Assembly (NCBI GenBank): GCA_016213775.1
Contig: JACQZR010000197.1
Location: forward strand, 1 to 64,000
Length of the DNA stretch: 64,000 nucleotides
Direction: 5' to 3'
From: Acidobacteriota bacterium
Lineage (GTDB): Bacteria > Acidobacteriota > Terriglobia > Bryobacterales > Bryobacteraceae
Part shown: in pieces, positions 1 through 64,000 of the stretch
Layout: every line of letters starts with the position of its first letter
Position numbering within the stretch: position 1 is the stretch's first letter
Program-made: the position numbers and the translations under genes
The notes under the pieces: model-generated
What the model was told of the DNA's origin: nothing
Databases searched by the model: none
What the model saw: the letters and a program-made list of their open reading frames with translations, nothing else

Positions 1-638
1 ACAAGACCGCGGCGAACAGCGTTGAGCACGATCTCGGCGGTAGTGTGGAGGCTCAGCTTACTCATGATGCGCGCGCGATGCGTTTCCACCGTGTGCAGGC
101 TGAGGTCGAGCGCCGCGGCGACTTCCTTGTTGCTCTTCCCTTCCCCGAGGAGTTGAAAAACGTGGCGCTCGCGCGGAGTGAGAAGATCGAAAGGATCGTC
201 AGGGCACTGATCGGGTGGAACCCACACCGAACGTTCCTCCAGGAGTGGGCGCATGCCGCTGCTGAGGAAGGTATCGCCATTGGCGACAGCGAGGATGGCC
301 TGGATCAGTTCATCCTCGACACAATCCTTCAAGAGGTATCCGCGCGCGCCGGAGCGCACGGCACGGCGTACATAGCGCTCGTCGGCGTGCATGCTGAGCA
401 TCAGGACAGAGACCGGAGCTCGGGATTTGCGGATGCGGTCGAGTGCCTCCAGACCGTTCATCCCTTTCATGCCAACGTCGAGGACAGCGACATTGGGTTT
501 GTGCTGAAGGGCAAGTTCGACGGCTTCTTCGCCGGAGCCGGCCTCAGCCACCACTTGAAAATCGGCGCGGCTTTCCAGAATGCGGCGTAATCCCTGGCGA
601 ACCAGAGAATGATCGTCGGCGAGAAGTATTCTGATCAT
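1..638 (-). CDS. NarL/FixJ-family response regulator (partial, 3' end outside window)
   Basis: DNA-binding response regulator, partner of the histidine kinase encoded directly upstream. Residues 1-120 form a receiver domain: acidic pocket in LLADDHS, phosphoacceptor Asp54 in VLDVGMKG, and a conserved Lys in YLLKD. Residues about 150-212 form a LuxR-type helix-turn-helix (LTPRERHVFQLL, then SNKEVA and HTVETHRARI). ATG at 638 overlaps the kinase stop codon by ATGA, so the pair is translationally coupled. The window edge removes only the last few residues for a family of about 215-220 residues. The family assignment is firm; the target genes are unknown. No antisense gene is supported here. Confidence 0.95.
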   Translation of the reverse strand, partial: MIRILLADDHSLVRQGLRRILESRADFQVVAEAGSGEEAVELALQHKPNVAVLDVGMKGMNGLEALDRIRKSRAPVSVLMLSMHADERYVRRAVRSGARGYLLKDCVEDELIQAILAVANGDTFLSSGMRPLLEERSVWVPPDQCPDDPFDLLTPRERHVFQLLGEGKSNKEVAAALDLSLHTVETHRARIMSKLSLHTTAEIVLNAVRRGL

Positions 639-1984
639 GCGTCCACCGCCTCTGTCTCGATTGACCCGACAGGCACAGGGATCCGGATCCGAATGGTGGC
701 GCCCTTGAACCGCTGGCTTTCGATGGAGAGCGATCCATCGAGTTGGGAAACACGTTCGCGCATACCTAGTATGCCGCTGCCCCGCCCCGCCGATGAGGAT
801 GGGAATCCGACCCCGTTGTCCTTCACCTCCAGTTCCAGGGTGCCGCCGCTCTGGTGGAGGCGAACGTCGAGCCTAGTCGCTTTGGCGTGCTTTTCGCAGT
901 TGTGGACGGCTTCCTGCACGATGCGGTAGAGACAGGTGCGCACGCGATCGGGCAGGTCCTCGGAAACGCCGTCACCGGTGAAGGCAACAGGAATTCCGCT
1001 GCGCGCCGAGAAGGATTCCAGTTGCCACTGCAGAGCGGGTACGAGTCCGAGGTCGTCCAGAAGCGAGGGGCGCAGCATGAGCGAGATGTCGCGCACTTCC
1101 TGCACAGTCTGCTCGGCGAGCGCCTTCGCGCGTTCGAGGCGTTCGCGAGTTTCCGGACGGATGACGTTCGGCAGAGCTTGCGAGATCTCCATGCGGAGGG
1201 CAGTGAGGGTCTGGCCGACTTCATCGTGCAGCTCACGGGCAAGTGAAGCGCGCTCCTGCTCCTGCACCTCCAGCAGCCGTAGCGAGAGACGTTCCAGTTC
1301 CTGTTTGGTGTTGACGATTTCTTCGAAGTGCAAAGTGCGCTCGCGTTCCCGCGCCTTGGCATAGCGCAACGTCAGCAGCGCTACGAGGCCACCCAGGATG
1401 AGCGAGGCCGCCAATAGAACGAGTAGCTCCACGCTCGTATCCTGACGGTAGCGTGCCTGGAGAGCCTCCTGCACATGGAACTGCTCCTGCCGCAGTCGCA
1501 TGAAGTTGGTGAGTGTCGACGAGAGCGACACGCGCAGCGGGGAGACTCGGCTCTGCACAAGCTCGTGGCCCTCGGCAACGGAAATATGCCGCTGTTGAGA
1601 GACCATCTCAATGGTGGCGAGGAATCGCTCCACCTGTTCCGCAAGATGCAACGCCTGGACGTCGGTCTGAGCGTCGCGAACCAGATTCCGGACGGCGGCG
1701 CGGGATGTTTCCGTCACCTCGCCGATTTCCCGGCGGAAGCGTTGATCGCGGTCGGCGTTGGGATTCAGAAAGTAGTCACGCGAGTAGATGGACCCCAACC
1801 AGAGGGCGCGGCGCAGCTTCACCACCGATTCGTCGACTGAGAAATACGCTTTGTAGATGGCGATCTCGCCGCGCGCCGATTCCTGCAGCAACGAGTAGGC
1901 TTCGAGTGAAGCGAATACCAGCAGCAGCAGGATGACGGCATAGCCTACGGCGAAGACACCATTCGCGGGCAACTTCCTGGACAT
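635..1984 (-). CDS. Membrane sensor histidine kinase, NarX/DegS type (HisKA_3)
   Basis: Inner-membrane sensor kinase that phosphorylates the NarL-type regulator downstream. Two membrane segments (about residues 8-27 and 184-205) flank a roughly 155-residue extracytoplasmic helical sensor of CHASE3-like character. A HisKA_3 dimerisation region follows, with His253 in RELHDEVGQ, then a HATPase_c domain with an N-box (EAVHNCEKHAKA), G1 box (DNGVGF) and G2 box (GILGMRERV). The frame is open to 2068, but GGAGG lies 5 nt before ATG 1984, which decides the start; 1987 is possible with 2-nt spacing. The signal sensed is not evident. Confidence 0.93.
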   Translation of the reverse strand: MSRKLPANGVFAVGYAVILLLLVFASLEAYSLLQESARGEIAIYKAYFSVDESVVKLRRALWLGSIYSRDYFLNPNADRDQRFRREIGEVTETSRAAVRNLVRDAQTDVQALHLAEQVERFLATIEMVSQQRHISVAEGHELVQSRVSPLRVSLSSTLTNFMRLRQEQFHVQEALQARYRQDTSVELLVLLAASLILGGLVALLTLRYAKARERERTLHFEEIVNTKQELERLSLRLLEVQEQERASLARELHDEVGQTLTALRMEISQALPNVIRPETRERLERAKALAEQTVQEVRDISLMLRPSLLDDLGLVPALQWQLESFSARSGIPVAFTGDGVSEDLPDRVRTCLYRIVQEAVHNCEKHAKATRLDVRLHQSGGTLELEVKDNGVGFPSSSAGRGSGILGMRERVSQLDGSLSIESQRFKGATIRIRIPVPVGSIETEAVDA

Positions 1985-2015
1985 CATATCCTCCATTATC
2001 GTCCACGAAAACTGA

Positions 2016-2036
2016 GTTGGCGTCTGTACTGCCAAC
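2016..2036. promoter_or_regulatory. Inverted repeat between divergent genes (GTTGGC-N9-GCCAAC)
   Basis: A perfect 6-bp inverted repeat with 9-nt spacer sits between the divergent kinase (start 1984) and CHRD gene (start 2096). It could be an operator for the local NarL-type regulator. The same bases also contain GG-N10-GC (2019-2032), a weak sigma54-like fit with poor flanking match. Function is inferred from position only. Confidence 0.3.
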
Positions 2037-2095
2037 ACAGTATTGAGCGGTAATCCAACAGGGCTCACAATTGCACGCTAAGGAGATTCCAACTC

Positions 2096-3808
2096 ATGCG
2101 TCTGTTCAAAGCGTGGGGTGCCGCTTTGTTTGGGGCAGCCCTGCTCGGTCCCGGTTTGATCGCTCAATCCATTGAATCCGTCGCACTACGCGCCAATCTA
2201 CTCCCTGTGAACGTGGTGCCGGTGGCGGAAGGGGAAAAGGGGAAAGGATGGGCGACAATCTGGATCCATCAGGAGAAGAACGCCTCTGGCACGGTGGTCA
2301 GATCAAATGTTGACTTTCAGGTCCGTTACTCGTTTGACGGGCCATTGACACCGACGTCGCTACGGATTCATCAGGCTGATCCGGGCTACAACGGTCCAGT
2401 GGTAGTGGAGTCCGGCTTCCGCAACGAAGCCAAAACCGTGGACACAACTGGGCGCGCGGGACTGGCGCGGCGTACTTATTGGAGCGATAAGGACTCGATC
2501 AAGGCACTGGCAGCGGTGATGGCGAATCCCGACAAATACTACGTGACGGTTGGCAGCGATTCGCACCCAGAAGGGTTGATGCGCGGCCAGTTGTTGAAGA
2601 CGACTGTTCATACGACGGTGAGCCAACTCAGCGGGGCCGAACTGGTGCCGGCCGACAGCAGGCAAAGCGGCACCGCGCTGGTGGCGATGACTGTGATTGC
2701 CGGACGCACGTCAAAGAATGTGCTGAGTTCCGCGGAGGTCTCCTACGAGATTGTGTACTCGGGGTTCGCTCCGAGTTCGACGATTGAGGCGCTGGAGTGG
2801 CGCAGCGGCGCCAAGGGCGCAAACGGTCCGGTGGTGCTGGCAACCAATTTCACGGTGAGCGCTTCCGGCTCGGGCCGCATGCGCGCGGTGGAGGATGTGG
2901 ATGTCGGCGGCAGCAGAGGGAACGCGATCACTGGGGTTGGGACCGGGCCGACGGCTTACCACCTCGCACTGCGTACCGCGGATAAGCCTCGGGGCGCCGT
3001 CAGGGGGCAACTGCGTCCAACGGCGACGGTGCGGTTGCAGAACAGACTGACACCAGAAAATCAGGTACCGGCGGTGGCGCTGCCGGGAGCATCAGCGCTG
3101 TCGGCGCTGGACGTGCAGGCACTCCGCGATAACAAAGGGGACGTGGTAGCGGCGAGGCTCACCTTCTCGGTCTGGTACACGATGGGGGCACCCACGAAGC
3201 TCACCGGCTTGTCCATTCAAGAGGGGCCCGCGAAGCAGAATGGCTTGCTGCGGCTGTCATCCGGATTGGAGGATGAAGGAGAAGAATCGGCGGAAGGTTC
3301 CGGCTTCCTGCGGCGCTCGGTGCTGGTGAACACCAAAGAAGGGTTGGCAGCGTTGAATGCGCTGGCGCGGCGGCCTGATCTGTATTACCTCAACCTGCGC
3401 ACCGCCGAGTTGCCGAACGGCGCCTTGCGATCGCAGTTGGGGAGCACCACCTCCGCACTACCGGTGATCACTTCCGCGTCGGGATTGTCGAAAGGCGCAC
3501 CGGTGGCGATCGCGGGAATCGGCGGGCAGTTCCAGATTCGCGGACGCGACCTGGCGCGAGTGCAAGGATCAACCGTGAGCATCGTGGCGGGCAACTTGCC
3601 GGCGACGCTGAACGGAACCACTGTCACCGTCTCCGGGATAACCGCGAACATCGTCTCGGTTGCTGGTGATACGGTGATTGCTGTTGTGCCTGGCAATATC
3701 AACCTGGGACGCCAACAGTCGATGGTGGTCGCGGTGATTCTGCGAACGGTGAATGGAGCGTCGAATGTCGCGAATCTCACGATCGCGAGATCGGGGTCGT
3801 TGAATTGA
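2096..3808 (+). CDS. Secreted CHRD-domain protein
   Basis: Exported protein of 570 residues with an N-terminal signal peptide ending near IAQS. It contains repeated CHRD-type modules: residues about 25-150 with the typical LRIHQADPGYNGPVV stretch, a second around 165-305 and a third around 310-445. CHRD is a beta-rich domain named from chordin, found in secreted bacterial proteins of uncertain function. Residues about 455-570 form a separate beta-rich tail resembling the IPT/TIG-like ends of many acidobacterial surface proteins. AGGAG about 10 nt before ATG 2096 supports the start. It is divergent from the two-component genes. The domain call is fairly sure; the biological role is unknown. 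Confidence 0.85.
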   Translation: MRLFKAWGAALFGAALLGPGLIAQSIESVALRANLLPVNVVPVAEGEKGKGWATIWIHQEKNASGTVVRSNVDFQVRYSFDGPLTPTSLRIHQADPGYNGPVVVESGFRNEAKTVDTTGRAGLARRTYWSDKDSIKALAAVMANPDKYYVTVGSDSHPEGLMRGQLLKTTVHTTVSQLSGAELVPADSRQSGTALVAMTVIAGRTSKNVLSSAEVSYEIVYSGFAPSSTIEALEWRSGAKGANGPVVLATNFTVSASGSGRMRAVEDVDVGGSRGNAITGVGTGPTAYHLALRTADKPRGAVRGQLRPTATVRLQNRLTPENQVPAVALPGASALSALDVQALRDNKGDVVAARLTFSVWYTMGAPTKLTGLSIQEGPAKQNGLLRLSSGLEDEGEESAEGSGFLRRSVLVNTKEGLAALNALARRPDLYYLNLRTAELPNGALRSQLGSTTSALPVITSASGLSKGAPVAIAGIGGQFQIRGRDLARVQGSTVSIVAGNLPATLNGTTVTVSGITANIVSVAGDTVIAVVPGNINLGRQQSMVVAVILRTVNGASNVANLTIARSGSLN

Positions 3809-3827
3809 GGAGTAAGATAAGGGGATT

Positions 3828-4580
3828 GTGAAACAGACCCTATCTGGCCGCAGAGTATTTCTCACTTCGATGTTGACTGCGCCCGCGCTGGCGCAGGATT
3901 ACGTACCCAAACAGAGCGACCGTCCGGAGAGGCTGAGCGGCGATGAGCCTGGCTTCGTTCCGATCTTCGACGGACGGTCGCTGTCCGGGTGGGAGGGCGA
4001 TCCCAAGTACTGGCGCGTGGAGAATGGCTGCATGGTGGGCGAGATCACGCCCGAGACGGTGATCAAGAGCAACACCTTCATCATCTGGCAAGGTGGCTCG
4101 CCCACGGATTTTGAATTGAAGGTGGAGTTCCGCATTACGCAGGCCGGTAACAGCGGAATTAATTACCGCAGCGTGGTGATTCCCGATCGCGTGACGCCAA
4201 CCAACAAATTCGCGATGCGGGGCTATCAGTTTGACATTGACGGACAGAACCGCTACACGGGGAATAACTACGAGGAAAAGGGGCGTCTGTTTCTCGCCGA
4301 GCGCGGACAGGTGACTCGCGTTACGGGGAAACGGATTCCGGTGGTGCTGTCGGTAGTGGGGTCCAGTAAGGATCTGGCGGCGCGGGTAACCAGCGATTGG
4401 AACACGGCCCATCTGATGATCCGCGGCAACATGCTGGTGCATACTGCGAATGGCCAGTTGATGAGCATGGTGATTGATGACGACACGGCGCGACCGAAGG
4501 ACGGGCGCATTGGGGTGCAGGTACACGTGGGGCCACCGATGAAAGTGGAATATCGGAACTGGCGATTAAAGACGCTGTAA
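3828..4580 (+). CDS. Secreted DUF1080 (3-keto-disaccharide hydrolase-like) protein
   Basis: A 250-residue protein with a short twin-arginine-like signal (RRVFLTSMLTAPALA). The DUF1080 concanavalin-like fold starts at GFVPIFDGRSLSGWEG, followed by WRVENGCMVGEI, then NSGINYRS and ends with VEYRNWRLKTL, all family hallmarks. Family members act on or bind carbohydrates, some as 3-keto-glucoside hydrolases; the substrate here is unknown. GTG start at 3828 is chosen because AAGGGG lies just upstream and the signal peptide begins there. It follows the CHRD gene by 19 nt, so co-transcription is likely. Confidence 0.88.
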   Translation: MKQTLSGRRVFLTSMLTAPALAQDYVPKQSDRPERLSGDEPGFVPIFDGRSLSGWEGDPKYWRVENGCMVGEITPETVIKSNTFIIWQGGSPTDFELKVEFRITQAGNSGINYRSVVIPDRVTPTNKFAMRGYQFDIDGQNRYTGNNYEEKGRLFLAERGQVTRVTGKRIPVVLSVVGSSKDLAARVTSDWNTAHLMIRGNMLVHTANGQLMSMVIDDDTARPKDGRIGVQVHVGPPMKVEYRNWRLKTL

Positions 4581-4582
4581 GG

Positions 4583-5035
4583 TCAACCTGGAATGAGGAT
4601 CTCCAGCCCGTAACGCGGGGCGGCGGCAAGCAGGCGCTGGATTTCATCGGGGGCGGGCGGAACAGGATCGGCGTCGGGGCCGGCGAGTTCAGTTCCCACT
4701 TCGGCAAAGAAGTTCTCCAGGCCGGCGGGCGCCACCGTGATGATCATGCGCCCGGTGGTTTCACTCACGCAGCGGAAGGTGTGCGGAATATCGCGCTTTC
4801 CGTAAATGGTATCGCCGGGGCGCGCATGTATGGTTTCCCCAGCAACCATAAACTCAAATTCCCCTTCCAGCACGTAGAAAGATTCGTCCTCGCGGTGGTG
4901 TACGTGCGGGGGCGGCCCGTGCTGCGCGGGCACGCAGGCATCGAACATGGCGAACGCGCCGCCGGATTGTTCGCCGGTGACGAGAAAACGAAGGCGGTCA
5001 CCAACGAGCGAGATAGTTTTGATGGGTTGAGACAC
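4583..5035 (-). CDS. Cupin-domain protein
   Basis: A 150-residue single-domain cupin. Motif 1 is PPPHVHHREDESFYVLEGEFEF with His, His, Glu metal ligands; motif 2 is GDTIYGKRDIPHTFRC, carrying the last His. Such small cupins may be dioxygenases, isomerases or sugar/ligand-binding proteins; nothing here fixes the reaction. The frame is open to 5092, but GTG at 5035 is preceded by GGGAGG at good spacing, so the short form is preferred. No signal peptide, so cytoplasmic. It is divergent from the glycan-degradation operon and convergent with the DUF1080 gene. Confidence 0.85.
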   Translation of the reverse strand: MSQPIKTISLVGDRLRFLVTGEQSGGAFAMFDACVPAQHGPPPHVHHREDESFYVLEGEFEFMVAGETIHARPGDTIYGKRDIPHTFRCVSETTGRMIITVAPAGLENFFAEVGTELAGPDADPVPPAPDEIQRLLAAAPRYGLEILIPG

Positions 5036-5059
5036 GGTTCCTCCCTGGGTGGCTTGCTT

Positions 5060-5075
5060 TGGCACGTTGAATGCA
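5060..5075 (+). promoter_or_regulatory. Sigma54-like -24/-12 element upstream of the GH29 gene
   Basis: TGGCACGTTGAATGCA matches the RpoN consensus TGGCACG-N4-TTGCA at all positions but one, with exact GG-N10-GC spacing. It lies in the gap between the divergent cupin and fucosidase genes. A transcript from it would begin near 5085, leaving essentially no leader before ATG 5087, which argues for caution. Confidence 0.35.
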
Positions 5076-5080
5076 CGGCA

Positions 5081-6424
5081 ATGGCCATGCAACGTCGTGC
5101 GTTTTGCGCTCTTCCTATCTTGTCAGATCTGCCGCTAGCGGCTCAGCCGGCCGCGGAATGGACAGACCCAGGAGCGCCCAAGGCCTCTCTGGAAAGGTGG
5201 AAGGACCTGCGGTTCGGGATGTTCATCCATTGGGGTCCGGTGAGCATTGTCGGGACCGAGATCGGATGGTCGCGGGGCGCCGAACGCCGCGGGCGACAGG
5301 GCGTGGGCGAAGTCCCTGTCGAGGTCTATGACAACCTCTACCGCATGTTCAAACCGGTGAAGTTCCGGCCTGAGGAATGGGTGGAACTGGCCCGGGACGC
5401 CGGCATGAAATATCTCGTCTTCACGACGAAGCATCACGACGGCTTTTGTAACTTCGATTCGAAGCTGACAGATTACAAAATTACCAGCGAACGGTCGCCC
5501 TATAAGAAGGATATCGTCCGGATGTTATCGGATGCATGCCACAGCGGAGGCATCGACTGGGGTGTTTACTATTCGCAGCCCGATTGGCATCACGACGATT
5601 ACCGCAACGGCAGCCGGCATGCCCGCTACATTGAGTATCTGCACGGGCAGGTGCGGGAATTGCTCACCGGCTACGGCAAGACTGCGATGTGGTTCTTTGA
5701 TGGACTGGGCGGGAAGGCGGCGGATTGGGATTCGCCGCGCCTGCTGCGGATGATGCGGCAAATGCAGCCCGAGCTGATCATCAACAACCGTGCCGGCCTG
5801 CCGGCCGATAATGACACGCCGGAGCAGCGCATCGGGATGTTCCAGAATCATCGGGCTTGGGAGACGTGCGCCACGGTGGGGCGGCAATGGTCGTACAAGC
5901 CGGACGATACGCTGAGGCCGATTGAAGAGTGCCTGCGTGGGCTGGTGTGCTGCGCCATCGGGGATGGGAATTTCCTGTTCAATATCGGCCCGCGGCCGGA
6001 TGGGACGATGGAGCCGTCGCATGCGGCGCGGCTGCGCGAGATGGGCGCGTTTCTGCGGCGGTACGGCGAGAGCATTTATGGAACCCGCGGCGGTCCGTTC
6101 GTTGCGCCGGATGAGAATAAGCGTCCAGTCAAGGCGCAGGGCTTTGCGCTGGCGGAAGGCAACTGGTGGGGCGGGAGTACAAACAAGGGGAACACGATTT
6201 ATCTGCATCTTCTGCGATGGCCGTCGGATGAGATTGTGCTGCCTGCGATTCCGCGGAAGGTTGTACGTCATAGCGTGCTGACCGGCGGGGATGCTGTATT
6301 GCGGCAGACGGTGCAGGGGATCACGATGAGCGTCGCGCGAGAGCGCCGTCATGCGGTGGACACGATCGTGAAGCTGGAACTGGATGGGTCAGCGCGGACT
6401 CTGGATGCAATCCGGCCGGCGTAA
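5081..6424 (+). CDS. Secreted alpha-L-fucosidase, GH29
   Basis: Predicted exo-fucosidase that removes alpha-linked L-fucose by a retaining mechanism. After a short signal peptide, the barrel begins at RFGMFIHWGPVS, with YLVFTTKHHDGFC and GVYYSQPDW strands typical of GH29. The nucleophile is Asp207 in MWFFDGLGG. The 447-residue form fits a catalytic domain with a short C-terminal beta region. The frame continues upstream to 4781 but that stretch is antisense to the cupin; ATG 5081 or 5087 places the signal peptide correctly. It is first gene of a three-gene operon (9-nt gap to the next). The family is firm; glycan specificity is not. Confidence 0.9.
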   Translation: MAMQRRAFCALPILSDLPLAAQPAAEWTDPGAPKASLERWKDLRFGMFIHWGPVSIVGTEIGWSRGAERRGRQGVGEVPVEVYDNLYRMFKPVKFRPEEWVELARDAGMKYLVFTTKHHDGFCNFDSKLTDYKITSERSPYKKDIVRMLSDACHSGGIDWGVYYSQPDWHHDDYRNGSRHARYIEYLHGQVRELLTGYGKTAMWFFDGLGGKAADWDSPRLLRMMRQMQPELIINNRAGLPADNDTPEQRIGMFQNHRAWETCATVGRQWSYKPDDTLRPIEECLRGLVCCAIGDGNFLFNIGPRPDGTMEPSHAARLREMGAFLRRYGESIYGTRGGPFVAPDENKRPVKAQGFALAEGNWWGGSTNKGNTIYLHLLRWPSDEIVLPAIPRKVVRHSVLTGGDAVLRQTVQGITMSVARERRHAVDTIVKLELDGSARTLDAIRPA

Positions 6425-6433
6425 GGAGAAATC

Positions 6434-8998
6434 ATGTTGCGACGAACCTTTCTATCCGCGCCCGCAGCACTCTTGCCCGCGGCAGCTTCGCGAAGGGTTT
6501 TTGTGGTTCCCAATTTTCACCCCGCCAGTTGCGGCTGGTTGACCAATTTTTCCATGGAGCGAGTGTACTGCGCGAACACCTACTTCGATCATCTCGACCG
6601 GGTGCGCGACGATCCCAAGTATTCGTTCGTGCTTTCGGAATGCAACAACATCATCGCGATGCTCAACTTCCGTCCGGAGAGGGCGGAGGAACTGCGCGCG
6701 GCCATTCGATCGGGGCGCGTGGAACTGGTGAACGCGTTTTTTCTCGAATCGACTATCAACCTGTCCGGGGGCGAGGCGCTGGTGAGGCTGGGGATCGAAG
6801 GGCTGCGGTGGCAGCGCGATGTGATGAAGGCCAAGCCGCGCTTTGCCTGGTGCATCGACGTCTGCGGAACCCATCCGCAGATGGCGCAGATCACCGCGGG
6901 GCTTGGATTGGAAGCGCTCGTGTATTGCCGCGGGAACACAACGAAATCGGCACTGCACTGGATGGAAGCGGCGGACGGAACCCGCGTGCTGGCGATCTCG
7001 CCGGGACACTATTCCGACTTGGGGAAGATCTTCGCGGTGACGGAGAAGCTCCAGCCGGCCGAAATGGCGGATCTGAAGAAGCTGTTGGCGGCACGCGAGG
7101 CGATCACTCCGAAAGGCGCGCCGGTGTTGGCCCTGGGAGGCAATGGCGATTACAACCTCGCGCCTCGCCGCAAGGACTATCCGTCGGAGTTTCTAAAGGA
7201 ATGGCCGAAGGTGGATCCGACGACGGAGTTCGAGTTCACTACGCTGTCGAAGTATCTTGATGCCGTGAAGCCGGAACTGGCCCAGGGCAACATGCAATTG
7301 CCCATAATGCGTGGCGGCACGGGCTTCTTCTTTAACTCATTCTGGATCCAGAACCCGCGTGTGAAGACGGCCTACCGCCGGTGCGAGCATCAGTTGCAGG
7401 CGGCGGAAATGTTGAGCGCCGCGGCGAGCCTGCGTACGAAGTTCCCCTATCCATCGCAGGCGTTGTACGAATCGTGGCTGCAGATGTTCCTGAACATGGA
7501 CCGCAACACACTGTGGGGTGCGGCTGGGGGCATGGTGTTTGCACATGAGACTTCGTGGGATGCCGCCGACCGGTTCCTTCATGTCGAAAGGGCGACGCAG
7601 AAGGTGCTGAATGCGGCGGGTAACGCGCTCGCCGGATCGGGGCATAAGGTAGCCCTGTGGAACGCCTGCAATTGGAAGCGCCGCGATCCAGTGGTAGTGA
7701 ACGTGAGCGATCTGCCAGCCGGCATCCCGGCCGAAGCAATCGGCGGCGGCAAGGCGATCTGCCGGCTGGAGGCTGAACCAGTGGCGTTGTGGGTGGGCGC
7801 GCGCGTCGCCAGCGAGCCGGCAGCGGGCGCGGCGGTCTCGCTTTCGGGGGAGATAGAGACCACTCATTACCGGGCGCGATTGGATGCGCAGACGGGCGCA
7901 CTGGCTAGCTTGCGAGTGAAACCGTCGGGACGCGAAGTGCTTGGCGGCGCCGCAAACACGCTGGTGGCCGAACGGCCCATAAAGCAGCAAGGCGATCCAG
8001 GGGATCATATGCTGCCACGCGCGGAACGGCGAACGCTCGGCGGCATCCAAGGCCCGGTGCGAGTGTCAGCGACACGTGGCGCGGTGGCAACAACGGTTGT
8101 CGCGGAATCGACGTTTTTCGGCGGCGGGGCTTGCCGCAGACTCATGCGGTTCTATCACGATTCTCCTCGCATTGACTTTGAGACCGTATTGAATGACGTG
8201 CCGGATCGCACCGTCGTGGTGGCGGAATTTCCGTTGGCCGCGGAGGTGACTGAAGTACGCCGCGGGATTCCGTATGGGTTCACGCACAGCGCGTGGCCCG
8301 AACCAACAGAGGCGCTGCCGGGATGGAACAAGGGCATCACGCCGGCGGTACGCTGGTCGCATTACACACTCCAGGCCGGCGGCGGACTGGCGATCCTGGA
8401 CCGCGGCTTGTCGGGACGCGAATTGACGGGCCGCACGCCAATCCTGTTCCTGCTGAACACCACGGACAAGTATTACGGGTATCCGAATGCGTGGCTGTCG
8501 GGACGTGGCGAACACGTGCTGGAGTATGCGCTGCTCGCGCATGACAGCGATTGGGTGACGGCGCGTGTGCCGCAAACGGCGTGGGAGTACAACTCGCCGT
8601 TGTACACGATGCCGGCGAGCGGCATCAGGCGCATGGAGTGGCTACAGACCAGCGACAACGTCATCGTGGAGTCGATGCGGCGCGACGGCGAACAGCTTGA
8701 GATTCGCATGGCGGAATGCTACGGCGTTGCAGGACGTGCGCAGGTGAGCGTGCGGCTGCCGCATGACGATGCCGCTCTCACCAATCTCATAGGCGAGGAG
8801 AGGACGCCACTCGTCGGCGGGTCGCCGTATTCGTTTGCAGTGCGTCCGCAACAGATCGTCACGTTGCGGATGCGGACGCGGCAGGCGGCGCCTCGCCACA
8901 AGCCGCTACTCGAATGGGACGCGTTGGTGCCGGAGCCCAAACGCGCCACCCTGCGGCGGTATTCGAACGAGAAAGGGCATCCGCCACGCGGGGTGTAG
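6434..8998 (+). CDS. Glycoside hydrolase family 38, alpha-mannosidase-like
   Basis: An 854-residue exported enzyme (signal peptide ending near PAAAS). The N-terminal catalytic region shows the GH38 zinc-site start (NFHPASCGWL), the nucleophile region WCIDVCGTHPQM with Asp142, and later a large beta-sandwich C-terminal half as in alpha-mannosidases. Sequence around the zinc site is diverged (HPASCGW rather than HPDAGW), so substrate may differ from plain alpha-mannosides. Start ATG 6434 follows AAGGAG by 6 nt. It is second in the operon between fucosidase and beta-helix genes, which together suggest stepwise breakdown of a branched, fucosylated glycan (inference). Confidence 0.82.
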   Translation: MLRRTFLSAPAALLPAAASRRVFVVPNFHPASCGWLTNFSMERVYCANTYFDHLDRVRDDPKYSFVLSECNNIIAMLNFRPERAEELRAAIRSGRVELVNAFFLESTINLSGGEALVRLGIEGLRWQRDVMKAKPRFAWCIDVCGTHPQMAQITAGLGLEALVYCRGNTTKSALHWMEAADGTRVLAISPGHYSDLGKIFAVTEKLQPAEMADLKKLLAAREAITPKGAPVLALGGNGDYNLAPRRKDYPSEFLKEWPKVDPTTEFEFTTLSKYLDAVKPELAQGNMQLPIMRGGTGFFFNSFWIQNPRVKTAYRRCEHQLQAAEMLSAAASLRTKFPYPSQALYESWLQMFLNMDRNTLWGAAGGMVFAHETSWDAADRFLHVERATQKVLNAAGNALAGSGHKVALWNACNWKRRDPVVVNVSDLPAGIPAEAIGGGKAICRLEAEPVALWVGARVASEPAAGAAVSLSGEIETTHYRARLDAQTGALASLRVKPSGREVLGGAANTLVAERPIKQQGDPGDHMLPRAERRTLGGIQGPVRVSATRGAVATTVVAESTFFGGGACRRLMRFYHDSPRIDFETVLNDVPDRTVVVAEFPLAAEVTEVRRGIPYGFTHSAWPEPTEALPGWNKGITPAVRWSHYTLQAGGGLAILDRGLSGRELTGRTPILFLLNTTDKYYGYPNAWLSGRGEHVLEYALLAHDSDWVTARVPQTAWEYNSPLYTMPASGIRRMEWLQTSDNVIVESMRRDGEQLEIRMAECYGVAGRAQVSVRLPHDDAALTNLIGEERTPLVGGSPYSFAVRPQQIVTLRMRTRQAAPRHKPLLEWDALVPEPKRATLRRYSNEKGHPPRGV

Positions 8999-9015
8999 AC
9001 GGGAGGAGATGCATC

Positions 9016-10884
9016 ATGATTTGGCACACAGGGGTTGTCGCCGCTCTATGCAGCGCGTCACCACTATTCGCCGTTGAATATCACGTAGCATTAAACGGCA
9101 ACGACCACAACGAAGGCACCGCGGCAAAGCCGCTTCGCACCATCTCCGCCGCAGCCCGCCTGGCCCAACCCGGGGATACCGTCACCGTGCATGCCGGCAC
9201 TTACCGCGAACGGGTCACTCCACCTCGCGGCGGCGAGTCCGACTCGCGACGCATCACCTATCAGGCCGCCCCGGGCGAGGAAGTGTGGATCAAAGGTTCC
9301 GAAGTCGTGCGCGGGTGGAAGCCCTACCGCGGCGACGTCTGGGTGGTGACCCTTCCGAAATCGTATTTCCAAGGCTACAACCCATACACGGACCGGATTG
9401 CCGGCGACTGGTTCACCGATCGCGGCCGGCCGCATCACACCGGCGAAGTCTACCTCAATGGCAATGCGCTCTTTGAAGCCGCGACGCTCGAACGCGTGCT
9501 ATCCCCGGAGCCGTTCCCCGACGCGCGCGACCGTGAGGCCTCTACCTGGGTCTGGTTCACACAGAGCGATCAGAGTTCCACGTCTATCTACGCCAACTTC
9601 CGCGGAAAGGATCCGAACCGCGAGACCGTGGAAATCAACGTCCGCGACAGTTGCTTTTACCCGGACCTCCCCGGGAGGAATTACATCACAGTGCGCGGCT
9701 TCCACATGAGAGATGCAGCTACGCAGTGGGCCGCTCCCACCGCCGAGCAGATCGGGCTCATCGGAACGCATTGGAGCAAGGGCTGGATCATCGAGAACAA
9801 CGTCATCCGCGACTCCAAATGTTCCTGCGTCACCCTCGGCAAGGACCGCGAAACCGGCCACAACGTGTGGCGCGCCAATCCGAAGAAGGACGGAGCCACC
9901 CACTACAACGAAGTGATCCTCCGAGCCCTGGCCGCCGGCTGGTCGCGCGACAACATCGGAGCGCACATTGTCCGCAATAATACGATCTTCAACTGCGAGC
10001 AGGCTGGCATTGCCGGAAGCCTGGGCGCGATTCACAGTCGAATCACCGGCAATCATATCTACAACGTCTGGGCACGGCGCCAGTTCACCGGCGCGGAGAT
10101 GGGCGGCATCAAGCTGCATGGCGCGATCGACGTCCTGATCGAGAAGAACCGCATCCATAACGCCGGCCGCGGGCTGTGGTTAGACTGGATGGCGCAGGGT
10201 ACCCGCATCTCCTCCAATCTGCTTTACGACAACACCACCGACGATCTTTTCGTGGAGGTAAACCACGGACCGTTCGTAGTGGACAACAATCTTTTCCTGT
10301 CCCCGCTGAGCCTCCTTGACATGTCAGAGGGCGGCGCCTACGCGCACAATCTCTTTGCGGGCAGAATCGTGAGCCGCCCGGAGCTCCGGCGCTGGACCCC
10401 GTACCACAGGCCGCATTCCACCGCGCTCGCCGGCGTCACTCTCACCAATGGCGGCGACAACCGTTTCTACAACAACATCTTCCTCGGCGTCACAACCCAA
10501 CCCTCCGTCCGCAACCCGGAAGACCTTGCGCGTGCGTTTCCATCCTTTGCCGCGGGCAACATCTATAGCACCGGCGCGCTCCCTTACGCGGGGGAAGCCA
10601 ACCCGGTCCACGCCGCCCTCTCGCCGCCGCGGATCGTGGAGTCCGCGGGCGAAGTTCATGTGCAGTGGGCACTCGACCCGGCCATCGCGCAGGCTGTCAC
10701 ACAGACCGTTACCACGGCGCTGCTCGGAACAACCCAAATCACCGAAAGCGGCTATGACGATTACGACGGCAAACCACTCGTGATCGACAAGGACTATTTC
10801 GGCAAGCCGAGAGGTGCGGGAAAGCCCCTCCCAGGACCGTTTCAATCGCCCCCGGACGGCAAGGGGAATCCCCGCATCTGGTAA
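9016..10884 (+). CDS. Secreted right-handed beta-helix protein (DUF1565/pectate-lyase-like)
   Basis: A 622-residue exported protein. After the signal peptide (ending near SPLFA) comes the DUF1565-type start YHVALNGNDHNEG, with GDTVTVHAGTYRE, followed by repeated beta-helix turns (IIENNVIRDS, IVRNNTIFNCE, ITGNHIYNV, LIEKNRIHNA, VVDNNLFL). This fold occurs in polysaccharide lyases and carbohydrate-binding surface proteins; no catalytic triad is identifiable by eye. GGGAGGAG 7 nt before ATG 9016 decides the start. It is last gene of the GH29-GH38 operon, 17 nt after GH38, so a role in the same glycan pathway is likely. Confidence 0.85.
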   Translation: MIWHTGVVAALCSASPLFAVEYHVALNGNDHNEGTAAKPLRTISAAARLAQPGDTVTVHAGTYRERVTPPRGGESDSRRITYQAAPGEEVWIKGSEVVRGWKPYRGDVWVVTLPKSYFQGYNPYTDRIAGDWFTDRGRPHHTGEVYLNGNALFEAATLERVLSPEPFPDARDREASTWVWFTQSDQSSTSIYANFRGKDPNRETVEINVRDSCFYPDLPGRNYITVRGFHMRDAATQWAAPTAEQIGLIGTHWSKGWIIENNVIRDSKCSCVTLGKDRETGHNVWRANPKKDGATHYNEVILRALAAGWSRDNIGAHIVRNNTIFNCEQAGIAGSLGAIHSRITGNHIYNVWARRQFTGAEMGGIKLHGAIDVLIEKNRIHNAGRGLWLDWMAQGTRISSNLLYDNTTDDLFVEVNHGPFVVDNNLFLSPLSLLDMSEGGAYAHNLFAGRIVSRPELRRWTPYHRPHSTALAGVTLTNGGDNRFYNNIFLGVTTQPSVRNPEDLARAFPSFAAGNIYSTGALPYAGEANPVHAALSPPRIVESAGEVHVQWALDPAIAQAVTQTVTTALLGTTQITESGYDDYDGKPLVIDKDYFGKPRGAGKPLPGPFQSPPDGKGNPRIW

Positions 10885-10989
10885 CCGCGCAAAAAAAACG
10901 CCGCCGCTGTCGAAAAACAGTCACCCTCGCTGTCTTAGTCATCGGAAGGCCGAATATGGCCTCACGACCAAGAAGGAGAATATCGACAG

Positions 10990-11526
10990 ATGAGATTGAC
11001 TCTCACAACCATGATGGTGACCGCCATCATCGCTGGATTCACGACAATTGGATATGCACAGGAAGTGACAATCCTACCCTACCCGGTACCCAACGTCGCC
11101 TATCAGGCACTCAAGCAGCACCTTAGTCTGACGGATCCGCAGATCACGGCGCTGACCGCGGTTTCCAAAGCGCGGAGCGAGGCGCAGAGTGCCCTCTACC
11201 GTCAGATCAACGAGAAGAACACGGCATTGAACACCCTGTTGAACAGCGGCTCGACTGACGCGGCGCGGATCGGCCAACTGATGATTGAAATCGCCAGCCT
11301 CCGCAAGCAGACCGTTCCCTCGGAACCGTATCGCAGCCAGGCGTTGGGGATTCTCTCGCCGGATCAAAAAACAAAACTGCCAGTGCTGGTGCAGGCACTG
11401 CAACTGCAAACCGCTGCGTATCAGGCAACGAGTCTCAACCTGATTGACAGCCCCGCGCCAACTCCGAGGGTCCTTCCGGTCGACTTCGGTCACGGGATTG
11501 GCTCGACGGACGTCGAGCAGCCGTAG
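10990..11526 (+). CDS. Periplasmic Spy/CpxP-like protein
   Basis: A 178-residue exported, mostly helical protein. It has a signal peptide to about residue 24 (TTIGYAQ), then helices with two LTxxQ-like motifs (LSLTDPQ and GILSPDQKTKL), the hallmark of the Spy/CpxP/CnrX group. Members are periplasmic chaperones or metal/stress sensors. AAGGAG lies 11 nt before ATG 10990. It stands directly upstream of an ECF sigma/anti-sigma pair, the same setting in which CnrX-like sensors occur, so involvement in that signalling route is possible but unproven. The role is not certain. Confidence 0.7.
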   Translation: MRLTLTTMMVTAIIAGFTTIGYAQEVTILPYPVPNVAYQALKQHLSLTDPQITALTAVSKARSEAQSALYRQINEKNTALNTLLNSGSTDAARIGQLMIEIASLRKQTVPSEPYRSQALGILSPDQKTKLPVLVQALQLQTAAYQATSLNLIDSPAPTPRVLPVDFGHGIGSTDVEQP

Positions 11527-11564
11527 GAAACTGGAGTCACAAGGGAGCATAACGCTCATTTCGA

Positions 11565-12050
11565 ATGAATGTTCGCCAGCGGACTGAGGAAATCTACCGG
11601 GAGGCTCGAGAGGATGTGTATCACTACCTGTTGACCTTCAACCTACCTCAAGAGGAGGCGCAGGACACAACGCAGGAGGCGTTCCTCCGTCTTCATGCAG
11701 CCCTCACTTCCGGTGAGCTCATCCGCAACCCGCGTGCGTGGGTGTTTCGAGTGGCGCATAACATGGCCGTCAACACCCGCGTGCGCGAAAAAGTCCGCGG
11801 CGAGTTTGAAGAGAGCGAAACGGCTGATCAATCGGCGTCCGCCGAGCAGCGGATGCTCAAAGGGGAACAAATAACCAAAATGCGCGAGGGTCTTCGGTCG
11901 CTTTCAGAGCAACAGCGCCGCAGCCTTTACTTGCGAGCGGAGGGATTACGATACCAGGAGATTGCCGGAATCATGGGGGTGTCGCTCTCTACCGTGGCGG
12001 AGTATGTGGGGCGAGCCGTACTACGGCTTAGGAAGACGATTCATGGCTGA
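11565..12050 (+). CDS. ECF RNA polymerase sigma factor
   Basis: A 161-residue sigma-70 family factor with only regions 2 and 4. Region 2 is seen at residues about 12-80 (AQDTTQEAFLRLHAAL, WVFRVAHNMAVN); region 4 at about 105-158 (SEQQRRSLYLRAEGLRYQEIAGIMGVSLSTVAEYVGRA). Its last 8 nt overlap the start of the anti-sigma gene (ATGGCTGA), a usual arrangement for coupled sigma/anti-sigma synthesis. It likely controls its own operon including the Oar-type receptor downstream (inference). Confidence 0.93.
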   Translation: MNVRQRTEEIYREAREDVYHYLLTFNLPQEEAQDTTQEAFLRLHAALTSGELIRNPRAWVFRVAHNMAVNTRVREKVRGEFEESETADQSASAEQRMLKGEQITKMREGLRSLSEQQRRSLYLRAEGLRYQEIAGIMGVSLSTVAEYVGRAVLRLRKTIHG

Positions 12051-13569
12051 TCATCTCACCATCGAGGAATTGCTGCTGGCGAGCGGCGGCGAAGCGGGCA
12101 CAGGCGCCGAGTCGCATCTGGCCGCATGCGCGGAGTGCCGCGCCCGGCTTGGGGAGATGCGCCAGGGGATAGATGAGTACACCTCCTATCACCACTCCAC
12201 GCTGCGAATGACGATGCCTCCACCGCCGCGTCCGTGGCGCGAGTTGCCTGCGCCTGTTCGCGCGCCGCACGTCATGCCGTCGCGCAGGGTGTATGGCTGG
12301 ATTGCCGCAGCCGCGGCCATAGTGGTGGCCGTGTTCCTGCTGCGTCCGTCGCGGCAGGCAACCGGGATCGATGGTTCCCAACTGCTCGCGCGGGCCGAAG
12401 CAGTGGAAGGCACGCCGGCACGCACGCGACGAATCGTGTTGCGTGGATCGCATGGGACACTGGTGCGGCCCGCCGTTTGGATCCGCACTCGCGGCGATCA
12501 TCCGCTTCGCGCCAGGTTTGAACAGGCCGGCTACAGTTGGGATGAGCCGCTCAGCGTCCGCTCCTACAATGCATGGCGGCGCAAGCTTTCGCGCAAGCTG
12601 GAATCGGTGCGGCAGGCGCGGCATCCGAAAACATCCGAGCCTGTTTATGTTGTAACGACAGAGACCGATGCCAACCCATTGAAGATGGCAGCGCTCTCGC
12701 TTCGGGAGCGTGATCTGCAACCGGTGAGCGCCACTCTAAGCTTCACCGACGGCGAAGCGGTGGAAATGGACGAAGCTCCGGAAGAGGCTCGCGCCAAGCC
12801 TGACGGTAGGCCATCTACCGCCGCGCCATCTCTCCCCGGTGCGCCTGCAAACACGCATGCGATGAGTCCCGCGATGCAGGAACTGCAAGTGCTCACCGCG
12901 CTGCACGGCATCGGCGCGGATCTCGGGGAGCCGGTTCAACTGGCTCACGAAAACGAAAAACTTGTGCTGTCCGGCAGCGGGGTGAGTGAGGCGCGCCGCG
13001 AGGAGATCCAGAATGCCGTTGCCGGCCTTGATTTCGTGATTCCCCGATTGGAGTCCTCCAGGCCGAAACCACCTTCTACAACGCGGCGGACCGAAGCCTC
13101 GGCAGCGAGTCAAACCGGGCCGGTACGCGCGCTTGTGGAACAACGCCTCGGCACCGCGATGAGTTTCGACGACTTCGTCAACGACGCGCTCGATGCGAGT
13201 GACGGTGTGCTTTCGCGGACCCACGCATTGGGCGCCCTCGCCACACGCTTCCCGAATGAAGTGGAAAAGGACCTGCCTGCTCAGGGCCGGCTGCTTCTGG
13301 AAACGCTTCGAAGCGATCACCTCGGCGCGGCATCAGAGCACCTCAAGCGGTTGGCCAAGCTTCTGACAACCGGGTTCGGAATAGATGGCAACGCAACATC
13401 AGCAACACGACCCTGGCATGAAGCCTGCGTCGCCTTCCGCGATTCCACGCAAGCCTTCGACACCATCCTCACTGGGATGCTCACCGGGACGCGCAAAGCA
13501 GACGTCGATTTGCTGCGGCAGGCGTTTCTCCGCATGAAGGCGGAGGCCCAGACGGCAGGTGTCCAGTGA
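12043..13569 (+). CDS. Membrane anti-sigma factor with zinc-binding N-terminus
   Basis: A 508-residue bitopic protein. Residues 25-45 carry a His-x3-Cys-x2-Cys motif (HLAACAEC) typical of ZAS/zf-HC2 anti-sigma domains. One membrane segment (about residues 85-105, WIAAAAAIVVAVFLL) separates it from a long extracytoplasmic part of about 400 residues with no recognised domain. ATG 12043 lies inside the end of the sigma gene, and its own stop overlaps the next gene's GTG by four bases, so sigma, anti-sigma and receptor form one coupled unit. The large periplasmic domain is bigger than in most ECF anti-sigmas and may be a sensor. Confidence 0.85.
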   Translation: MADHLTIEELLLASGGEAGTGAESHLAACAECRARLGEMRQGIDEYTSYHHSTLRMTMPPPPRPWRELPAPVRAPHVMPSRRVYGWIAAAAAIVVAVFLLRPSRQATGIDGSQLLARAEAVEGTPARTRRIVLRGSHGTLVRPAVWIRTRGDHPLRARFEQAGYSWDEPLSVRSYNAWRRKLSRKLESVRQARHPKTSEPVYVVTTETDANPLKMAALSLRERDLQPVSATLSFTDGEAVEMDEAPEEARAKPDGRPSTAAPSLPGAPANTHAMSPAMQELQVLTALHGIGADLGEPVQLAHENEKLVLSGSGVSEARREEIQNAVAGLDFVIPRLESSRPKPPSTTRRTEASAASQTGPVRALVEQRLGTAMSFDDFVNDALDASDGVLSRTHALGALATRFPNEVEKDLPAQGRLLLETLRSDHLGAASEHLKRLAKLLTTGFGIDGNATSATRPWHEACVAFRDSTQAFDTILTGMLTGTRKADVDLLRQAFLRMKAEAQTAGVQ

Positions 13570-16568
13570 CGATCGTGTTGCTGATGGCGGTGTTGGCGCA
13601 AGGGTTGGCGGCCCAGTCGAGCGCCACGCTCTCGGGAACCATTCGCGACCGCTCCGGCGGGGCAATTCGCGATGCCATGATCACGGCCGTGAACAACTCC
13701 GATGGCACCCGCCGCGCCTCCCGCTCGGGAGAATCGGGCGAGTATGTGCTGCCCTCTCTCACTCCGGGCGGTTACAAGGTGATTGTGCGCAAGCCGGGAT
13801 TCCAAACGTCGGCGCGAGTCGATCTTGTCCTCGCTGCCGGTGACAATGTCGGAGTCGACTTTCCGCTGGAAATCGGCAGCGTGCGCGAAGTTGTCACCAT
13901 CACCTCCACCGGCGACTTCATGCGAACCTCCGACGCAGTGACCGGGGGCATTTTGGGAAAGCGATACTACGATCTGCTGCCTGCCAACGGGCGCACGTTC
14001 ACTTCTCTGTTGGACCTTGTACCCGCTCTCACCCCGACTCCTGCTTCCGGAGGCGAGCCTGGCCAATTCAGTTCCGCCGGGCAGCGGCCCAACACCAACT
14101 ACTTCACCATCGACGGGCTCAGCGCCAACACCGCGGTGACGGGCGGCGGAATGCCGGCGCAGTTCGCGGGCGCGTCGCTCCCGGCGATGACGGCGTTCGG
14201 CTCCACTCACAATCTGAGCTCGCTCGACGCGGTGAGCGAGGTGCAGGTGCAGACCTCCACGTTCGCACCGGAGAACGGCCGCATGCCAGGGGCGCAGATT
14301 GCCCTGACGTCGCGGTCCGGATCAAACACATTCCATGGTTCGGTGTATCACGTCTGGCGTCATGAGGCGCTCGGAGCATCGGAGTGGTTCGCCAACGCGA
14401 AGGGGCTTCCGCGTCCACCGCACCGACTGAACGAGACCGGGGCATCGTTAGGCGGACCGCTGCGCAAGGATCGGACATTCTTCTTTGTCGATGCAATGCA
14501 CTTGAAACTGGCGCAGCCGTACGTATGGCGATCGGCGGTACCTTCGATTGCGGCACGGCAGGCGGCTACGGGACTTGGCCGGGCAGTCCTGGAGTCGTTC
14601 CCTTCCCCTAACGGCCTGTCGTATACCGGCGGTCTGGCGGACTTCAGCGCCGCCGGCTCTCGTCCTTCGCAAGCGACAACCGGCAGCCTCAGGGTGGACC
14701 ACGCGCTGACTGGGAAGATCAACCTGTTCGGTCGATACAACCAGGCGCCATCTTCCTCCGAACGAGGCTACTCCAATCGCGAGATTGCCGATTTCCGTTA
14801 CCGCAGTTTCACGGCGGGCGTCACCGGCGTTTCCGGACCGAATCTTTCGTACGACCTGCGGCTCAACGTCGCCACGGCGAGCGCGCACGGAGAATGGACT
14901 GGTGCGAATCCAACCGACGCACGGCCCGTCCTCCCGTCCGCGGGCATCCAGGATCCCGATCTATATGGCGTCGCTGTCAGGGGCGCGGGAGAGATCATCT
15001 CCGGCCGCGGAGGCAGCAATAGACAGGGCCAACTCGGCGCAAGCGCCTCCATTGATGCTTACACCGACAAGCACCGTTTCCGTCTGGGCACGGAGTATCA
15101 GCGGCTGACGCCCGCGCGTGATGCGCGAATGACGAGCGTTGCCGTCGATTATGGAACCGTACCGGAAATCCTCGCCGGCAAGCAGCCAGTTTCGCGCTAC
15201 GCCGAAGCCGAGCAGGCTTCCTCCATCATCGAAACGCTTTCGCTGTTTGTGCAGGATACGTGGCGCGCTCATCCCACCACTTCCATCACGTATGGCTTGC
15301 GTTGGGAGATCACACCGGCGCCGGCCGTTCGTGGCGGTTCTCCGCCGGCGGTAACCGTTCCTGTTGCGGGTCCGACGACACCCATCTTCACCGTGCCTGG
15401 CCCCGCCATCCCGGTTTCATCGGCTCCGCTGTGGTCAACAAGCTATGGGCAGATTGCTCCTCGCTTTGGCATTGCACAGCGCATCGGCGAGAGCACCGTG
15501 CTGCGCGCCGGTTGGGGCGTGTTCTACAACCTGGGCTTCAGCGCTGCCGCCGATCCGGTCAACGGGTTCCCCTTCAACCGCTGGCAGTTTCGTTCGGGGG
15601 AGGGTGTGGTCGCACTCGCTACTCCCCTGAACGGCGCTCGGCTCGAAGCCGCTCTCCGGCTCCCCTATTCGCATCACTGGAATGTAGCCATCGAACGGCG
15701 GTTAGATCATGGGAGCCTGCTCTCGGCGTCCTACATCGGATCCACCGGACACCGGCTTTTACGCCGGGAAGGGTTGGTGCAACCGGCTGGTCCGCGCGCG
15801 GTTCCGGCGCAACTCGCCGAATCGTTCACGGGGACCAACCACGGCGTGTCCAACTATCACGGGCTCGCGGTTCACTACCGGCGTCCTCTGTCACGGGCAG
15901 TGCAGATGATCGCAGCTTACACGTGGTCTCATGCCATTGACAACGGCTCGTGGGATTCCAATGTCTGGCTCGTGGATCCACTGAAGCCTTCCCTGCGCGA
16001 CCGCGCGTCGTCGTCGTTCGACGTGCGGCACTCGGCCAATGCGGCGGTTACCTGGAATGCATTTCGCAACTGGCGACTGAGCGGCGTGTTCCGTACCCGC
16101 ACCGGTTTTCCGTTAGATGCGCTTTCTACGCAGATCCCGCTTGGTCTGGGTTACGACAATGCCGGGCGGCCCGATCTCATCCCAGGGCGGACCGTCTGGT
16201 TGGAAGACGCGAACGCACCTGGAGGCAGACGATTGAACCCCGAGGCGTTTTCTGCACGCCAGGGTCTCGACGGCGCATTGGTCCGGAATGCGATTCGCGG
16301 AGTTGGCATGTGGCAGTCCGATCTCGCCCTCAACCGCGAATTCCCGCTCAGGGGCTCCGCGCTCGATGTCCGCATGGACGCCTTCAATGTCTTCAACCAC
16401 GCGAACTTTGCCAATCCCGTCCGGTTCCTCGATTCGCCATTGTTTGGGCTGTCCAATACCTCACAGGCGTTCATGCTGGGGAGCGGTTCCGCGCGCAGCG
16501 GCCTCGCGCCCGCATTCCAGACCGGCGGACCGCGGACTCTTCAGGTCACGCTACGGTTGCGGTTCTGA
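13566..16568 (+). CDS. Oar-like TonB-dependent receptor with carboxypeptidase-regulatory domain
   Basis: Outer-membrane protein of exactly 1000 residues. After a signal peptide (ending near GLAAQ) comes a CarboxypepD_reg beta-sandwich (SGTIRDRSGGAIRDAMITA, GEYVLPSLTPGGYKV), a plug-like region (NGRTFTSLLDLVPAL, YFTIDGLSAN), then a large beta-barrel ending in the outer-membrane signature TLRLRF with terminal Phe. Acidobacteria carry many such Oar-type proteins, thought to import or bind large ligands. GTG 13566 overlaps the anti-sigma stop (GTGA), showing coupling; AUG alternatives inside would cut the signal peptide. The ligand is unknown. Confidence 0.88.
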   Translation: MTIVLLMAVLAQGLAAQSSATLSGTIRDRSGGAIRDAMITAVNNSDGTRRASRSGESGEYVLPSLTPGGYKVIVRKPGFQTSARVDLVLAAGDNVGVDFPLEIGSVREVVTITSTGDFMRTSDAVTGGILGKRYYDLLPANGRTFTSLLDLVPALTPTPASGGEPGQFSSAGQRPNTNYFTIDGLSANTAVTGGGMPAQFAGASLPAMTAFGSTHNLSSLDAVSEVQVQTSTFAPENGRMPGAQIALTSRSGSNTFHGSVYHVWRHEALGASEWFANAKGLPRPPHRLNETGASLGGPLRKDRTFFFVDAMHLKLAQPYVWRSAVPSIAARQAATGLGRAVLESFPSPNGLSYTGGLADFSAAGSRPSQATTGSLRVDHALTGKINLFGRYNQAPSSSERGYSNREIADFRYRSFTAGVTGVSGPNLSYDLRLNVATASAHGEWTGANPTDARPVLPSAGIQDPDLYGVAVRGAGEIISGRGGSNRQGQLGASASIDAYTDKHRFRLGTEYQRLTPARDARMTSVAVDYGTVPEILAGKQPVSRYAEAEQASSIIETLSLFVQDTWRAHPTTSITYGLRWEITPAPAVRGGSPPAVTVPVAGPTTPIFTVPGPAIPVSSAPLWSTSYGQIAPRFGIAQRIGESTVLRAGWGVFYNLGFSAAADPVNGFPFNRWQFRSGEGVVALATPLNGARLEAALRLPYSHHWNVAIERRLDHGSLLSASYIGSTGHRLLRREGLVQPAGPRAVPAQLAESFTGTNHGVSNYHGLAVHYRRPLSRAVQMIAAYTWSHAIDNGSWDSNVWLVDPLKPSLRDRASSSFDVRHSANAAVTWNAFRNWRLSGVFRTRTGFPLDALSTQIPLGLGYDNAGRPDLIPGRTVWLEDANAPGGRRLNPEAFSARQGLDGALVRNAIRGVGMWQSDLALNREFPLRGSALDVRMDAFNVFNHANFANPVRFLDSPLFGLSNTSQAFMLGSGSARSGLAPAFQTGGPRTLQVTLRLRF

Positions 16569-16671
16569 ACGATGGAGGGGAGTGCGGCAGTATAGTAATG
16601 AAGATCCCTTCATATGGCCCACCATTTGCAACGGATCAGCAGAATGATTCGTGGCTGGAGGTAAAGAACAA

Positions 16672-17256
16672 ATGAAAACTATACAAATCCTGATTGCCGC
16701 CGCTACCATCCTGCCCGGTTTTGCCGCTGACCTGGACCGGGGCATCGAACTCTACAACAGCGGCAAGTCTGCGGAGGCCGAGAAAGAACTCCGGGCGTTC
16801 GTGTCGGAAAACGGCGACAACGCGCGCGGACGCCTGTACCTGGGTTACGCCCTGTTAGAGTTGTCCAAGACCTCCGACGCGGGCACCGAGATTAAGAAGG
16901 CCGACGAGTTGGAATCGACACCGGAATCGCGGCTCGGACTGGCGTGGGTGGCCGCACAAAACAAGCAATGGGACGAGGCTGAATCGGCCGTCGAGAACGC
17001 CGGCGGCGATGATCTGGAATTCGTCCGCGGACAGATTCACCTGAACAAGTCGCGATGGCAGGCCGCCGCCAAGGACCTGGAGTCGGCACTCCAAAAGAAG
17101 CCATTTCGAGCCTACGCCCACTATTACGCGGGTCTGGCGTACAACGGGATGAAGCGCCCCGACAAGATGTTGACTCACTTTGAACAGTTCCTGAAGATGA
17201 AGCCCGACGCTCCCGAAGCGCGCAAAGTGAGAGCTGTCGTGAACACTGGAAAGTAA
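16672..17256 (+). CDS. Secreted TPR protein
   Basis: A 194-residue exported protein: signal peptide to about residue 18 (LPGFAAD), then TPR repeats from ELYNSGKSAEAEKELRAFV, with further repeats at GYALLELSKTSDAGTEIKKA, VAAQNKQWDEAESAVENA and a final HYYAGLAYNGMKRPDKMLTH. ATG 16672 has GGAGG 10 nt upstream; the longer frame from 16651 would spoil the signal sequence. It lies 10 nt before the TamB-Omp85 gene and is probably co-transcribed, suggesting a periplasmic scaffold role in envelope assembly (inference). Confidence 0.8.
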   Translation: MKTIQILIAAATILPGFAADLDRGIELYNSGKSAEAEKELRAFVSENGDNARGRLYLGYALLELSKTSDAGTEIKKADELESTPESRLGLAWVAAQNKQWDEAESAVENAGGDDLEFVRGQIHLNKSRWQAAAKDLESALQKKPFRAYAHYYAGLAYNGMKRPDKMLTHFEQFLKMKPDAPEARKVRAVVNTGK

Positions 17257-17266
17257 AGAAACCGCC

Positions 17267-20200
17267 GTGGCTTTCTCACGAGGAGTAAAGCTGGCGGTCG
17301 TTTTTGCGGGGTCGCTGCTGGCGATCGTGCTGACGCTGATGGTCGCATTGCAGACAGAGCCCGCGCGCCGCTACGCGCTCGCCCAACTGGTTCTGGCCCT
17401 CCAGGATCAGGGACTGCGGCTGGAGCTTTCGCGCCTGGAATACAGCCTGTTCCAACTCACTGCGTCGGCTCACAAAATCGTTGTACGATCGGCGGCGGAG
17501 CCCAATCTTCCACCGATTCTCGTCGCCGATTCCGTTCAACTGCAACTCGGCTTGACCACGACGTCGATTCCCGGCGTGGTGTTGACGAATCCCAAAGTCC
17601 ATGTGTATCTGGCGCCCGGGCGTGACAACATTCCACGGATTCCTCCGTCAAAGAGCAGGACCAAAGCGGACTTCGTCCTGGAAAAACTTACCGCCACGGG
17701 TGGTGAAATTTTCGTGGAGGACCGCGTCAGGGGTGCGGAAGCGCGAGTTGCGCTCCACCATCTCACCGTGACAGGCTCCCGTTTTCCACTGCAGCATGCA
17801 ATCGATTTGACGGCGGCTCCAGGCGGCCAGTTTACCTACCAGGCGCGCACACTGCCGGTGGAGGCGCTCGCCACCCGGCTGACGCTGCTCGATGATGCGG
17901 CGCAAATCCGATCGTTGGAACTACGTGCCGGTGGGTCCAGCGTCCAGTTCGAAGGCCGCGTTTCTGATTTTGAGAATCCGGCCATAGACGGAACGGCGGC
18001 CACTTCGCTTGTTCTGGCCCGGCTGAGCGAATTCGGTGGCCTGACGCAACCAGTGGAAGGAACGCTCCAGGCGACGGCGCGGCTGAAGGGTCCGGTGACG
18101 CAGATCAAAGCCGATGGGGAGTTGAAGGCGGCGGGCGTAAAGGTAGACCAGTTTCAAGCGCAAACGGCTACAGCGAAGGTTTCCTATGACGGTGAAACAT
18201 CGCGCGTGGCGGTGTCTGGCCTTGCAGTGTCCACCCCGTACGGGATCGCTCAAGGAACGGCCGACATCGGTCTCACCGCGACGGCAGGACGCAGCCAGGC
18301 GACGATCACTGCTCCGGGCGTGGATGTCGCTGCCCTGACCAGGTTGCTCAAGGCGCCAGTGACGATCGCGAGCCGTGCCACTGTTCGGGCGACCGCGTCC
18401 TGGCCTGCACTCGACTACGAGAAGGCCTCTGGCACGATGCAAGCGCAACTCACCACAACTGGCGCCCCTGCGAAAGATGTGTTGCCCGTGAGTGGCGCTC
18501 TTACGGCGGATGCGGAGAATGGGAACGTGCGGCTGCACATTGCGAATGTCACAGCAGCGGGCGCGAGTGCCTCTGGTGACCTTGCCTTGCGAAAAGACCA
18601 GAATTTGGGTGGCAACGTCAAAGTGGCGGCGACGGATCTTGCCACCACAACCGCTGTGTTGGAAACGTTTCTTGGGCGCGAGCCTGGATCACTGGCCTCG
18701 TTCCCCGTCAGCGGTTCTGCCGCCGCAACCGCGTCGCTATCCGGAACTCTGAAGTCCCCGGCGGCCAAGGTGGATCTCTCGGCCCCCGATCTCGCCTTCG
18801 ACGGCGTGAAGAACGTTGCGCTCGAGGCATCTGCCAACTACACGGCGACGCGTGTCACGGTGGATAAGGCTACGGCCCGCTGGCAGGGTCAGACGGCTAC
18901 CGCGTCCGGCGCTTATGGAATTCAGACCAAGGGAATCGAACTGAAAGCCGACTCGTCCGGCTTTCCATTGCCGTTGATCCTCACCGCCGCGAATCTGAAG
19001 GACGTTCCGGTGACCGGGGAATTGGGATTCCATGCCGCCATCAGCGGCACTGTGGATCACCCGCAAGGCGAAGTCCGGCTGAACGGCGCAAACATCGTCG
19101 CCTACAGCGAGCCGGTTGGGACCCTCACCGCGATGGCGCAACTCGATGGGAAGACCGTGCGCGTGAATCCCATCGAGCTCGGACCGCTGAAGGCGCAAGC
19201 CACTTACGAGTTCGAATCGAAGCAGCACACGTTACAGGCGTCGGCGGATTGGCAGTTGACGCAATTGCAGATCCCAGGATCGGTCGCCGTGCGCGGCCCC
19301 GTTCAACTGACTCTCAATAGCAAGGGCAGCATCAATGATCCGGAAGCTGTGATTCGCCTGTCTTCGTCGAATCTGGAAGTGGATGCGAAGTCCTATGGTC
19401 CGCTGCAACTGAATGCCAACGTGGTGAATCAGCGTGCCGCGATTGAAGCAGCAGCCCGGCAGTTCCACCTGACGGCGAAAGCGGATGTAGCGACGCAAGC
19501 GCCGTATCAGGCTACGTTCGAAGTCAAAGCCCAGGACACGGATCTCGCCAGTCTCCCGGTGTCCATTGACCCGCGGCTGAAGGGCACAATCTCAGCGAAT
19601 GTTTCGGGAGAAACCCCGCTCAACGAGCCAGCCAAGGCACAAATCAAAGCGCAGGTCCCGGCGCTCAATATTACGTTTAACGAGCACCCCGTTCGCAGCG
19701 ATGGAGCGATTGAGGCATCGTATGCCTCGCAGCGATTGACTATTGAGAAAGCTACAGTGCTGGCCGCGGCATCGCGGCTGAGTCTGTCGGGCACACTTCC
19801 CCTTGAGGAGAGTGCCGGTGCGGGCGCCATCAACGTCGATGCAAAACTGAACCTGACCGACCTAGCTCCCTACATCCCCACGGAAAAGCCGCTGGTGGCC
19901 CGGGGCCCAGCGACTTTGACGGGCACGATCAGCGGCAATTTGAAACGCATCGATCCGAACATCGCCCTCACGCTGGAGCAGGGCTATCTCGGCCTCACCA
20001 ATCCGCCGATCTACAACGCCACCATTCGCGCTGAAGTGAGCAACGGCGTTCTGAAGCTCAGCAATTTCTCGGGAGACTTCGGACCTGCTTCCTTTACGGC
20101 AACGGGGACCATTCCGCTCGGGCTGCTGCCGGAAAAACTGCCGGTAGAGATCACGCGCGGGCAAGGACCGGCGCAACTCACAGCGGACCTGAAGGAAGTC

Positions 20201-23200
20201 GACCTCGGCACAATTGAAGGACTGCCGAGAGGTATGGGCGGCCTGGTGACGGCGCACCTGGAAGCCACCGCCCCGAAAGCGGATGCTGCCGCCATAACCG
20301 GCACGCTGTCGTTCCCCAAGCTGGAGCTGAAAGCCGATAAAGTGACGCTTGTGCAGGATGGTGTTTCTACCGTCGGTATCGCGAATGGCGTTGCCAAGGT
20401 GGAGCAGTTCGCCTTAAAAGGACCATCGACAAACCTGGCCGTGTCGGGCACGGCGAAGTTCATTGAGGAACGAGCGCTGAATTTACAGGTGCAGGGTGCG
20501 GGCAATGCTTCGATACTCGGGCTGTTCACCGACACCGTCCGCGCCGATGGGAATATGAAGCTCCAGGCAGCGGTTGGCGGCACCGTGGAAAAGCCCGAGG
20601 CGAAGGGATCCTTTGAACTGGCGGATGCGAATGTTTCGCTGCGTGAGCCGCGCGTCGACGCGGAGAACCTGCAACTGCGCGTTGATCTGGATGGACGCCG
20701 CCTGTCGGTGGCACGGCTGGAAGGAGCACTCAATGGCGGCACGCTTACGGGATCAGGGTCCGTCGATCTCACCAACACGGAAGCGCCGGTGACAAGCCTG
20801 AAGGTCTCCGCGGAGGACGTGTTCTTCGATTTTCCGAAAGGCCTGAAGACGTCTTCAAACATCCATATCCAGACCAGGACGTCAGGAGCCAACACGATCA
20901 TCGGCGGCGAAATCATCGTGCTGGAAGGCGGCTTCACCGATGATCTGTTCTTTGATCGCGGCATACTGGCCGCGGTGCTAACGCCGCGTAGCATCGATCT
21001 GACTGAAGAACGAAATCCGGCCCTCTCTCGCGTTCAGTTTGACGTCGCGGTCCGCACCGACACCCCGCTGGTGATCAAGAACAACCTGGCAAAGGCAGAG
21101 ATTACGGCGGACCTCCGACTGCTTGGCAATCCCTATGAATACGGACTCAATGGACGGTTGACATTGGAAGAAGGCGGCGAGTTGGTGTTGCAGGAGCGCA
21201 AGTACGCCCTTGAACGAGGCAACATCGACTTCACCAACAGCCGCCGCGTGGAGCCGAATCTGGATGTCCTGGCCAGCACCACAGTGGACGGCTTCGACAT
21301 TAAGCTCCAGGTCTCCGGCGAGCCGGGAAAGACGGAGACAACGCTCACTTCCGATCCAGGCCTTCCGGAGCCGGACATCCTGGCGCTGCTGCTCACCGGA
21401 CGCCAGATGGACGAAGTGCGCGGCAAGGAGTTTGAGGTTGCCCGCAATCAGATGCTCTCCTACCTGACGGGAAGGGTCGGTTCCACAATCGGGCGGGAAG
21501 TCTCGGGCGCCACGGGCTTGAGTACGGTGCGCATTGAACCAAATCTGATCGCCGGAGAAACTGACCCGAGTGCGCGCCTCACTGTGGGCCAGAACATCAC
21601 GCGGAATCTTCAGTTGGTGTACTCGATGGATCTTGTCAACAGCGCCGATCAGATCTACCTGGCTGACTATGCCGTGACACGGCGCTTCACAACCCGCGGG
21701 ACACGCCAATCGGACGGCAGCTACCGGTTCGATTTCCGGCACGATCTGCGGTTTGGCGGACAACCGGAGCCGCGGCGTGGAACCAGGGAGGAGCGCCGTC
21801 GCATCGGCAAGGTCAACTTTTTGGGCGAGACCTTCTTCCCCTCCCCGATGCTGGCCTCGAAGCTGAAAGTGAAAGAAGGGGACCGCTACGACTTCGCCAA
21901 ACTGCGCAAGGGAGTGGACCGGGTGAATCGATTCTTCGCGGACAGGAACCTGCTGGAATCGAACGTGCGGCTGAAGCGCAACGCGAATGAAAACCTGGTG
22001 GATCTGGCTCTCACCGTGAAGTCCGGGCCGGCCGTGGATTTCGTCTATCAGGGCGCTTCTGTTCCCGGTTCCGTGCAGAAGAAGGTTCGCAACGTGTGGC
22101 ACGAAAGTGCGTTTGAGCGGCAAAGGGAAGAGGAAGCAACGGCCACTCTGCGGACCTGGCTGGTGGGGGAGAATTTTCTTCAGCCCGAGATCACGCTGGA
22201 AACGAAAGAGCCCAATGAGAAAGAAAAGCACGTCGTCTTCACCATCAAACAGGGACCGAAGTTCCACGACGTGCAACTGGTATTCGAGGGAGCCAAGGCC
22301 TTTCCGCAGGAGAAGCTGCGCGATATTCTCCACAGCCAGAAGCTGTCGACGGAGGTGCACACAGCCCCGGGCCGCGTCACCGAACTGCTCGCCCGCTACT
22401 ACCAGGAGCAAGGCTACCTGGACGCGACCGTTCGCGACCCACGATTGGAACTGGACGCGGCACAAGCAACCGGAAGAGTAGTCTACCCCGTGACGGAGGG
22501 GCCGCTGTACAAGATCGGCACTGTCACCTTTGATGGCAATACGCTATTCACCAGGGAAGAACTGGACGAGGAAGTGCCGCTTCCCAAGGGCGACAGCTAT
22601 CAGCCCGTGCTTCGCGAGAACTCCTTTGAACGGCTGCGCAACCTATATTGGGACAAGGGCTACAACGATGTCGAGACGCAAATGATGTTGCGCCGCAGCC
22701 CCCAGGCTGGCCAGGTGGACCTGGTGTTCAAAATCGTCGAGAACAAGAAGAGCGTGGTGGCTGGAATCAGCGTCGAGGGCAACTCCAAAACGAGCGAGAA
22801 GTTGATCCGCAGCCAACTGGAGCTCAAAGAGGGCGATGTCCTGGACATGAGAAAGCTGGGAAATTCGCGGCGCAATCTGTATCTGATGGGCGCTTATGCT
22901 TCCGTGGACATCACACGCGAAGAGGTGGAGCAACAGGCTGACCAGAGCGCCGACCACAGAGTGCAACTGCGCGTAAAAGTCCGCGAGCTACAGCCTTTCC
23001 AACTGAAATACGGTGCCTTCTATGACACCGAACGTGGTCCGGGAGGAATCGCCGACATCTCCAATCGCAACACGCTGGGCAGCGCGCGCGTGCTGGGATT
23101 GCGGACACGCTACGATTCGCAATTGCGCGAGGGCCGCGTGTACTTCACCCAGCCCAAGTTGCTGCGCTTTCCGTTGCAGACGACGCTTTCGCCATACATC

Positions 23201-24025
23201 ATTCAGGAGCGTAATCCAGTCACTGAAGATTCGGATGCGTTCTATGTGGATCGTCTCGGATTCTCGGTGAACCAGCAAGCGACGTTCGGCAAGATCTACG
23301 TGTTGAACTATGGATACAAGATCGAGCGTACACATACCTACGATCCACCGTCTGAGGTGCCACCGGACTTCCCGTACGACATCTTCTTACGCATCGCGAC
23401 GCTCAACAGTACGTTCACCCGCGATTCGCGAGACGACATTCTCGACGCGGCGCGCGGCAGCTTCGCTTCGCAAGCGTTCCAGTTCTCTCCAGAGGCCCTG
23501 GGATCGCAGGTGCGCTTCGTAAAATACTTCGGGCAGTACTTCCGTTATTTCCCGCTGCAGAAGCCGCGCATCGAGCTGTTCACCAATCGCGTGTTGCGGC
23601 CGCGGCTTGTGTTCGCCACAGGTGTACGGGTCGGGTTAGCGCGCGGCCTGGGTGGGCAGGAGATCCCGCCGAGCGAGCGGTTCTACGCGGGTGGATCGAA
23701 CTCGATTCGAGGCTTCGCGCAGAATACTGTAGGTCCGCAGGGGGCAGGCGGCGCCGGTTTGGGCGGCCAGGGGCTGCTCGTTTTGAACAACGAAATCCGG
23801 ACTCCCCTTTATAAGATCATCGACGGCGTCGCGTTTGTGGACATGGGCAACGTCTACGGGCACGTCTCTGATTTCAGCATCAGCGATATCCGGAAGGCCG
23901 GCGGGCTCGGACTCCGCGTGCGAACGCCCTGGTTTCTTCTGCGCGCCGACTATGGGGTTAAGTTCGACCGGCGAGCGGGTGAGTCGTTCGGACGATTCTT
24001 CTTTTCCATCGGGCAGGCGTTCTAA
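17267..24025 (+). CDS. Fused TamB-type translocation protein and Omp85 (BamA/TamA-like) barrel
   Basis: A single 2252-residue frame. N-terminal membrane anchor at residues 8-28, then an AsmA/TamB-like beta-rich region to about 1505. Its end is a TamB/DUF490 C-terminal domain: LNGRLTLEEGGELVLQ, PEPDILALLLTGR, GREVSGATGLSTVRIEP and LVYSMDL. From about 1510 five POTRA-like units follow (starting IGKVNFLGE, VDFVYQG, FHDVQLVFEG, IGTVTFDGN, VAGISVEGN), then a 16-strand-type barrel with FYAGGSNSIRGF at about 2139-2150 and C-terminal Phe. TamB normally spans the periplasm and docks its C-terminus on TamA POTRA1; here the two are joined in that same order. Five POTRAs match BamA rather than TamA (three). 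No internal stop or frameshift is seen. Confidence 0.9.
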   Translation: MAFSRGVKLAVVFAGSLLAIVLTLMVALQTEPARRYALAQLVLALQDQGLRLELSRLEYSLFQLTASAHKIVVRSAAEPNLPPILVADSVQLQLGLTTTSIPGVVLTNPKVHVYLAPGRDNIPRIPPSKSRTKADFVLEKLTATGGEIFVEDRVRGAEARVALHHLTVTGSRFPLQHAIDLTAAPGGQFTYQARTLPVEALATRLTLLDDAAQIRSLELRAGGSSVQFEGRVSDFENPAIDGTAATSLVLARLSEFGGLTQPVEGTLQATARLKGPVTQIKADGELKAAGVKVDQFQAQTATAKVSYDGETSRVAVSGLAVSTPYGIAQGTADIGLTATAGRSQATITAPGVDVAALTRLLKAPVTIASRATVRATASWPALDYEKASGTMQAQLTTTGAPAKDVLPVSGALTADAENGNVRLHIANVTAAGASASGDLALRKDQNLGGNVKVAATDLATTTAVLETFLGREPGSLASFPVSGSAAATASLSGTLKSPAAKVDLSAPDLAFDGVKNVALEASANYTATRVTVDKATARWQGQTATASGAYGIQTKGIELKADSSGFPLPLILTAANLKDVPVTGELGFHAAISGTVDHPQGEVRLNGANIVAYSEPVGTLTAMAQLDGKTVRVNPIELGPLKAQATYEFESKQHTLQASADWQLTQLQIPGSVAVRGPVQLTLNSKGSINDPEAVIRLSSSNLEVDAKSYGPLQLNANVVNQRAAIEAAARQFHLTAKADVATQAPYQATFEVKAQDTDLASLPVSIDPRLKGTISANVSGETPLNEPAKAQIKAQVPALNITFNEHPVRSDGAIEASYASQRLTIEKATVLAAASRLSLSGTLPLEESAGAGAINVDAKLNLTDLAPYIPTEKPLVARGPATLTGTISGNLKRIDPNIALTLEQGYLGLTNPPIYNATIRAEVSNGVLKLSNFSGDFGPASFTATGTIPLGLLPEKLPVEITRGQGPAQLTADLKEVDLGTIEGLPRGMGGLVTAHLEATAPKADAAAITGTLSFPKLELKADKVTLVQDGVSTVGIANGVAKVEQFALKGPSTNLAVSGTAKFIEERALNLQVQGAGNASILGLFTDTVRADGNMKLQAAVGGTVEKPEAKGSFELADANVSLREPRVDAENLQLRVDLDGRRLSVARLEGALNGGTLTGSGSVDLTNTEAPVTSLKVSAEDVFFDFPKGLKTSSNIHIQTRTSGANTIIGGEIIVLEGGFTDDLFFDRGILAAVLTPRSIDLTEERNPALSRVQFDVAVRTDTPLVIKNNLAKAEITADLRLLGNPYEYGLNGRLTLEEGGELVLQERKYALERGNIDFTNSRRVEPNLDVLASTTVDGFDIKLQVSGEPGKTETTLTSDPGLPEPDILALLLTGRQMDEVRGKEFEVARNQMLSYLTGRVGSTIGREVSGATGLSTVRIEPNLIAGETDPSARLTVGQNITRNLQLVYSMDLVNSADQIYLADYAVTRRFTTRGTRQSDGSYRFDFRHDLRFGGQPEPRRGTREERRRIGKVNFLGETFFPSPMLASKLKVKEGDRYDFAKLRKGVDRVNRFFADRNLLESNVRLKRNANENLVDLALTVKSGPAVDFVYQGASVPGSVQKKVRNVWHESAFERQREEEATATLRTWLVGENFLQPEITLETKEPNEKEKHVVFTIKQGPKFHDVQLVFEGAKAFPQEKLRDILHSQKLSTEVHTAPGRVTELLARYYQEQGYLDATVRDPRLELDAAQATGRVVYPVTEGPLYKIGTVTFDGNTLFTREELDEEVPLPKGDSYQPVLRENSFERLRNLYWDKGYNDVETQMMLRRSPQAGQVDLVFKIVENKKSVVAGISVEGNSKTSEKLIRSQLELKEGDVLDMRKLGNSRRNLYLMGAYASVDITREEVEQQADQSADHRVQLRVKVRELQPFQLKYGAFYDTERGPGGIADISNRNTLGSARVLGLRTRYDSQLREGRVYFTQPKLLRFPLQTTLSPYIIQERNPVTEDSDAFYVDRLGFSVNQQATFGKIYVLNYGYKIERTHTYDPPSEVPPDFPYDIFLRIATLNSTFTRDSRDDILDAARGSFASQAFQFSPEALGSQVRFVKYFGQYFRYFPLQKPRIELFTNRVLRPRLVFATGVRVGLARGLGGQEIPPSERFYAGGSNSIRGFAQNTVGPQGAGGAGLGGQGLLVLNNEIRTPLYKIIDGVAFVDMGNVYGHVSDFSISDIRKAGGLGLRVRTPWFLLRADYGVKFDRRAGESFGRFFFSIGQAF

Positions 24026-24041
24026 CCAATAGCGGCGTCGC

Positions 24042-24047
24042 TATAAT
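24042..24047 (+). promoter_or_regulatory. -10 box for a probable leaderless transcript
   Basis: A perfect TATAAT ends 7 nt before ATG 24055 and there is no Shine-Dalgarno sequence, so transcription should start at or next to the start codon. A -35 box is not evident. Confidence 0.55.
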
Positions 24048-24054
24048 TCGTCCA

Positions 24055-25374
24055 ATGGCCAGCAATCCTCCCTACCCGCCAACAGACATCGCAAGCAACG
24101 GAGCCGGCGGGCTGAGCGGCCACTTGAGCATGCATGCCGTAAATGTGTTTGTGCGGGATCAGGACGCGAGCTTGCGATTCTACGTGGATCAGCTCGGCTT
24201 CGATGTCGCCTTTGATGCGCGGCTGCAAACCGGGGATCGTTGGGTAGCGGTTTCTCCACCTGACGGAACCGCCGTACTCGCCCTTGTCGCGCCCAAAGAG
24301 GACTCCAAACAATACGGCATGATCGGACGATCCACCGGCGTGGTCTTCGTAACGGAGAATGTCACCGCACAATACACCAAATGGCGCAAGCGCGGCGTTC
24401 GCTTTAAATACTCGCCACGGCTGCGGCGAGTCTCGTACGAAAGGCCGTCCTCCGGGCCACATGGATCCGCCGCTTGGGGTGGAGTGTTCACCCGCTTCCA
24501 CGATATCGACGGAAACACGTTCGAGCTGGTGGGCTTCGATGAAGTGACCCGCGAGATCCAGGAGCAGCGGCGGTTGCGCGCGGAAAAAGCGGAAGCGGAA
24601 CGCCGGCTTACGCAGGAAATGGAAATCGCAAAACAGGTCCAGGCCAGGCTCTTTCCACAACGGCTCCCCGCCATCCGGACTCTCGAATACGCGGGCACCT
24701 GCATCCAGGCACAGAAAGTCGGCGGCGACTACTACGATTGCCTCGAACTCGGCCAGGATCGTTTTGCACTGGTCTTGGGCGACATTGCCGGAAAGGGAAT
24801 CGCTGCCGCTCTCCTGATGGCAAACCTTCAGGCGAGCCTTCGGAGCCAGTGCGCCATTGCGCTCGACAGGCCGCAAGTGCTTCTGCGTTCCGTTAACCGT
24901 TTGTTCTATGAAAACTCGACAGAGAGTGCCTATGCCACTCTCTTCTTTGCTGAATACGACGACAGAACACGCCGCTTACGCTACTCCAATTGCGGCCACT
25001 TGGCAGCCCTTCTTTTGAAGCCGGACAACGCCGTCGAGAAACTCGATTCCACCGGCACGGTTCTCGGGCTGTTTCCGCAGTGGGATTGTTCACTGGCGGA
25101 ACACACACTCTTCCCCGGCGATACCCTGGTGCTTTACACCGACGGCATCACTGAAGCGTTCAACGAGACATTCGAAGATTTCGGAGAACATCGTCTCATT
25201 GACGCATTACAGCGCAACCGGGAACAGACGTCGCGGGACCTGGTCGCCTCCGTCGTGGCGGAAGTGCAGCAGTTCAGCAGCCGCCGGCAAAGTGACGATA
25301 TCACGCTGATGGTTGCGAAATGCCGGGAACTGGGCGATCCGGACCAAACCTCATTCCCGTTCGGGCGGGCGTAG
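24055..25374 (+). CDS. VOC/glyoxalase-domain PP2C-type (SpoIIE/RsbU) phosphatase
   Basis: A 439-residue cytoplasmic protein. Residues about 22-165 form a vicinal-oxygen-chelate (glyoxalase) domain (MHAVNVFVRDQDASLRFYVDQLGF, FHDIDGNTFELVGF). A charged helix (about 165-205) links it to a SpoIIE/PP2C phosphatase at about 210-430 with metal-site motifs GGDYYDC, LVLGDIAGKGIAAALL, LYTDGITEAF and SDDITLMV. SpoIIE-type phosphatases usually act in anti-sigma/anti-anti-sigma partner switching, and PAS or GAF sensors normally precede them. A VOC sensor is unusual and suggests control by a small ligand or metal. The tail of the gene is 3 nt from the convergent GNAT gene. Confidence 0.88.
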   Translation: MASNPPYPPTDIASNGAGGLSGHLSMHAVNVFVRDQDASLRFYVDQLGFDVAFDARLQTGDRWVAVSPPDGTAVLALVAPKEDSKQYGMIGRSTGVVFVTENVTAQYTKWRKRGVRFKYSPRLRRVSYERPSSGPHGSAAWGGVFTRFHDIDGNTFELVGFDEVTREIQEQRRLRAEKAEAERRLTQEMEIAKQVQARLFPQRLPAIRTLEYAGTCIQAQKVGGDYYDCLELGQDRFALVLGDIAGKGIAAALLMANLQASLRSQCAIALDRPQVLLRSVNRLFYENSTESAYATLFFAEYDDRTRRLRYSNCGHLAALLLKPDNAVEKLDSTGTVLGLFPQWDCSLAEHTLFPGDTLVLYTDGITEAFNETFEDFGEHRLIDALQRNREQTSRDLVASVVAEVQQFSSRRQSDDITLMVAKCRELGDPDQTSFPFGRA

Positions 25375-25377
25375 GTC

Positions 25378-26451
25378 TCAGAAGTCCCGCCGGTAGATGT
25401 TGTAGTTCCGCGCCACGAGCCCGCCTAGCTTCTCCGCGGTGCGGCGGGAGGGCCGGTTATCATCCAGCACAACGGTATAGCTGGCGCTCTTGCAGCCGTT
25501 CTCCATCATGGCGAGATAGCTCTTCGCAGCCATCATCAGGTTGATCCCCCGGCCACGCCAAGGTTGACGCACTCCGATGGTCAGAAGAGCCGCATGGTCC
25601 ACCGGTTGTCCCCGCGAGGCGCGGTTCAAGTCGGGGAGCGCGAGGACACCGCCGGCCACTTCTTCGCCGGCATGAGCGAATATGCAGTAGTCGCGCTTCA
25701 ACAGGTGCCGGAGATCGACGGTGAGCGTGGCGAACTGTTCGGCGGTGAACGGCGGGGCACCCCAATGCGAGGCAAAGGTCTCGTTATAGAGAGCCGTGAA
25801 CAGCTCGTTCTCACGCTCGATCTGATCAAAGTCCCAGGTCCGCAGCTCGATGCCGCTTCCCGTTGCGCCGGCCACAAGCTTGCGATAGTGCGCCGCGAGT
25901 GCTTCGTCGAAAGTGATCACGTACTCCACCACTCCACGCTCGGTAACAAAGCCGCCGTTCTTAATCATCGAATGATAGTAGGAAGGATTGTACGGGTGGA
26001 ACACTGTCGGCTGGGTGCGGTAGGTGTCGATCCCGATCCCAAGACCCCAACCAAAGAGGAAGGTGAGACGCGCAAACCCGGCGCCCGACTCGCGGAGCCA
26101 ATCACACGCCGCGTTCAGCAACTGTTGGGCGGCGCGCTGTTCGCCGGGTAGAGCCTCAAAGTAGGCGATGTGACCTGCCTGCTGTTGCCAGTGAGCATCG
26201 AAGCGTGGATCGCGGATCGCCGTCGCCGTTGCAACAATGCGGCCCTCGCGTTCCGCCAGGAAACACTGCAGGGAGACATGGCGGGACATCGGATTCTGGC
26301 GCGACAACATCGCGAGCTGCTCATGCTCGTCGGGACAAACCCAATACGGGTCGTCCTGATAGACCTCCTTGACGAACGCAACGTAGCGCTCCAGGTCTGG
26401 GAGGCTTTGTATTTCGCGCACGATAATGGGCGTTTGCACTCCTGGAGTCAT
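25378..26451 (-). CDS. GNAT-family N-acetyltransferase-like protein
   Basis: A 357-residue cytoplasmic protein with a two-part GNAT look: an N-terminal half with strand-helix pattern (CFLAEREGRIVATATAIRD) and a C-terminal half with the acetyl-CoA-binding segment LTIGVRQPWRGRGINLMMA and the following YTVVLDDNRPSRRTAEKLGG. CAGGAGG just before ATG 26451 supports the start. Similar double-GNAT proteins are widespread but uncharacterised; the acceptor is unknown. It is convergent with the VOC-PP2C gene and divergent from the cytochrome b gene. Confidence 0.78.
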   Translation of the reverse strand: MTPGVQTPIIVREIQSLPDLERYVAFVKEVYQDDPYWVCPDEHEQLAMLSRQNPMSRHVSLQCFLAEREGRIVATATAIRDPRFDAHWQQQAGHIAYFEALPGEQRAAQQLLNAACDWLRESGAGFARLTFLFGWGLGIGIDTYRTQPTVFHPYNPSYYHSMIKNGGFVTERGVVEYVITFDEALAAHYRKLVAGATGSGIELRTWDFDQIERENELFTALYNETFASHWGAPPFTAEQFATLTVDLRHLLKRDYCIFAHAGEEVAGGVLALPDLNRASRGQPVDHAALLTIGVRQPWRGRGINLMMAAKSYLAMMENGCKSASYTVVLDDNRPSRRTAEKLGGLVARNYNIYRRDF

Positions 26452-26521
26452 GACCTCCTGATTCTATCCATACGGGCGCGCCTGCGGTGGAGCCTTCGAT
26501 GTCATCCGCGGATTCGCGTGT

Positions 26522-26527
26522 TATCAT
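26522..26527 (+). promoter_or_regulatory. -10 box for a probable leaderless transcript
   Basis: TATCAT ends 6 nt before GTG 26534, and no Shine-Dalgarno sequence precedes that start. This fits leaderless transcription of the cytochrome b / molybdopterin operon. Confidence 0.45.
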
Positions 26528-26533
26528 CCCAAA

Positions 26534-27280
26534 GTGGCCGATTCCACCTGGGTCTCCGATCTCACCACCGCCGTTCGACCCGCTGTGAAAACGCCGCGGC
26601 ACACTGCCGTTGTGCGCGTCACGCATTGGATCACGGCGCTCTGCTTCCTTGCCCTGCTTGTCAGCGGCATGGAGATCGTCATCTCACATCCGCGTTTTTA
26701 TTGGGGTGAAGAAGGGAACGTGCTCACTCCGCCGCTGTTCGTTCTCCCGATCCCGGCGTCGCGGGGATCCGTGCCGACTGGATATAACTACGTGTTGCCC
26801 GACCAGAATGGTTGGAGCCGGTATCTGCATTTTCAAGTCGCGTGGGTCGTCGTATTCACCGGTCTGTTCTATGCCATCGCGGGAATAGTGACACGGCACT
26901 TTCAGAAGAACCTGCTTCCTTCAGGCACCCAGCTTTCGCCCGCGTCGCTGGCTCGGGAGATCGCGAACCATTTACGGCTGAAGCCGCAGGGAGACGCCGG
27001 ATCGTATAACGTGCTGCAGCGGATCACCTATTCACTTGTGATCTTCGTTCTGTTCCCGTTGGCCATCTGGACAGGTCTGGCGATGTCGCCGGCCGTCACT
27101 TCCACGTTTCCGTTCCTTGTCACCGTGTTCGGCGGGCAGCAGTCGGCCCGCACAATTCACTTCTTCATTTCGATACTGCTCGTCGTCTTCTTACTCGTAC
27201 ACATCGCGATGGTTTGTCTCGCGGGATTCAGAACCCGCATGCGGGCGATGGTTACCGGCACTGATCAGGAGGACACATGA
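26534..27280 (+). CDS. Cytochrome b561-type membrane subunit
   Basis: A 248-residue inner-membrane diheme-type cytochrome b. Four main membrane helices carry candidate heme-ligating His: VTHWITALCFLALLVSG, YLHFQVAWVVVFTGLF, RITYSLVIFVLFPLAIWTG and IHFFISILLVVFLLVHIAMV. Members pass electrons between the quinone pool and periplasmic oxidoreductases. Start GTG 26534 keeps the N-terminus in front of helix 1. Its stop overlaps ATG of the molybdopterin gene (ATGA), so the two make one complex, analogous to YedZ-YedY (MsrQ-MsrP) or thiosulfate-reductase-like systems. Confidence 0.85.
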   Translation: MADSTWVSDLTTAVRPAVKTPRHTAVVRVTHWITALCFLALLVSGMEIVISHPRFYWGEEGNVLTPPLFVLPIPASRGSVPTGYNYVLPDQNGWSRYLHFQVAWVVVFTGLFYAIAGIVTRHFQKNLLPSGTQLSPASLAREIANHLRLKPQGDAGSYNVLQRITYSLVIFVLFPLAIWTGLAMSPAVTSTFPFLVTVFGGQQSARTIHFFISILLVVFLLVHIAMVCLAGFRTRMRAMVTGTDQEDT

Positions 27281-28035
27281 GCAACCCTTCACGGCGCAAA
27301 TGGATCGTTTCAGGCCTCGCGATGGCGGCGGGTGGATCAGGGCTGGCGGTGGCCGCCCGGATTGCCGGTGATTACGGATTGATTCCTCCGGATCACGGCG
27401 GAATCTATGGCCCTGGCGAGACTCTGACGTATGCGTCCCAGCGGCTGCTGACACGCCACTCGCTGGCTCGTGAATTTCCGCGGAGCAAAATCTCAAAAGC
27501 TCCATTCGCAAACGGGCGGCCTCCCGAGAGCACGGAGTATACGAGCCTCCAAACCGCGGGATTCGCTGATTGGAAGCTTGCCATTGATGGCATGGTCGGG
27601 CGTCCGGCATCGCTCTCTCTCGCTGAACTTAAGAGCTTGCCGTCGAGAAGCCAGATCACGCACCTGGCCTGCGAAGAGGGTTGGTCATTCATCGCCGAGT
27701 GGACAGGAGTACCTCTCGCCCACGTCCTGGATGCCGCCGGCATTCTCCCGCAGTCCAAGTATGTTGTCTACTTTTCGATACAACCCGGGTGGTGGGACAG
27801 CGTCGATATGGCCGATGCCTTGCATCCGCAGAACCTCGTCACTTATGGGATGAACGGCGGCGAACTTCCACCGGGCCATGGCGGTCCTCTTCGCCTGCGT
27901 GTCCCACGCCAGCTCGGCTACAAGAGCGTGAAGTACATCACCCGCCTGACGGTCACCGACAGTCTGAAGGGTTTCGGAAAAGGCCTGGGCTCCGGAGCAC
28001 CCGAGGCGGGCTATTCCTGGTACGCCGGCATCTGA
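27277..28035 (+). CDS. Molybdopterin-dependent oxidoreductase, sulfite-oxidase/MsrP-like
   Basis: A 252-residue catalytic subunit with a twin-arginine-like signal (RRKWIVSGLAMAAGG), expected in the periplasm. The sulfite-oxidase fold shows the cofactor-binding Cys132 in HLACEEGWSFIAEW, followed by GVPLAHVLDAAG and the C-terminal PPGHGGPLRLRVPRQLGYKSVKYI block. Electrons should come from or go to the cytochrome b encoded just upstream. The substrate may be a sulfoxide, sulfite or nitrate-like compound; it cannot be set from sequence. The last 279 nt are the upstream copy of a direct repeat whose second copy lies at 32547. Confidence 0.88.
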   Translation: MSNPSRRKWIVSGLAMAAGGSGLAVAARIAGDYGLIPPDHGGIYGPGETLTYASQRLLTRHSLAREFPRSKISKAPFANGRPPESTEYTSLQTAGFADWKLAIDGMVGRPASLSLAELKSLPSRSQITHLACEEGWSFIAEWTGVPLAHVLDAAGILPQSKYVVYFSIQPGWWDSVDMADALHPQNLVTYGMNGGELPPGHGGPLRLRVPRQLGYKSVKYITRLTVTDSLKGFGKGLGSGAPEAGYSWYAGI

Positions 28036-28041
28036 AGGCAC
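27757..28041 (+). repeat. 285-bp direct repeat, copy 1
   Basis: Nearly identical to 32547-32831 (offset 4790 bp). I see two differences: A27833 versus C32623 (Asn to Thr in the oxidoreductase frame) and C27918 versus A32708 (synonymous). This copy is the genuine 3' end of the molybdopterin gene plus 6 nt. Confidence 0.97.
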
Positions 28042-28082
28042 ACGCTCAGACAAAGTTCACATAACCCAGCATTACACTTTAG

Positions 28083-29501
28083 ATGAGCCTAGAATCCGCA
28101 GTCGCATCGGCAAACCATCGTTTCTGTGAGTCGCATCGTCAAGCGTTCTTTGCCCGATCATTCCAATCGCTGAAGTTGGCGGAGCAAATCGCCGAAATCG
28201 TGGAAGCTCCCGCAACTCCGAACCCTAACCGATTCGGGAAGCAGCGGCATCAATGGGTGAGGGTGGCCGGTCCTCCTGGAATCGGAAAGAGCGCCTTGAT
28301 TGTCGGTCTGGTGGATCTACTGGAATTGCGGCGCATCCCCCATCTGGCGCTTCGGCTGGACCGGCTTGAAGCAGGCACGCCAGATAACGTCGGCAGGCAA
28401 ATCCGGCTGCCTGAGTCGCCAGTTTCTGCGTTGGCGAAAACAGCGCGGGACCGCAACTGCGTTTTGGTGTTAGACGAACTGGACACTGTGAGGCGCGCTT
28501 CCGGGCGTCCATTCACTGAATGCGCCGTGGCGCTGTGGGCAGAAGCCGATGTCTTCCCGAACATGCGCGTTGTCATGACAACGGAAGCTACAGGAGGCGG
28601 TCCGGGCCAAATCATCGTTGTGGAGCCACTTCCCGAACATTCGGTCCGGCAGTCCGTCGTGCACGCCGGATTCGATGCGAACCTCCTGACTGCGAGGCAA
28701 ATCACGATGCTACGTAATCCATTACGTCTCCATCTGATGGCCCAGGCGATTTCCGAGCCCACCGGCGGGCGGATGCCGATCACAAATGCAGCGGACCTCT
28801 TCGACGCGTTCTGGCGGAAAAAGGAATTGGATTGCACGAGGTTTGGGCTTTCCCCGGAGCGCTGCCTGCTCGCCGCCAATCGCCTGTGCGAAGAGATCGA
28901 CCGGACCGGGTCTCTTTGCGTGCCTGAAACTGCGTTGAACGATTGTGCTGACGCAATCGGAATGCTGGCGAGCCAGCGAGTCCTGACCCGGTTTGACGGG
29001 CGGTTGAGCTTTTTTCACGAGACTCTATACGACCACATCAATGCGCGTCGCCTGCTCCGCGCTGACTCTCTGGCCCGATATGCGCTGTTTCTGGCCGCCG
29101 ATGCTGAAATCAAGAAATACATGCGACAGACCTTAGGACTACGCCGGCACCTTGACTTCGATAGATATTGCCAGGAGTTGGAGGAGATGCTCCTCAACAA
29201 CGAAGTATCCAAACGCGCCAAAGAAGCCGCGGTCGATCATCTCCAGAACCTGGAGGACCCCGCGCATCCGGAATGGGATGTCGTCGCGAGGTTGGTAGAC
29301 GCCGAAACGGACGTCGGCGTAATGGGAGTCTTCGCAAGCAGCCCGGAGTGGTTCAAACTGGCGCTTGACTCGGGAGCAATCCACAGATGGTCACAGAAGT
29401 ACGAGGGGATGCACGAACACTTCTACTGGTCCCTGTTGACGAACGCCCAGAGACAGTTCGGCGGAATTGATCGTGGGCCGATTTCGTCTACAGAACTTTG
29501 A
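28083..29501 (+). CDS. P-loop ATPase, STAND/AAA-like
   Basis: A 472-residue ATP-binding protein. Walker A is AGPPGIGKSAL (about residues 61-71), Walker B is CVLVLDELDTV (about 124-134), and a sensor-like MTTEA follows. The region after about 240 is helical, with FFHETLYDHINARRLL typical of winged-helix parts of STAND/NACHT ATPases. Such proteins usually continue with sensor repeats (TPR, WD40, HEAT); here the protein ends soon after, so it may be naturally short or truncated. It lies inside the interval bounded by the 285-bp repeats. No Shine-Dalgarno; TACACT stands 4 nt before ATG 28083. Role unknown; signalling or defence is possible. Confidence 0.7.
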   Translation: MSLESAVASANHRFCESHRQAFFARSFQSLKLAEQIAEIVEAPATPNPNRFGKQRHQWVRVAGPPGIGKSALIVGLVDLLELRRIPHLALRLDRLEAGTPDNVGRQIRLPESPVSALAKTARDRNCVLVLDELDTVRRASGRPFTECAVALWAEADVFPNMRVVMTTEATGGGPGQIIVVEPLPEHSVRQSVVHAGFDANLLTARQITMLRNPLRLHLMAQAISEPTGGRMPITNAADLFDAFWRKKELDCTRFGLSPERCLLAANRLCEEIDRTGSLCVPETALNDCADAIGMLASQRVLTRFDGRLSFFHETLYDHINARRLLRADSLARYALFLAADAEIKKYMRQTLGLRRHLDFDRYCQELEEMLLNNEVSKRAKEAAVDHLQNLEDPAHPEWDVVARLVDAETDVGVMGVFASSPEWFKLALDSGAIHRWSQKYEGMHEHFYWSLLTNAQRQFGGIDRGPISSTEL

Positions 29502-29748
29502 TGTTCCCTCTACGTAAAGGTCACAGTCCCCAGTGTCGGTGGCGGCGAAAAAGGGCACCGTTTTGCCGGCGATGGCGGTGACCGGTCGCCAGCCTTTCGA
29601 TTGGAACCCTTTCCCTGCGATGTTCAGCGTGAAATGGAGAGCGGTCGTTCTCTGTTGGTTGGCCGGTCCCCGATTCGGACGACGCCAGCTCCACCTTATA
29701 GCTCGGGGAAGGGATCGGCTGAATCCATTTCCTCAGGTCAGACCTGAA
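29502..29748. other. Non-coding gap with a possible gene remnant
   Basis: Between the P-loop ATPase and the convergent broken regulator. On the minus strand there is a short open stretch reading TLNIAGKGFQSKGWRPVTAI, which looks protein-like but has no start or complete domain. It may be a relic of a gene lost during rearrangement. Nothing else is recognised. Confidence 0.25.
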
Positions 29749-31421
29749 TCAATCGGCCGAGAGGCCGACTCGGTGCAGCACTTGGCGGAACTGTGGACAT
29801 TGACGCAATGGATCATAAAGTGCCATGATCCGGAGCCAGAAAAGGCCTGAGTCCCGAACGTCGTAGGCTTTCTCCAGCCATTCGAGTGCCCGGTCTTGAT
29901 CTCCAGTCGCCGCATAGAGGAAGACGAAGCACCTGGGCGGCACCGGCTCCCGGTCGCTCCTCGATAAGAGTTGTTGCAGCAACGAAGCCGCAATCTCGAG
30001 GTGTCCCGCTCTGGCTTGCGCAACTCCCAGATAGGCGATCGACAACGGGTCCGGCGAAATTGAAGCCGCTTTTTCCAAAGCGGCAATCGCCTCGGCGTAC
30101 CTGGACCTACACATCTCAGCTAGCCCGAGTCCCCAACAGGCCAGCAGCGATTCGGGAAATAGCTCCAGGGTCTTGCGCGCCTGCTCGCTCGCTTGTTCAT
30201 AATCTCTAACCCACAGGTAAGTCCAGGCCATGAGAGCATTCACGTACGGCGACAACGGATCCAGGCCTAAAGCAAGCCTCATCTCGCCGACCGCCCGCGC
30301 TCGATCCCCGGTGGTTGTGACCAGGAACATGGAGTAGGCCGCGTGGGCGTGCTCGTCGCTGGGGTTTATCTGGATGGCGCGAACCATCTCCGCTTCGCAT
30401 GTGGCCAAATCCCAATCGCACACCCAGGTGGCCCAGGCGTAGGCCCAATGCGCCGTGCTGAGCGCGTCGTCGAGCGCGAGCGCCCGGAGCGCGGCCTGCT
30501 TTGCGCTTCGAAATGCATCCAGACAGGGGCGATGCCCCCAATGCCCGAGCATTCCATAGCAGTCCGACATGTGGGCATAGGCCGGAGCGTGAGTGGGGTC
30601 TTTCCCGACGGCCAGGCGGAAGTAGCCCGACGCTCTTTCGAAGCTCTCCCGCGACCACTGGCCCATATGATGCCGGCCCTTCAGATACGCCAGATGCGCT
30701 TCTGCATCGACTGGACGAGGGTGATCGAGGCGTCCCTTTTCGGCGGGCGTCAACACAACTTTCACCGCCGCGGCAATCGCCAGTGAAACCTGTCCCTGGA
30801 TGGTAAGAATGTCGCCCAATGCACACTCGTAGCCCTTGGCCCAAATGTGCCGTTCGGGCGAGGCCTGCACGAGTTGGGCTGTGATCCGGACGCGACCGCC
30901 GGCCTGCAGGACTGAGCCTTCCACGATGGCATCCGTTCTGAGTTCGCGGGCGATCTCGGCAACGGTTCGCTGCGTGCCCCTGAGATGCCGCACCGATTGC
31001 CTTGCAATCACGCGCAAGGTACTGATGTTCCCCAGCGCCGTGGTCAGGGCATCAGCGATTCCATCGGCGAAAAAATCCTGCTCCGGGTCATGGTTCAGGT
31101 TCTCGAAAGGCAGCACCGCGAGGGTGGAGGAGCGCCCGGCAAGGCTTCCACCGGAGCGACACAGCGGTATCCCAACTTCGGCAATGTCTCGATGAACTTG
31201 GGCTTGGTCGGCGAATCGCCAAGCACCGCGCGCAACCGGTTCACGGTGCTGTTCAGGCTATTCTCGAAGTCCACAAAGATGCCTTCCGGCCACAGCCGGC
31301 GCCGCAACTCCTCTCGTGTGACCACGCCGCCGGAATGCTCCAGGAGCGCAGCGAGAACCTCGAACGACTTCCCCCGGAGGTGCATCCGCAGCCCGCGCTT
31401 GCGAAGTTCCCGCGTCCGCAT
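29749..31421 (-). pseudogene. Frameshifted winged-helix / TolB / TPR transcriptional regulator
   Basis: Two overlapping minus-strand frames make one broken CadC/ToxR-like regulator. The first (31421-31095) encodes a Trans_reg_C winged helix (RGKSFEVLAALLEHSGGVVTREELRRRLW, TVNRLRAVLGD, PKLGYRCVAPVE). The second (31116-29749) encodes a TolB-like domain (VLPFENLNHDPEQDFFADGI, IVEGSVLQAGGRVRITAQLV) and a TPR tail. In intact relatives these are continuous, so a one-base frame change near 31117-31135 separates them. The 5' end is odd too: family-like residues FRFGPYE precede ATG 31421 in frame, but no normal start codon lies between them and the upstream stop. Likely a pseudogene; a sequencing error is the alternative. 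Confidence 0.75.
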
Positions 31422-31617
31422 ATTGGCTTCATAAGGGCCGAAGCGGAAGGTTGACGATCCCTCAACCGATGGGTCCAGGCGAAACCAGCTTAGCGCCCTC
31501 CGCGAATCGGAGTCAACGCTCCTGGAATGAGGAGCTTCGGTGGTGAGGAGAATTCAAGACGGAAGTGAGACCATACTGTGCCGCGGCGGAGCAGACTGGT
31601 ACTGGAATGGAGTTTCT

Positions 31618-32643
31618 ATGAAAGCCACGAAAAGTTCTCCCAGGTGGGTTTTGTTGATCGCCTCGCTGCTGTTGATACTCGCTGCGCCATTACGGTTGCC
31701 CGCTCAGTCGCCGTGGGAGGGAAAAGTGCGCGTCACACTGCCCTTGAATCTGATTGACAGCCTGGATGGGGCCAGGTTCAAGATCCAAATTCCAGCGAAC
31801 TGGAACGGAACGCTTCTGATCTACCTCCAGGGGAGCAAGACCGGAGCTGCGCCGCTCGAACCGCTAGTGGCTCCTCCAGTGCTGCCCGGCTCCGAATCAC
31901 CTCTCGCCGAGACCCTCCTGTCTCAGGGCTTCGCCCTTGCTGCGTCGCAGGTAGCTTCGTCGGAGTGGCAGCAGAAAGCCGAGTTCCAAGATACGTTCGC
32001 GCTGGCCGGCTACTTTCGGGGAAGGGTAGGCGAACCCAAGCGGATCATCCTGTTGGGCACATCGCTGGGAGGCCTGACGGCGCTTCGCCTGATCGAAGAC
32101 TACCCCCGCTCGTTCGACGCAGCGATCGCCACCTGTGCACCCGCCGCCGGAACACCCAGGAGAATGGACCGGATGCTCGATTTCGCCTTGGCGTACGCGG
32201 CGGTCTTCGGCTGGCCGGACGCGTGGGGACCGCTTGATGACCTGCGGCCAGGTCTCAATTTCGCCCGAGACGTCAATCCGATCGTTCCGTGGCCCAGACC
32301 CGACGGCAGCAATCGTGGCGCCTGGGAGTTCATTCGGCTGGTGAGTGGCCTCTCGCCAGACGCGTTCTGGGTAACCGACCCGCTGCAGGACGCTCCCGGA
32401 TATCTCATGAGCATGTTATGGGCTACGCAACAGCGGGAGGTCATAGAAGCCTGGGCCACCGGGCCGATCGTCCAAAACCTCGACCACCGCTATAGCATCG
32501 AGCCGGGGGACAAGGCGTATCTCGCGAGTCTGGGCTCCCGCAAGCGAAGTATGTTGTCTACTTTTCGATACAACCCGGGTGGTGGGACAGCGTCGATATG
32601 GCCGATGCCTTGCATCCGCAGACCCTCGTCACTTATGGGATGA
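31618..32643 (+). pseudogene. Chimaeric, truncated secreted alpha/beta-hydrolase
   Basis: Signal peptide from ATG 31618 (LLIASLLLILAAPLRLPAQS), then an alpha/beta-hydrolase with nucleophile elbow LLGTSLGGLTAL. The native sequence runs to about 32546 (GDKAYLASLGSRK). There it joins copy 2 of the 285-bp repeat, which is read in a different frame from the oxidoreductase, adding about 32 meaningless residues before a stop at 32643. The part expected to carry the catalytic His is missing, so enzyme activity is unlikely. The frame upstream from 31540 is not needed. Confidence 0.8.
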
Positions 32644-32825
32644 ACGGCGGCGAACTTCCACCGGGCCATGGCGGTCCTCTTCGCCTGCGTGTCCCACGCC
32701 AGCTCGGATACAAGAGCGTGAAGTACATCACCCGCCTGACGGTCACCGACAGTCTGAAGGGTTTCGGAAAAGGCCTGGGCTCCGGAGCACCCGAGGCGGG
32801 CTATTCCTGGTACGCCGGCATCTGA
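32547..32825 (+). pseudogene. 3' fragment of the molybdopterin oxidoreductase gene
   Basis: Encodes the last 92 codons of the oxidoreductase in the original frame, without the cofactor Cys and without the N-terminal two thirds. An ATG at 32598 could start a 75-residue peptide, but there is no ribosome site. A dead duplicate. Confidence 0.9.
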
Positions 32826-32831
32826 AGGCAC
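32547..32831 (+). repeat. 285-bp direct repeat, copy 2
   Basis: Second copy of 27757-28041, differing at 32623 and 32708. The junction with hydrolase sequence is sharp at 32546/32547 and with unrelated DNA at 32831/32832. No terminal inverted repeats or transposase are seen next to either copy. Confidence 0.97.
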
Positions 32832-33219
32832 GCAACGCCAGCAACCATCATCGGTCAGCTTTCGGCGATCAGCTTCAGACGGTACCATCCCGCATTCGGT
32901 TGGGCTGTTACATCCTCGTGGCAGTGTGACTGTCGAGCAACAACCATGTCAGACCACGCCCTGACTGCGAGCCGCGCGCGTCAAACCTAACGAATAGCCG
33001 AGGAGTTTACGACGATAACCTTCGTGTTCGGTGGTCGGGCGGCGGAAGTCCGCCGCAGTAATCGGAAGCGGTATTCCATGGGAGTCAATGGCTAAACCGT
33101 TGCTCCGCGCGCACGAGAGCCGTCCGCGGTGCACGGAAAGCGTCTACGGAACGTCGAGAGGAAGAACCGCGCCATGGTCGCGCACGCCACCGCGGTCAAG
33201 AAGAGCAAATGAGACGTGA
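32832..33219. other. Intergenic region without recognised features
   Basis: About 390 nt between the repeat copy and the lipoprotein gene. Only short open frames without recognisable domains or ribosome sites are present. No clear hairpin terminator was seen. Confidence 0.5.
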
Positions 33220-34353
33220 TCACGGACGTACCTGGCTCAATTCATAGTCCGAGCGGCCCTTGAGGTGCGGATCCCATTTCGGGTTGTAGTTCGGATCGTC
33301 GGAGTAGATCACATCGCCGCTCCCGTTCACCCAGCGATGCTTGTACTCGTTCGACCCGTACTCGACTTCGCCAGTATGGGGATTAACGTAGTCCTGCTGC
33401 CCGGTGAGGAACAGCCAACTGCTGTGGCGCATTTCCGCGTAGGTCTCCCTCCGGTGATCGACAGTTTCCTGCATGCCTTTCTGAAGGTAGCGCTGGGTGG
33501 CGAGAGCGTTCTGCGCTCGTTGCGCCGCGCCTCGATTCTCGCCGCGGACCCACTCCGGATTCCCCTTGAGGCTGTTTCCAATCAGAGAGAGCAGCGGCTG
33601 GATTCGATCGAACTCGGCTTCCGGCGCCCGCACGGAGGTGGTTTCGCGATTGGTCCACATCCCCATTCCCTGTCCATTAACGAATTCAATCACGGCCATC
33701 ATCTTCTCTTTGAAGCGAACCCCGGCTTCGTCGTAAGTCACGGTCAATCCACCGGCTTCGAACTGGACGTTGGGAAGAACGGCGCGCTGGCGGTAGCGCT
33801 CAGCCATCGCGGGCAGTGGCTTCTGCTCGACAATCTCCACGTTGCGGGCGTCGGGCCGCTGTTTGCGGAACACGGCTTCGGTAAGGAACTTCCGCGGATC
33901 GGGTACAGGATATACCATCGAGCCCATGTAGTTGCTGCCAATGGGGAAATTGCCTAATAAGAAGCGAGGATCCTTGTAGGTGAAGTTCGGCCAGAAGCGG
34001 AGCATGACAGAGCCTTGCGCATCTTTTTTGACGGAGAAGTCAATCTTGGCGCCGACGGAGTTGGTAGGCCCGGAGTTCGGATTCACACGAAAGACGCCTC
34101 CTTCGGCAAGCCAGCCTTCGGGAAGCAGGATGGTGAACGCGCTCTCTCGCGCCTCGACATAACGGCGCAGGTAAAGGGCGGTTCCGGAAGATCTTCTGGC
34201 TACGGGAACGGTTGACACGGGTGGCCCGGCCTCCCGAGGGCCGGCGACGTCTTTCGCTTGCCCTTTTGTTTCCCCGCCGCGCCCGCACGCCAAGAGGCCG
34301 CACGATAACGGTAGCAGCAGCCACATGCAGTTCGCCGCTTTCCACGGGAACAT
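33220..34353 (-). CDS. Predicted lipoprotein of unknown function
   Basis: A 377-residue exported protein. The signal peptide ends in a lipobox-like GLLACG, so Cys is likely lipidated and the protein membrane-anchored. The body has alpha/beta character (FTILLPEGWLAEGGVFRVNP, VMLRFWPNF) and resembles secreted proteins that present a PsbP/Mog1-like fold, but I cannot name the family. The C-terminal tail is rich in Asn, Asp, Tyr and Trp (WVNGSGDVIYSDDPNYNPKW), a pattern seen in proteins with repeated surface loops. ATG 34353 is preceded by AAAGGAG at good spacing, which rules out the longer frame from 34443. Confidence 0.75.
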   Translation of the reverse strand: MFPWKAANCMWLLLPLSCGLLACGRGGETKGQAKDVAGPREAGPPVSTVPVARRSSGTALYLRRYVEARESAFTILLPEGWLAEGGVFRVNPNSGPTNSVGAKIDFSVKKDAQGSVMLRFWPNFTYKDPRFLLGNFPIGSNYMGSMVYPVPDPRKFLTEAVFRKQRPDARNVEIVEQKPLPAMAERYRQRAVLPNVQFEAGGLTVTYDEAGVRFKEKMMAVIEFVNGQGMGMWTNRETTSVRAPEAEFDRIQPLLSLIGNSLKGNPEWVRGENRGAAQRAQNALATQRYLQKGMQETVDHRRETYAEMRHSSWLFLTGQQDYVNPHTGEVEYGSNEYKHRWVNGSGDVIYSDDPNYNPKWDPHLKGRSDYELSQVRP

Positions 34354-34878
34354 AGCTTTCTCCTTTCGGCCATCGCACCCTCTCCTCTCCAATCTCTGGG
34401 GCAGGTTTCGGAGTTCAGTGGCGGGCGGCGGTCTGCATGACATGCAGGATGTCTGTGCCGACCATGTGTTTGCCGCAAATCAATCGTCTTTGACATCCAG
34501 TGATAGAGTTCGGAGAAGGCGACTGGGTTCACCTGCATTCCCAAGGGCACTTCTTTTGCCAGCCTTCCGAGAACTTGTCGTCACCCGGAAGCCGCACCAT
34601 TGGGCAAGTCAGGCCTCCTTTCCTCCAGAATGTGGCGAGTGCGGCGCAAAAGAAAGTATCTTCCAGTGACGTTACAGTAATGCCGAGGCGCGTGACCTCG
34701 TGTTTTCGTGAACTTACGCGCAGGGTGAAAGAGCGCACTGCCGCGCTGAAGAACGCAGGCCGAGGTGCAAAACGATCACTCGATGGATCCAGAGTGCCGG
34801 ACTCCAGGCAGTTGGGACTTGCTTCTTGACTGGTAAGCGGTTTGCTCAACAAAACCGGACAGGCCTGCGTAGCGCAAG
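34354..34878. other. Long intergenic region
   Basis: About 525 nt between two divergent genes, so it should hold promoters for both. A TTGACT at about 34826 could be a -35 element for the gene at 34879, but no convincing -10 follows at standard spacing. No coding sequence with family resemblance is seen in any frame. Confidence 0.45.
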
Positions 34879-36732
34879 ATGTTTGCCCGGATTACTGACG
34901 GCTCAGGTCAAGCCGGTGCTTCGACCATCTCGAGCGACGAGATCACGGCGCAGCTCGATGCGGTCCTGAACTCCCGGCGTTTTGCCAATTCGCATCGCGC
35001 CAGCGCGTTGCTGCGTTTTGTTGTCGAGCAGTCGGTTGCCGGGAAGGCTAGTGAGATCAAAGAGTCGATGATCGGGGTGGCGGTATTCGACCGGAGTCCC
35101 GACTATGACCCTGGCGCCGATCCGGTGGTGCGCGTCCGGGCGGGGCGGGTGCGCTCGCTGCTGGAGGAATACTACCTCCACGAAGGGCGGCTGGACCCGA
35201 TCCGGATCGAAGTGCCGAAAGGCGCATACCAACCCACTTTCCACCGTCAGTCTCCACCGAGCCAGGTCATGAGCCGTCCCCGAAAGTGGTGGATTCCCGT
35301 ACTACTGAGCATTTCCGGTGCGATCCTGGTGCTCGCAATCTCCACATTGGTGTTGCGCAAACCAACTGGCATGCCCTCCATTGCCGTGTTGCCCTTCCTC
35401 AACCTGACCGGCAATGCCTCGGACGAGGTGCTTGTGGACGGCTTGGCAGAGGAGTTGACAACCGTGCTCGCGCAGTCAAAGGACTGTCGGGTTGCCGCCC
35501 GCAGTTCTGCCTTTCAGTTCCGCGGAAATCGCGACGTGCGGTCCATCGGCGAACAGCTCGGCACGAGGTTCGTCATTGAGGGGAGTGTGAGGCGCGAAGG
35601 CGAGCGTTTGATTGTCACCGCTCAAGTCATCGAGACAGGCACAGGGTATCACCTGTATGCGGGAAAGTTTGAACGCCCGGTGGACGAGGCCTACGCGATT
35701 CCGGGAGAGATCGGCCGCACCACTTTGACGGCGGTGGGGCTCGGCCCGGCACCGCACGCTGGTATAGCCCCAGGAAAAGCGCCACTGCCGGAAGCCTATG
35801 CGCTCTATCTGCAAGGCCGGTATGTGCAAAACCAGAAGGGTGGCGGTACAAGGCGGGCGATGGAGTATTACCGCCGCGCGGCCGCGCTCGATCCGAACTA
35901 CGCGCAGGCATATGGCGCACTCGCGCTCTCTCATGCCAGATTCACGTTTCACCAGTCAGGCAATCCGGCGGAAGATGCGCGCCTGGCTCGCGAGAACGCG
36001 TTGCGCGCGATTCATCTCGTGGAACAGACACCTGAGGCGCATCTGGCATTGGCATTGGCGGCATACTGGCGTGATTGGAACTGGGCGGAAGCCGAGCCGC
36101 ACTTCAGGAGAGCACTCGAGATTCTGCCGGGCTATGGATTCGGCCACCAGGCCTATGCCCTCGGGCTGATGACCCGGAGACGGTTCGAGGATTCCATCAT
36201 CGAGTCGCGCCGGGCGCTCGACCTGGATCCTTTGTCCTACGCCGTGAGTAATGATCTGGCAACAGCCTTATATGCCGGGCGCCGATTCGATGAATCCATT
36301 CAGCGCGCAGACCAGGTGCTGGCCATCGCCCCTAACTTCTTCTACGCTCGACTGATCAAAGGAAGCGCCCTGGCTGCCAAAGGCAACTATCACGAAGCAG
36401 TTGGAGAGTTCCGGCAGGTGACCGCCGCGGCAGGAAACGTGGAAGGAGTGCTGGGACGTCTGGCCATGGCATGTGCCTTGGCTGGTTTGCGCGGTGAGGC
36501 CGACAAGGCTCGCGCTGCTATGGATGCAACTCCCCTTCAGGAGCGTAGCGGCATCTATCGGGCCATGGCACAAATACCGCTCGGGGACCGGGACCAGGTG
36601 TTCGTGTACCTGAACAAAGCGGTTGAATCGCGCGAAACCGACATCCTGTTTCTGGACGCCGATCCGATCTGGGACCCAGTGCGGAGTGATCCGCGATTTC
36701 TCGCAATCCGCAAGCGCGTTGGTCTGGATTGA
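34879..36732 (+). CDS. Membrane TolB-like/TPR signalling protein
   Basis: A 617-residue bitopic protein. Residues about 18-125 are the acidobacterial N-terminal domain with FVVEQSVAGKASEIKESMIG and YDPGADPVVRVRAGRVRSLL, probably cytoplasmic and regulatory. One membrane helix follows (about 136-156, IPVLLSISGAILVLAISTLVL). Then a TolB-like domain (SIAVLPFLNLTGNASDEVLV, FVIEGSVRREGERLIVTAQV) and TPR repeats to the end (YYRRAAALDPNYAQAYGALA and others). It is an intact relative of the broken regulator at 29749-31421 but lacks the canonical winged helix. It precedes an ECF sigma gene by 160 nt. Role unknown; signal transduction is likely. Confidence 0.8.
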   Translation: MFARITDGSGQAGASTISSDEITAQLDAVLNSRRFANSHRASALLRFVVEQSVAGKASEIKESMIGVAVFDRSPDYDPGADPVVRVRAGRVRSLLEEYYLHEGRLDPIRIEVPKGAYQPTFHRQSPPSQVMSRPRKWWIPVLLSISGAILVLAISTLVLRKPTGMPSIAVLPFLNLTGNASDEVLVDGLAEELTTVLAQSKDCRVAARSSAFQFRGNRDVRSIGEQLGTRFVIEGSVRREGERLIVTAQVIETGTGYHLYAGKFERPVDEAYAIPGEIGRTTLTAVGLGPAPHAGIAPGKAPLPEAYALYLQGRYVQNQKGGGTRRAMEYYRRAAALDPNYAQAYGALALSHARFTFHQSGNPAEDARLARENALRAIHLVEQTPEAHLALALAAYWRDWNWAEAEPHFRRALEILPGYGFGHQAYALGLMTRRRFEDSIIESRRALDLDPLSYAVSNDLATALYAGRRFDESIQRADQVLAIAPNFFYARLIKGSALAAKGNYHEAVGEFRQVTAAAGNVEGVLGRLAMACALAGLRGEADKARAAMDATPLQERSGIYRAMAQIPLGDRDQVFVYLNKAVESRETDILFLDADPIWDPVRSDPRFLAIRKRVGLD

Positions 36733-36896
36733 CGCGCGGCGCCACATGCTGGCCTGGAAAGGCCAGCCGCGGCCAGGATTGGCCGCCCCACACGACGGCG
36801 AAATGTCCAAACTCCAGAGGTCTAAGTGCCAGCTTCCTGCTTCGGAGCTCCGCCTCCCATTCGTCGAACACGCGTGTCTGCTGCGCTATACTGCCG

Positions 36897-37463
36897 GTGT
36901 TGCCCGACCCTGCACAGATCACCCTCTGGCTGCGGCAGTGGCGCGCAGGTGACAAAGAGGCCCTTAACCATCTGCTGCCGGCCGTCTACCAGGAACTGCG
37001 CCGTGTGGCCGCAACGCACTTCCGCGCGGAACGCTCTGAGCATACACTGCAACCCACTGCGCTGCTGCATGAAGTCTATCTGCGAATGGTGGATCAGGCC
37101 ATGCCCGACTTCCGGAGCCGGGCGCATTTCTTCTGTGTCGCTTCGCAGTTGATGCGGCAAATTCTGGTGGATCACGCGAGAGCGCAGCGGGCGGAGAAAC
37201 GCGGCGGCGGACAGCGCGTCACCCTTGAAGACGCACTGCAATCCGGCACGCCGCGGGAAGTGGACCTACTGGCATTGGATGAGGTGCTGGGCCGCCTGGC
37301 CACCATGGATGAACGCAAGGCCCGCGCCCTGGAGCTGCAGTACTTCGGAGGCCTCACGGTCGACGAGATTGCCGATGCCATGGACTCCTCTCCGCGCACC
37401 ACAGCCCGCGAGTTGCGGCTGGCGAAAGCCTACCTTCTGCGGGAGCTTTCTACGGCCAGATGA
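36897..37463 (+). CDS. Sigma-70 factor, TIGR02999-type ECF
   Basis: A 188-residue ECF-like sigma factor. Region 2 runs through LLPAVYQELRRVAATHFRAE, TALLHEVYLRMVDQ, FFCVASQLMRQILVDHAR; region 4 is ATMDERKARALELQYFGGLTVDEIADAMDSSPRTTARELRLAKAYL. This is the TIGR02999 type common in Acidobacteria and Planctomycetes, often encoded beside Ser/Thr kinases instead of anti-sigma factors; a Ser/Thr kinase gene lies 0.7 kb away. The start is GTG 36897 or TTG 36900. TATACT (36887-36892) lies 7 nt before the TTG, compatible with a leaderless transcript; no Shine-Dalgarno is present. Confidence 0.9.
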   Translation: MLPDPAQITLWLRQWRAGDKEALNHLLPAVYQELRRVAATHFRAERSEHTLQPTALLHEVYLRMVDQAMPDFRSRAHFFCVASQLMRQILVDHARAQRAEKRGGGQRVTLEDALQSGTPREVDLLALDEVLGRLATMDERKARALELQYFGGLTVDEIADAMDSSPRTTARELRLAKAYLLRELSTAR

Positions 37464-37517
37464 TTCCTGGCAGTCCGCGACCCGCAATTCCGCCTCTAGA
37501 TCAGGAGGGCGAAAAAA

Positions 37518-38153
37518 ATGAAAAGAATAATCGGAGTGTTTTGTCTGTTAGGTTATATGCCGGCTTGGGGCGCCACTGTTTCGGATTTCGCATTGGGCTC
37601 GCAACTGGCGGGCAGCGTTGTCACGGTCACGCGGTTTGGAGGCGCGATGCCCACGGCGACGTTTGTGGCCGCGGGCACAGGCGCATCCGCCACGTTTCCG
37701 GGCTTGTTCACACTCACGGTCAGCCCTGGCGACACGGGGCTTGCCACGTGGGTGCTCACCAACACGGATCCCTCGCCGGATGCCTTTTTTAATAGAATTG
37801 GCGCAGTCGTCATCGACCTGACGCTCTCGGGCGTCTCGTTGTTTGATTCCGGCGCCCTGCCATCGACACCTGTCAGCGGTCCAGGAATCCCCGGCGTAAC
37901 GTATGTCGCGGGGGCGCCGATCGGCGTTGTGACGGAGATGCTTCCATGGGCCGATCCGGCAAACACGGGTGACATGCACCGCGCGGTCCACTTCACCTTC
38001 CCAGCGTTCATTGGATCCGGCGCCAGCTCATCGTGGATGGATGACACCGACGTGATTGACCCCGTGCCGGAACCCGCCAGCCTGCTCCTGGTGGGCGTTG
38101 GCCTCTTGCTCGCCGTCTGCAAACGCCGCTCACATCGCACAGCGCCGCGTTGA
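37518..38153 (+). CDS. PEP-CTERM-anchored exported protein
   Basis: A 211-residue secreted protein: signal peptide to about residue 19 (YMPAWGA), a beta-rich body, and a PEP-CTERM sorting signal at the end (VPEPASLLLVGVGLLLAVCKRR), which is processed by exosortase in extracellular-matrix-producing bacteria. AGGAGG 10 nt before ATG 37518 fixes the start. It sits between a TIGR02999 sigma gene and a convergent Ser/Thr kinase gene; the last 24 nt overlap the kinase 3' end on the other strand. The body has no recognisable family. Confidence 0.85.
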   Translation: MKRIIGVFCLLGYMPAWGATVSDFALGSQLAGSVVTVTRFGGAMPTATFVAAGTGASATFPGLFTLTVSPGDTGLATWVLTNTDPSPDAFFNRIGAVVIDLTLSGVSLFDSGALPSTPVSGPGIPGVTYVAGAPIGVVTEMLPWADPANTGDMHRAVHFTFPAFIGSGASSSWMDDTDVIDPVPEPASLLLVGVGLLLAVCKRRSHRTAPR

Positions 38154-40787
38154 TTGCTGGAGCCGTGCCCTGCTCGCGCGTAGGAATTCGTTGTCCACTC
38201 CGCGTGCCAGCCACTGATCCCATACGGATATGGCCTCGCGGTAGGCGACGTGCGCCTCTACGCAATTTCCCGCCTTCGTGTGCCAGTCGCCAATTCGCTC
38301 ATGCGCCTCGGCCAGGTACCGGTTGCACGAGAGGTCATCACGATGCTCAACCGCGGATTGCTTCGCCATCCGCAGGGCTTCTCTGAAATTCTCCACTGCC
38401 TTCGCGGCTGCTCCGCTTTCCAAGTGCGTCTGGCCCAGTCCCAGTAGGGCAATGGGAAGGTCGTGGATGAACTCGGCGCGCGCGGGGTCCATTGCGGAGA
38501 GCGACTTTCCGATACGCAGCGCTTCTTCAAAGGCCTGGACCGATTCGCTGAATCGCCGCGCGCCGCGAAACGTGTTGCCGGCAGCGATTTGCTGGAACAC
38601 CTGCGTCCGCAACTGCCCCGTATTTCCTGGTGACGCTGCCAGCAGTTCATTCATCGCTGCGATGGCGCGGCGGTGGAGCGCGATCGCCTCCTTCGGGTCT
38701 TCCAGCACCGCCCCGAGCCTCCAGCAGCTCGCGGCCAGTGCATTCTTCGCCCGCGCATTTCGCGGATCCGCCGCTGCCAGTGATTCGGACATCTCCAAGG
38801 CAGCACGATAATGCTGTTCCGCCTCCTTGCGCCGCCCCAGATGAAGATAGAGCGGATTGCCCAACACATTGCCCAGCGAATGCCGCGCCAGTATCAGCCC
38901 GTGGATGCGGTCCGTGGCGGGCGGTGTCGCATTGCGAAGTGAGAGCACCTGCTCATAGCTTCGCAGCGCGCCTTGCAGGTCACCGGTCTCCTGCAACGCG
39001 TCGCCGATGCGCGCGGTGGCAGCGATCTGTTGAATGGCGGTGTGCGGTCCTGCCTCGACAATCTGCAACGCGGAGCGATAGTCCGCCAGTGCCCCACGCG
39101 GATCTCCGCTCTGGATCTTGAGGTCGCCAAGCGAGGCCAGACCCCGCTGCCGCAATGCCCGGGCAACGTCAGGATGCTGCTCCATCAAAGTCAGTCCGCG
39201 CTGGTAGTGCGCTTTGGCCGGCTCCGTGCCGCCTGTTGCCACCAGCAGATCCGCCAGCTTGTAGTGATTCAGCGCCAGAGCCTGAGCCAGCGTCGCGCCC
39301 GGACGCTCGCCTGGCTGCTCACGCAGCGCCAGGGCTTTTTGATAGTTCTCAAGAGCCTTGGCGGAGTAGCCGAGGTTCGGCTGGCTCGGCAGACCGAGCA
39401 CATCGCCCACTCGTTCATATGCGCCGGCGAGTTCCGAGCGAAGCCCCTGATTGCCGCCCGCGTCTTTCGACAACGCGTCCAGGTACTCCATCGCGGTGCG
39501 AACCAGTTTCTCGCGCGCCGGGGTCGAACCCGGCAACGCGGCGATGTCATCGTGAAGGTCGAACAGCACCGTGCGGGCAAGGGACCGTACCTGCAGAAAC
39601 CGGCGTTCGGCACGCGCCGCCTGCACCAGTGTGGAGATGACTCCAGCCGTGATGGCGATCACCAACAATCCTGCGCCGGCTAGCGCCACCCGGTGGCGCC
39701 GCGCGAATCGTGTGGCGCGGTAGGTCCACGTTCCCTGGCGCGCTCGCACCGGAAGCCCTTCCTGGTATCGGCGAATGTCGTCCATCAGCATTTCCACTGC
39801 GCCATAGCGTGCTGCCGGATCCTTGCGGACAGCCATCCGGATGATGCTCTCGATATCGGTGTCCATGGAACCGGGAGGTGGCTTCGGCAGATCTCGTTCG
39901 CAAACCACGTTCATGATCTCCGCGGGAGATTGCGTGTTCATCGGCTGCGCCTTCCCACCAGTCATCAGCTCGAAGAGAAGCAGCCCCAAGGCGTACACAT
40001 CGGCCGCCGTGCTCACTGACTCCCCCCGCGCCTGTTCGGGACTCGCATACTCCGGAGTGAACGCAAGCGCGCCCGCAGCTCCCGGCTCGTGGCTCGCCAA
40101 CAGCCTTGCAATGCCGAAGTCGAGTAGCTTCGGAGCGCCGCCGGCAGTGATCAGAAGATTCGCCGGTTTCAGGTCCCGATGCGCCACCAGGTTGCGATGC
40201 GCATACGCCACCGCATCGCAGATCTTCAAGAAGAGCGCCAGCCGCTGTGCCTGATTCAGCCCGCGCTTGGAAGCGTAGGTGGCCACTGGCTCGCCGCTCA
40301 CCAGCTCCATCACCAGATAGGGCAATCCGTCCGCGGTCTCGCCGCCATCGAGAAGCCTCGCAATGTTGGGGTGGTCGAGATTGGCAAGGATCTGACGTTC
40401 CTGCCTGAATCGCATCCGTTGTTCAGGAAACGCAAGTCCAGCTCCGGCCACCTTGATGGCAACCTGCATCTCAAACTGGTGGTCATCTCTGATGCCTCGA
40501 TAGACCGTGCCCATGCCACCCTGGCCAAGCAGTTCCGCAATGCGATAAGGGCCGATCCTGTCGCCGATGGAGAGAGAGGCTCCGGTCACCGCCAGCGCCT
40601 CCCGGCGGACCGCCTGCCTCACATGGCAGTCGTCGGCTCCATCGAAGGCGAGCAGCGAATCCACCTCCGCGCGCAGCGACTCGTCGCCTTCGCAGGCATC
40701 GGTGAGGAACCTGGCGCATTCGTCGCGAGGAAGCGAGGACGCCTGCCGGAACAAGGCATCCACGCGGCTCCATCGCTCGCGGTCCAT
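38130..40787 (-). CDS. Transmembrane Ser/Thr protein kinase with TPR sensor domain
   Basis: An 885-residue Hanks-type kinase. An acidic N-terminal segment (1-75) is followed by the kinase domain (about 80-350): GQGGMGTVYRG loop, Lys in VAIKVA, HRDLKPANLL catalytic loop, DFGIARL, and EYASPEQARGE activation segment. A membrane helix follows (about 378-398, VALAGAGLLVIAITAGVIS), then an extracytoplasmic TPR array of about 450 residues (LRSYEQVLSLRNATPP, LEMSESLAAADPRNARAKNA and others). It probably phosphorylates cytoplasmic targets in response to a periplasmic protein signal. Proximity to the TIGR02999 sigma gene suggests control of that factor (inference from known ECF-kinase linkage). Confidence 0.93.
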   Translation of the reverse strand: MDRERWSRVDALFRQASSLPRDECARFLTDACEGDESLRAEVDSLLAFDGADDCHVRQAVRREALAVTGASLSIGDRIGPYRIAELLGQGGMGTVYRGIRDDHQFEMQVAIKVAGAGLAFPEQRMRFRQERQILANLDHPNIARLLDGGETADGLPYLVMELVSGEPVATYASKRGLNQAQRLALFLKICDAVAYAHRNLVAHRDLKPANLLITAGGAPKLLDFGIARLLASHEPGAAGALAFTPEYASPEQARGESVSTAADVYALGLLLFELMTGGKAQPMNTQSPAEIMNVVCERDLPKPPPGSMDTDIESIIRMAVRKDPAARYGAVEMLMDDIRRYQEGLPVRARQGTWTYRATRFARRHRVALAGAGLLVIAITAGVISTLVQAARAERRFLQVRSLARTVLFDLHDDIAALPGSTPAREKLVRTAMEYLDALSKDAGGNQGLRSELAGAYERVGDVLGLPSQPNLGYSAKALENYQKALALREQPGERPGATLAQALALNHYKLADLLVATGGTEPAKAHYQRGLTLMEQHPDVARALRQRGLASLGDLKIQSGDPRGALADYRSALQIVEAGPHTAIQQIAATARIGDALQETGDLQGALRSYEQVLSLRNATPPATDRIHGLILARHSLGNVLGNPLYLHLGRRKEAEQHYRAALEMSESLAAADPRNARAKNALAASCWRLGAVLEDPKEAIALHRRAIAAMNELLAASPGNTGQLRTQVFQQIAAGNTFRGARRFSESVQAFEEALRIGKSLSAMDPARAEFIHDLPIALLGLGQTHLESGAAAKAVENFREALRMAKQSAVEHRDDLSCNRYLAEAHERIGDWHTKAGNCVEAHVAYREAISVWDQWLARGVDNEFLRASRARLQQSTRRCAM

Positions 40788-40929
40788 CCCGCTATTTAAT
40801 CAGATTTCTCACTCATTCTTACAACGGCTCCGAGCGGATCGATGGAGACTCGCCCATGCCGCTAGCACCAATGGAGCGTTCAGGGGCCGGGTTTTGTGCG
40901 TGCGCCCACGCGATAGAATCAGCCGGGTT

Positions 40930-42876
40930 ATGGTGAACCGGCAAATCCTCTTCATGATGGCGGCTCTCTCAGCGGCCGCCTACGGACAGAATGCTGTCAC
41001 GGCGGGACGCTTTGTGGTGGAGCATCCGACGCTGCTGAACCTTGGCTTCGAATGGGCCATCAGCGGCGATGCGAATCGCAATGCGAAAGTCGCAGTCAAG
41101 TATCGCAAGGCGGGCGAAGCTGTGTGGAAGGACGCGCTGCCCCTGGTGCGCGTGGGCGGCGAGAGCATCTACCGGCGCCGCGAGAATCTCGATTACACCG
41201 TGCCGGAGGGATTCGCGGGCAGCATTCTCAACCTACAGCCAGGCACCGAGTATGAGTGTTCGTTTGAGATGACCGATCCGGATGGAGCGAGCGGGCAGAC
41301 ACGCCAGACAGCCAAGGTGAAGACGCGCACCGAACCCAAACCCTACGGCGGCGGCCGGACACTGCACGTATATGGGCCCGATCATCAGGGACCAAAGCTG
41401 GAGCCGAATTTCACCAGCGTCCTCCAGGCCTACTACGGCGCCGGGCTTGGCGATTGGAGCGTCGTGTGGGAACGACGTGCGCAGCCCGGCGACACCATTC
41501 TGGTGCACGCGGGCATGTACCGGCCCGAGAAACTGAACTACGTCGATCCGATGATGACGCCGTTTGACGGGACCATGTCCCTGACGTTGAAAGGCACACC
41601 CGAGAGGCCGATTACGATCAAGGGCGCCGGGGATGGCGAGGCTGTCTTCGATGGCGCTGGCAATCACCGCCTGTTCGATGTCATGGGCTCGCGCTACCAC
41701 ATCTTTGAGAACATCACCGTCCGGAATACCGACGTTGGGATCTTCGCGGGGCAGAAGGAGGTCACCGGCGCTGTGGGGCTCGCAGTGAAGAACTGCCGCT
41801 TTGAGAATGTCGGGTTTGGCGTGTGGACCGAGTATGCCGGATCGAGCGATTTCTACATCGCCGACAACCTGTTTCTCGGCCGCGAGGACCGTTTCCGGCT
41901 CATCGGCTGGACCGGGCCGCTGTGGGCAAGCGCTGGGCCATACGGATCGCACCAACTGACGAGTTATTACGCCGTGAAGGTCTACGGGCCGGGGCATGTG
42001 ATCGCCCACAATGCGATTGCGTATTTCCACGACGCGATCGGGATTTCCACTTACGGAACTCCGGAGCAGGATCCGGACCGGCGGGCCTCCTCCATCGACA
42101 TTTACGGCAACGACATGCATATGTCCAATGACGATTTCGTGGAAACCGACGGCGGGGTGCACAACGTGCGGGTGTTTCAGAATCGCGGAGTAAATGCGTT
42201 TCATGGGGGCTATAGCTCGCAGCCGGTGTTTGGAGGCCCTGTCTATTTCTATCGCAACGTTCTTTATCATGTACCGAGCGGTGTAGCCTTCAAGTTCTCG
42301 GCCAAGCCGGCGGGGCTGTTTGTATGGCACAACACCATCATCGGAGAGCAGGCAATCCGCGATCCCTCGGCGAACATGCACTACCGCAACAATCTGTTCC
42401 TGGGCCGGGATACGCCGAACCGCGGGATCATGGCGTGGGCCAATGCGACCGATGCCCACAGCACGGACTACAACGGCTTCCGCCCGAATCGCGGTGTGAA
42501 GGCACAATACACGTGGCTGGGTCCGAAGGCCGGCGAGCAGTTGTATGAGCCGAAACAGACGGATTGGAAGACGTTTGAAACATTGGCGGCGTTTCGCGGT
42601 GCCACCGGTCAGGAGGCACACGGTGTGGAGGTGGATTTCGATATTTTCGAGAAGCTGTCGCCCCCGAACCCAACCAACCGGCACGCGGTGTATCACGCGA
42701 TGGATTTGAATTTCCGGTTAAAGACGGGGAGCAAGGCGGTGGACGCGGGGGTTGTGATTCCGACGGTGAACCAAGGCTTCGCGGGCCGCGCGCCGGACTT
42801 AGGGGCACTCGAGGCGGGTCAGCCGGAGCCGAAGTACGGGCCGCGATGGATTACGTGGGCGCCGTTTTACCGCTGA
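40930..42876 (+). CDS. Secreted right-handed beta-helix protein with Fn3-like N-terminus
   Basis: A 648-residue exported protein. Signal peptide to about residue 20 (LSAAAYGQ), an Fn3-like module (LGFEWAISGD to LQPGTEYECSFEMTDPDG), then a beta-helix with GDTILVHAGMYRPEKL and repeated turns (FENITVRNTDVGIFAG, VKNCRFENVGFGVWTE, IDIYGNDMHMSNDDFVETD, FYRNVLYHVP). It is related in fold to the product of 9016-10884 and likely acts on or binds polysaccharide. ATG 40930 is chosen for the signal peptide; the frame extends upstream to 40567 but that is antisense to the kinase 5' end. No Shine-Dalgarno; TAGAAT lies 10 nt upstream. Confidence 0.85.
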   Translation: MVNRQILFMMAALSAAAYGQNAVTAGRFVVEHPTLLNLGFEWAISGDANRNAKVAVKYRKAGEAVWKDALPLVRVGGESIYRRRENLDYTVPEGFAGSILNLQPGTEYECSFEMTDPDGASGQTRQTAKVKTRTEPKPYGGGRTLHVYGPDHQGPKLEPNFTSVLQAYYGAGLGDWSVVWERRAQPGDTILVHAGMYRPEKLNYVDPMMTPFDGTMSLTLKGTPERPITIKGAGDGEAVFDGAGNHRLFDVMGSRYHIFENITVRNTDVGIFAGQKEVTGAVGLAVKNCRFENVGFGVWTEYAGSSDFYIADNLFLGREDRFRLIGWTGPLWASAGPYGSHQLTSYYAVKVYGPGHVIAHNAIAYFHDAIGISTYGTPEQDPDRRASSIDIYGNDMHMSNDDFVETDGGVHNVRVFQNRGVNAFHGGYSSQPVFGGPVYFYRNVLYHVPSGVAFKFSAKPAGLFVWHNTIIGEQAIRDPSANMHYRNNLFLGRDTPNRGIMAWANATDAHSTDYNGFRPNRGVKAQYTWLGPKAGEQLYEPKQTDWKTFETLAAFRGATGQEAHGVEVDFDIFEKLSPPNPTNRHAVYHAMDLNFRLKTGSKAVDAGVVIPTVNQGFAGRAPDLGALEAGQPEPKYGPRWITWAPFYR

Positions 42877-42879
42877 CGT

Positions 42880-43266
42880 TCACCAGACCACACGGACACC
42901 GTACTGCTCAATCGCGGCGTCCGGTGTCACAATCGTCATCCCCAGCACGAGGGCTTGGGCAACCAGCATGCGATCGAAGGGATCGGAATGAAGCGCGGGC
43001 AGTTTGCCGGCATGTAAGGCGCATTCTTCGTCTATGCGCAGTGTGGCGATGCCGCTGGCCTGGCGCACTCTTGGGACAAAAATGTCCGGTCGTTGCGGTA
43101 ACGGCAGGCGGCCCGCGGCGTACTTAATGCCTATCTCCCAGGCGGATGCCGCGCTGAGGAAACGCTCATTCGCGGGATCGAGGAACGCCGCCGCGGCTCG
43201 CTTGCTCAGATTCGATGAAGCGGAAACAATCCAGAGGAAGGTGCAGGTGTCGAGGAGAAGCTTCAC
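42880..43266 (-). CDS. PIN-domain toxin, VapC-like
   Basis: A 128-residue PIN-domain ribonuclease toxin. Acidic metal-binding residues are seen in LLLDTCTFLW (Asp6), SAASAWEIGIKYAAG (Glu) and HSDPFDRMLVAQA (Asp), followed by TPDAAIEQYG. Target RNA is unknown. It lies 7 nt downstream of its antitoxin gene, the usual antitoxin-first order, and 3 nt from the convergent beta-helix gene. Confidence 0.92.
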   Translation of the reverse strand: MKLLLDTCTFLWIVSASSNLSKRAAAAFLDPANERFLSAASAWEIGIKYAAGRLPLPQRPDIFVPRVRQASGIATLRIDEECALHAGKLPALHSDPFDRMLVAQALVLGMTIVTPDAAIEQYGVRVVW

Positions 43267-43273
43267 GGCGGGC

Positions 43274-43531
43274 TCACATCCCGCTGAATGCCTTCAGAAC
43301 ATCCTCCGGCAATGGTTCAAAGAACGATTCGGGAACCTCGAATTCGCCCTTGGCCACACCGATGCGGGGATTAGCCCCCACCTCTTGAGCAAGTACTCGA
43401 ATCTCAGCCACGGGTTGATTCCGATTGCAGAGCAACAGACTTTCCCCGGGGGCCAACTCGGCGAGGTAGCGTGAGAGGTGCGTCTTGGCGTCGTGGATAT
43501 TAGCTCGCTTCACAATCACATTGTGAACCAT
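43274..43531 (-). CDS. Phd/YefM-family antitoxin
   Basis: An 85-residue antitoxin for the PIN-domain toxin. The N-terminal Phd-like DNA-binding part reads IHDAKTHLSRYLAELAPGESLLLCNRNQPVAEI, and a Phe/Pro/Glu-rich tail (EVPESFFEPLPEDVL) is of the kind that wraps the toxin active site. ATG 43531 is preferred; a TTG directly before it is possible. Phd-type antitoxins normally repress their own operon. Confidence 0.9.
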   Translation of the reverse strand: MVHNVIVKRANIHDAKTHLSRYLAELAPGESLLLCNRNQPVAEIRVLAQEVGANPRIGVAKGEFEVPESFFEPLPEDVLKAFSGM

Positions 43532-43565
43532 CAACTGAACTAAGTCAAGCCTCTTCCCGGATTGC

Positions 43566-44315
43566 CTACTCCAGCGTGAACTCGACGCTGCGCTCCTTAT
43601 TCAACCGCTCACTCGTGGCGCGGTCGAGCGAGTTCAGCCCAACCACCATCTTCTTGTACGTATTGGTGACATAGTGCAGTTCGTCCTTCTGCACCCAGTA
43701 GGCAATCACGGAGGTTACGGACTTATCATTGAAGGCCAGCAAGGTGATGGTGGGCTTATCCGGAGCATTCTCCCCACGCCGGGCGGCCTGCGGCTGCGGC
43801 GCGGGCTGCTGGCTCTCTTGCTGTTGCGGAGCCACGCGGGGACGGCTGGTTTGCGGCGGGCGGACGGGCTCGGGGAGATCGGAATACTCCCTCATTTGCG
43901 GGCGCGCGGTGTCGGGCGTAAAGTACTGATTGATCACCACCGTCGGCGAAGAGTCGACAGGCATCGCGATCGCGCGCGGGGCAACGTCGTATCCCGGCGA
44001 GTAGGCACCGGTGAAGGGGTTCGCGTAAAGCACCGGCACACCATAAGGAACCACAAGAGTGTTCCCACGCCGGCCGCCGTACGACCTTCCCCCGAAATTC
44101 CCCCCGGGCAGCGTATTGCCGTAGATACCGCCATTGATGGGAATGCTGGTGGTGGTCTGCGGAAGCCCGCTAACCGTGGCGCCGAGCCGGCCGGCGAACC
44201 CTGGGTCGCTCGTCGCACCCACCATCTGGCCGGTGGATACGCCACCGTACATGCCGCGTTGCTGCGCCAGCGCAGGAATCGCCGCCAGGACCAAAGCCAA
44301 CCAAGCGAGCCGCAT
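43566..44315 (-). CDS. Secreted protein of unknown function
   Basis: A 249-residue exported protein with signal peptide ending ALAQQ. The N-terminal half is Gly/Pro/Tyr-rich and low in complexity (GGNFGGRSYGGRRGN); the middle is Pro/Gln-rich (residues 150-185). The last 65 residues look folded (KPTITLLAFNDKSVTSVIAYWVQKD) and resemble short beta domains of unknown function. GAAGGAGG precedes ATG 44315 at good spacing. No family is recognised. Confidence 0.72.
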   Translation of the reverse strand: MRLAWLALVLAAIPALAQQRGMYGGVSTGQMVGATSDPGFAGRLGATVSGLPQTTTSIPINGGIYGNTLPGGNFGGRSYGGRRGNTLVVPYGVPVLYANPFTGAYSPGYDVAPRAIAMPVDSSPTVVINQYFTPDTARPQMREYSDLPEPVRPPQTSRPRVAPQQQESQQPAPQPQAARRGENAPDKPTITLLAFNDKSVTSVIAYWVQKDELHYVTNTYKKMVVGLNSLDRATSERLNKERSVEFTLE

Positions 44316-44408
44316 AGAGATCGACCTCCTTCCGCCTACGAGCGTACCGTTATAGAAAGGACGTTTGCAACCGGGGTGCCGTGCACACCCGCCTCTGTTA
44401 AATGTGAA

Positions 44409-44939
44409 CTATTGCTTCTGAAACGAGTTCACAAGCTGATCGAACTTCTGCTGATTCGCGGCCACGGTCTTTGCGGGCGCCGTAAATTTCAGAAAAATAT
44501 TGCCGCCGGCGTTCTCGATAATGGCGCCGAGCATGCGGTATCCGGCTGCGGCGCCTTTTGACGCAGCCATTGGACCACCCATCCCCATGTATTCGCCCGC
44601 CACTTCGACAGTGGTGACCGCCAAGCCGTTCACGGTCTTTTTGCCGGTTTTCGCAGCAGGTGGCTTCCCGTCGGGTCCCTTGAACTGACCCTTCCACCGG
44701 TCGATGTTGGCTTGCACACCACCGCCCTGCCCGGCACCGAAGAAATACACAACACATTCACCGTTGTCTTTATCGCCGGCAGCGGCAGGAACGGAGTATG
44801 TGGCGGCGCGCATCGGGCGCGCACCCTCGGCCTTCCACCCGGCAGGCGCGGTCCATTTGAGACCGGCCACCGATTCAGCCCTTAAGGAAACTGGAAGGGA
44901 GGCCAGAAACAGTAGCGGAATGAATAATTTTCGCTTCAC
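44409..44939 (-). CDS. Secreted protein of unknown function
   Basis: A 176-residue exported protein. GTG 44939 starts a clear signal peptide (KLFIPLLFLASLPVSLRAE); the longer frame to 45044 would place about 35 unlikely residues before it. The mature part opens GLKWTAPAGWKAE, a PsbP/Mog1-like secreted-protein start, and ends FDQLVNSFQKQ. Function unknown. Its promoter would lie in the same gap as the sigma54-like site of the divergent decaheme gene. Confidence 0.72.
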   Translation of the reverse strand: MKRKLFIPLLFLASLPVSLRAESVAGLKWTAPAGWKAEGARPMRAATYSVPAAAGDKDNGECVVYFFGAGQGGGVQANIDRWKGQFKGPDGKPPAAKTGKKTVNGLAVTTVEVAGEYMGMGGPMAASKGAAAGYRMLGAIIENAGGNIFLKFTAPAKTVAANQQKFDQLVNSFQKQ

Positions 44940-45095
44940 ACATACCAGTCTAGGATGCCGCAGGTGGGGGAGTCTACTCTGTCGGGTTGCGCCTACGGAG
45001 CCACTGCGAAAACACACACAGTGCTGAGAATCCCCACATGGCACCTAAGCCTCTTCTTAACAAAGGTTTACGATCACGCGTCGATGCTCGCATAT

Positions 45096-45111
45096 TGGCA
45101 CTCCCCCTGCA
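45096..45111 (+). promoter_or_regulatory. Sigma54-like promoter of the decaheme cytochrome gene
   Basis: TGGCACTCCCCCTGCA has the exact GG-N10-GC spacing (45097-45098 and 45109-45110) and matches the RpoN consensus outside two positions. The predicted transcript start near 45122 leaves a leader of about 35 nt before ATG 45157, with AAGGGG at about 45138. This is a well-placed candidate. Confidence 0.6.
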
Positions 45112-45156
45112 CGTTGTCATTGGACATACAGACACCTGAAGGGGTGACTTTCAGAT

Positions 45157-47268
45157 ATGGAAATCCGACATTTTAGAAGCATTCATTTCCGAATTCTGAC
45201 GGCGTTGGTACTGTTGGTATTGGCAGGCACGCTCGTCAGCGCTCCCAAATCTCCGTTCACTCCGAAGGACAAAGCTTTTTATCTTTCGGAGAGGGACATT
45301 TCATACATCCGTCCAGGACTCGTGGTTAAGGTGCTCTCCGCATCCATCGCCGCGGACGGAACGGTGACGGCCCGCATACGCTTCGCGGACCCGAAAGACG
45401 TTCCCCTGGACAGGGCTGGGATCACTACTCCGGGCCCGATTGGGGCCTCGGTGCTCATTGCCTACATACCAAAGGGGGAGACCCAGTATGTGGCATACAC
45501 GACGAGAACGCAAACCAGCCCGATCACCGGCGTCAGCGCGGTTCAGGCCGGTACCGACAGCGGCGGCGTTTGGACTCAAGTGGCGGACGGCGAGTATACC
45601 TACCGCTTTGCGACAAAACTGCCGGCCAACTACGACAAGACGGTTACCCACACGGTGGGCGTATACGCCAACCGGAACCTGACCGAGTTCGATCTTGGCA
45701 TCGCCTTGGATGACACGGCATATCATTTCGTTCCCGATGGGTCGTCCCAACCGGCTCCCCGGGATGTAGTGAAGACCGCGACTTGCCAGAAGTGCCACGT
45801 GGATTATTTTGCATTCCACGGAACAGGGGGCCGCAGCAGCATGGAAACCTGCGTTCTCTGCCACACTCCGCAAACCGTCGACCCGGACACGGGTAATACA
45901 CTCGACATGGTCACCATGACCCATAAGATTCATATGGGCGCGGATTTGCCGAGTGTGCTCGCCGGCGGCCAGTACATGATCATCGGAAACCGGCAAGCCG
46001 AGCATGATTATTCCGAAGTCGGCTTCCCTACTGACCAGCGCAATTGCACCGTTTGCCACGAAGAGGGCAAGGGCGCTAAACAGGAGAAGAACTTCCTGTC
46101 GCGGCCGACCCGCGCCGGCTGCGGCTCCTGCCACGACAACGTGGACTTTGCCGCTGGAACCGGCCACCTGCCGATGAACGACGACAAGAACTGCGCCACC
46201 TGCCATCCGGCGGATTCCGGTAAGGAATACGATTTGTCGATTGCCGGCGCGCATACGGTGCCGTTCAAGTCGAAACAGTTGACCGGCATTGACTGGAAGA
46301 TCCTCGACGTTAGCGATGCCGCTCCAGGCAAGAAGCCGGTGCTTCAGTTCAGCATTGCCGATAAGACCGGGAAGCCGCTTACACCAAAGGACTTCGGCCG
46401 GCTGACCGCGGTGCTGGCCGGGCCAACATCGGACTACACGATGAAGTTCGGAACGGCAACCACGAGCGGCTATGTCTCCGAAGACATGTTGGTGAATGCC
46501 ACTGGCAGCAACGGCACCTACACCTACACGTTTACCAACGCCATTCCCGCAAACGCCAAGGGCAGCTTCTCCATCAGCCTGGAAGGGCGGCGGGTGGAGA
46601 TCATCAAAGGGCCCGGAAACAAGGATCTGAGCGTGCAATACGGTACCAAAAATGCCGTGTCGTATTTCACGGTTGACGGAACCCCCGTGGTGCCGCGCCG
46701 GACCGTGGTGACCATCGAGAAATGCCAATCCTGCCACGACAGTATAAGGCTGCACGGCGAAAACCGTGTGGACGCGATTGAACACTGCGTGGTGTGCCAC
46801 AACCCGGTGGAAACCGACGTATCGCGCAGGCCGGCAGCGGAAGCGCCTTCCCAGAGCGTCGATTTCCGGCAAATGATCCACAATATTCACGGAGGCCACG
46901 AGATCCAGTCGAACTTCGGCACCGAGAATTATGTGATCTACGGCTACGGCGGCTCGCTGAATAACTTCAGCCACATCAGGTATCCGGGGCGGTTGTCGAA
47001 TTGCGATTCCTGCCACGTGAACAACTCACATATGCCCCTAACCACAGCCGAGACGAGGGCAAACGTGTCCAATCCGCGCGGCTGGAGGACTAATGCCGGT
47101 CCTACGGCGGCGGCCTGTTTGTCGTGCCATAAGAGTGTCGCGGCCGCCTCACATACCATGGCCAACACAAGCAGCCTCGGCGAGAGTTGTGGCGCTTGCC
47201 ACGGTTCGAACGGCGACTTCTCCGTGCAGAAGGTGCATGCCACGCCTTCCACGCCGGTGGTTCGCTAA
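45157..47268 (+). CDS. OmcA/MtrC-family decaheme c-type cytochrome
   Basis: A 703-residue exported multiheme cytochrome with exactly ten CXXCH motifs: CQKCH (210), CVLCH, CTVCH, CGSCH, CATCH (about 347) in one group, then CQSCH (523), CVVCH, CDSCH, CLSCH, CGACH (678) in another. Each pentaheme group is preceded by a beta-rich domain, as in the four-domain MtrC/OmcA layout. These proteins carry electrons to extracellular acceptors such as metal oxides. The signal peptide (LVLLVLAGTLVSA) has no lipobox Cys, unlike the Shewanella lipoproteins. No MtrA- or MtrB-like gene is present in the window, so how it reaches the cell surface is unclear. Confidence 0.93.
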   Translation: MEIRHFRSIHFRILTALVLLVLAGTLVSAPKSPFTPKDKAFYLSERDISYIRPGLVVKVLSASIAADGTVTARIRFADPKDVPLDRAGITTPGPIGASVLIAYIPKGETQYVAYTTRTQTSPITGVSAVQAGTDSGGVWTQVADGEYTYRFATKLPANYDKTVTHTVGVYANRNLTEFDLGIALDDTAYHFVPDGSSQPAPRDVVKTATCQKCHVDYFAFHGTGGRSSMETCVLCHTPQTVDPDTGNTLDMVTMTHKIHMGADLPSVLAGGQYMIIGNRQAEHDYSEVGFPTDQRNCTVCHEEGKGAKQEKNFLSRPTRAGCGSCHDNVDFAAGTGHLPMNDDKNCATCHPADSGKEYDLSIAGAHTVPFKSKQLTGIDWKILDVSDAAPGKKPVLQFSIADKTGKPLTPKDFGRLTAVLAGPTSDYTMKFGTATTSGYVSEDMLVNATGSNGTYTYTFTNAIPANAKGSFSISLEGRRVEIIKGPGNKDLSVQYGTKNAVSYFTVDGTPVVPRRTVVTIEKCQSCHDSIRLHGENRVDAIEHCVVCHNPVETDVSRRPAAEAPSQSVDFRQMIHNIHGGHEIQSNFGTENYVIYGYGGSLNNFSHIRYPGRLSNCDSCHVNNSHMPLTTAETRANVSNPRGWRTNAGPTAAACLSCHKSVAAASHTMANTSSLGESCGACHGSNGDFSVQKVHATPSTPVVR

Positions 47269-47292
47269 TATTCAACAGCACCAAATAGCATT

Positions 47293-47321
47293 GGGCCCGC
47301 GGGAGATGATCCGGCGGGCCC
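47293..47321. terminator. Hairpin between convergent genes, probable bidirectional terminator
   Basis: Perfect 8-bp stem GGGCCCGC/GCGGGCCC with a 13-nt loop, followed by GTTTGCGTT. It lies between the 3' ends of the decaheme gene and the convergent TPR gene. The U-tract is weak. Confidence 0.65.
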
Positions 47322-47340
47322 GTTTGCGTTACGCATCGAC

Positions 47341-49554
47341 TTAAAAAACTCCGTTCGAGGACGCCGACCCGGTCTCCACCGACTTATTCATCCGCTCCAG
47401 TTGTTTCACAAGAAAATCCATCTTACTGAACGGTTCTCCCCCGGTGCGCGCCCAATGTACCCGCCCTTTCCTGTCGATCAGAATCGTGGAGTGCAGTTCC
47501 ATCTCCTCGAAGTCGTCATACGATTTGTACCGGCGCGCATTGACGAAGTCGGAATCCGACAGAATCCGCACGTTCGGAAGATTGATCGACTTCAAGTTCC
47601 TGGCATTGTCCTCCGGCTTGTTCCCGCTCACCGCCAGAACCACCGTGTCCAGCCGCTCCCATTCCGATTTCTTCGCTTGAATATCCTTCAGTTGCTTCAT
47701 GCAGTGCAGGCATTCGCGGCCCAGGTAAAACACCAGGATCACGTTCTTGCCTGCAAACTCCGATAGCGTCACTGGCTTGTTCTCACTGTCCACCGCGTCC
47801 AGCGACGGAGCCGGAAAAGGCTCCCACACGTTCGGTCCGTAACTGTCGAGTGCGGAGCTGTCATAGATGCGCTGTTTCCCCGGTGATTGGTCCTTGGGCT
47901 GGACTTTGATGCCGGTTGCCAGGGCGCGCTCCAGCAGTTTGATGCCGCTATCAGCGCTCGACGCCGTAAACAGCAACCGCGCCAGATACGACTCTGCTTC
48001 CTTCTTGTTACCGAGGGCGTGGTGCGATTCCACCAGACCGCTGAGCGCGAAGATGTCGTTGCGCGTCAGTTCCAGCCCTTTGCCGAAGGCTTTCGCCGCA
48101 AGTTCCGGGCTCTTCGCTTCGAGATAGGCGCGGCCGAGTGCGTTAAACAGAACCTCCGGATAGCGCGGCGGATCATTATCGCCCTTCTGCGTTTCGAACT
48201 GCTTTTCCGCCGCTTGCGCCAGCAGGGAAAGGCCTGCGAGCGTCTCGCCGCGCTTCAGCGCGATCCGGCCTTTCAATTCCAGGGTCTGGATGTTAAAAAC
48301 ATTCTCCAGAGCTTTGTTCTTTTCGATCTCCTTCTTCAGATCCTGGTGCGTGGCGAAGGCGGCCTCCGCTTTGTCGTTGTTGCCCAGCCCAAGATGCGCC
48401 CGCGTTTCCGCATACTTCTTGTTGAGCTTGTCGGAGAGGATCTCGCGCCACGGAATGGTTCGCGAGTCCAGCAGTTCGCTCCAGCGCTCGTATTTCACAC
48501 AGGCGCGCAGCATCGCGGTAATGCCCTGCGAATGCGAACTGTACGGGATGTCGGAGTTGTGATCGGGATCGAGCGGCGCATCTATCAACTGGCGCGCTCC
48601 AAACATCGCCGCCTCGGGCTTCCCAAGCTGCTCCTGAATGTAGCTCAGATAATGCCTGTTGTGGCCGTAATTCCAATGGTTGAACGGGAAAGTGAGACGC
48701 TCCCGCATGACACGCTTTTCCGCCCGGGTGGCGGAGTCCATGCTGATGGCCGCTTCGTGCCACATACCCGCGGTGGAGTAGACGTGGCCCGGCATGTGCA
48801 AAGCGTGGCCGGCATTGGGGGCGATTTCGCCGTAACGCCTGCAGCTCGCCAGCGCCTGCTCCGGTTCATGGTAGTTCCAGTTGTGAATGCGATAGTGATG
48901 CGCGCCGGGATGGTCCGGCTGTTTGGCAAGGATTTCGCGAACCATCAGTTCGGTGCCATAACGCGAATCGCCCATCGTGCTGAGCGCGAGCAGCGCCTTG
49001 GCCTCCATGTCGTCGGGGTACTTCACGGTCAGCGTTTCCAGCACCTTCCTGTATTCGCGTTCGCGCCGCTGATAATCATCTCCGCGGTCGCGCAATGCAT
49101 CGTGCGACACCAACGCCGCCAACGCCTCGATATAAAGCCGCTCCCGCCCGGTCACCGTGTGCTTGCGCTTCACGGCCTCGCGCGTGAACTCCTGTGAGCG
49201 CTTGTCCGATGTCGCCTTCGCAAGGCCCCAATAGACCATTGCATTCTCCGGCTCCAGCTTCAGACACCAGCGGAATGCGCGCTCTGCTTCGTAATCCCAA
49301 AAAGAGTGCAACAGCGTGACGCCCTGGTCAAACCACTTCTGGACCTCCGGATTCTTCGTGCTGATGGGAAAGTGCACTTTGCCGATGCCCTGCATTTCCC
49401 AAGGCTTCTGCCGCGGCCCAAGATCAAAAGGCTCGCCGAGGTGCGAATGTCCCATTTTGTATTGGTCCAGTTTGGCCTTCATGGAAACGGCAGGCGCCGC
49501 GTCCTGCGCGAAGCCGCACAGAACACCCAGCAGCGCAACAACGATAGTGTGCAT
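47341..49554 (-). CDS. Secreted TPR protein with C-terminal thioredoxin-fold (redoxin) domain
   Basis: A 737-residue exported protein. After the signal peptide (IVVALLGVLCGFAQD) comes a long TPR-type region (FDQGVTLLHSFWDYEAERAFRWC, HALHMPGHVYSTAGMWHEAA and others), then from about 600 a peroxiredoxin/AhpC-TSA-like domain (VTLSEFAGKNVILVFYLGR) with redox motif ECLHCMKQL (CxxC) and HSTILIDRKGRVHW. It may act as a periplasmic thiol oxidoreductase or cytochrome-maturation-like factor next to the decaheme gene, but that is inference. ATG 49554 with AGAGG upstream and the signal peptide set the start, not the longer frame to 49602. Confidence 0.82.
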   Translation of the reverse strand: MHTIVVALLGVLCGFAQDAAPAVSMKAKLDQYKMGHSHLGEPFDLGPRQKPWEMQGIGKVHFPISTKNPEVQKWFDQGVTLLHSFWDYEAERAFRWCLKLEPENAMVYWGLAKATSDKRSQEFTREAVKRKHTVTGRERLYIEALAALVSHDALRDRGDDYQRREREYRKVLETLTVKYPDDMEAKALLALSTMGDSRYGTELMVREILAKQPDHPGAHHYRIHNWNYHEPEQALASCRRYGEIAPNAGHALHMPGHVYSTAGMWHEAAISMDSATRAEKRVMRERLTFPFNHWNYGHNRHYLSYIQEQLGKPEAAMFGARQLIDAPLDPDHNSDIPYSSHSQGITAMLRACVKYERWSELLDSRTIPWREILSDKLNKKYAETRAHLGLGNNDKAEAAFATHQDLKKEIEKNKALENVFNIQTLELKGRIALKRGETLAGLSLLAQAAEKQFETQKGDNDPPRYPEVLFNALGRAYLEAKSPELAAKAFGKGLELTRNDIFALSGLVESHHALGNKKEAESYLARLLFTASSADSGIKLLERALATGIKVQPKDQSPGKQRIYDSSALDSYGPNVWEPFPAPSLDAVDSENKPVTLSEFAGKNVILVFYLGRECLHCMKQLKDIQAKKSEWERLDTVVLAVSGNKPEDNARNLKSINLPNVRILSDSDFVNARRYKSYDDFEEMELHSTILIDRKGRVHWARTGGEPFSKMDFLVKQLERMNKSVETGSASSNGVF

Positions 49555-49633
49555 CAGTATCCTCTTACTGCGATTGTCTCTCAACTCAAAGCCGGCAACC
49601 ATTCGTTCCGCCGACGCGTCACAATAGCTGGAT

Positions 49634-50674
49634 ATGAATCCGCGCCTCCTATTGGCCGTGTGTTTCGCGGGTGCTCTCTGGGCTCAAGCTCCCGTAAAAC
49701 CGGAACCGGGTAAGAACTGCATCCCCGATGCAGAGGCGGAGCCCCCGAAACTCCGTCGCGGCAAGCCCGGGGACCGCGCCGCCGAAAAGCCTTCGTTGCC
49801 GATCTGCGAAACGCTGGCCATCCCCATTGGCGCGGGACGCGAGGAAGCGCCCGGTACCGGCGGTCCCGGCGGCGAGGCCCGCACCCAGCGCCGCATCGAA
49901 GACGCCTTCGACAAACTCCCGCTCATCGAGAAGATGAAGCGCAAGAGCATGGACTACAACGACAAGCTGCCGAACTTCATCTGCCAGCAGTTGATCCGCC
50001 GCAACTACGCCGAAACCAAACGCAGCGACTGGCGTCTGCAGGACACCATCATGGTCAGCGTCACGTACGTGGACGGACGCGAAAGCTACAAGGACGCCAC
50101 TCGCAACATGAAGAAGGTGGATTGGAAATCCCTCAAGGACAGCGGCACGTTCTCCGAAGGCGAGTTCGGAACGATGATGTTCGACGTGCTCCACCCGTCC
50201 ACAAATGCGGCATTCACCTTGCGCGGGCGCGACACCATCGGCGGCACATCCACCGAGGTCTACAACTTTGTCGTCGAGCAGCCCAACTCGCATTGGACTC
50301 TCTCGTTCGACAAGCAGAGCATCAAACCAAAGTACAAAGGCGCCATTTGGATCGATCCGAAAGAGCTTATGGTGCGGCGCATCGAGATGGAGAGCGTTTC
50401 CCTTCCCCCCTCCTATCCGGTGAGCGCCGTGGAACAGGTGCTCGAATACGGCCCGGTACGCATTGGCGACAAGACGTTCACCGTGCCCACCACCTCGCAG
50501 AACCTCGCCTGCTTCCGCTTCCAGCCCGGCTGCGTGATGAACGAAATGGAGTTTCGCAACTACAAGAAGTTCTCCGCCGAAGTCACCATCTCAGCCTCCG
50601 AAAGCACTGTGTCGTTTGACAGCGATCCGAAGCCCGCATCACCTCCGGACAAGCCCCCGTCCAAGAAACAATAA
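49634..50674 (+). CDS. Secreted protein of unknown function
   Basis: A 346-residue exported protein with signal peptide MNPRLLLAVCFAGALWAQ. After a Pro/Glu-rich linker, residues about 90-320 look folded and beta-rich (FVVEQPNSHWTLSFD, GAIWIDPKELMVRRIEMESV), reminiscent of LolA/LolB-like or outer-membrane-lipoprotein-sorting folds, though no family is certain. The tail is Pro/Lys-rich. It lies 15 nt upstream of the AsmA gene, so a shared envelope role is possible. Confidence 0.72.
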   Translation: MNPRLLLAVCFAGALWAQAPVKPEPGKNCIPDAEAEPPKLRRGKPGDRAAEKPSLPICETLAIPIGAGREEAPGTGGPGGEARTQRRIEDAFDKLPLIEKMKRKSMDYNDKLPNFICQQLIRRNYAETKRSDWRLQDTIMVSVTYVDGRESYKDATRNMKKVDWKSLKDSGTFSEGEFGTMMFDVLHPSTNAAFTLRGRDTIGGTSTEVYNFVVEQPNSHWTLSFDKQSIKPKYKGAIWIDPKELMVRRIEMESVSLPPSYPVSAVEQVLEYGPVRIGDKTFTVPTTSQNLACFRFQPGCVMNEMEFRNYKKFSAEVTISASESTVSFDSDPKPASPPDKPPSKKQ

Positions 50675-50689
50675 CGCTACCCTAAACCA

Positions 50690-53131
50690 ATGGGAAAGAT
50701 TCTGAAGATCGGCGCCGGTGCGCTCGGCGTCATCCTGGTGGCGGTGGCTGCACTGTTGCTCTTTGTCGATGTCAATCAATTCCGCCCACAGATTCAAGGA
50801 CAGTTGGAGCAGACGCTCGGACGAAAAGTCTCGCTCGGCGAATTGAAGTTGAAGCTCCTGCCGTTGGCTATCCGCGTAACCGACCTCGCCATTGGAGACG
50901 ACCCCGGCTTTTCCAGCGGCCACTTTGTCAAAGCCAGGGAAATCGACGTCCAGGTCGGGTTGTTGCCGCTGCTGAAGAAGGAGGTCCGGGTGGACACGTT
51001 GCTTCTGCGCGAGCCTACCGTGGAGCTGATTCGCAAGAACGGCGTCTGGAACTTCTCGACACTGGGCGCCCAATCCACCCCGCAAAGTGCATCACAATCC
51101 GGCGGAGCCGGCGGGGAGTTGGAGTTGCGCGAGTTGCGGCTGATCGACGGCGTTGTGGCGGTCACCGACAAGGCCCGCGCGGTTTACGAAGACATCGACA
51201 TGACAGTGAAGGATCTCAGCGTTGGTAAGCCCTTCACCGCGGAAGTGACGATGAAGTTCCCACAGGACATCCGGCTGGTGGCATCCCTCGCGGCCAAGTA
51301 TGACAAGCCTTCGCGGACGATCGACATCTCATCATTGGGCGTGAAGCTGGGGACGTTTCAGGCCACAGGAGCAGGCAAGATTGTCACCGCCACAACGCCC
51401 GCTCAGTTGGACCTCGACGTGAATGTCCCGGGCGCGGCAATCGCGGAGCTGACTCGCCTGGCCGCTGCCGCCGATGCCGGCTTCAAACCTGACATGAAGG
51501 TCGACGGGACGGTGCAGGCGAAGATGCACGTATCGGGCGCGGCCGACAAACCGCAGCTCACCGGAAACATCGAAGCCACCAAGGTGGAAGTGAACAGGCA
51601 AGGTTGGAAGCAGCCCGTGCGGACCCCCGCCATCCACGTGCAATTGACGCCTGCCTCTATCGTGACGAGTCCCTTCGAAGTGGAGTCCGGCGGCACGCGT
51701 TTGAAAGTGGCTGCGACAGTGAGTGATTACGCCACCGGCAAGCCAATGGTAAATGCGTCCGCCAGCACACAGGGGCGGATCGAGGAATTGCTGAATGTGG
51801 CTGCTGCGTACGGAGTGGGCTCGGTACACGATGTGCAAGGCACCGGCGATCTTGCACTTGACGTGAAGATTTTCGGCCCTTCGAGCGATCTCTCCTTTTC
51901 CGGTAACGGGTCGATTGACGATGCTTCCATTCACCTGGCGACGTTGAAGAAGCCTATCGCGGTGAAGAGCGCGAAGATCCGGTTCGAAGAAGACCGCGCG
52001 GTGCTCGAGAACCTGGTGGCATCGCTCGCCGGAAGCACGCTGCGAGGCACCATGAAGGTCCGCAACTTCGCTTCGCCGGAACTGGAGTTTCAGGCGGATG
52101 TCGATCAGCTCGACGTGGCCGCGCTCCAGGGGATCACGGTGACGGCTCCCGCTGCTGCGCCCGCGCCCGATACGAAGAAGAAGAAACGCACTGTGGCTGC
52201 GGCCCCTCAGACCAAACCGCTGGAGCGAATGAAGGGCAAGGGCGTGCTGTCTGTCGGCAAGGTCCAGCACGGCACCGTAACGCTAACCAAAGTGCGCTCG
52301 GATGTGACGTTGGACAAAGGCGTCCTTCGCATGGATCCGCTCACCGCCGAGTTGTTCGGCGGCGCGCAGAAGGGGCACATTCAGGTCGATCTGCGCCCGG
52401 AGATTCCCGCCTTCTCGCTCTCCACCAGGTTTGAAAAGGTGGATGCGAACCAGCTTCTGTCGTCCACATCGTCAGTGAAGAATTTCGTCTACGGGGTGCT
52501 GATGGCCGATGGCGATGTCCGGATGGCGCCGAAATCCGGTGAGGATTTCGCCAAAAGCCTCAATGGCAGCGTTGGTTTCAAGCTCAACAACGGCAAGCTG
52601 GCCGGAGTCAGCATTATTAATGAGCTTTCCAAGGTGGCAAAGTTTCTTGGATACTCCGAGCAGGCGCAGTTAGTAACTAACATTCTAAGCCTCAGCGGAA
52701 CAATGAAGTTCGACAACGGGGTGGGATCGACCAACGACCTGAAACTGGCATTCGACGGCGGTACACTCGGCGCGGCGGGAACCATCGGCCTCGTTGATCA
52801 GCAGTTGAAGCTGAAGGTCACCTCCATTCTCTCGCGCGAGGCCAGTGAGCGCTTTGGAGGCAACAGGATCGGTGGGTTCATGACCACCGCATTGGCCAAC
52901 AAAAACGGCGAGATCGTGATTCCCTGCCTCGTCAGCGGATCCACGGCAAAGCCCGTGTTCACACCGGACGCCGGGGAGTTTGCCAGGCTGAAAGTGCAGA
53001 ATATTATCCCCACCACAGGCAACGTCCTCGATGTAATCAAGGGCGGACAGCAGGAGGGGATCAAGGGCGTTGGCGGCGCGTTACTGGACATGTTTGGCGG
53101 CAAGAAAAAGGCTCCAGCTAAGAAGGAATAA
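50690..53131 (+). CDS. AsmA-family protein
   Basis: An 813-residue envelope protein. N-terminal membrane helix (residues 7-27, IGAGALGVILVAVAALLLFV), directly followed by the AsmA signature VNQFRPQIQGQLEQTLGRKVSLG. The body is the expected beta-rich groove, and the C-terminal AsmA_2-like part contains FKLNNGKLAGVSI and FDGGTLGAAGTIGLVD. AsmA-like proteins are thought to carry phospholipid between the inner and outer membranes. It ends in a Lys-rich tail. A TACCCT box stands 6 nt before ATG 50690 with no Shine-Dalgarno. Confidence 0.88.
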   Translation: MGKILKIGAGALGVILVAVAALLLFVDVNQFRPQIQGQLEQTLGRKVSLGELKLKLLPLAIRVTDLAIGDDPGFSSGHFVKAREIDVQVGLLPLLKKEVRVDTLLLREPTVELIRKNGVWNFSTLGAQSTPQSASQSGGAGGELELRELRLIDGVVAVTDKARAVYEDIDMTVKDLSVGKPFTAEVTMKFPQDIRLVASLAAKYDKPSRTIDISSLGVKLGTFQATGAGKIVTATTPAQLDLDVNVPGAAIAELTRLAAAADAGFKPDMKVDGTVQAKMHVSGAADKPQLTGNIEATKVEVNRQGWKQPVRTPAIHVQLTPASIVTSPFEVESGGTRLKVAATVSDYATGKPMVNASASTQGRIEELLNVAAAYGVGSVHDVQGTGDLALDVKIFGPSSDLSFSGNGSIDDASIHLATLKKPIAVKSAKIRFEEDRAVLENLVASLAGSTLRGTMKVRNFASPELEFQADVDQLDVAALQGITVTAPAAAPAPDTKKKKRTVAAAPQTKPLERMKGKGVLSVGKVQHGTVTLTKVRSDVTLDKGVLRMDPLTAELFGGAQKGHIQVDLRPEIPAFSLSTRFEKVDANQLLSSTSSVKNFVYGVLMADGDVRMAPKSGEDFAKSLNGSVGFKLNNGKLAGVSIINELSKVAKFLGYSEQAQLVTNILSLSGTMKFDNGVGSTNDLKLAFDGGTLGAAGTIGLVDQQLKLKVTSILSREASERFGGNRIGGFMTTALANKNGEIVIPCLVSGSTAKPVFTPDAGEFARLKVQNIIPTTGNVLDVIKGGQQEGIKGVGGALLDMFGGKKKAPAKKE

Positions 53132-53233
53132 CTAGCCAAAGGCATTCGCCCGGGCTTCATAGCTGGTGGCTTGATGAGTGGGGCCGACTCAAAGGCGGCC
53201 GAGCCATTTCCATGTTGTCCGGGCGTTTTTCTT

Positions 53234-53309
53234 TCTCACGGAGCGCACGGAGGCCACGGAGACGGATTGGCTTGAGTTTGGCTCCGTGATCTCCGTGTCC
53301 TCCGTGAGA
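53234..53309. repeat. Palindromic triple-heptamer repeat (CACGGAG units)
   Basis: Left arm 53234-53261 has three ACGGAG-containing units separated by 2-nt spacers; right arm 53282-53309 is its reverse complement except for the spacer dinucleotides, with a 20-nt loop. It lies between the convergent AsmA and YeiH genes. It has the form of a dispersed REP-like palindrome and could also act as a terminator. Confidence 0.8.
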
Positions 53310-53347
53310 GATATTCTTGTTGTTGCCTACAGTGGCTTACCAACCAG

Positions 53348-54628
53348 TTAAATATTTGGAACGGTGAAGAGAACGCCTCCGAAGATGAGCCAGGCGAGGA
53401 GGAGGGTCCAGACAACGTTGAAAGCCTGGGCGCCGAGAAAGCAGTAGAAGGGGCGGCCTTCCTCCAATTGAAGCAGATCAAGGAACCTGGTTTCGAGGCC
53501 GATCGAGACGAAGGCCATGGCGAACCACGCGTTGCGCAGGTTCGTGATAGCGGGCTTGACCGATTTGACGAAGGCAGGTTGGAGAACGAAAGAGAAGATG
53601 ATCGAGGCTCCGATGAAGCCGAGGACAAACTTGGGAAAGCGGTTCCAGATGACGCGGGCACTGACGGATTGTGTATCGGAAGACCTGGATTTCGTGCTCC
53701 ACCAGAGGGAGAGGAGGAAGGCGGCGATTCCGATCAGGACGTTCTGTGAGAATTTGACGATGGTGCCGACTTTGGTGGCGGTCTCGCTGATGAGCTCACC
53801 GGCGGCCACGACCGAGCCGGTGGTGTCGAGCGTACCGCCGAGCCATGCGCCCGCGACGACGTCGGGGATGGAGAAGTAGTGGATGAGCCAAGGCTGAACG
53901 ACGATCATTGGGACGGCAACGATCAGAACGATCGAGGTGACGTAGCTGAGTTTGCGGCGATCCCCTTCGATGGCGCCGCAGGCGGCAATGGCCGCGGAGA
54001 CACCGCAGATGGAGACGGCGGTGGAAAGCATGGCGGCGAACTCGTCGTCGAGGCGGAAGCGTTTGGCCAACCAGAAGCTGAAATACCAGACGACTAATAC
54101 AACGAGGACGGATTGCAGCATGCCGAGAGCGCCGGCCTGGAGGATTTCGCCAAAGACGATGGTGGCTCCCATGAGAATGAGACCGGTCTTGATGTAAAAC
54201 TCGGTACGCACGGCGGGAAGAAGCCAGGCGGGAGTTCCGACGGTATTGCTGACCAGGAGGCCGAGCAGAAGAGCGAAGATGACGAACTCGATGCCCCAGC
54301 CGCTGGCGACGGAATTACCGGCAAGCAGTTGCGCGGCGAGTGCAAGCAGGAAGACGGCAGGGAAGGCGAGCAAGAAAGAAGGAATGCGGTCACGCATGAG
54401 AGCCATGCCGGTGAAAGACAGGCCCCAGAGGCAGCGGGCGCGGCCGCCCCAGGATTGCAGGCGGGGCGGGGTGAGGGCCGAGCCGATTTGAGCGAGGGAG
54501 GACCATTTGAGGGACAGGGCAGGCGCGCGGTAGCCGATCCCGACGGCGATGAGGGTGAGGGTGCCGATCCAGACCACCACCCAGTCCTCGAGGCTCCACC
54601 ACGGACGTACGGGCGGTTGAGTAGACAT
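53348..54628 (-). CDS. YeiH/UPF0324-family putative sulfate exporter
   Basis: A 426-residue integral membrane protein with about ten helices. Family marks include GWGIEFVIFALLLGLLVSNT, FYIKTGLILMGATIVFGEI, STAVSICGVSAAIAACGAI, GAWLGGTLDTTGSVVAAGE and FAMAFVSIGLETR near the C-terminus. The family is annotated as putative sulfate exporter (PSE) but few members are tested. An N-terminal extra segment of about 60 residues with one helix is longer than in E. coli YeiH. No Shine-Dalgarno is evident at ATG 54628. Confidence 0.88.
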   Translation of the reverse strand: MSTQPPVRPWWSLEDWVVVWIGTLTLIAVGIGYRAPALSLKWSSLAQIGSALTPPRLQSWGGRARCLWGLSFTGMALMRDRIPSFLLAFPAVFLLALAAQLLAGNSVASGWGIEFVIFALLLGLLVSNTVGTPAWLLPAVRTEFYIKTGLILMGATIVFGEILQAGALGMLQSVLVVLVVWYFSFWLAKRFRLDDEFAAMLSTAVSICGVSAAIAACGAIEGDRRKLSYVTSIVLIVAVPMIVVQPWLIHYFSIPDVVAGAWLGGTLDTTGSVVAAGELISETATKVGTIVKFSQNVLIGIAAFLLSLWWSTKSRSSDTQSVSARVIWNRFPKFVLGFIGASIIFSFVLQPAFVKSVKPAITNLRNAWFAMAFVSIGLETRFLDLLQLEEGRPFYCFLGAQAFNVVWTLLLAWLIFGGVLFTVPNI

Positions 54629-54707
54629 GGGAAGCTTTTTTTGCAGAAGACTATTCTACGTGATTGGCGGGCGGGAGAGGTCAGACCGCGACTGGGAAAC
54701 AATGCCT

Positions 54708-55568
54708 CTAAGCCGGTAGCTTATCCGGATTGGCGATGATGAACACCTCCTGGATTGCCTCCCCGTCCCGCGCCGGTTCAATAAACAGCACGGACTGCAG
54801 ACTCCCGTCCGCGTAGTGCGATTCGATCGCGGGCTCCCCAAAACGCATCGTGAATTCGCTGGTCACGCCTTCGGGGATCTTCTTCATGATGCCCAGGAAG
54901 AACCGCGTGATGTGCTCGGCGCCATAAATTGGGTTGAGTGCCGAACGCACCTTGCCGCCGCCATCGGTCCGCAGCCGCGCGTCCTCCGCCAGCAGGTTCA
55001 CAAGCGCGCCGCTGTCGCCGGTGCGGCAGGCCGCATCAAAGCGCTCCAGCAATTCGCGAATCCGCTTGCGGTCGGCTCGCTGGCGGGCGCGGCCGGCGGC
55101 GATCTGCTTACGCGCGCGCTCCAGCAGTTTGCGGCAGTGCGCTTCCCGGGTCTCCAGAACCTCCGCGATCTCGCGAAACTCGTAACCAAGAACATCGCGC
55201 AGCAGCAGCACACAGCGCTCGGGCGGCGACAGAGTCTGCAGCAGCACCAGGAACGCGTACGACAGCGAATCGGCGAGGTCATTCGCGGCCACGGCAGGCT
55301 CCGGCAGCCAGGGGCCAATGTAGTCAAAGCGTTTGCTCTCCACCGAACGGATCTGATCCACACAAATCCGCGTGGTGACGGTGCCCAGCCACGCCGCCGG
55401 ATTCTGAATGGATTCCTGGCGCGCCGAGTTCCACCGCAGCCAGCACTCCTGCAGAGCGTCCTCGGCATCGGCGCGCGTGCCGAGCATGCGGTGCGCGATC
55501 CTCATCAGACGCGGCCGCTGTTGCTCGAACGTCGCCGCGCGGTCTCCTTGAGGCTTTTCCGCAATCAC
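54708..55568 (-). CDS. ECF41-type sigma factor with C-terminal SnoaL-like domain
   Basis: A 286-residue ECF sigma. Region 2 at about 12-80 (LMRIAHRMLGTRADAEDALQ, WLGTVTTRICVDQI), region 4 at about 115-165 (LSPPERCVLLLRDVLGYEFREIA), then a SnoaL/NTF2-like domain (about 180-286) ending with the conserved NPDKL. In ECF41 factors this C-terminal domain takes the place of an anti-sigma and modulates activity; the usual neighbour is a carboxymuconolactone decarboxylase (CMD) family gene, exactly as here. GTG 55568 overlaps the CMD stop (GTGA), which fixes the start over the longer frame to 55631 and shows translational coupling. Confidence 0.92.
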   Translation of the reverse strand: MIAEKPQGDRAATFEQQRPRLMRIAHRMLGTRADAEDALQECWLRWNSARQESIQNPAAWLGTVTTRICVDQIRSVESKRFDYIGPWLPEPAVAANDLADSLSYAFLVLLQTLSPPERCVLLLRDVLGYEFREIAEVLETREAHCRKLLERARKQIAAGRARQRADRKRIRELLERFDAACRTGDSGALVNLLAEDARLRTDGGGKVRSALNPIYGAEHITRFFLGIMKKIPEGVTSEFTMRFGEPAIESHYADGSLQSVLFIEPARDGEAIQEVFIIANPDKLPA

Positions 55569-56110
55569 CCGGCGAACCCCGCTGACTCGATGCCGAGCGC
55601 GTGGTTGAAGCGCGCACGGTAATTCTCCCACGCGATAGTGGCGGCCAACTCCACAATCTGCCGATCAGTGAAGTGGGCGCGCAGTTCCTGGTGGAACACG
55701 TTTTCTGTTGCGGCGGGCGTTAGCGTCATCTTTTCAGCCATTCTCAGTACAGCACGTTCCGCCGGCGAGTAGGCACCGCTCGTCTCGTACTGGAGAACAT
55801 CGAGAATCTGATCCTGTGTGAGATTGGCACGACGGCCCACGGCCGTCCCGATGTCGATTCAGAACGGGCATCCGATCCGCCGGGCGGTGGCAAGGGAGGC
55901 CAGAACCTTCAGCTTCTGGGGCACCCTGCGCATGCGCAGTTGGCCCAGTTCCACCATAGTGACTCCGAACATCAGGGAGGGATGGTGGCTGGCGGCGCGC
56001 GTCGAATCGGGCAGCACCGCTTTGCCCGTGGTTTGCTCGATCCCCTTGCGGGTGAACCAGGACGTCGCACGCACGAACCAGCCGGTGTTTTCGGTGGGAG
56101 TGATTCTCAT
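55565..56110 (-). CDS. CMD/AhpD-like selenoprotein (in-frame UGA as Sec84)
   Basis: A 181-codon carboxymuconolactone-decarboxylase-family protein, read through one in-frame UGA at 55861-55859. Up to it the protein reads ...RRIGCPF; after it IDIGTAVGRRANLTQ... and the family C-terminus RARFNHALGIES. Relatives have CxFC here, so UGA replaces the second Cys, giving C81-P-F-U84. A perfect hairpin follows 11 nt after UGA (see bSECIS entry). The stop overlaps the ECF41 sigma GTG, so the gene is coupled and not obviously decayed. AhpD-like CxxC proteins are peroxidases or disulfide reductases; Sec would raise reactivity. The alternative is a nonsense mutation or sequencing error splitting the gene into 55859-56110 and 55565-55840. 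Confidence 0.82.
55831..55847 (-). promoter_or_regulatory. Bacterial SECIS-like hairpin (bSECIS)
   Basis: Perfect 7-bp stem GACGGCC/GGCCGTC with a 3-nt GUG loop, in the mRNA of the CMD gene. The loop begins 19 nt after the UGA (18 nt between) and its first base is G. Published bSECIS models ask for a stem-loop with G in the first two loop positions at about 16-37 nt from UGA, which this meets. Confidence 0.75.
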
Positions 56111-56167
56111 GACACGGGGGAGACGAAACAGACCCCGCGCCTGTGACAGGAATTTACTTCACTTTAG

Positions 56168-57496
56168 TTACTTCGCGAGCAACTGCGCGTCGATCCGATC
56201 CTGCAGCCAGTGGGCATCCCACCACTCCACCGGATTCACCGGCACGCCTCCCACGAGAATCGTAAAATGCAGATGGTCCCCGCCAGCCAATCCGGTGGAC
56301 CCGGTCCTGCCGATTCCCTGCCCCTTGCGGACAATGTCGTTCGTCTTGACGCCGATTTCGCTGAGATGCGCGTAGAGGCTTTGCAGCCCCATCCCATGGT
56401 CAATCACCACCGCGTTCCCGTAAATGCCCAGCGGCCCGGCGTGGATCACCAAACCATCATTCGAGGCCGTCGCTGGGGCGTGCGCTGTTGTCGCCAGATC
56501 GAATCCAAGGTGCACTTGCTCATCTACCTTCTCCCCGCGGTACTTGTAGGTTCGATAATCGCAAAACTGAGCTTCCACCGACGAACCGGCCAGTTGCAGA
56601 AACGCCCCCTTCCACAGCATCTTCTCGGCGCTGCGGGAGCCAAGTTCGATCAGCGTGGCGGCATTTTCGGCGCGCATCTTACCGTTGATCTTGCGGAAAC
56701 GCTGCACAGTCTCGGCACCTGATCCACCCGGGTCGAGCTCCCCGAAGATCTTCTCCAGAAACGCATCGGTCACCACAATCTCCCTGTGGCGGAACTTCTT
56801 CCGCTTGGTCTCATGCCGGATGCGGGCAGTGGCCTCCGCGCCGGCGGGATTTCGCGCATAGACCACCGGCACATCCTCCGCCGCCATGTCGTATGGCAGA
56901 GCGAAAAACGCGGCCCGGCGGTTGGCCCCGCCCCCCGGCAAGGCATAACTGCGAAAGCTGGTTTTGCCGACGCGGACACCGGCTTCGGTCCAGTAGCCCC
57001 CCGCCGTAAACACCACCAAGCCGCTGCCCCCGACTGTGAAGTATCGCATGACATCATCCGGCGTAACTGACGGAGGCTGCGTGTTCACCTCGACGTCAAT
57101 GACGATGCGATCGGTACGCGAACGGACGTCGTTGGAAATCGCCTCGACCACCAATTGGGCCTTGCCATCACGGATACCCGGCGCCTTCGCCGCGCCAGCG
57201 TCGAACGTAACCGTCCTCGGCTGCTCGGTCCCGCGCAGAAGCGACCAGCGAAGCGCCGGAGCAGTCTCTTCATAGACGCCGAACGACTGGCTCCCCTGCA
57301 CCAATGACGCCCGCAGGATTCGCGTTCCGTGAGGATTTGTCACCGTCATCCGGACAGGGGTCTGCTTGCCAATTACCTTGGGTGAAGGTTCTACTTGAAG
57401 TTGCGTTCCAGTCGAGAGCGAAACGAGAACCGCTAAATAAACTGCGGGGATAGCGATAACGATCAAAAGAAATACGAGAAGGCGGCCACGATTCAT
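56168..57496 (-). CDS. M23-family (LytM) peptidase
   Basis: A 442-residue envelope protein. N-terminal membrane anchor (LVFLLIVIAIPAVYLAVLV), two beta-rich domains, then a C-terminal peptidase_M23 domain with zinc ligands in EQVHLGFDLA (HxxxD) and GDHLHFTILVGG (HxH), plus YGNAVVIDHGMGLQSLYAHLS typical of the fold. It probably cuts peptidoglycan cross-bridges. Both zinc motifs are intact, so it is likely active. ATG 57496 overlaps the upstream stop by ATGA. Confidence 0.92.
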   Translation of the reverse strand: MNRGRLLVFLLIVIAIPAVYLAVLVSLSTGTQLQVEPSPKVIGKQTPVRMTVTNPHGTRILRASLVQGSQSFGVYEETAPALRWSLLRGTEQPRTVTFDAGAAKAPGIRDGKAQLVVEAISNDVRSRTDRIVIDVEVNTQPPSVTPDDVMRYFTVGGSGLVVFTAGGYWTEAGVRVGKTSFRSYALPGGGANRRAAFFALPYDMAAEDVPVVYARNPAGAEATARIRHETKRKKFRHREIVVTDAFLEKIFGELDPGGSGAETVQRFRKINGKMRAENAATLIELGSRSAEKMLWKGAFLQLAGSSVEAQFCDYRTYKYRGEKVDEQVHLGFDLATTAHAPATASNDGLVIHAGPLGIYGNAVVIDHGMGLQSLYAHLSEIGVKTNDIVRKGQGIGRTGSTGLAGGDHLHFTILVGGVPVNPVEWWDAHWLQDRIDAQLLAK

Positions 57497-57978
57497 GAAG
57501 TTTCAAAAAGCCCCATTTGATCTTTTGGTGTCCCCTTCGGTTTGCGGCCATATCGGGGTTGGCTGCCCACCACGGAAAGCACCTGTACGCCGGACAATGC
57601 CTGCTTGGGAACGAACACACGCTGGCTGTTCGAACCCGGGTCGGGCGGAGTGAACGCAAATCCGAATGCGTCCTGGCGCAGCAGGTCATTCGCCAGTAGA
57701 CCGTCCATCTGATCATTGTCCTTGAACCGCAGGCGAACCCACAAGCCCGGACTCTTGGGTCGGGTGGCGAACAGGCGCTTTTCGGCCGGGTCGGGGGCCT
57801 CAAACTCGCGCACAAAGCAGACCATCTTGATTTCCGTGTAGGGCACCAGAAGGAGGTTTCCGGACTGGTTCAGCAGTTCTACACCCGTAGGCTGGAGATA
57901 GGATGCAAGGTTCAAGTATCCATAGATGTTTTCTCTGTCAAACCGCTGAATAAGCGCCTTTTTACTTGTTGACGACAT
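57493..57978 (-). CDS. Conserved hypothetical protein coupled to M23 peptidase
   Basis: A 161-residue cytoplasmic protein with no signal peptide. The N-terminal half is beta-rich (ENIYGYLNLASYLQPTGVELL, LLLVPYTEIKMVCFVREFE), followed by GLWVRLRFKDNDQMDGLLAN and FVPKQALSGVQVLSVVG, a pattern seen in small acidobacterial proteins of unknown function. GGAGG 7 nt before ATG 57978 decides the start. It overlaps the M23 gene by four bases, so they are co-translated. I do not recognise the family. Confidence 0.75.
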   Translation of the reverse strand: MSSTSKKALIQRFDRENIYGYLNLASYLQPTGVELLNQSGNLLLVPYTEIKMVCFVREFEAPDPAEKRLFATRPKSPGLWVRLRFKDNDQMDGLLANDLLRQDAFGFAFTPPDPGSNSQRVFVPKQALSGVQVLSVVGSQPRYGRKPKGTPKDQMGLFETS

Positions 57979-58066
57979 GCTCATACCTCCTTTCTCCCCA
58001 CCAGTTCCTTCTCCCCAACCTAAACCATTCATAGGGGGAATGTTCAAAACAATTTTGCAAGTATTG

Positions 58067-58072
58067 TATCAT
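58067..58072 (+). promoter_or_regulatory. -10 box for a probable leaderless xer transcript
   Basis: TATCAT ends 7 nt before ATG 58080, with TTCAAA about 18 nt upstream as a possible -35. There is no Shine-Dalgarno sequence. Confidence 0.5.
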
Positions 58073-58079
58073 TGGCTGA

Positions 58080-58979
58080 ATGCCTCTATGCGTCGCACTC
58101 ACCGCGTCTCGCGAGGCGTACCTCGATTTCTGCCGGATTGAAAAGGGTCTGGCAGCCAATTCGCTGGACGCCTACGAGCGGGATCTGCGCAAACTGGAGA
58201 GCTATGCTGCCCTACATTGTCAGGGTAACGCCCCGGACTCCACCGAGTTGCTCGCCTACCTCGATTCGCTATACAAAGAGGGCCTCGGCTCACGATCCAT
58301 TGCGCGGCACCTCAGCACCATCCGCAATCTTTACGCGTTTCTCGTTCGCGAAGGAAAGATTAGCGAGGATCCTACCGCCGTCCTCCCCAGCCCAAAGCAG
58401 CCGCGTAAGATTCCGCGCTATTTGAACGCCGACCAGGTGGACCGCCTTACCGCTACTCCAAGCGAAACGAAGCCAATCGGGCTCCGCGACCGCGCCATGC
58501 TGTCGCTGCTCTACGCCAGTGGCTTGCGGGTGAGCGAACTGTGCGCCGTCCAGCTTTCGGACGTGGATCTGGAATTGGGTCTGATCCGCGTGCTCGGCAA
58601 AGGCAATAAAGAGCGCATGGTCCCGATGGGCGCGGAAGCCGCCGGCGCGATTCTCGATTATCTTGCAAACGCCCGCGTTCAGGCATTGAAGGGCCGTCCC
58701 AGCCGCTTCCTGTTCGTCTCCAACCGCGGCGGTAAGCTCACGCGGCAGGCTTTTTGGAAGTCCCTGGGCCAATATGGCAAACAGGCGGGCATCTTTAGCG
58801 GGCTCAGCCCGCACGTGTTGCGGCACACCTTCGCGACGCATCTATTGGAGGGAGGAGCGGATTTGAGAAGCGTTCAAACCATGCTCGGACACGCCGATAT
58901 CTCCACAACACAAATCTATACCCACGTGGCGCGCACCCGTCTGCGAGCCACCGTGGACCAACATCACCCGAGGGCATGA
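58080..58979 (+). CDS. xerD: Tyrosine recombinase, XerC/XerD family
   Basis: A 299-residue site-specific recombinase for chromosome dimer resolution (XerC/D type). N-terminal SAM-like core-binding domain (1-95), catalytic domain from about 110. Catalytic residues are Arg150 in ASGLRVSEL, His245 and Arg248 in HVLRHTFATHLL, His271 in MLGHADIS and nucleophile Tyr280 in TTQIYTHV, all present. Length and spacing match housekeeping Xer proteins, and no phage or integron genes are near. XerC versus XerD is not settled by eye. It is followed 13 nt later by the tRNA-nucleotidyltransferase-family gene. Confidence 0.92.
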   Translation: MPLCVALTASREAYLDFCRIEKGLAANSLDAYERDLRKLESYAALHCQGNAPDSTELLAYLDSLYKEGLGSRSIARHLSTIRNLYAFLVREGKISEDPTAVLPSPKQPRKIPRYLNADQVDRLTATPSETKPIGLRDRAMLSLLYASGLRVSELCAVQLSDVDLELGLIRVLGKGNKERMVPMGAEAAGAILDYLANARVQALKGRPSRFLFVSNRGGKLTRQAFWKSLGQYGKQAGIFSGLSPHVLRHTFATHLLEGGADLRSVQTMLGHADISTTQIYTHVARTRLRATVDQHHPRA

Positions 58980-58992
58980 GGAGGGATACCGG

Positions 58993-60300
58993 TTGAGCGA
59001 TTACATGTTCATGTTGGAGAACCACCTCAACGCCGAGCAGGCGAACTTTCAATCGGCGCTGGTGGCGGCGTGCGACGCCATGGGCGTCAACGTGTTTCTC
59101 GCCGGCGGGGCCATGCGCGACATGCTCGGTGGTTTTCCCATCCGCGACCTGGACTTCGTCGTGGAAACGCACGGCATCAAGCTGGCCAAGGAACTGATCA
59201 AGTCCACCGGGGCGACCCTGCTTTCGGTGGATGAGATCCGGAAATCGGCCGAGTTGCAGTTGCCCGGCGGCTCCACCGTCCAGGTGGCGATGGCGAAAAA
59301 CGAGAAGTATCTGAAGTCGGGCGGAAAGCCGCACGTCACGCCGGGTTCGATTCATGAAGACCTGCGCTGCCGCGATTTCACGATCAATTCGATCGCTTTG
59401 TCGCTCGGCAAAGCTTCGCGCGGGCTGTTGATGGACCCCACGAACGGCTTAGCCGACCTCGACAGGCGCGAACTGCGCACCGTCCACAGCTACGCTCTGT
59501 ACGACCAGCCCATCCGCCTCTGGCGCATGATCCGGTTCAAGGTGCGGCTTGGTTTCGCCGTTGAGGAACGCACCGCCGGGCAGTATGCCAATGCGAGGGA
59601 GGCCGGGCTGGAACGCCATATTCCGCCGCGCGCCCTGTTCGATCAGCTCCGTATGATCGCCCAGGAAGTGAATTCGCCCGAGATCATTCGGGCGCTCGAA
59701 GAGGAGAAGCTGCTGGGGCAGGTGTCTCCCGCGCTCACCGGACCCAAGCTCAACCAGCAAGGGTTTGCCAAGCTGATGAAAGCCCGGCAGTTGGTTCCTT
59801 TCGGGCTCGACTTCAAGGTGAACGACTTCACCCTTCTCATGCATCTGCTCACCGAGAAGCTCTCGCCTAAGGAACGTTCGGCAATGATGAAGGCGATTGC
59901 GGCCACTCGCGCGGAAGCGGACGGGCCGCAGAAACTGGCCGCGCGGGCCAGGAAGCTGGAATCGGCGCTCAAGTCGGCCCGGCTGCAGAAGCCGTCGCAG
60001 GTGCATGCCGTCTGCGGTGGCGAATCCGGCGAAGTGGTGCTCTTCCTGATGATGCATACCACGCAGCGAATTGTCGCCGACCGCATCCGCAACTACCTGC
60101 AAAAGTACCTGATTGCCGCTGCCGAGGTGACGGACAAGGACATCGAGGCCGAGGGACTGAAGCCGGGCACGCCGAAGTTCACCAAACGCAAAGCCGAGGC
60201 CGTCGCCAAGCGTCTCGACAGGCGGCAGCCGAAACCTACTCCGCCTCCGACACCGGAACTGGCACAGGTGGTGACGGCAAATTCGCGCCGGCTGATATAG
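58993..60300 (+). CDS. CCA-adding enzyme / poly(A) polymerase family nucleotidyltransferase
   Basis: A 435-residue class II nucleotidyltransferase. N-terminal catalytic head: FLAGGAMRDMLGGFPIRDLDFVV holds the GG and metal-binding DxD residues, and DLRCRDFTINSIAL is the next conserved block; DQPIRLWRMIRFKVRLGF follows. The rest is helical neck/body, ending in an extended Lys/Pro-rich tail (about 400-435). It either completes tRNA CCA ends or adds poly(A); the two cannot be separated here. TTG 58993 is chosen because GGAGGG lies 8 nt upstream. It may form an operon with xer. Confidence 0.87.
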   Translation: MSDYMFMLENHLNAEQANFQSALVAACDAMGVNVFLAGGAMRDMLGGFPIRDLDFVVETHGIKLAKELIKSTGATLLSVDEIRKSAELQLPGGSTVQVAMAKNEKYLKSGGKPHVTPGSIHEDLRCRDFTINSIALSLGKASRGLLMDPTNGLADLDRRELRTVHSYALYDQPIRLWRMIRFKVRLGFAVEERTAGQYANAREAGLERHIPPRALFDQLRMIAQEVNSPEIIRALEEEKLLGQVSPALTGPKLNQQGFAKLMKARQLVPFGLDFKVNDFTLLMHLLTEKLSPKERSAMMKAIAATRAEADGPQKLAARARKLESALKSARLQKPSQVHAVCGGESGEVVLFLMMHTTQRIVADRIRNYLQKYLIAAAEVTDKDIEAEGLKPGTPKFTKRKAEAVAKRLDRRQPKPTPPPTPELAQVVTANSRRLI

Positions 60301-60301
60301 T
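60296..60301 (+). promoter_or_regulatory. -10 box for a probable leaderless transcript
   Basis: TATAGT overlaps the stop of the preceding gene and ends 6 nt before ATG 60308; no Shine-Dalgarno is seen. Confidence 0.45.
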
Positions 60302-60307
60302 GCGTTT

Positions 60308-61042
60308 ATGAATACCTTCTGGGGCCGGCGTGAGTTTCTACTCGCGCTTGCGGCTGGTTCGTTGACAGCGGCGCCGAAAACCAAGGAAGTGAAGCACTGC
60401 GGCATCGGCTGGGAGGTGATCCGCAACGGCCGCTCCAGGCGGCGCTACCTGCATATCCATGGCGATGAAACCACGGCTCGCGAGGTGTTGCGCGGGCACA
60501 TGCTGAAGTATCGCGGGATTGCCTATCTGGTGAAAAACGACGAGCGGACGATCCCGGCGGGGGACGGCAGGCTTGACCCGAATCGCATGCTCTCGCGTGG
60601 CGGTGCTGAGCGCAACTTAAGACTGCTCAATAAGTCCTGGACGGAGGCTGAAGTAGAGCGTGAATTGGCGCGGCTCGATCGCGAACGCGTTCCCCTCCTG
60701 AAAGCCCTCACCCCGCCCAAACGCGGGCTGCTGTTTGCCGTACACAACAACGCCCGCGGCTACAGCGTGCAAGCCGAGTTGGATGCAAGTAACGACACCG
60801 CCCTGAACGACGCTTCCAATCCGCACGAGTTTTTCCTCGCCACTGACCCGGAGGATTTCCGAATCCTCCGCGCCTCACCCTTTAATGCCGTTCTCCAGAA
60901 CGAAGCCAAAGGGCCGGACGACGGCTCCATGAGCCGGTTGATGGCAAGCCGCGGAGTTCGCTACCTCAACCTCGAAGTCGCCATCGGGAAAACGGACCGT
61001 CAGCGGGAAATGATGGAATGGGCGGAGCGGCGGCTACGCTGA
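60308..61042 (+). CDS. Tat-type exported protein of unknown function
   Basis: A 244-residue protein with twin-arginine-like signal RREFLLALAAGSLTAAPK. The mature part is alpha/beta (HCGIGWEVIRNGRSRRRYLHIH, GIAYLVKNDERT, LLFAVHNNARGYSVQAELDA). The pattern of His and Asn/Asp residues resembles secreted hydrolase-like proteins but I cannot assign a family. Its stop overlaps by one base the start of the next gene (TGATG), so the two are co-translated. Confidence 0.7.
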   Translation: MNTFWGRREFLLALAAGSLTAAPKTKEVKHCGIGWEVIRNGRSRRRYLHIHGDETTAREVLRGHMLKYRGIAYLVKNDERTIPAGDGRLDPNRMLSRGGAERNLRLLNKSWTEAEVERELARLDRERVPLLKALTPPKRGLLFAVHNNARGYSVQAELDASNDTALNDASNPHEFFLATDPEDFRILRASPFNAVLQNEAKGPDDGSMSRLMASRGVRYLNLEVAIGKTDRQREMMEWAERRLR

Positions 61043-62427
61043 TGCCGGCCACCGCTGCGATCGTCCATTCCGCTGCCGACCAATCGGCTGCCGGCCAGGT
61101 TGCCGCGATGCTCACCAACAGCCTCGGCTATCAGGTGGACACGCGGAAGGGCCTACTCGCCGGCGGGCAGAGCTTCCTGCACGCAATGGACGCCCCGACA
61201 TGGCACGCCGATCTCACCGTGGTGTTGCTCAGGTCCGAATCTGTTCCTCCCGTTTGGGTGGCTGAGGAATGGCAGCCTGTACTTTGGGGCGAAGAGGGCG
61301 GCGTCTTGGTGTGCGGTCTGCAGACCGCGCCCGGCAGGGTGGTGGCGCGGGGGCGTGGCCACGGCTACTGCTACATTGATGGTCAACAGGGGATGCAGGA
61401 GGCGCTGGTTGCGCTCCGCCGCTGGGTCATCGAAACCCGTTCCGCCGATCGCGAGCGCCGCTTTGATCCTGCACCCGTTGCGCCAACCGGACGCACCAGT
61501 GAGCTCCGGGCAGCCGCCGATGCACTGGTGGAACGCTCGGGTCTGCTGGTTGTCACCGGAGATGGCCCGTACGGCAAGACGCACTTCGCGCAGGAATTCG
61601 CACGTGCCCACGTGAAGGACTTCGACGACATGTTATGGGTAAGTTGCCGTGGACGGCAAGCCGAAGACATCACTGCCGAGGTGAGCCGGTGGCAATGCCC
61701 GGACCGTGGGTTACTGATTCTCGACGACGGCGACCCGGCTCAGGCGCCTGGAATGACCTCCAACCCCTTGGTGTCCTGTCTGGTTACCACGCGCACCCTC
61801 GAGCCGCCATACCCTTCGCTAATACTGTCCTCAGACGGGCCGCCCATGCCGCTGGACGCGGAGACCGCGAATCTGCTTACGATCTGCCGCCCCGATTGGA
61901 TCATTCCGGCGCTGGCCAAGGCAATAGGACTCGATGAATCCGCCACGGTACCGCTCGACCTCAACACCGGTGTAAGACGCGCGCCGGGCTGGGTACACGA
62001 CTTGTCGCCGGAGCCGGCAGTTCGCGAGATGCGGGAGCTGCGCTACGCCGAAGCCCTGTTGCGGGTTCTGACGGAAGGCGCCGGCCCGGAAGTGCTGGTG
62101 GATGTCGTGATCGCACTACGGCAATTCGCCGAAATCGAGACCAAGAAGTCTTTATTTGCGATGATGGCGCGGCGTGGCGAACAGCTTTGCCGCAGTTGCG
62201 GGGATGTCCGCGTGCGAGAGCAGGTGCTGAGAATCGCAACAGAAGCCGCCTGGAATCAGCGGGATGAGATCCTGATGGGTCGGTTCGTTCCTGACCTCAC
62301 CACGCTTCTGGACGACCTGGGCCGCGCACAGGAGGCGGAGTCCTGGCGCCGGCGATGGAAGGAAGCCGAGACCCGGCAACTGTCGCTGCCTTTCGAGAAT
62401 TCCCAGGATATTTCCGGACACGGTTAG
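61042..62427 (+). CDS. TIR-like domain P-loop NTPase
   Basis: A 461-residue cytoplasmic protein. Residues about 1-100 have a TIR-like look: AAIVHSAADQSAAGQVAAML at the first strand/helix, DLTVVLLRSESVPPVW and then WVAEEWQPVL, where a conserved Trp and a Glu lie as in NAD-cleaving TIR domains. Residues about 150-300 form a P-loop NTPase: Walker A GDGPYGKTHFA (about 172-182) and Walker B GLLILDDGD (about 223). The last 150 residues are helical and contain no obvious repeats. TIR-NTPase proteins act in immunity and signalling, but here there is no phage-defence neighbourhood. The TIR call is by eye. Confidence 0.68.
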   Translation: MPATAAIVHSAADQSAAGQVAAMLTNSLGYQVDTRKGLLAGGQSFLHAMDAPTWHADLTVVLLRSESVPPVWVAEEWQPVLWGEEGGVLVCGLQTAPGRVVARGRGHGYCYIDGQQGMQEALVALRRWVIETRSADRERRFDPAPVAPTGRTSELRAAADALVERSGLLVVTGDGPYGKTHFAQEFARAHVKDFDDMLWVSCRGRQAEDITAEVSRWQCPDRGLLILDDGDPAQAPGMTSNPLVSCLVTTRTLEPPYPSLILSSDGPPMPLDAETANLLTICRPDWIIPALAKAIGLDESATVPLDLNTGVRRAPGWVHDLSPEPAVREMRELRYAEALLRVLTEGAGPEVLVDVVIALRQFAEIETKKSLFAMMARRGEQLCRSCGDVRVREQVLRIATEAAWNQRDEILMGRFVPDLTTLLDDLGRAQEAESWRRRWKEAETRQLSLPFENSQDISGHG

Positions 62428-62787
62428 CGGAATAAGGGCACTGTGCGACCCCTCGTCCCATGCACAATTGCCCTCGGGAAAGATACCTTATCTTTATTGT
62501 TTTGTCACAGTTGCAGAGCGAGATAGTCCTATAGTCCCGAAGGCCATGCTGCCTCGTCCTCCTATTACTTTCCCGCATGGTACCTGTGCCCACGTACTCT
62601 TTGCAGCCTGCTCGCCGGCGACTACATTCAGAATGTAGCCGCGAGCCGAAAACGCATGTAGTGCCTGGGTAAAGAGGCATCGGATCCGCGCTCCGGCTGA
62701 TGAGACGGAAACCGTGCTCCGGCGGTGAAGAAGCGAACCGCACAGAGCCGCGATCTAAAGATCAACAAAAAGGAGTCTGACAAACAC
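62428..62787. other. Intergenic region with two hairpins
   Basis: About 360 nt between the TIR-like gene and the PEP-CTERM gene. A 7-bp A/T hairpin AAAGATA/TATCTTT at 62479-62495 followed by ATTGTTTT may terminate the upstream transcript. A second hairpin of 11 bp with one mismatch (62618-62642; core CTACATT/AATGTAG) lies in what should be the leader or promoter region of the PEP-CTERM gene. No coding sequence is seen. Confidence 0.5.
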
Positions 62788-63492
62788 ATGAGGACACGTG
62801 TCTCTCTCGCAGGTGTAGTGTTTCTGGCGGCGCTCGCACTTCCCGCAACCGCAGCCACCATATCGTTCAACTTCACTGGTTCCAGCAGCCAGGGCAGCAT
62901 TGGAAACTCGCGCGTTTTTACCGATCAGAATGGATCGGGCATTACCGTCACCGCTACGGCGTTGTCCACCACCGGCAGCAACAGCACACTGGCCGCGGCC
63001 GCTCTCGGGCGCTACGGCGGCGGTCTTGGGGTCTGCAACTCGGTGGAATTCGGCGGAGGAGGTTGCACCTACACCACTACGCCGCCTGAACACGCGGTAA
63101 CAAACAACAACTTCAATGACTTCGTACTGCTCGTTTTCAGCACTTCGGTGAACCTCGGCAACGTCTCCCTGAACGCCTACGGCGGAACCGACATCAGCTA
63201 CTTCTCGGGCAATCTGACAGGAGCCGCGGCCGGCACCCAGGCGAATAGCGGGGCCTTAAGCGTGATCGGACTTGGGACCGCCGGTGGAGGTACTGGCGCG
63301 ACATCCTACGCGCTGTCGGGCTCGGGCGTGACCGCCCTTCTCATTGGCGCGAAGCTGGGCGACACCAACGATGGATTCAAGATCTCGGGACTCACTGGGA
63401 ATAACACGGTTGTTCCTGAGCCGGCCACCTATACTTTGCTGGGCAGTGCACTGCTTGCAATCGGACTGCTGCGCCGGCGGATGGTCCGCTAG
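62788..63492 (+). CDS. PEP-CTERM-anchored exported protein
   Basis: A 234-residue secreted protein: signal peptide (LAGVVFLAALALPATAA), Gly/Ser/Thr/Asn-rich beta body, and the C-terminal sorting signal VPEPATYTLLGSALLAIGLLRRR. ATG 62788 is taken because AAGGAG lies about 12 nt upstream and the signal peptide starts there; the longer frame from 62725 would add charged residues. It is the second PEP-CTERM protein in the window and suggests the genome encodes an exosortase elsewhere. Confidence 0.85.
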   Translation: MRTRVSLAGVVFLAALALPATAATISFNFTGSSSQGSIGNSRVFTDQNGSGITVTATALSTTGSNSTLAAAALGRYGGGLGVCNSVEFGGGGCTYTTTPPEHAVTNNNFNDFVLLVFSTSVNLGNVSLNAYGGTDISYFSGNLTGAAAGTQANSGALSVIGLGTAGGGTGATSYALSGSGVTALLIGAKLGDTNDGFKISGLTGNNTVVPEPATYTLLGSALLAIGLLRRRMVR

Positions 63493-63540
63493 GTATCACT
63501 GGCCTCCACCGGCGATCGCTCCAGCGCGACCCACTGTTGT

Positions 63541-63546
63541 TACCCT
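63541..63546 (+). promoter_or_regulatory. -10-like box before thiD
   Basis: TACCCT ends 6 nt before ATG 63553, without Shine-Dalgarno. This is the same TANNNT-N6-start pattern as at 50678-50683. Confidence 0.4.
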
Positions 63547-63552
63547 GTCCTC

Positions 63553-64000
63553 ATGACACCAGTCGCGTTGACCATCGCCGGTTCGGACCCCAGTGGCGGG
63601 GCCGGCATACAGGCCGACCTCAAGACCTTTCATCAGTTCGGGGTATATGGCGAAGCGGTGATTACACTGCTCACAGTGCAGAATACGCAACGCGTAGATG
63701 CCGTCGAATGCCTGACTCCGGAGTTAATTGTTCGTCAGATTGAAGCAGTTATTCCCGATATCCCTCCTCTCGCATGTAAGACCGGCGCCCTGGGTAACGC
63801 AAGCATCATCGAAGCGTTATCCAAAGTGGCCGGTTCTTTTTCGTTTCCCCTCGTGATTGATCCGGTAATGATCAGCAAGCATGGAACTCCGCTGATGGCG
63901 GAGGAGTCGCGGCGCGTGCTGGCGGAGAAGCTGATCCCCTGCGCGTGGCTGCTGACTCCGAACCTGCACGAGGCCGAGGCTTTGACCGGGCTGTCCGTCG
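63553..64000 (+). CDS. thiD: Hydroxymethylpyrimidine/phosphomethylpyrimidine kinase ThiD (partial, 5' part)
   Basis: The first 149 residues of a ribokinase-fold kinase that phosphorylates HMP and HMP-P in thiamine synthesis. The start TIAGSDPSGGAGIQADLKTF is diagnostic, followed by VITLLTVQNTQ, CKTGALGNASI, LVIDPVMISKHG and LTPNLHEAEALTG. Complete proteins have about 265 residues, so roughly the C-terminal 115, including the nucleotide-binding and catalytic Asp part, lie beyond the window. No TPP riboswitch is visible in the short upstream gap. Confidence 0.93.
   Translation, partial: MTPVALTIAGSDPSGGAGIQADLKTFHQFGVYGEAVITLLTVQNTQRVDAVECLTPELIVRQIEAVIPDIPPLACKTGALGNASIIEALSKVAGSFSFPLVIDPVMISKHGTPLMAEESRRVLAEKLIPCAWLLTPNLHEAEALTGLSV

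Follow-up and report, generated by a model that had tools for sequence, protein, structure and literature searches.

A CMD/AhpD-like gene in the window, by which we mean the whole 64,000-nucleotide stretch of an Acidobacteriota bacterium analysed here (assembly GCA_016213775.1, contig JACQZR010000197.1), carries an in-frame UGA at codon 84 that is very probably read as selenocysteine (Sec), as judged from sequence comparisons. The locus most likely corresponds to a two-gene operon, in which the CMD/AhpD-like gene is followed by an overlapping gene for an ECF41 sigma factor, the two being predicted to be co-transcribed (Table 1). CMD/AhpD-like selenoproteins with a CxxU motif have been known since 2005, and the window gene adds another to them. 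The link to ECF41 is less expected than the Sec reading, and is the part of this work worth following.

Table 1. Features of the putative selenoprotein operon; positions are counted from the first base of the window
Feature	Position	Strand	Description
CMD/AhpD-like selenoprotein gene (predicted)	55565..56110	minus	181 codons, Sec at codon 84; translated with TGA=U
In-frame UGA, codon 84	55859..55861	minus	second Cys position of C81-P-F-U84
bSECIS hairpin (predicted)	55831..55847	minus	7-bp stem GACGGCC/GGCCGUC, GUG loop
ECF41-type promoter TGTCACA-n16-CGTC (predicted)	56122..56148	minus	exact match to the consensus (PMC3426412)
ECF41/SigJ-type sigma factor gene	54708..55568	minus	286 aa, WLPEP linker motif, likely GTG start

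The CMD/AhpD-like gene runs from an ATG at 56110-56108 to a final TGA stop at 55567-55565. An earlier note on this DNA had described a frame that is open and family-like on both sides of a single UGA, and had placed this UGA on the second Cys of a CxxC motif. The frame was confirmed, as was the position of the UGA by translation, and we add the minus strand, as the earlier note gave none. The residues surrounding the codon are G-C81-P-F-U84-I-D-I-G, and the match to the Pfam family CMD (PF02627; 42.6 bits, cut-off 23) covers residues 63-126, spanning the UGA. This well-supported selenoprotein gene is of the kind that ordinary gene calling breaks at the UGA; for instance, the program-made list of open reading frames splits it there into two frames. 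A screen of both strands of the window yielded 1749 TGA triplets; for 51 of them, the frame stays open for 70 codons or more both before and after the TGA. Only four of the 51 make CxxU or UxxC, and two of these four are followed by a hairpin whose stem reaches 6 bp and whose loop has G within its first two bases. When a fold limit of <= -7.5 kcal/mol was added, the TGA at codon 84 alone remained.

The AlphaFold model of the protein (pLDDT 88.8, pTM 0.84) is all-helical, as the CMD/AhpD fold is. Foldseek matched the model to 33 PDB chains at E <=0.001, comprising Bmp8 and AhpD/CMD-like proteins, with query-normalised TM-scores of 0.64-0.83. The debrominase Bmp8 was the top match (E 2.6e-08, TM 0.82-0.83), followed by AhpD-like proteins, and also ranked first among the solved relatives in a single-sequence search (3.9e-11); in a family-profile search, other CMD proteins ranked above it. 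The CxxC pair of Bmp8 (PDB 6ohi, 6ohj) aligns with C81/U84, but Bmp8 shares only about 21% identity with the window protein and has Cys, not Sec, leaving a transfer of function unsupported. The M. tuberculosis AhpD chains matched the model poorly (1gu9_A, E 0.36, TM 0.48), and the AhpD core domain model TIGR00778 scored 20.6 bits, below its cut-off of 27.8. AhpD carries a His four positions past its second Cys (CxxC...H); the corresponding residue of the window protein is Gly88, at a position where His or Asn occurs in some homologues. Because of Gly88 and the poor match to M. tuberculosis AhpD, the strict AhpD mechanism may be inapplicable.

From the modelled fold, the ranking of the relatives and Gly88, we favour a Sec/Cys thiol oxidoreductase, with the balance tilting towards an activity on peroxides; for a peroxide-type substrate taken by itself, the chance is about even. 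In the most likely chemistry, (i) the selenolate of Sec84 would attack a peroxide-like or other electrophilic substrate, (ii) Cys81 would resolve the Sec84 intermediate as a selenenylsulfide, and (iii) a cellular thiol reductant would then reduce the selenenylsulfide. A different proposal, which is compatible with the Sec reading and differs on the substrate, is that the enzyme is a Bmp8-like reductive dehalogenase, in which Sec attacks the halogen as in deiodinases, enzymes that use Sec. We regard this as a minority view, and an unlikely one: Bmp8 is indeed the best solved relative both by sequence and by fold, but its identity is low and it is outranked by CMD proteins with the family profile, while the two flanking genes that were scanned encode the sigma factor and an M23 peptidase and give no hint of halogen chemistry. 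By title and abstract, the Bmp8 literature among the matches listed dealt with mammalian topics.

The reading of codon 84 as Sec, on which the favoured thiol chemistry builds, was examined in 51 loci including the window's own (10 from the contig search, 18 from the family sample, 21 from the phylum sample and 1 from the genus). Two distant matches in the own genome (L040 and L041; 28% and 25%) were excluded, as were duplicate fetches of genes already counted (L060, L082, L084-L087 and L091-L098). The codon at the Sec position is TGA in 40 loci and TGC in nine, the latter being Cys-containing homologues of the kind with which the earlier note had proposed an alignment, and the remaining two loci, L034 and L081, have Ser (one TCG and one TCT). 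A family search over 237 genomes detected the gene in 19 of them at E <=1e-55, and the three loci added from it all carry TGA. In pairs of homologues from UGA loci, dN/dS after the UGA was 0.02-0.19 in all 12 pairs tried, which were hand-picked from near relatives, with L036 and L058 each in two pairs and the window gene in none. By these low values, the part downstream of the UGA is translated and kept in those paired genomes. In a tree of the 51 rows, the Cys label needs at least five changes, so Sec and Cys have been swapped several times; the available text of PMC1794560 describes the change from Cys to Sec as a general trend in bacteria. Some genomes have the family in two UGA copies (G272 with L064 and L080; G131 with L055 and L059). 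In the samples of the window's family and phylum, several genomes encode Sec-type CMD proteins, which also appear in Acidobacteria, Acidobacteriota, Terriglobia and Candidatus Rokuibacteriota records, not in marine metagenomes only.

Besides the conserved codon, the UGA is followed by a putative SECIS element. The perfect 7-bp hairpin with a GUG loop that the earlier note had placed 11 nt past the UGA is present; counting the U of the UGA as base 1, its stem is formed by bases 15-21 and 25-31, with the loop at bases 22-24. The hairpin agrees with the bSECIS model of PMC13188914, as given in the available text of that paper, on five of five points: loop of 3-9 nt (3 in the window), stem of 4-16 bp (7), G in the first two loop bases (GUG), spacing of 16-37 nt (18) and MFE <= -7.5 (-14.9). 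As a single sequence, the 52-nt segment folded is not more stable than its dinucleotide shuffles (z -0.39), of which 66 out of 200 did as well, and the Rfam scans gave no SECIS match, with the SECIS_1 search matching no control genome either and so carrying no weight. The case for the hairpin is one of between-species comparison. For this comparison, each locus was given 2000 synonymous redraws of its codons past the UGA, a null that removes the effect of a conserved peptide. An uninterrupted stem of at least 6 bp was found in 37 of the 40 UGA loci versus 1 of the 11 non-UGA loci, and the mean uninterrupted stem was 6.65 bp in the former (null 3.77) and 3.82 bp in the latter (null 3.48). Taken individually, 28 of the 40 UGA loci and 1 of the 11 non-UGA loci reached P <=0.05, leaving 12 UGA loci that miss this level singly; for the window hairpin, P was 0.039 when the best stem was scored and 0.004 with the register fixed. 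The stem also covaries. Across 36 UGA loci, 92.9% of the cells of the seven pairs are paired and five of the seven pairs show double changes, and none of 500 shuffles reached the observed value on any of five measures. Sliding the hairpin partner by 1-3 bases lowered the pairing to 36-55%. On this evidence, SelB with Sec-tRNA(Sec) would bind the hairpin past the UGA, and Sec would be placed at residue 84.

Among the loci lacking UGA, L034 (Ser) still forms six of the seven pairs when the register is fixed, with a longest uninterrupted stem of 3 bp; these pairs are perhaps a remnant. L034 lies close to Rokuibacteriota UGA loci in the tree, and from this position and the retained pairs it looks as if Sec had been lost recently in this lineage.

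The machinery for Sec insertion is complete in the host assembly (10.96 Mb, 314 contigs, 98.5% complete, 4.6% estimated contamination). Profile scores were 493.9 bits for SelA, 379.6 for SelB and 349.7 for SelD, each above the cut-off, and selC was found as tRNA-Sec (Rfam 77.6 bits; ARAGORN SeC, anticodon tca). The four sel genes, for which the earlier note had proposed a search, are thus all in the same assembly as the window, on four contigs, none of them the window's. Counting against the Sec reading are the fragmentation of the assembly, its estimated contamination and the location of the sel genes off the window's contig. We noticed that the host's own SelD (L024, match 1501-2430 minus) has an in-frame UGA in A-A-G-U-A-S-K-L, the kind of place where Sec is known in SelD; the host SelD is probably itself a selenoprotein. 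A selB match at E <=1e-60 was obtained for 168 of the 200 family-sample genomes, scoring over the cut-off in 166, and among the 11 genomes marked there as own or same genus for 9. Since selB is so common in the family sample, it is to be expected in the host genome. Of the 18 genomes with the CMD/AhpD-like gene, own included, 17 are among the listed selB matches; G131, which is 73% complete and has two UGA copies, is absent among these. The co-occurrence with selB is non-discriminating, being a necessary condition and not special evidence.

The main competing reading of codon 84 takes the UGA for an ordinary stop or for a sequencing or assembly error, the downstream frame being a relic or a separate small gene. 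UGA does serve as a stop in the host genome (4 of the 11 reading frames inspected, the CMD/AhpD-like gene included), and the shuffling test gives no significance to the hairpin by itself. Nevertheless, an active-site UGA in 40 of 51 loci as well as in all three later ones, purifying selection after the UGA in every pair tried and a covarying hairpin make this reading highly improbable. A sequencing error at codon 84, in particular, is very unlikely, because UGA occurs in 39 other loci and the hairpin is conserved and covarying. Least probable of all is that the UGA is read as another amino acid (Trp, or Cys via a special tRNA), since the 11 non-UGA loci have Cys or Ser and none Trp, the Sec pathway is complete, and a SECIS-type hairpin is expected for Sec only, with 10 of these 11 loci lacking a 6-bp stem. 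A stop relic, a sequencing error and other read-through were rejected on conservation, selection, the hairpin and the Sec pathway. The interpretation of the earlier note, namely Sec insertion at the UGA, finds support in the sel genes, the UGA/Cys alignment and the fit to the bSECIS model.

Neither the sigma factor gene next to the predicted selenoprotein gene nor the promoter had been mentioned in the earlier note. The likely GTG start of the sigma factor gene, as predicted from the sequence, overlaps the stop of the CMD/AhpD-like gene as GTGA. Its product matched the SigJ model NF007214 (290.3 bits, cut-off 271) up to residue 305 of 307 when scanned from the GTG at 55631, and scored 299.7 bits against TIGR02957, below the cut-off of 323.25. 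The Pfam scan found sigma regions only, and no domain in the C-terminal extension. WLPEP is characteristic of ECF41 according to the available text of PMC3426412. The ECF41-type promoter has a single exact match in the window, where 0.02 are expected. With spacers of 15-17 allowed, the motif is not rarer genome-wide than its backward control (9 versus 13 matches), so that its weight comes from its placement. Between the -10 element and the ATG lie 11 bases, in which no clear ribosome binding site is seen, and the mRNA may therefore be leaderless or nearly so.

A sigma factor neighbour and the promoter motif coincide in 6 of the 51 loci, three with Sec (the window, L042 and L083; same genus, UGA) and three with Cys (L046, L047 and L049; another genus). 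In the three sigma-linked Cys genes, the uninterrupted stem measures 3-4 bp, and 4-5 of the seven pairs are present. Sigma neighbours outside the window come from tblastn searches with the sigma protein of the window as query (E <=1e-72) and not from a family model, and the region covered after the UGA is shorter than 900 bases in the sigma-negative loci L030, L038, L057, L058 and L062. None of the other 45 loci showed the motif ahead of the CMD gene, the coverage before the UGA being below 700 bases in L029, L055, L073 and L075. A single change accounts for the sigma link in the tree, where the window protein forms a long branch that is weakly supported (83/0) in its grouping with the five other sigma-linked proteins.

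From the gene arrangement and the promoter motif, ECF41 control of the selenoprotein gene appears likely. The ECF41 sigma factor would transcribe the operon from the TGTCACA-n16-CGTC promoter, and would thereby control both the selenoprotein and itself, making autoregulation a part of the proposed scheme. We lean, with less assurance, towards a broader picture: a dedicated ECF41 factor encoded in the same operon would govern the selenoprotein, the partner having either Sec or Cys behind the same promoter, with the stem degraded where it has Cys, and the substrate could be an unrecognised one such as a halogenated aromatic. If this is genuinely the case, the loci would amount to a natural experiment on the advantage that Sec confers within a single conserved regulatory setting. 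The occurrence of both Sec and Cys forms downstream of a shared promoter motif permits a direct comparison. To our knowledge, neither the signal of ECF41 nor the substrate of the CxxU CMD proteins is settled, and the ECF41 link offers a testable handle (inducer, promoter and target) on the roles of both. We found no report on a selenoprotein and ECF41 together in the open-licence literature searched; there, ECF41 with selenocysteine returned one paper, by its listing on biosafety in synthetic biology, and selenoprotein with ECF sigma factor returned nothing on this subject by title.

The statement of the earlier note that AhpD/CMD-like selenoproteins are known from surveys was borne out: CxxU forms were reported in the Sargasso Sea and GOS surveys of 2005 and 2008 (PMC1088965, PMC2398784), and such proteins are tabulated in later reviews (PMC9312934, PMC13188914). 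As far as the available text of these sources goes, a recoding survey of 2005 lists a CMD-type candidate in Geobacter sulfurreducens, and a paper of 2025 puts the number of known selenoprotein genes in one Acidobacteriota genome at three, without naming them. The survey proteins and the window protein alike have pfam02627, CxxU and Cys homologues, as well as a predicted SECIS after the UGA, which for the survey proteins applies to the AhpD-like members. The former come mostly from marine metagenomes, and the available survey text does not mention an ECF41 neighbour, whereas the window gene has one. The best named model for the window protein is NF053654 (GroundWater_YciW, YciW-related (seleno)protein; 87.6 bits), which matches 28 of the 29 members of alignment A1 at E <=1e-10; with a cut-off of 310 bits, the window protein belongs to a neighbouring subfamily and is not a member. 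The locus resembles the ECF41/COE systems of PMC3426412, as far as the available text describes them, in the SigJ-type sigma factor, WLPEP, a co-directional upstream CMD gene and TGTCACA-n16-CGTC. According to the same text, every CMD protein genomically linked to ECF41 has CxxC, whereas the window and two same-genus genomes have CxxU.

Four of the 40 UGA loci (L074, L075, L077 and L079) were omitted from the covariation test, as their hairpin lies two bases further on. They form a second AhpD-like group, in which the motif is C-E-Y-U with UGA, a His is found four residues on, and the displaced loop is GGC at base 24.
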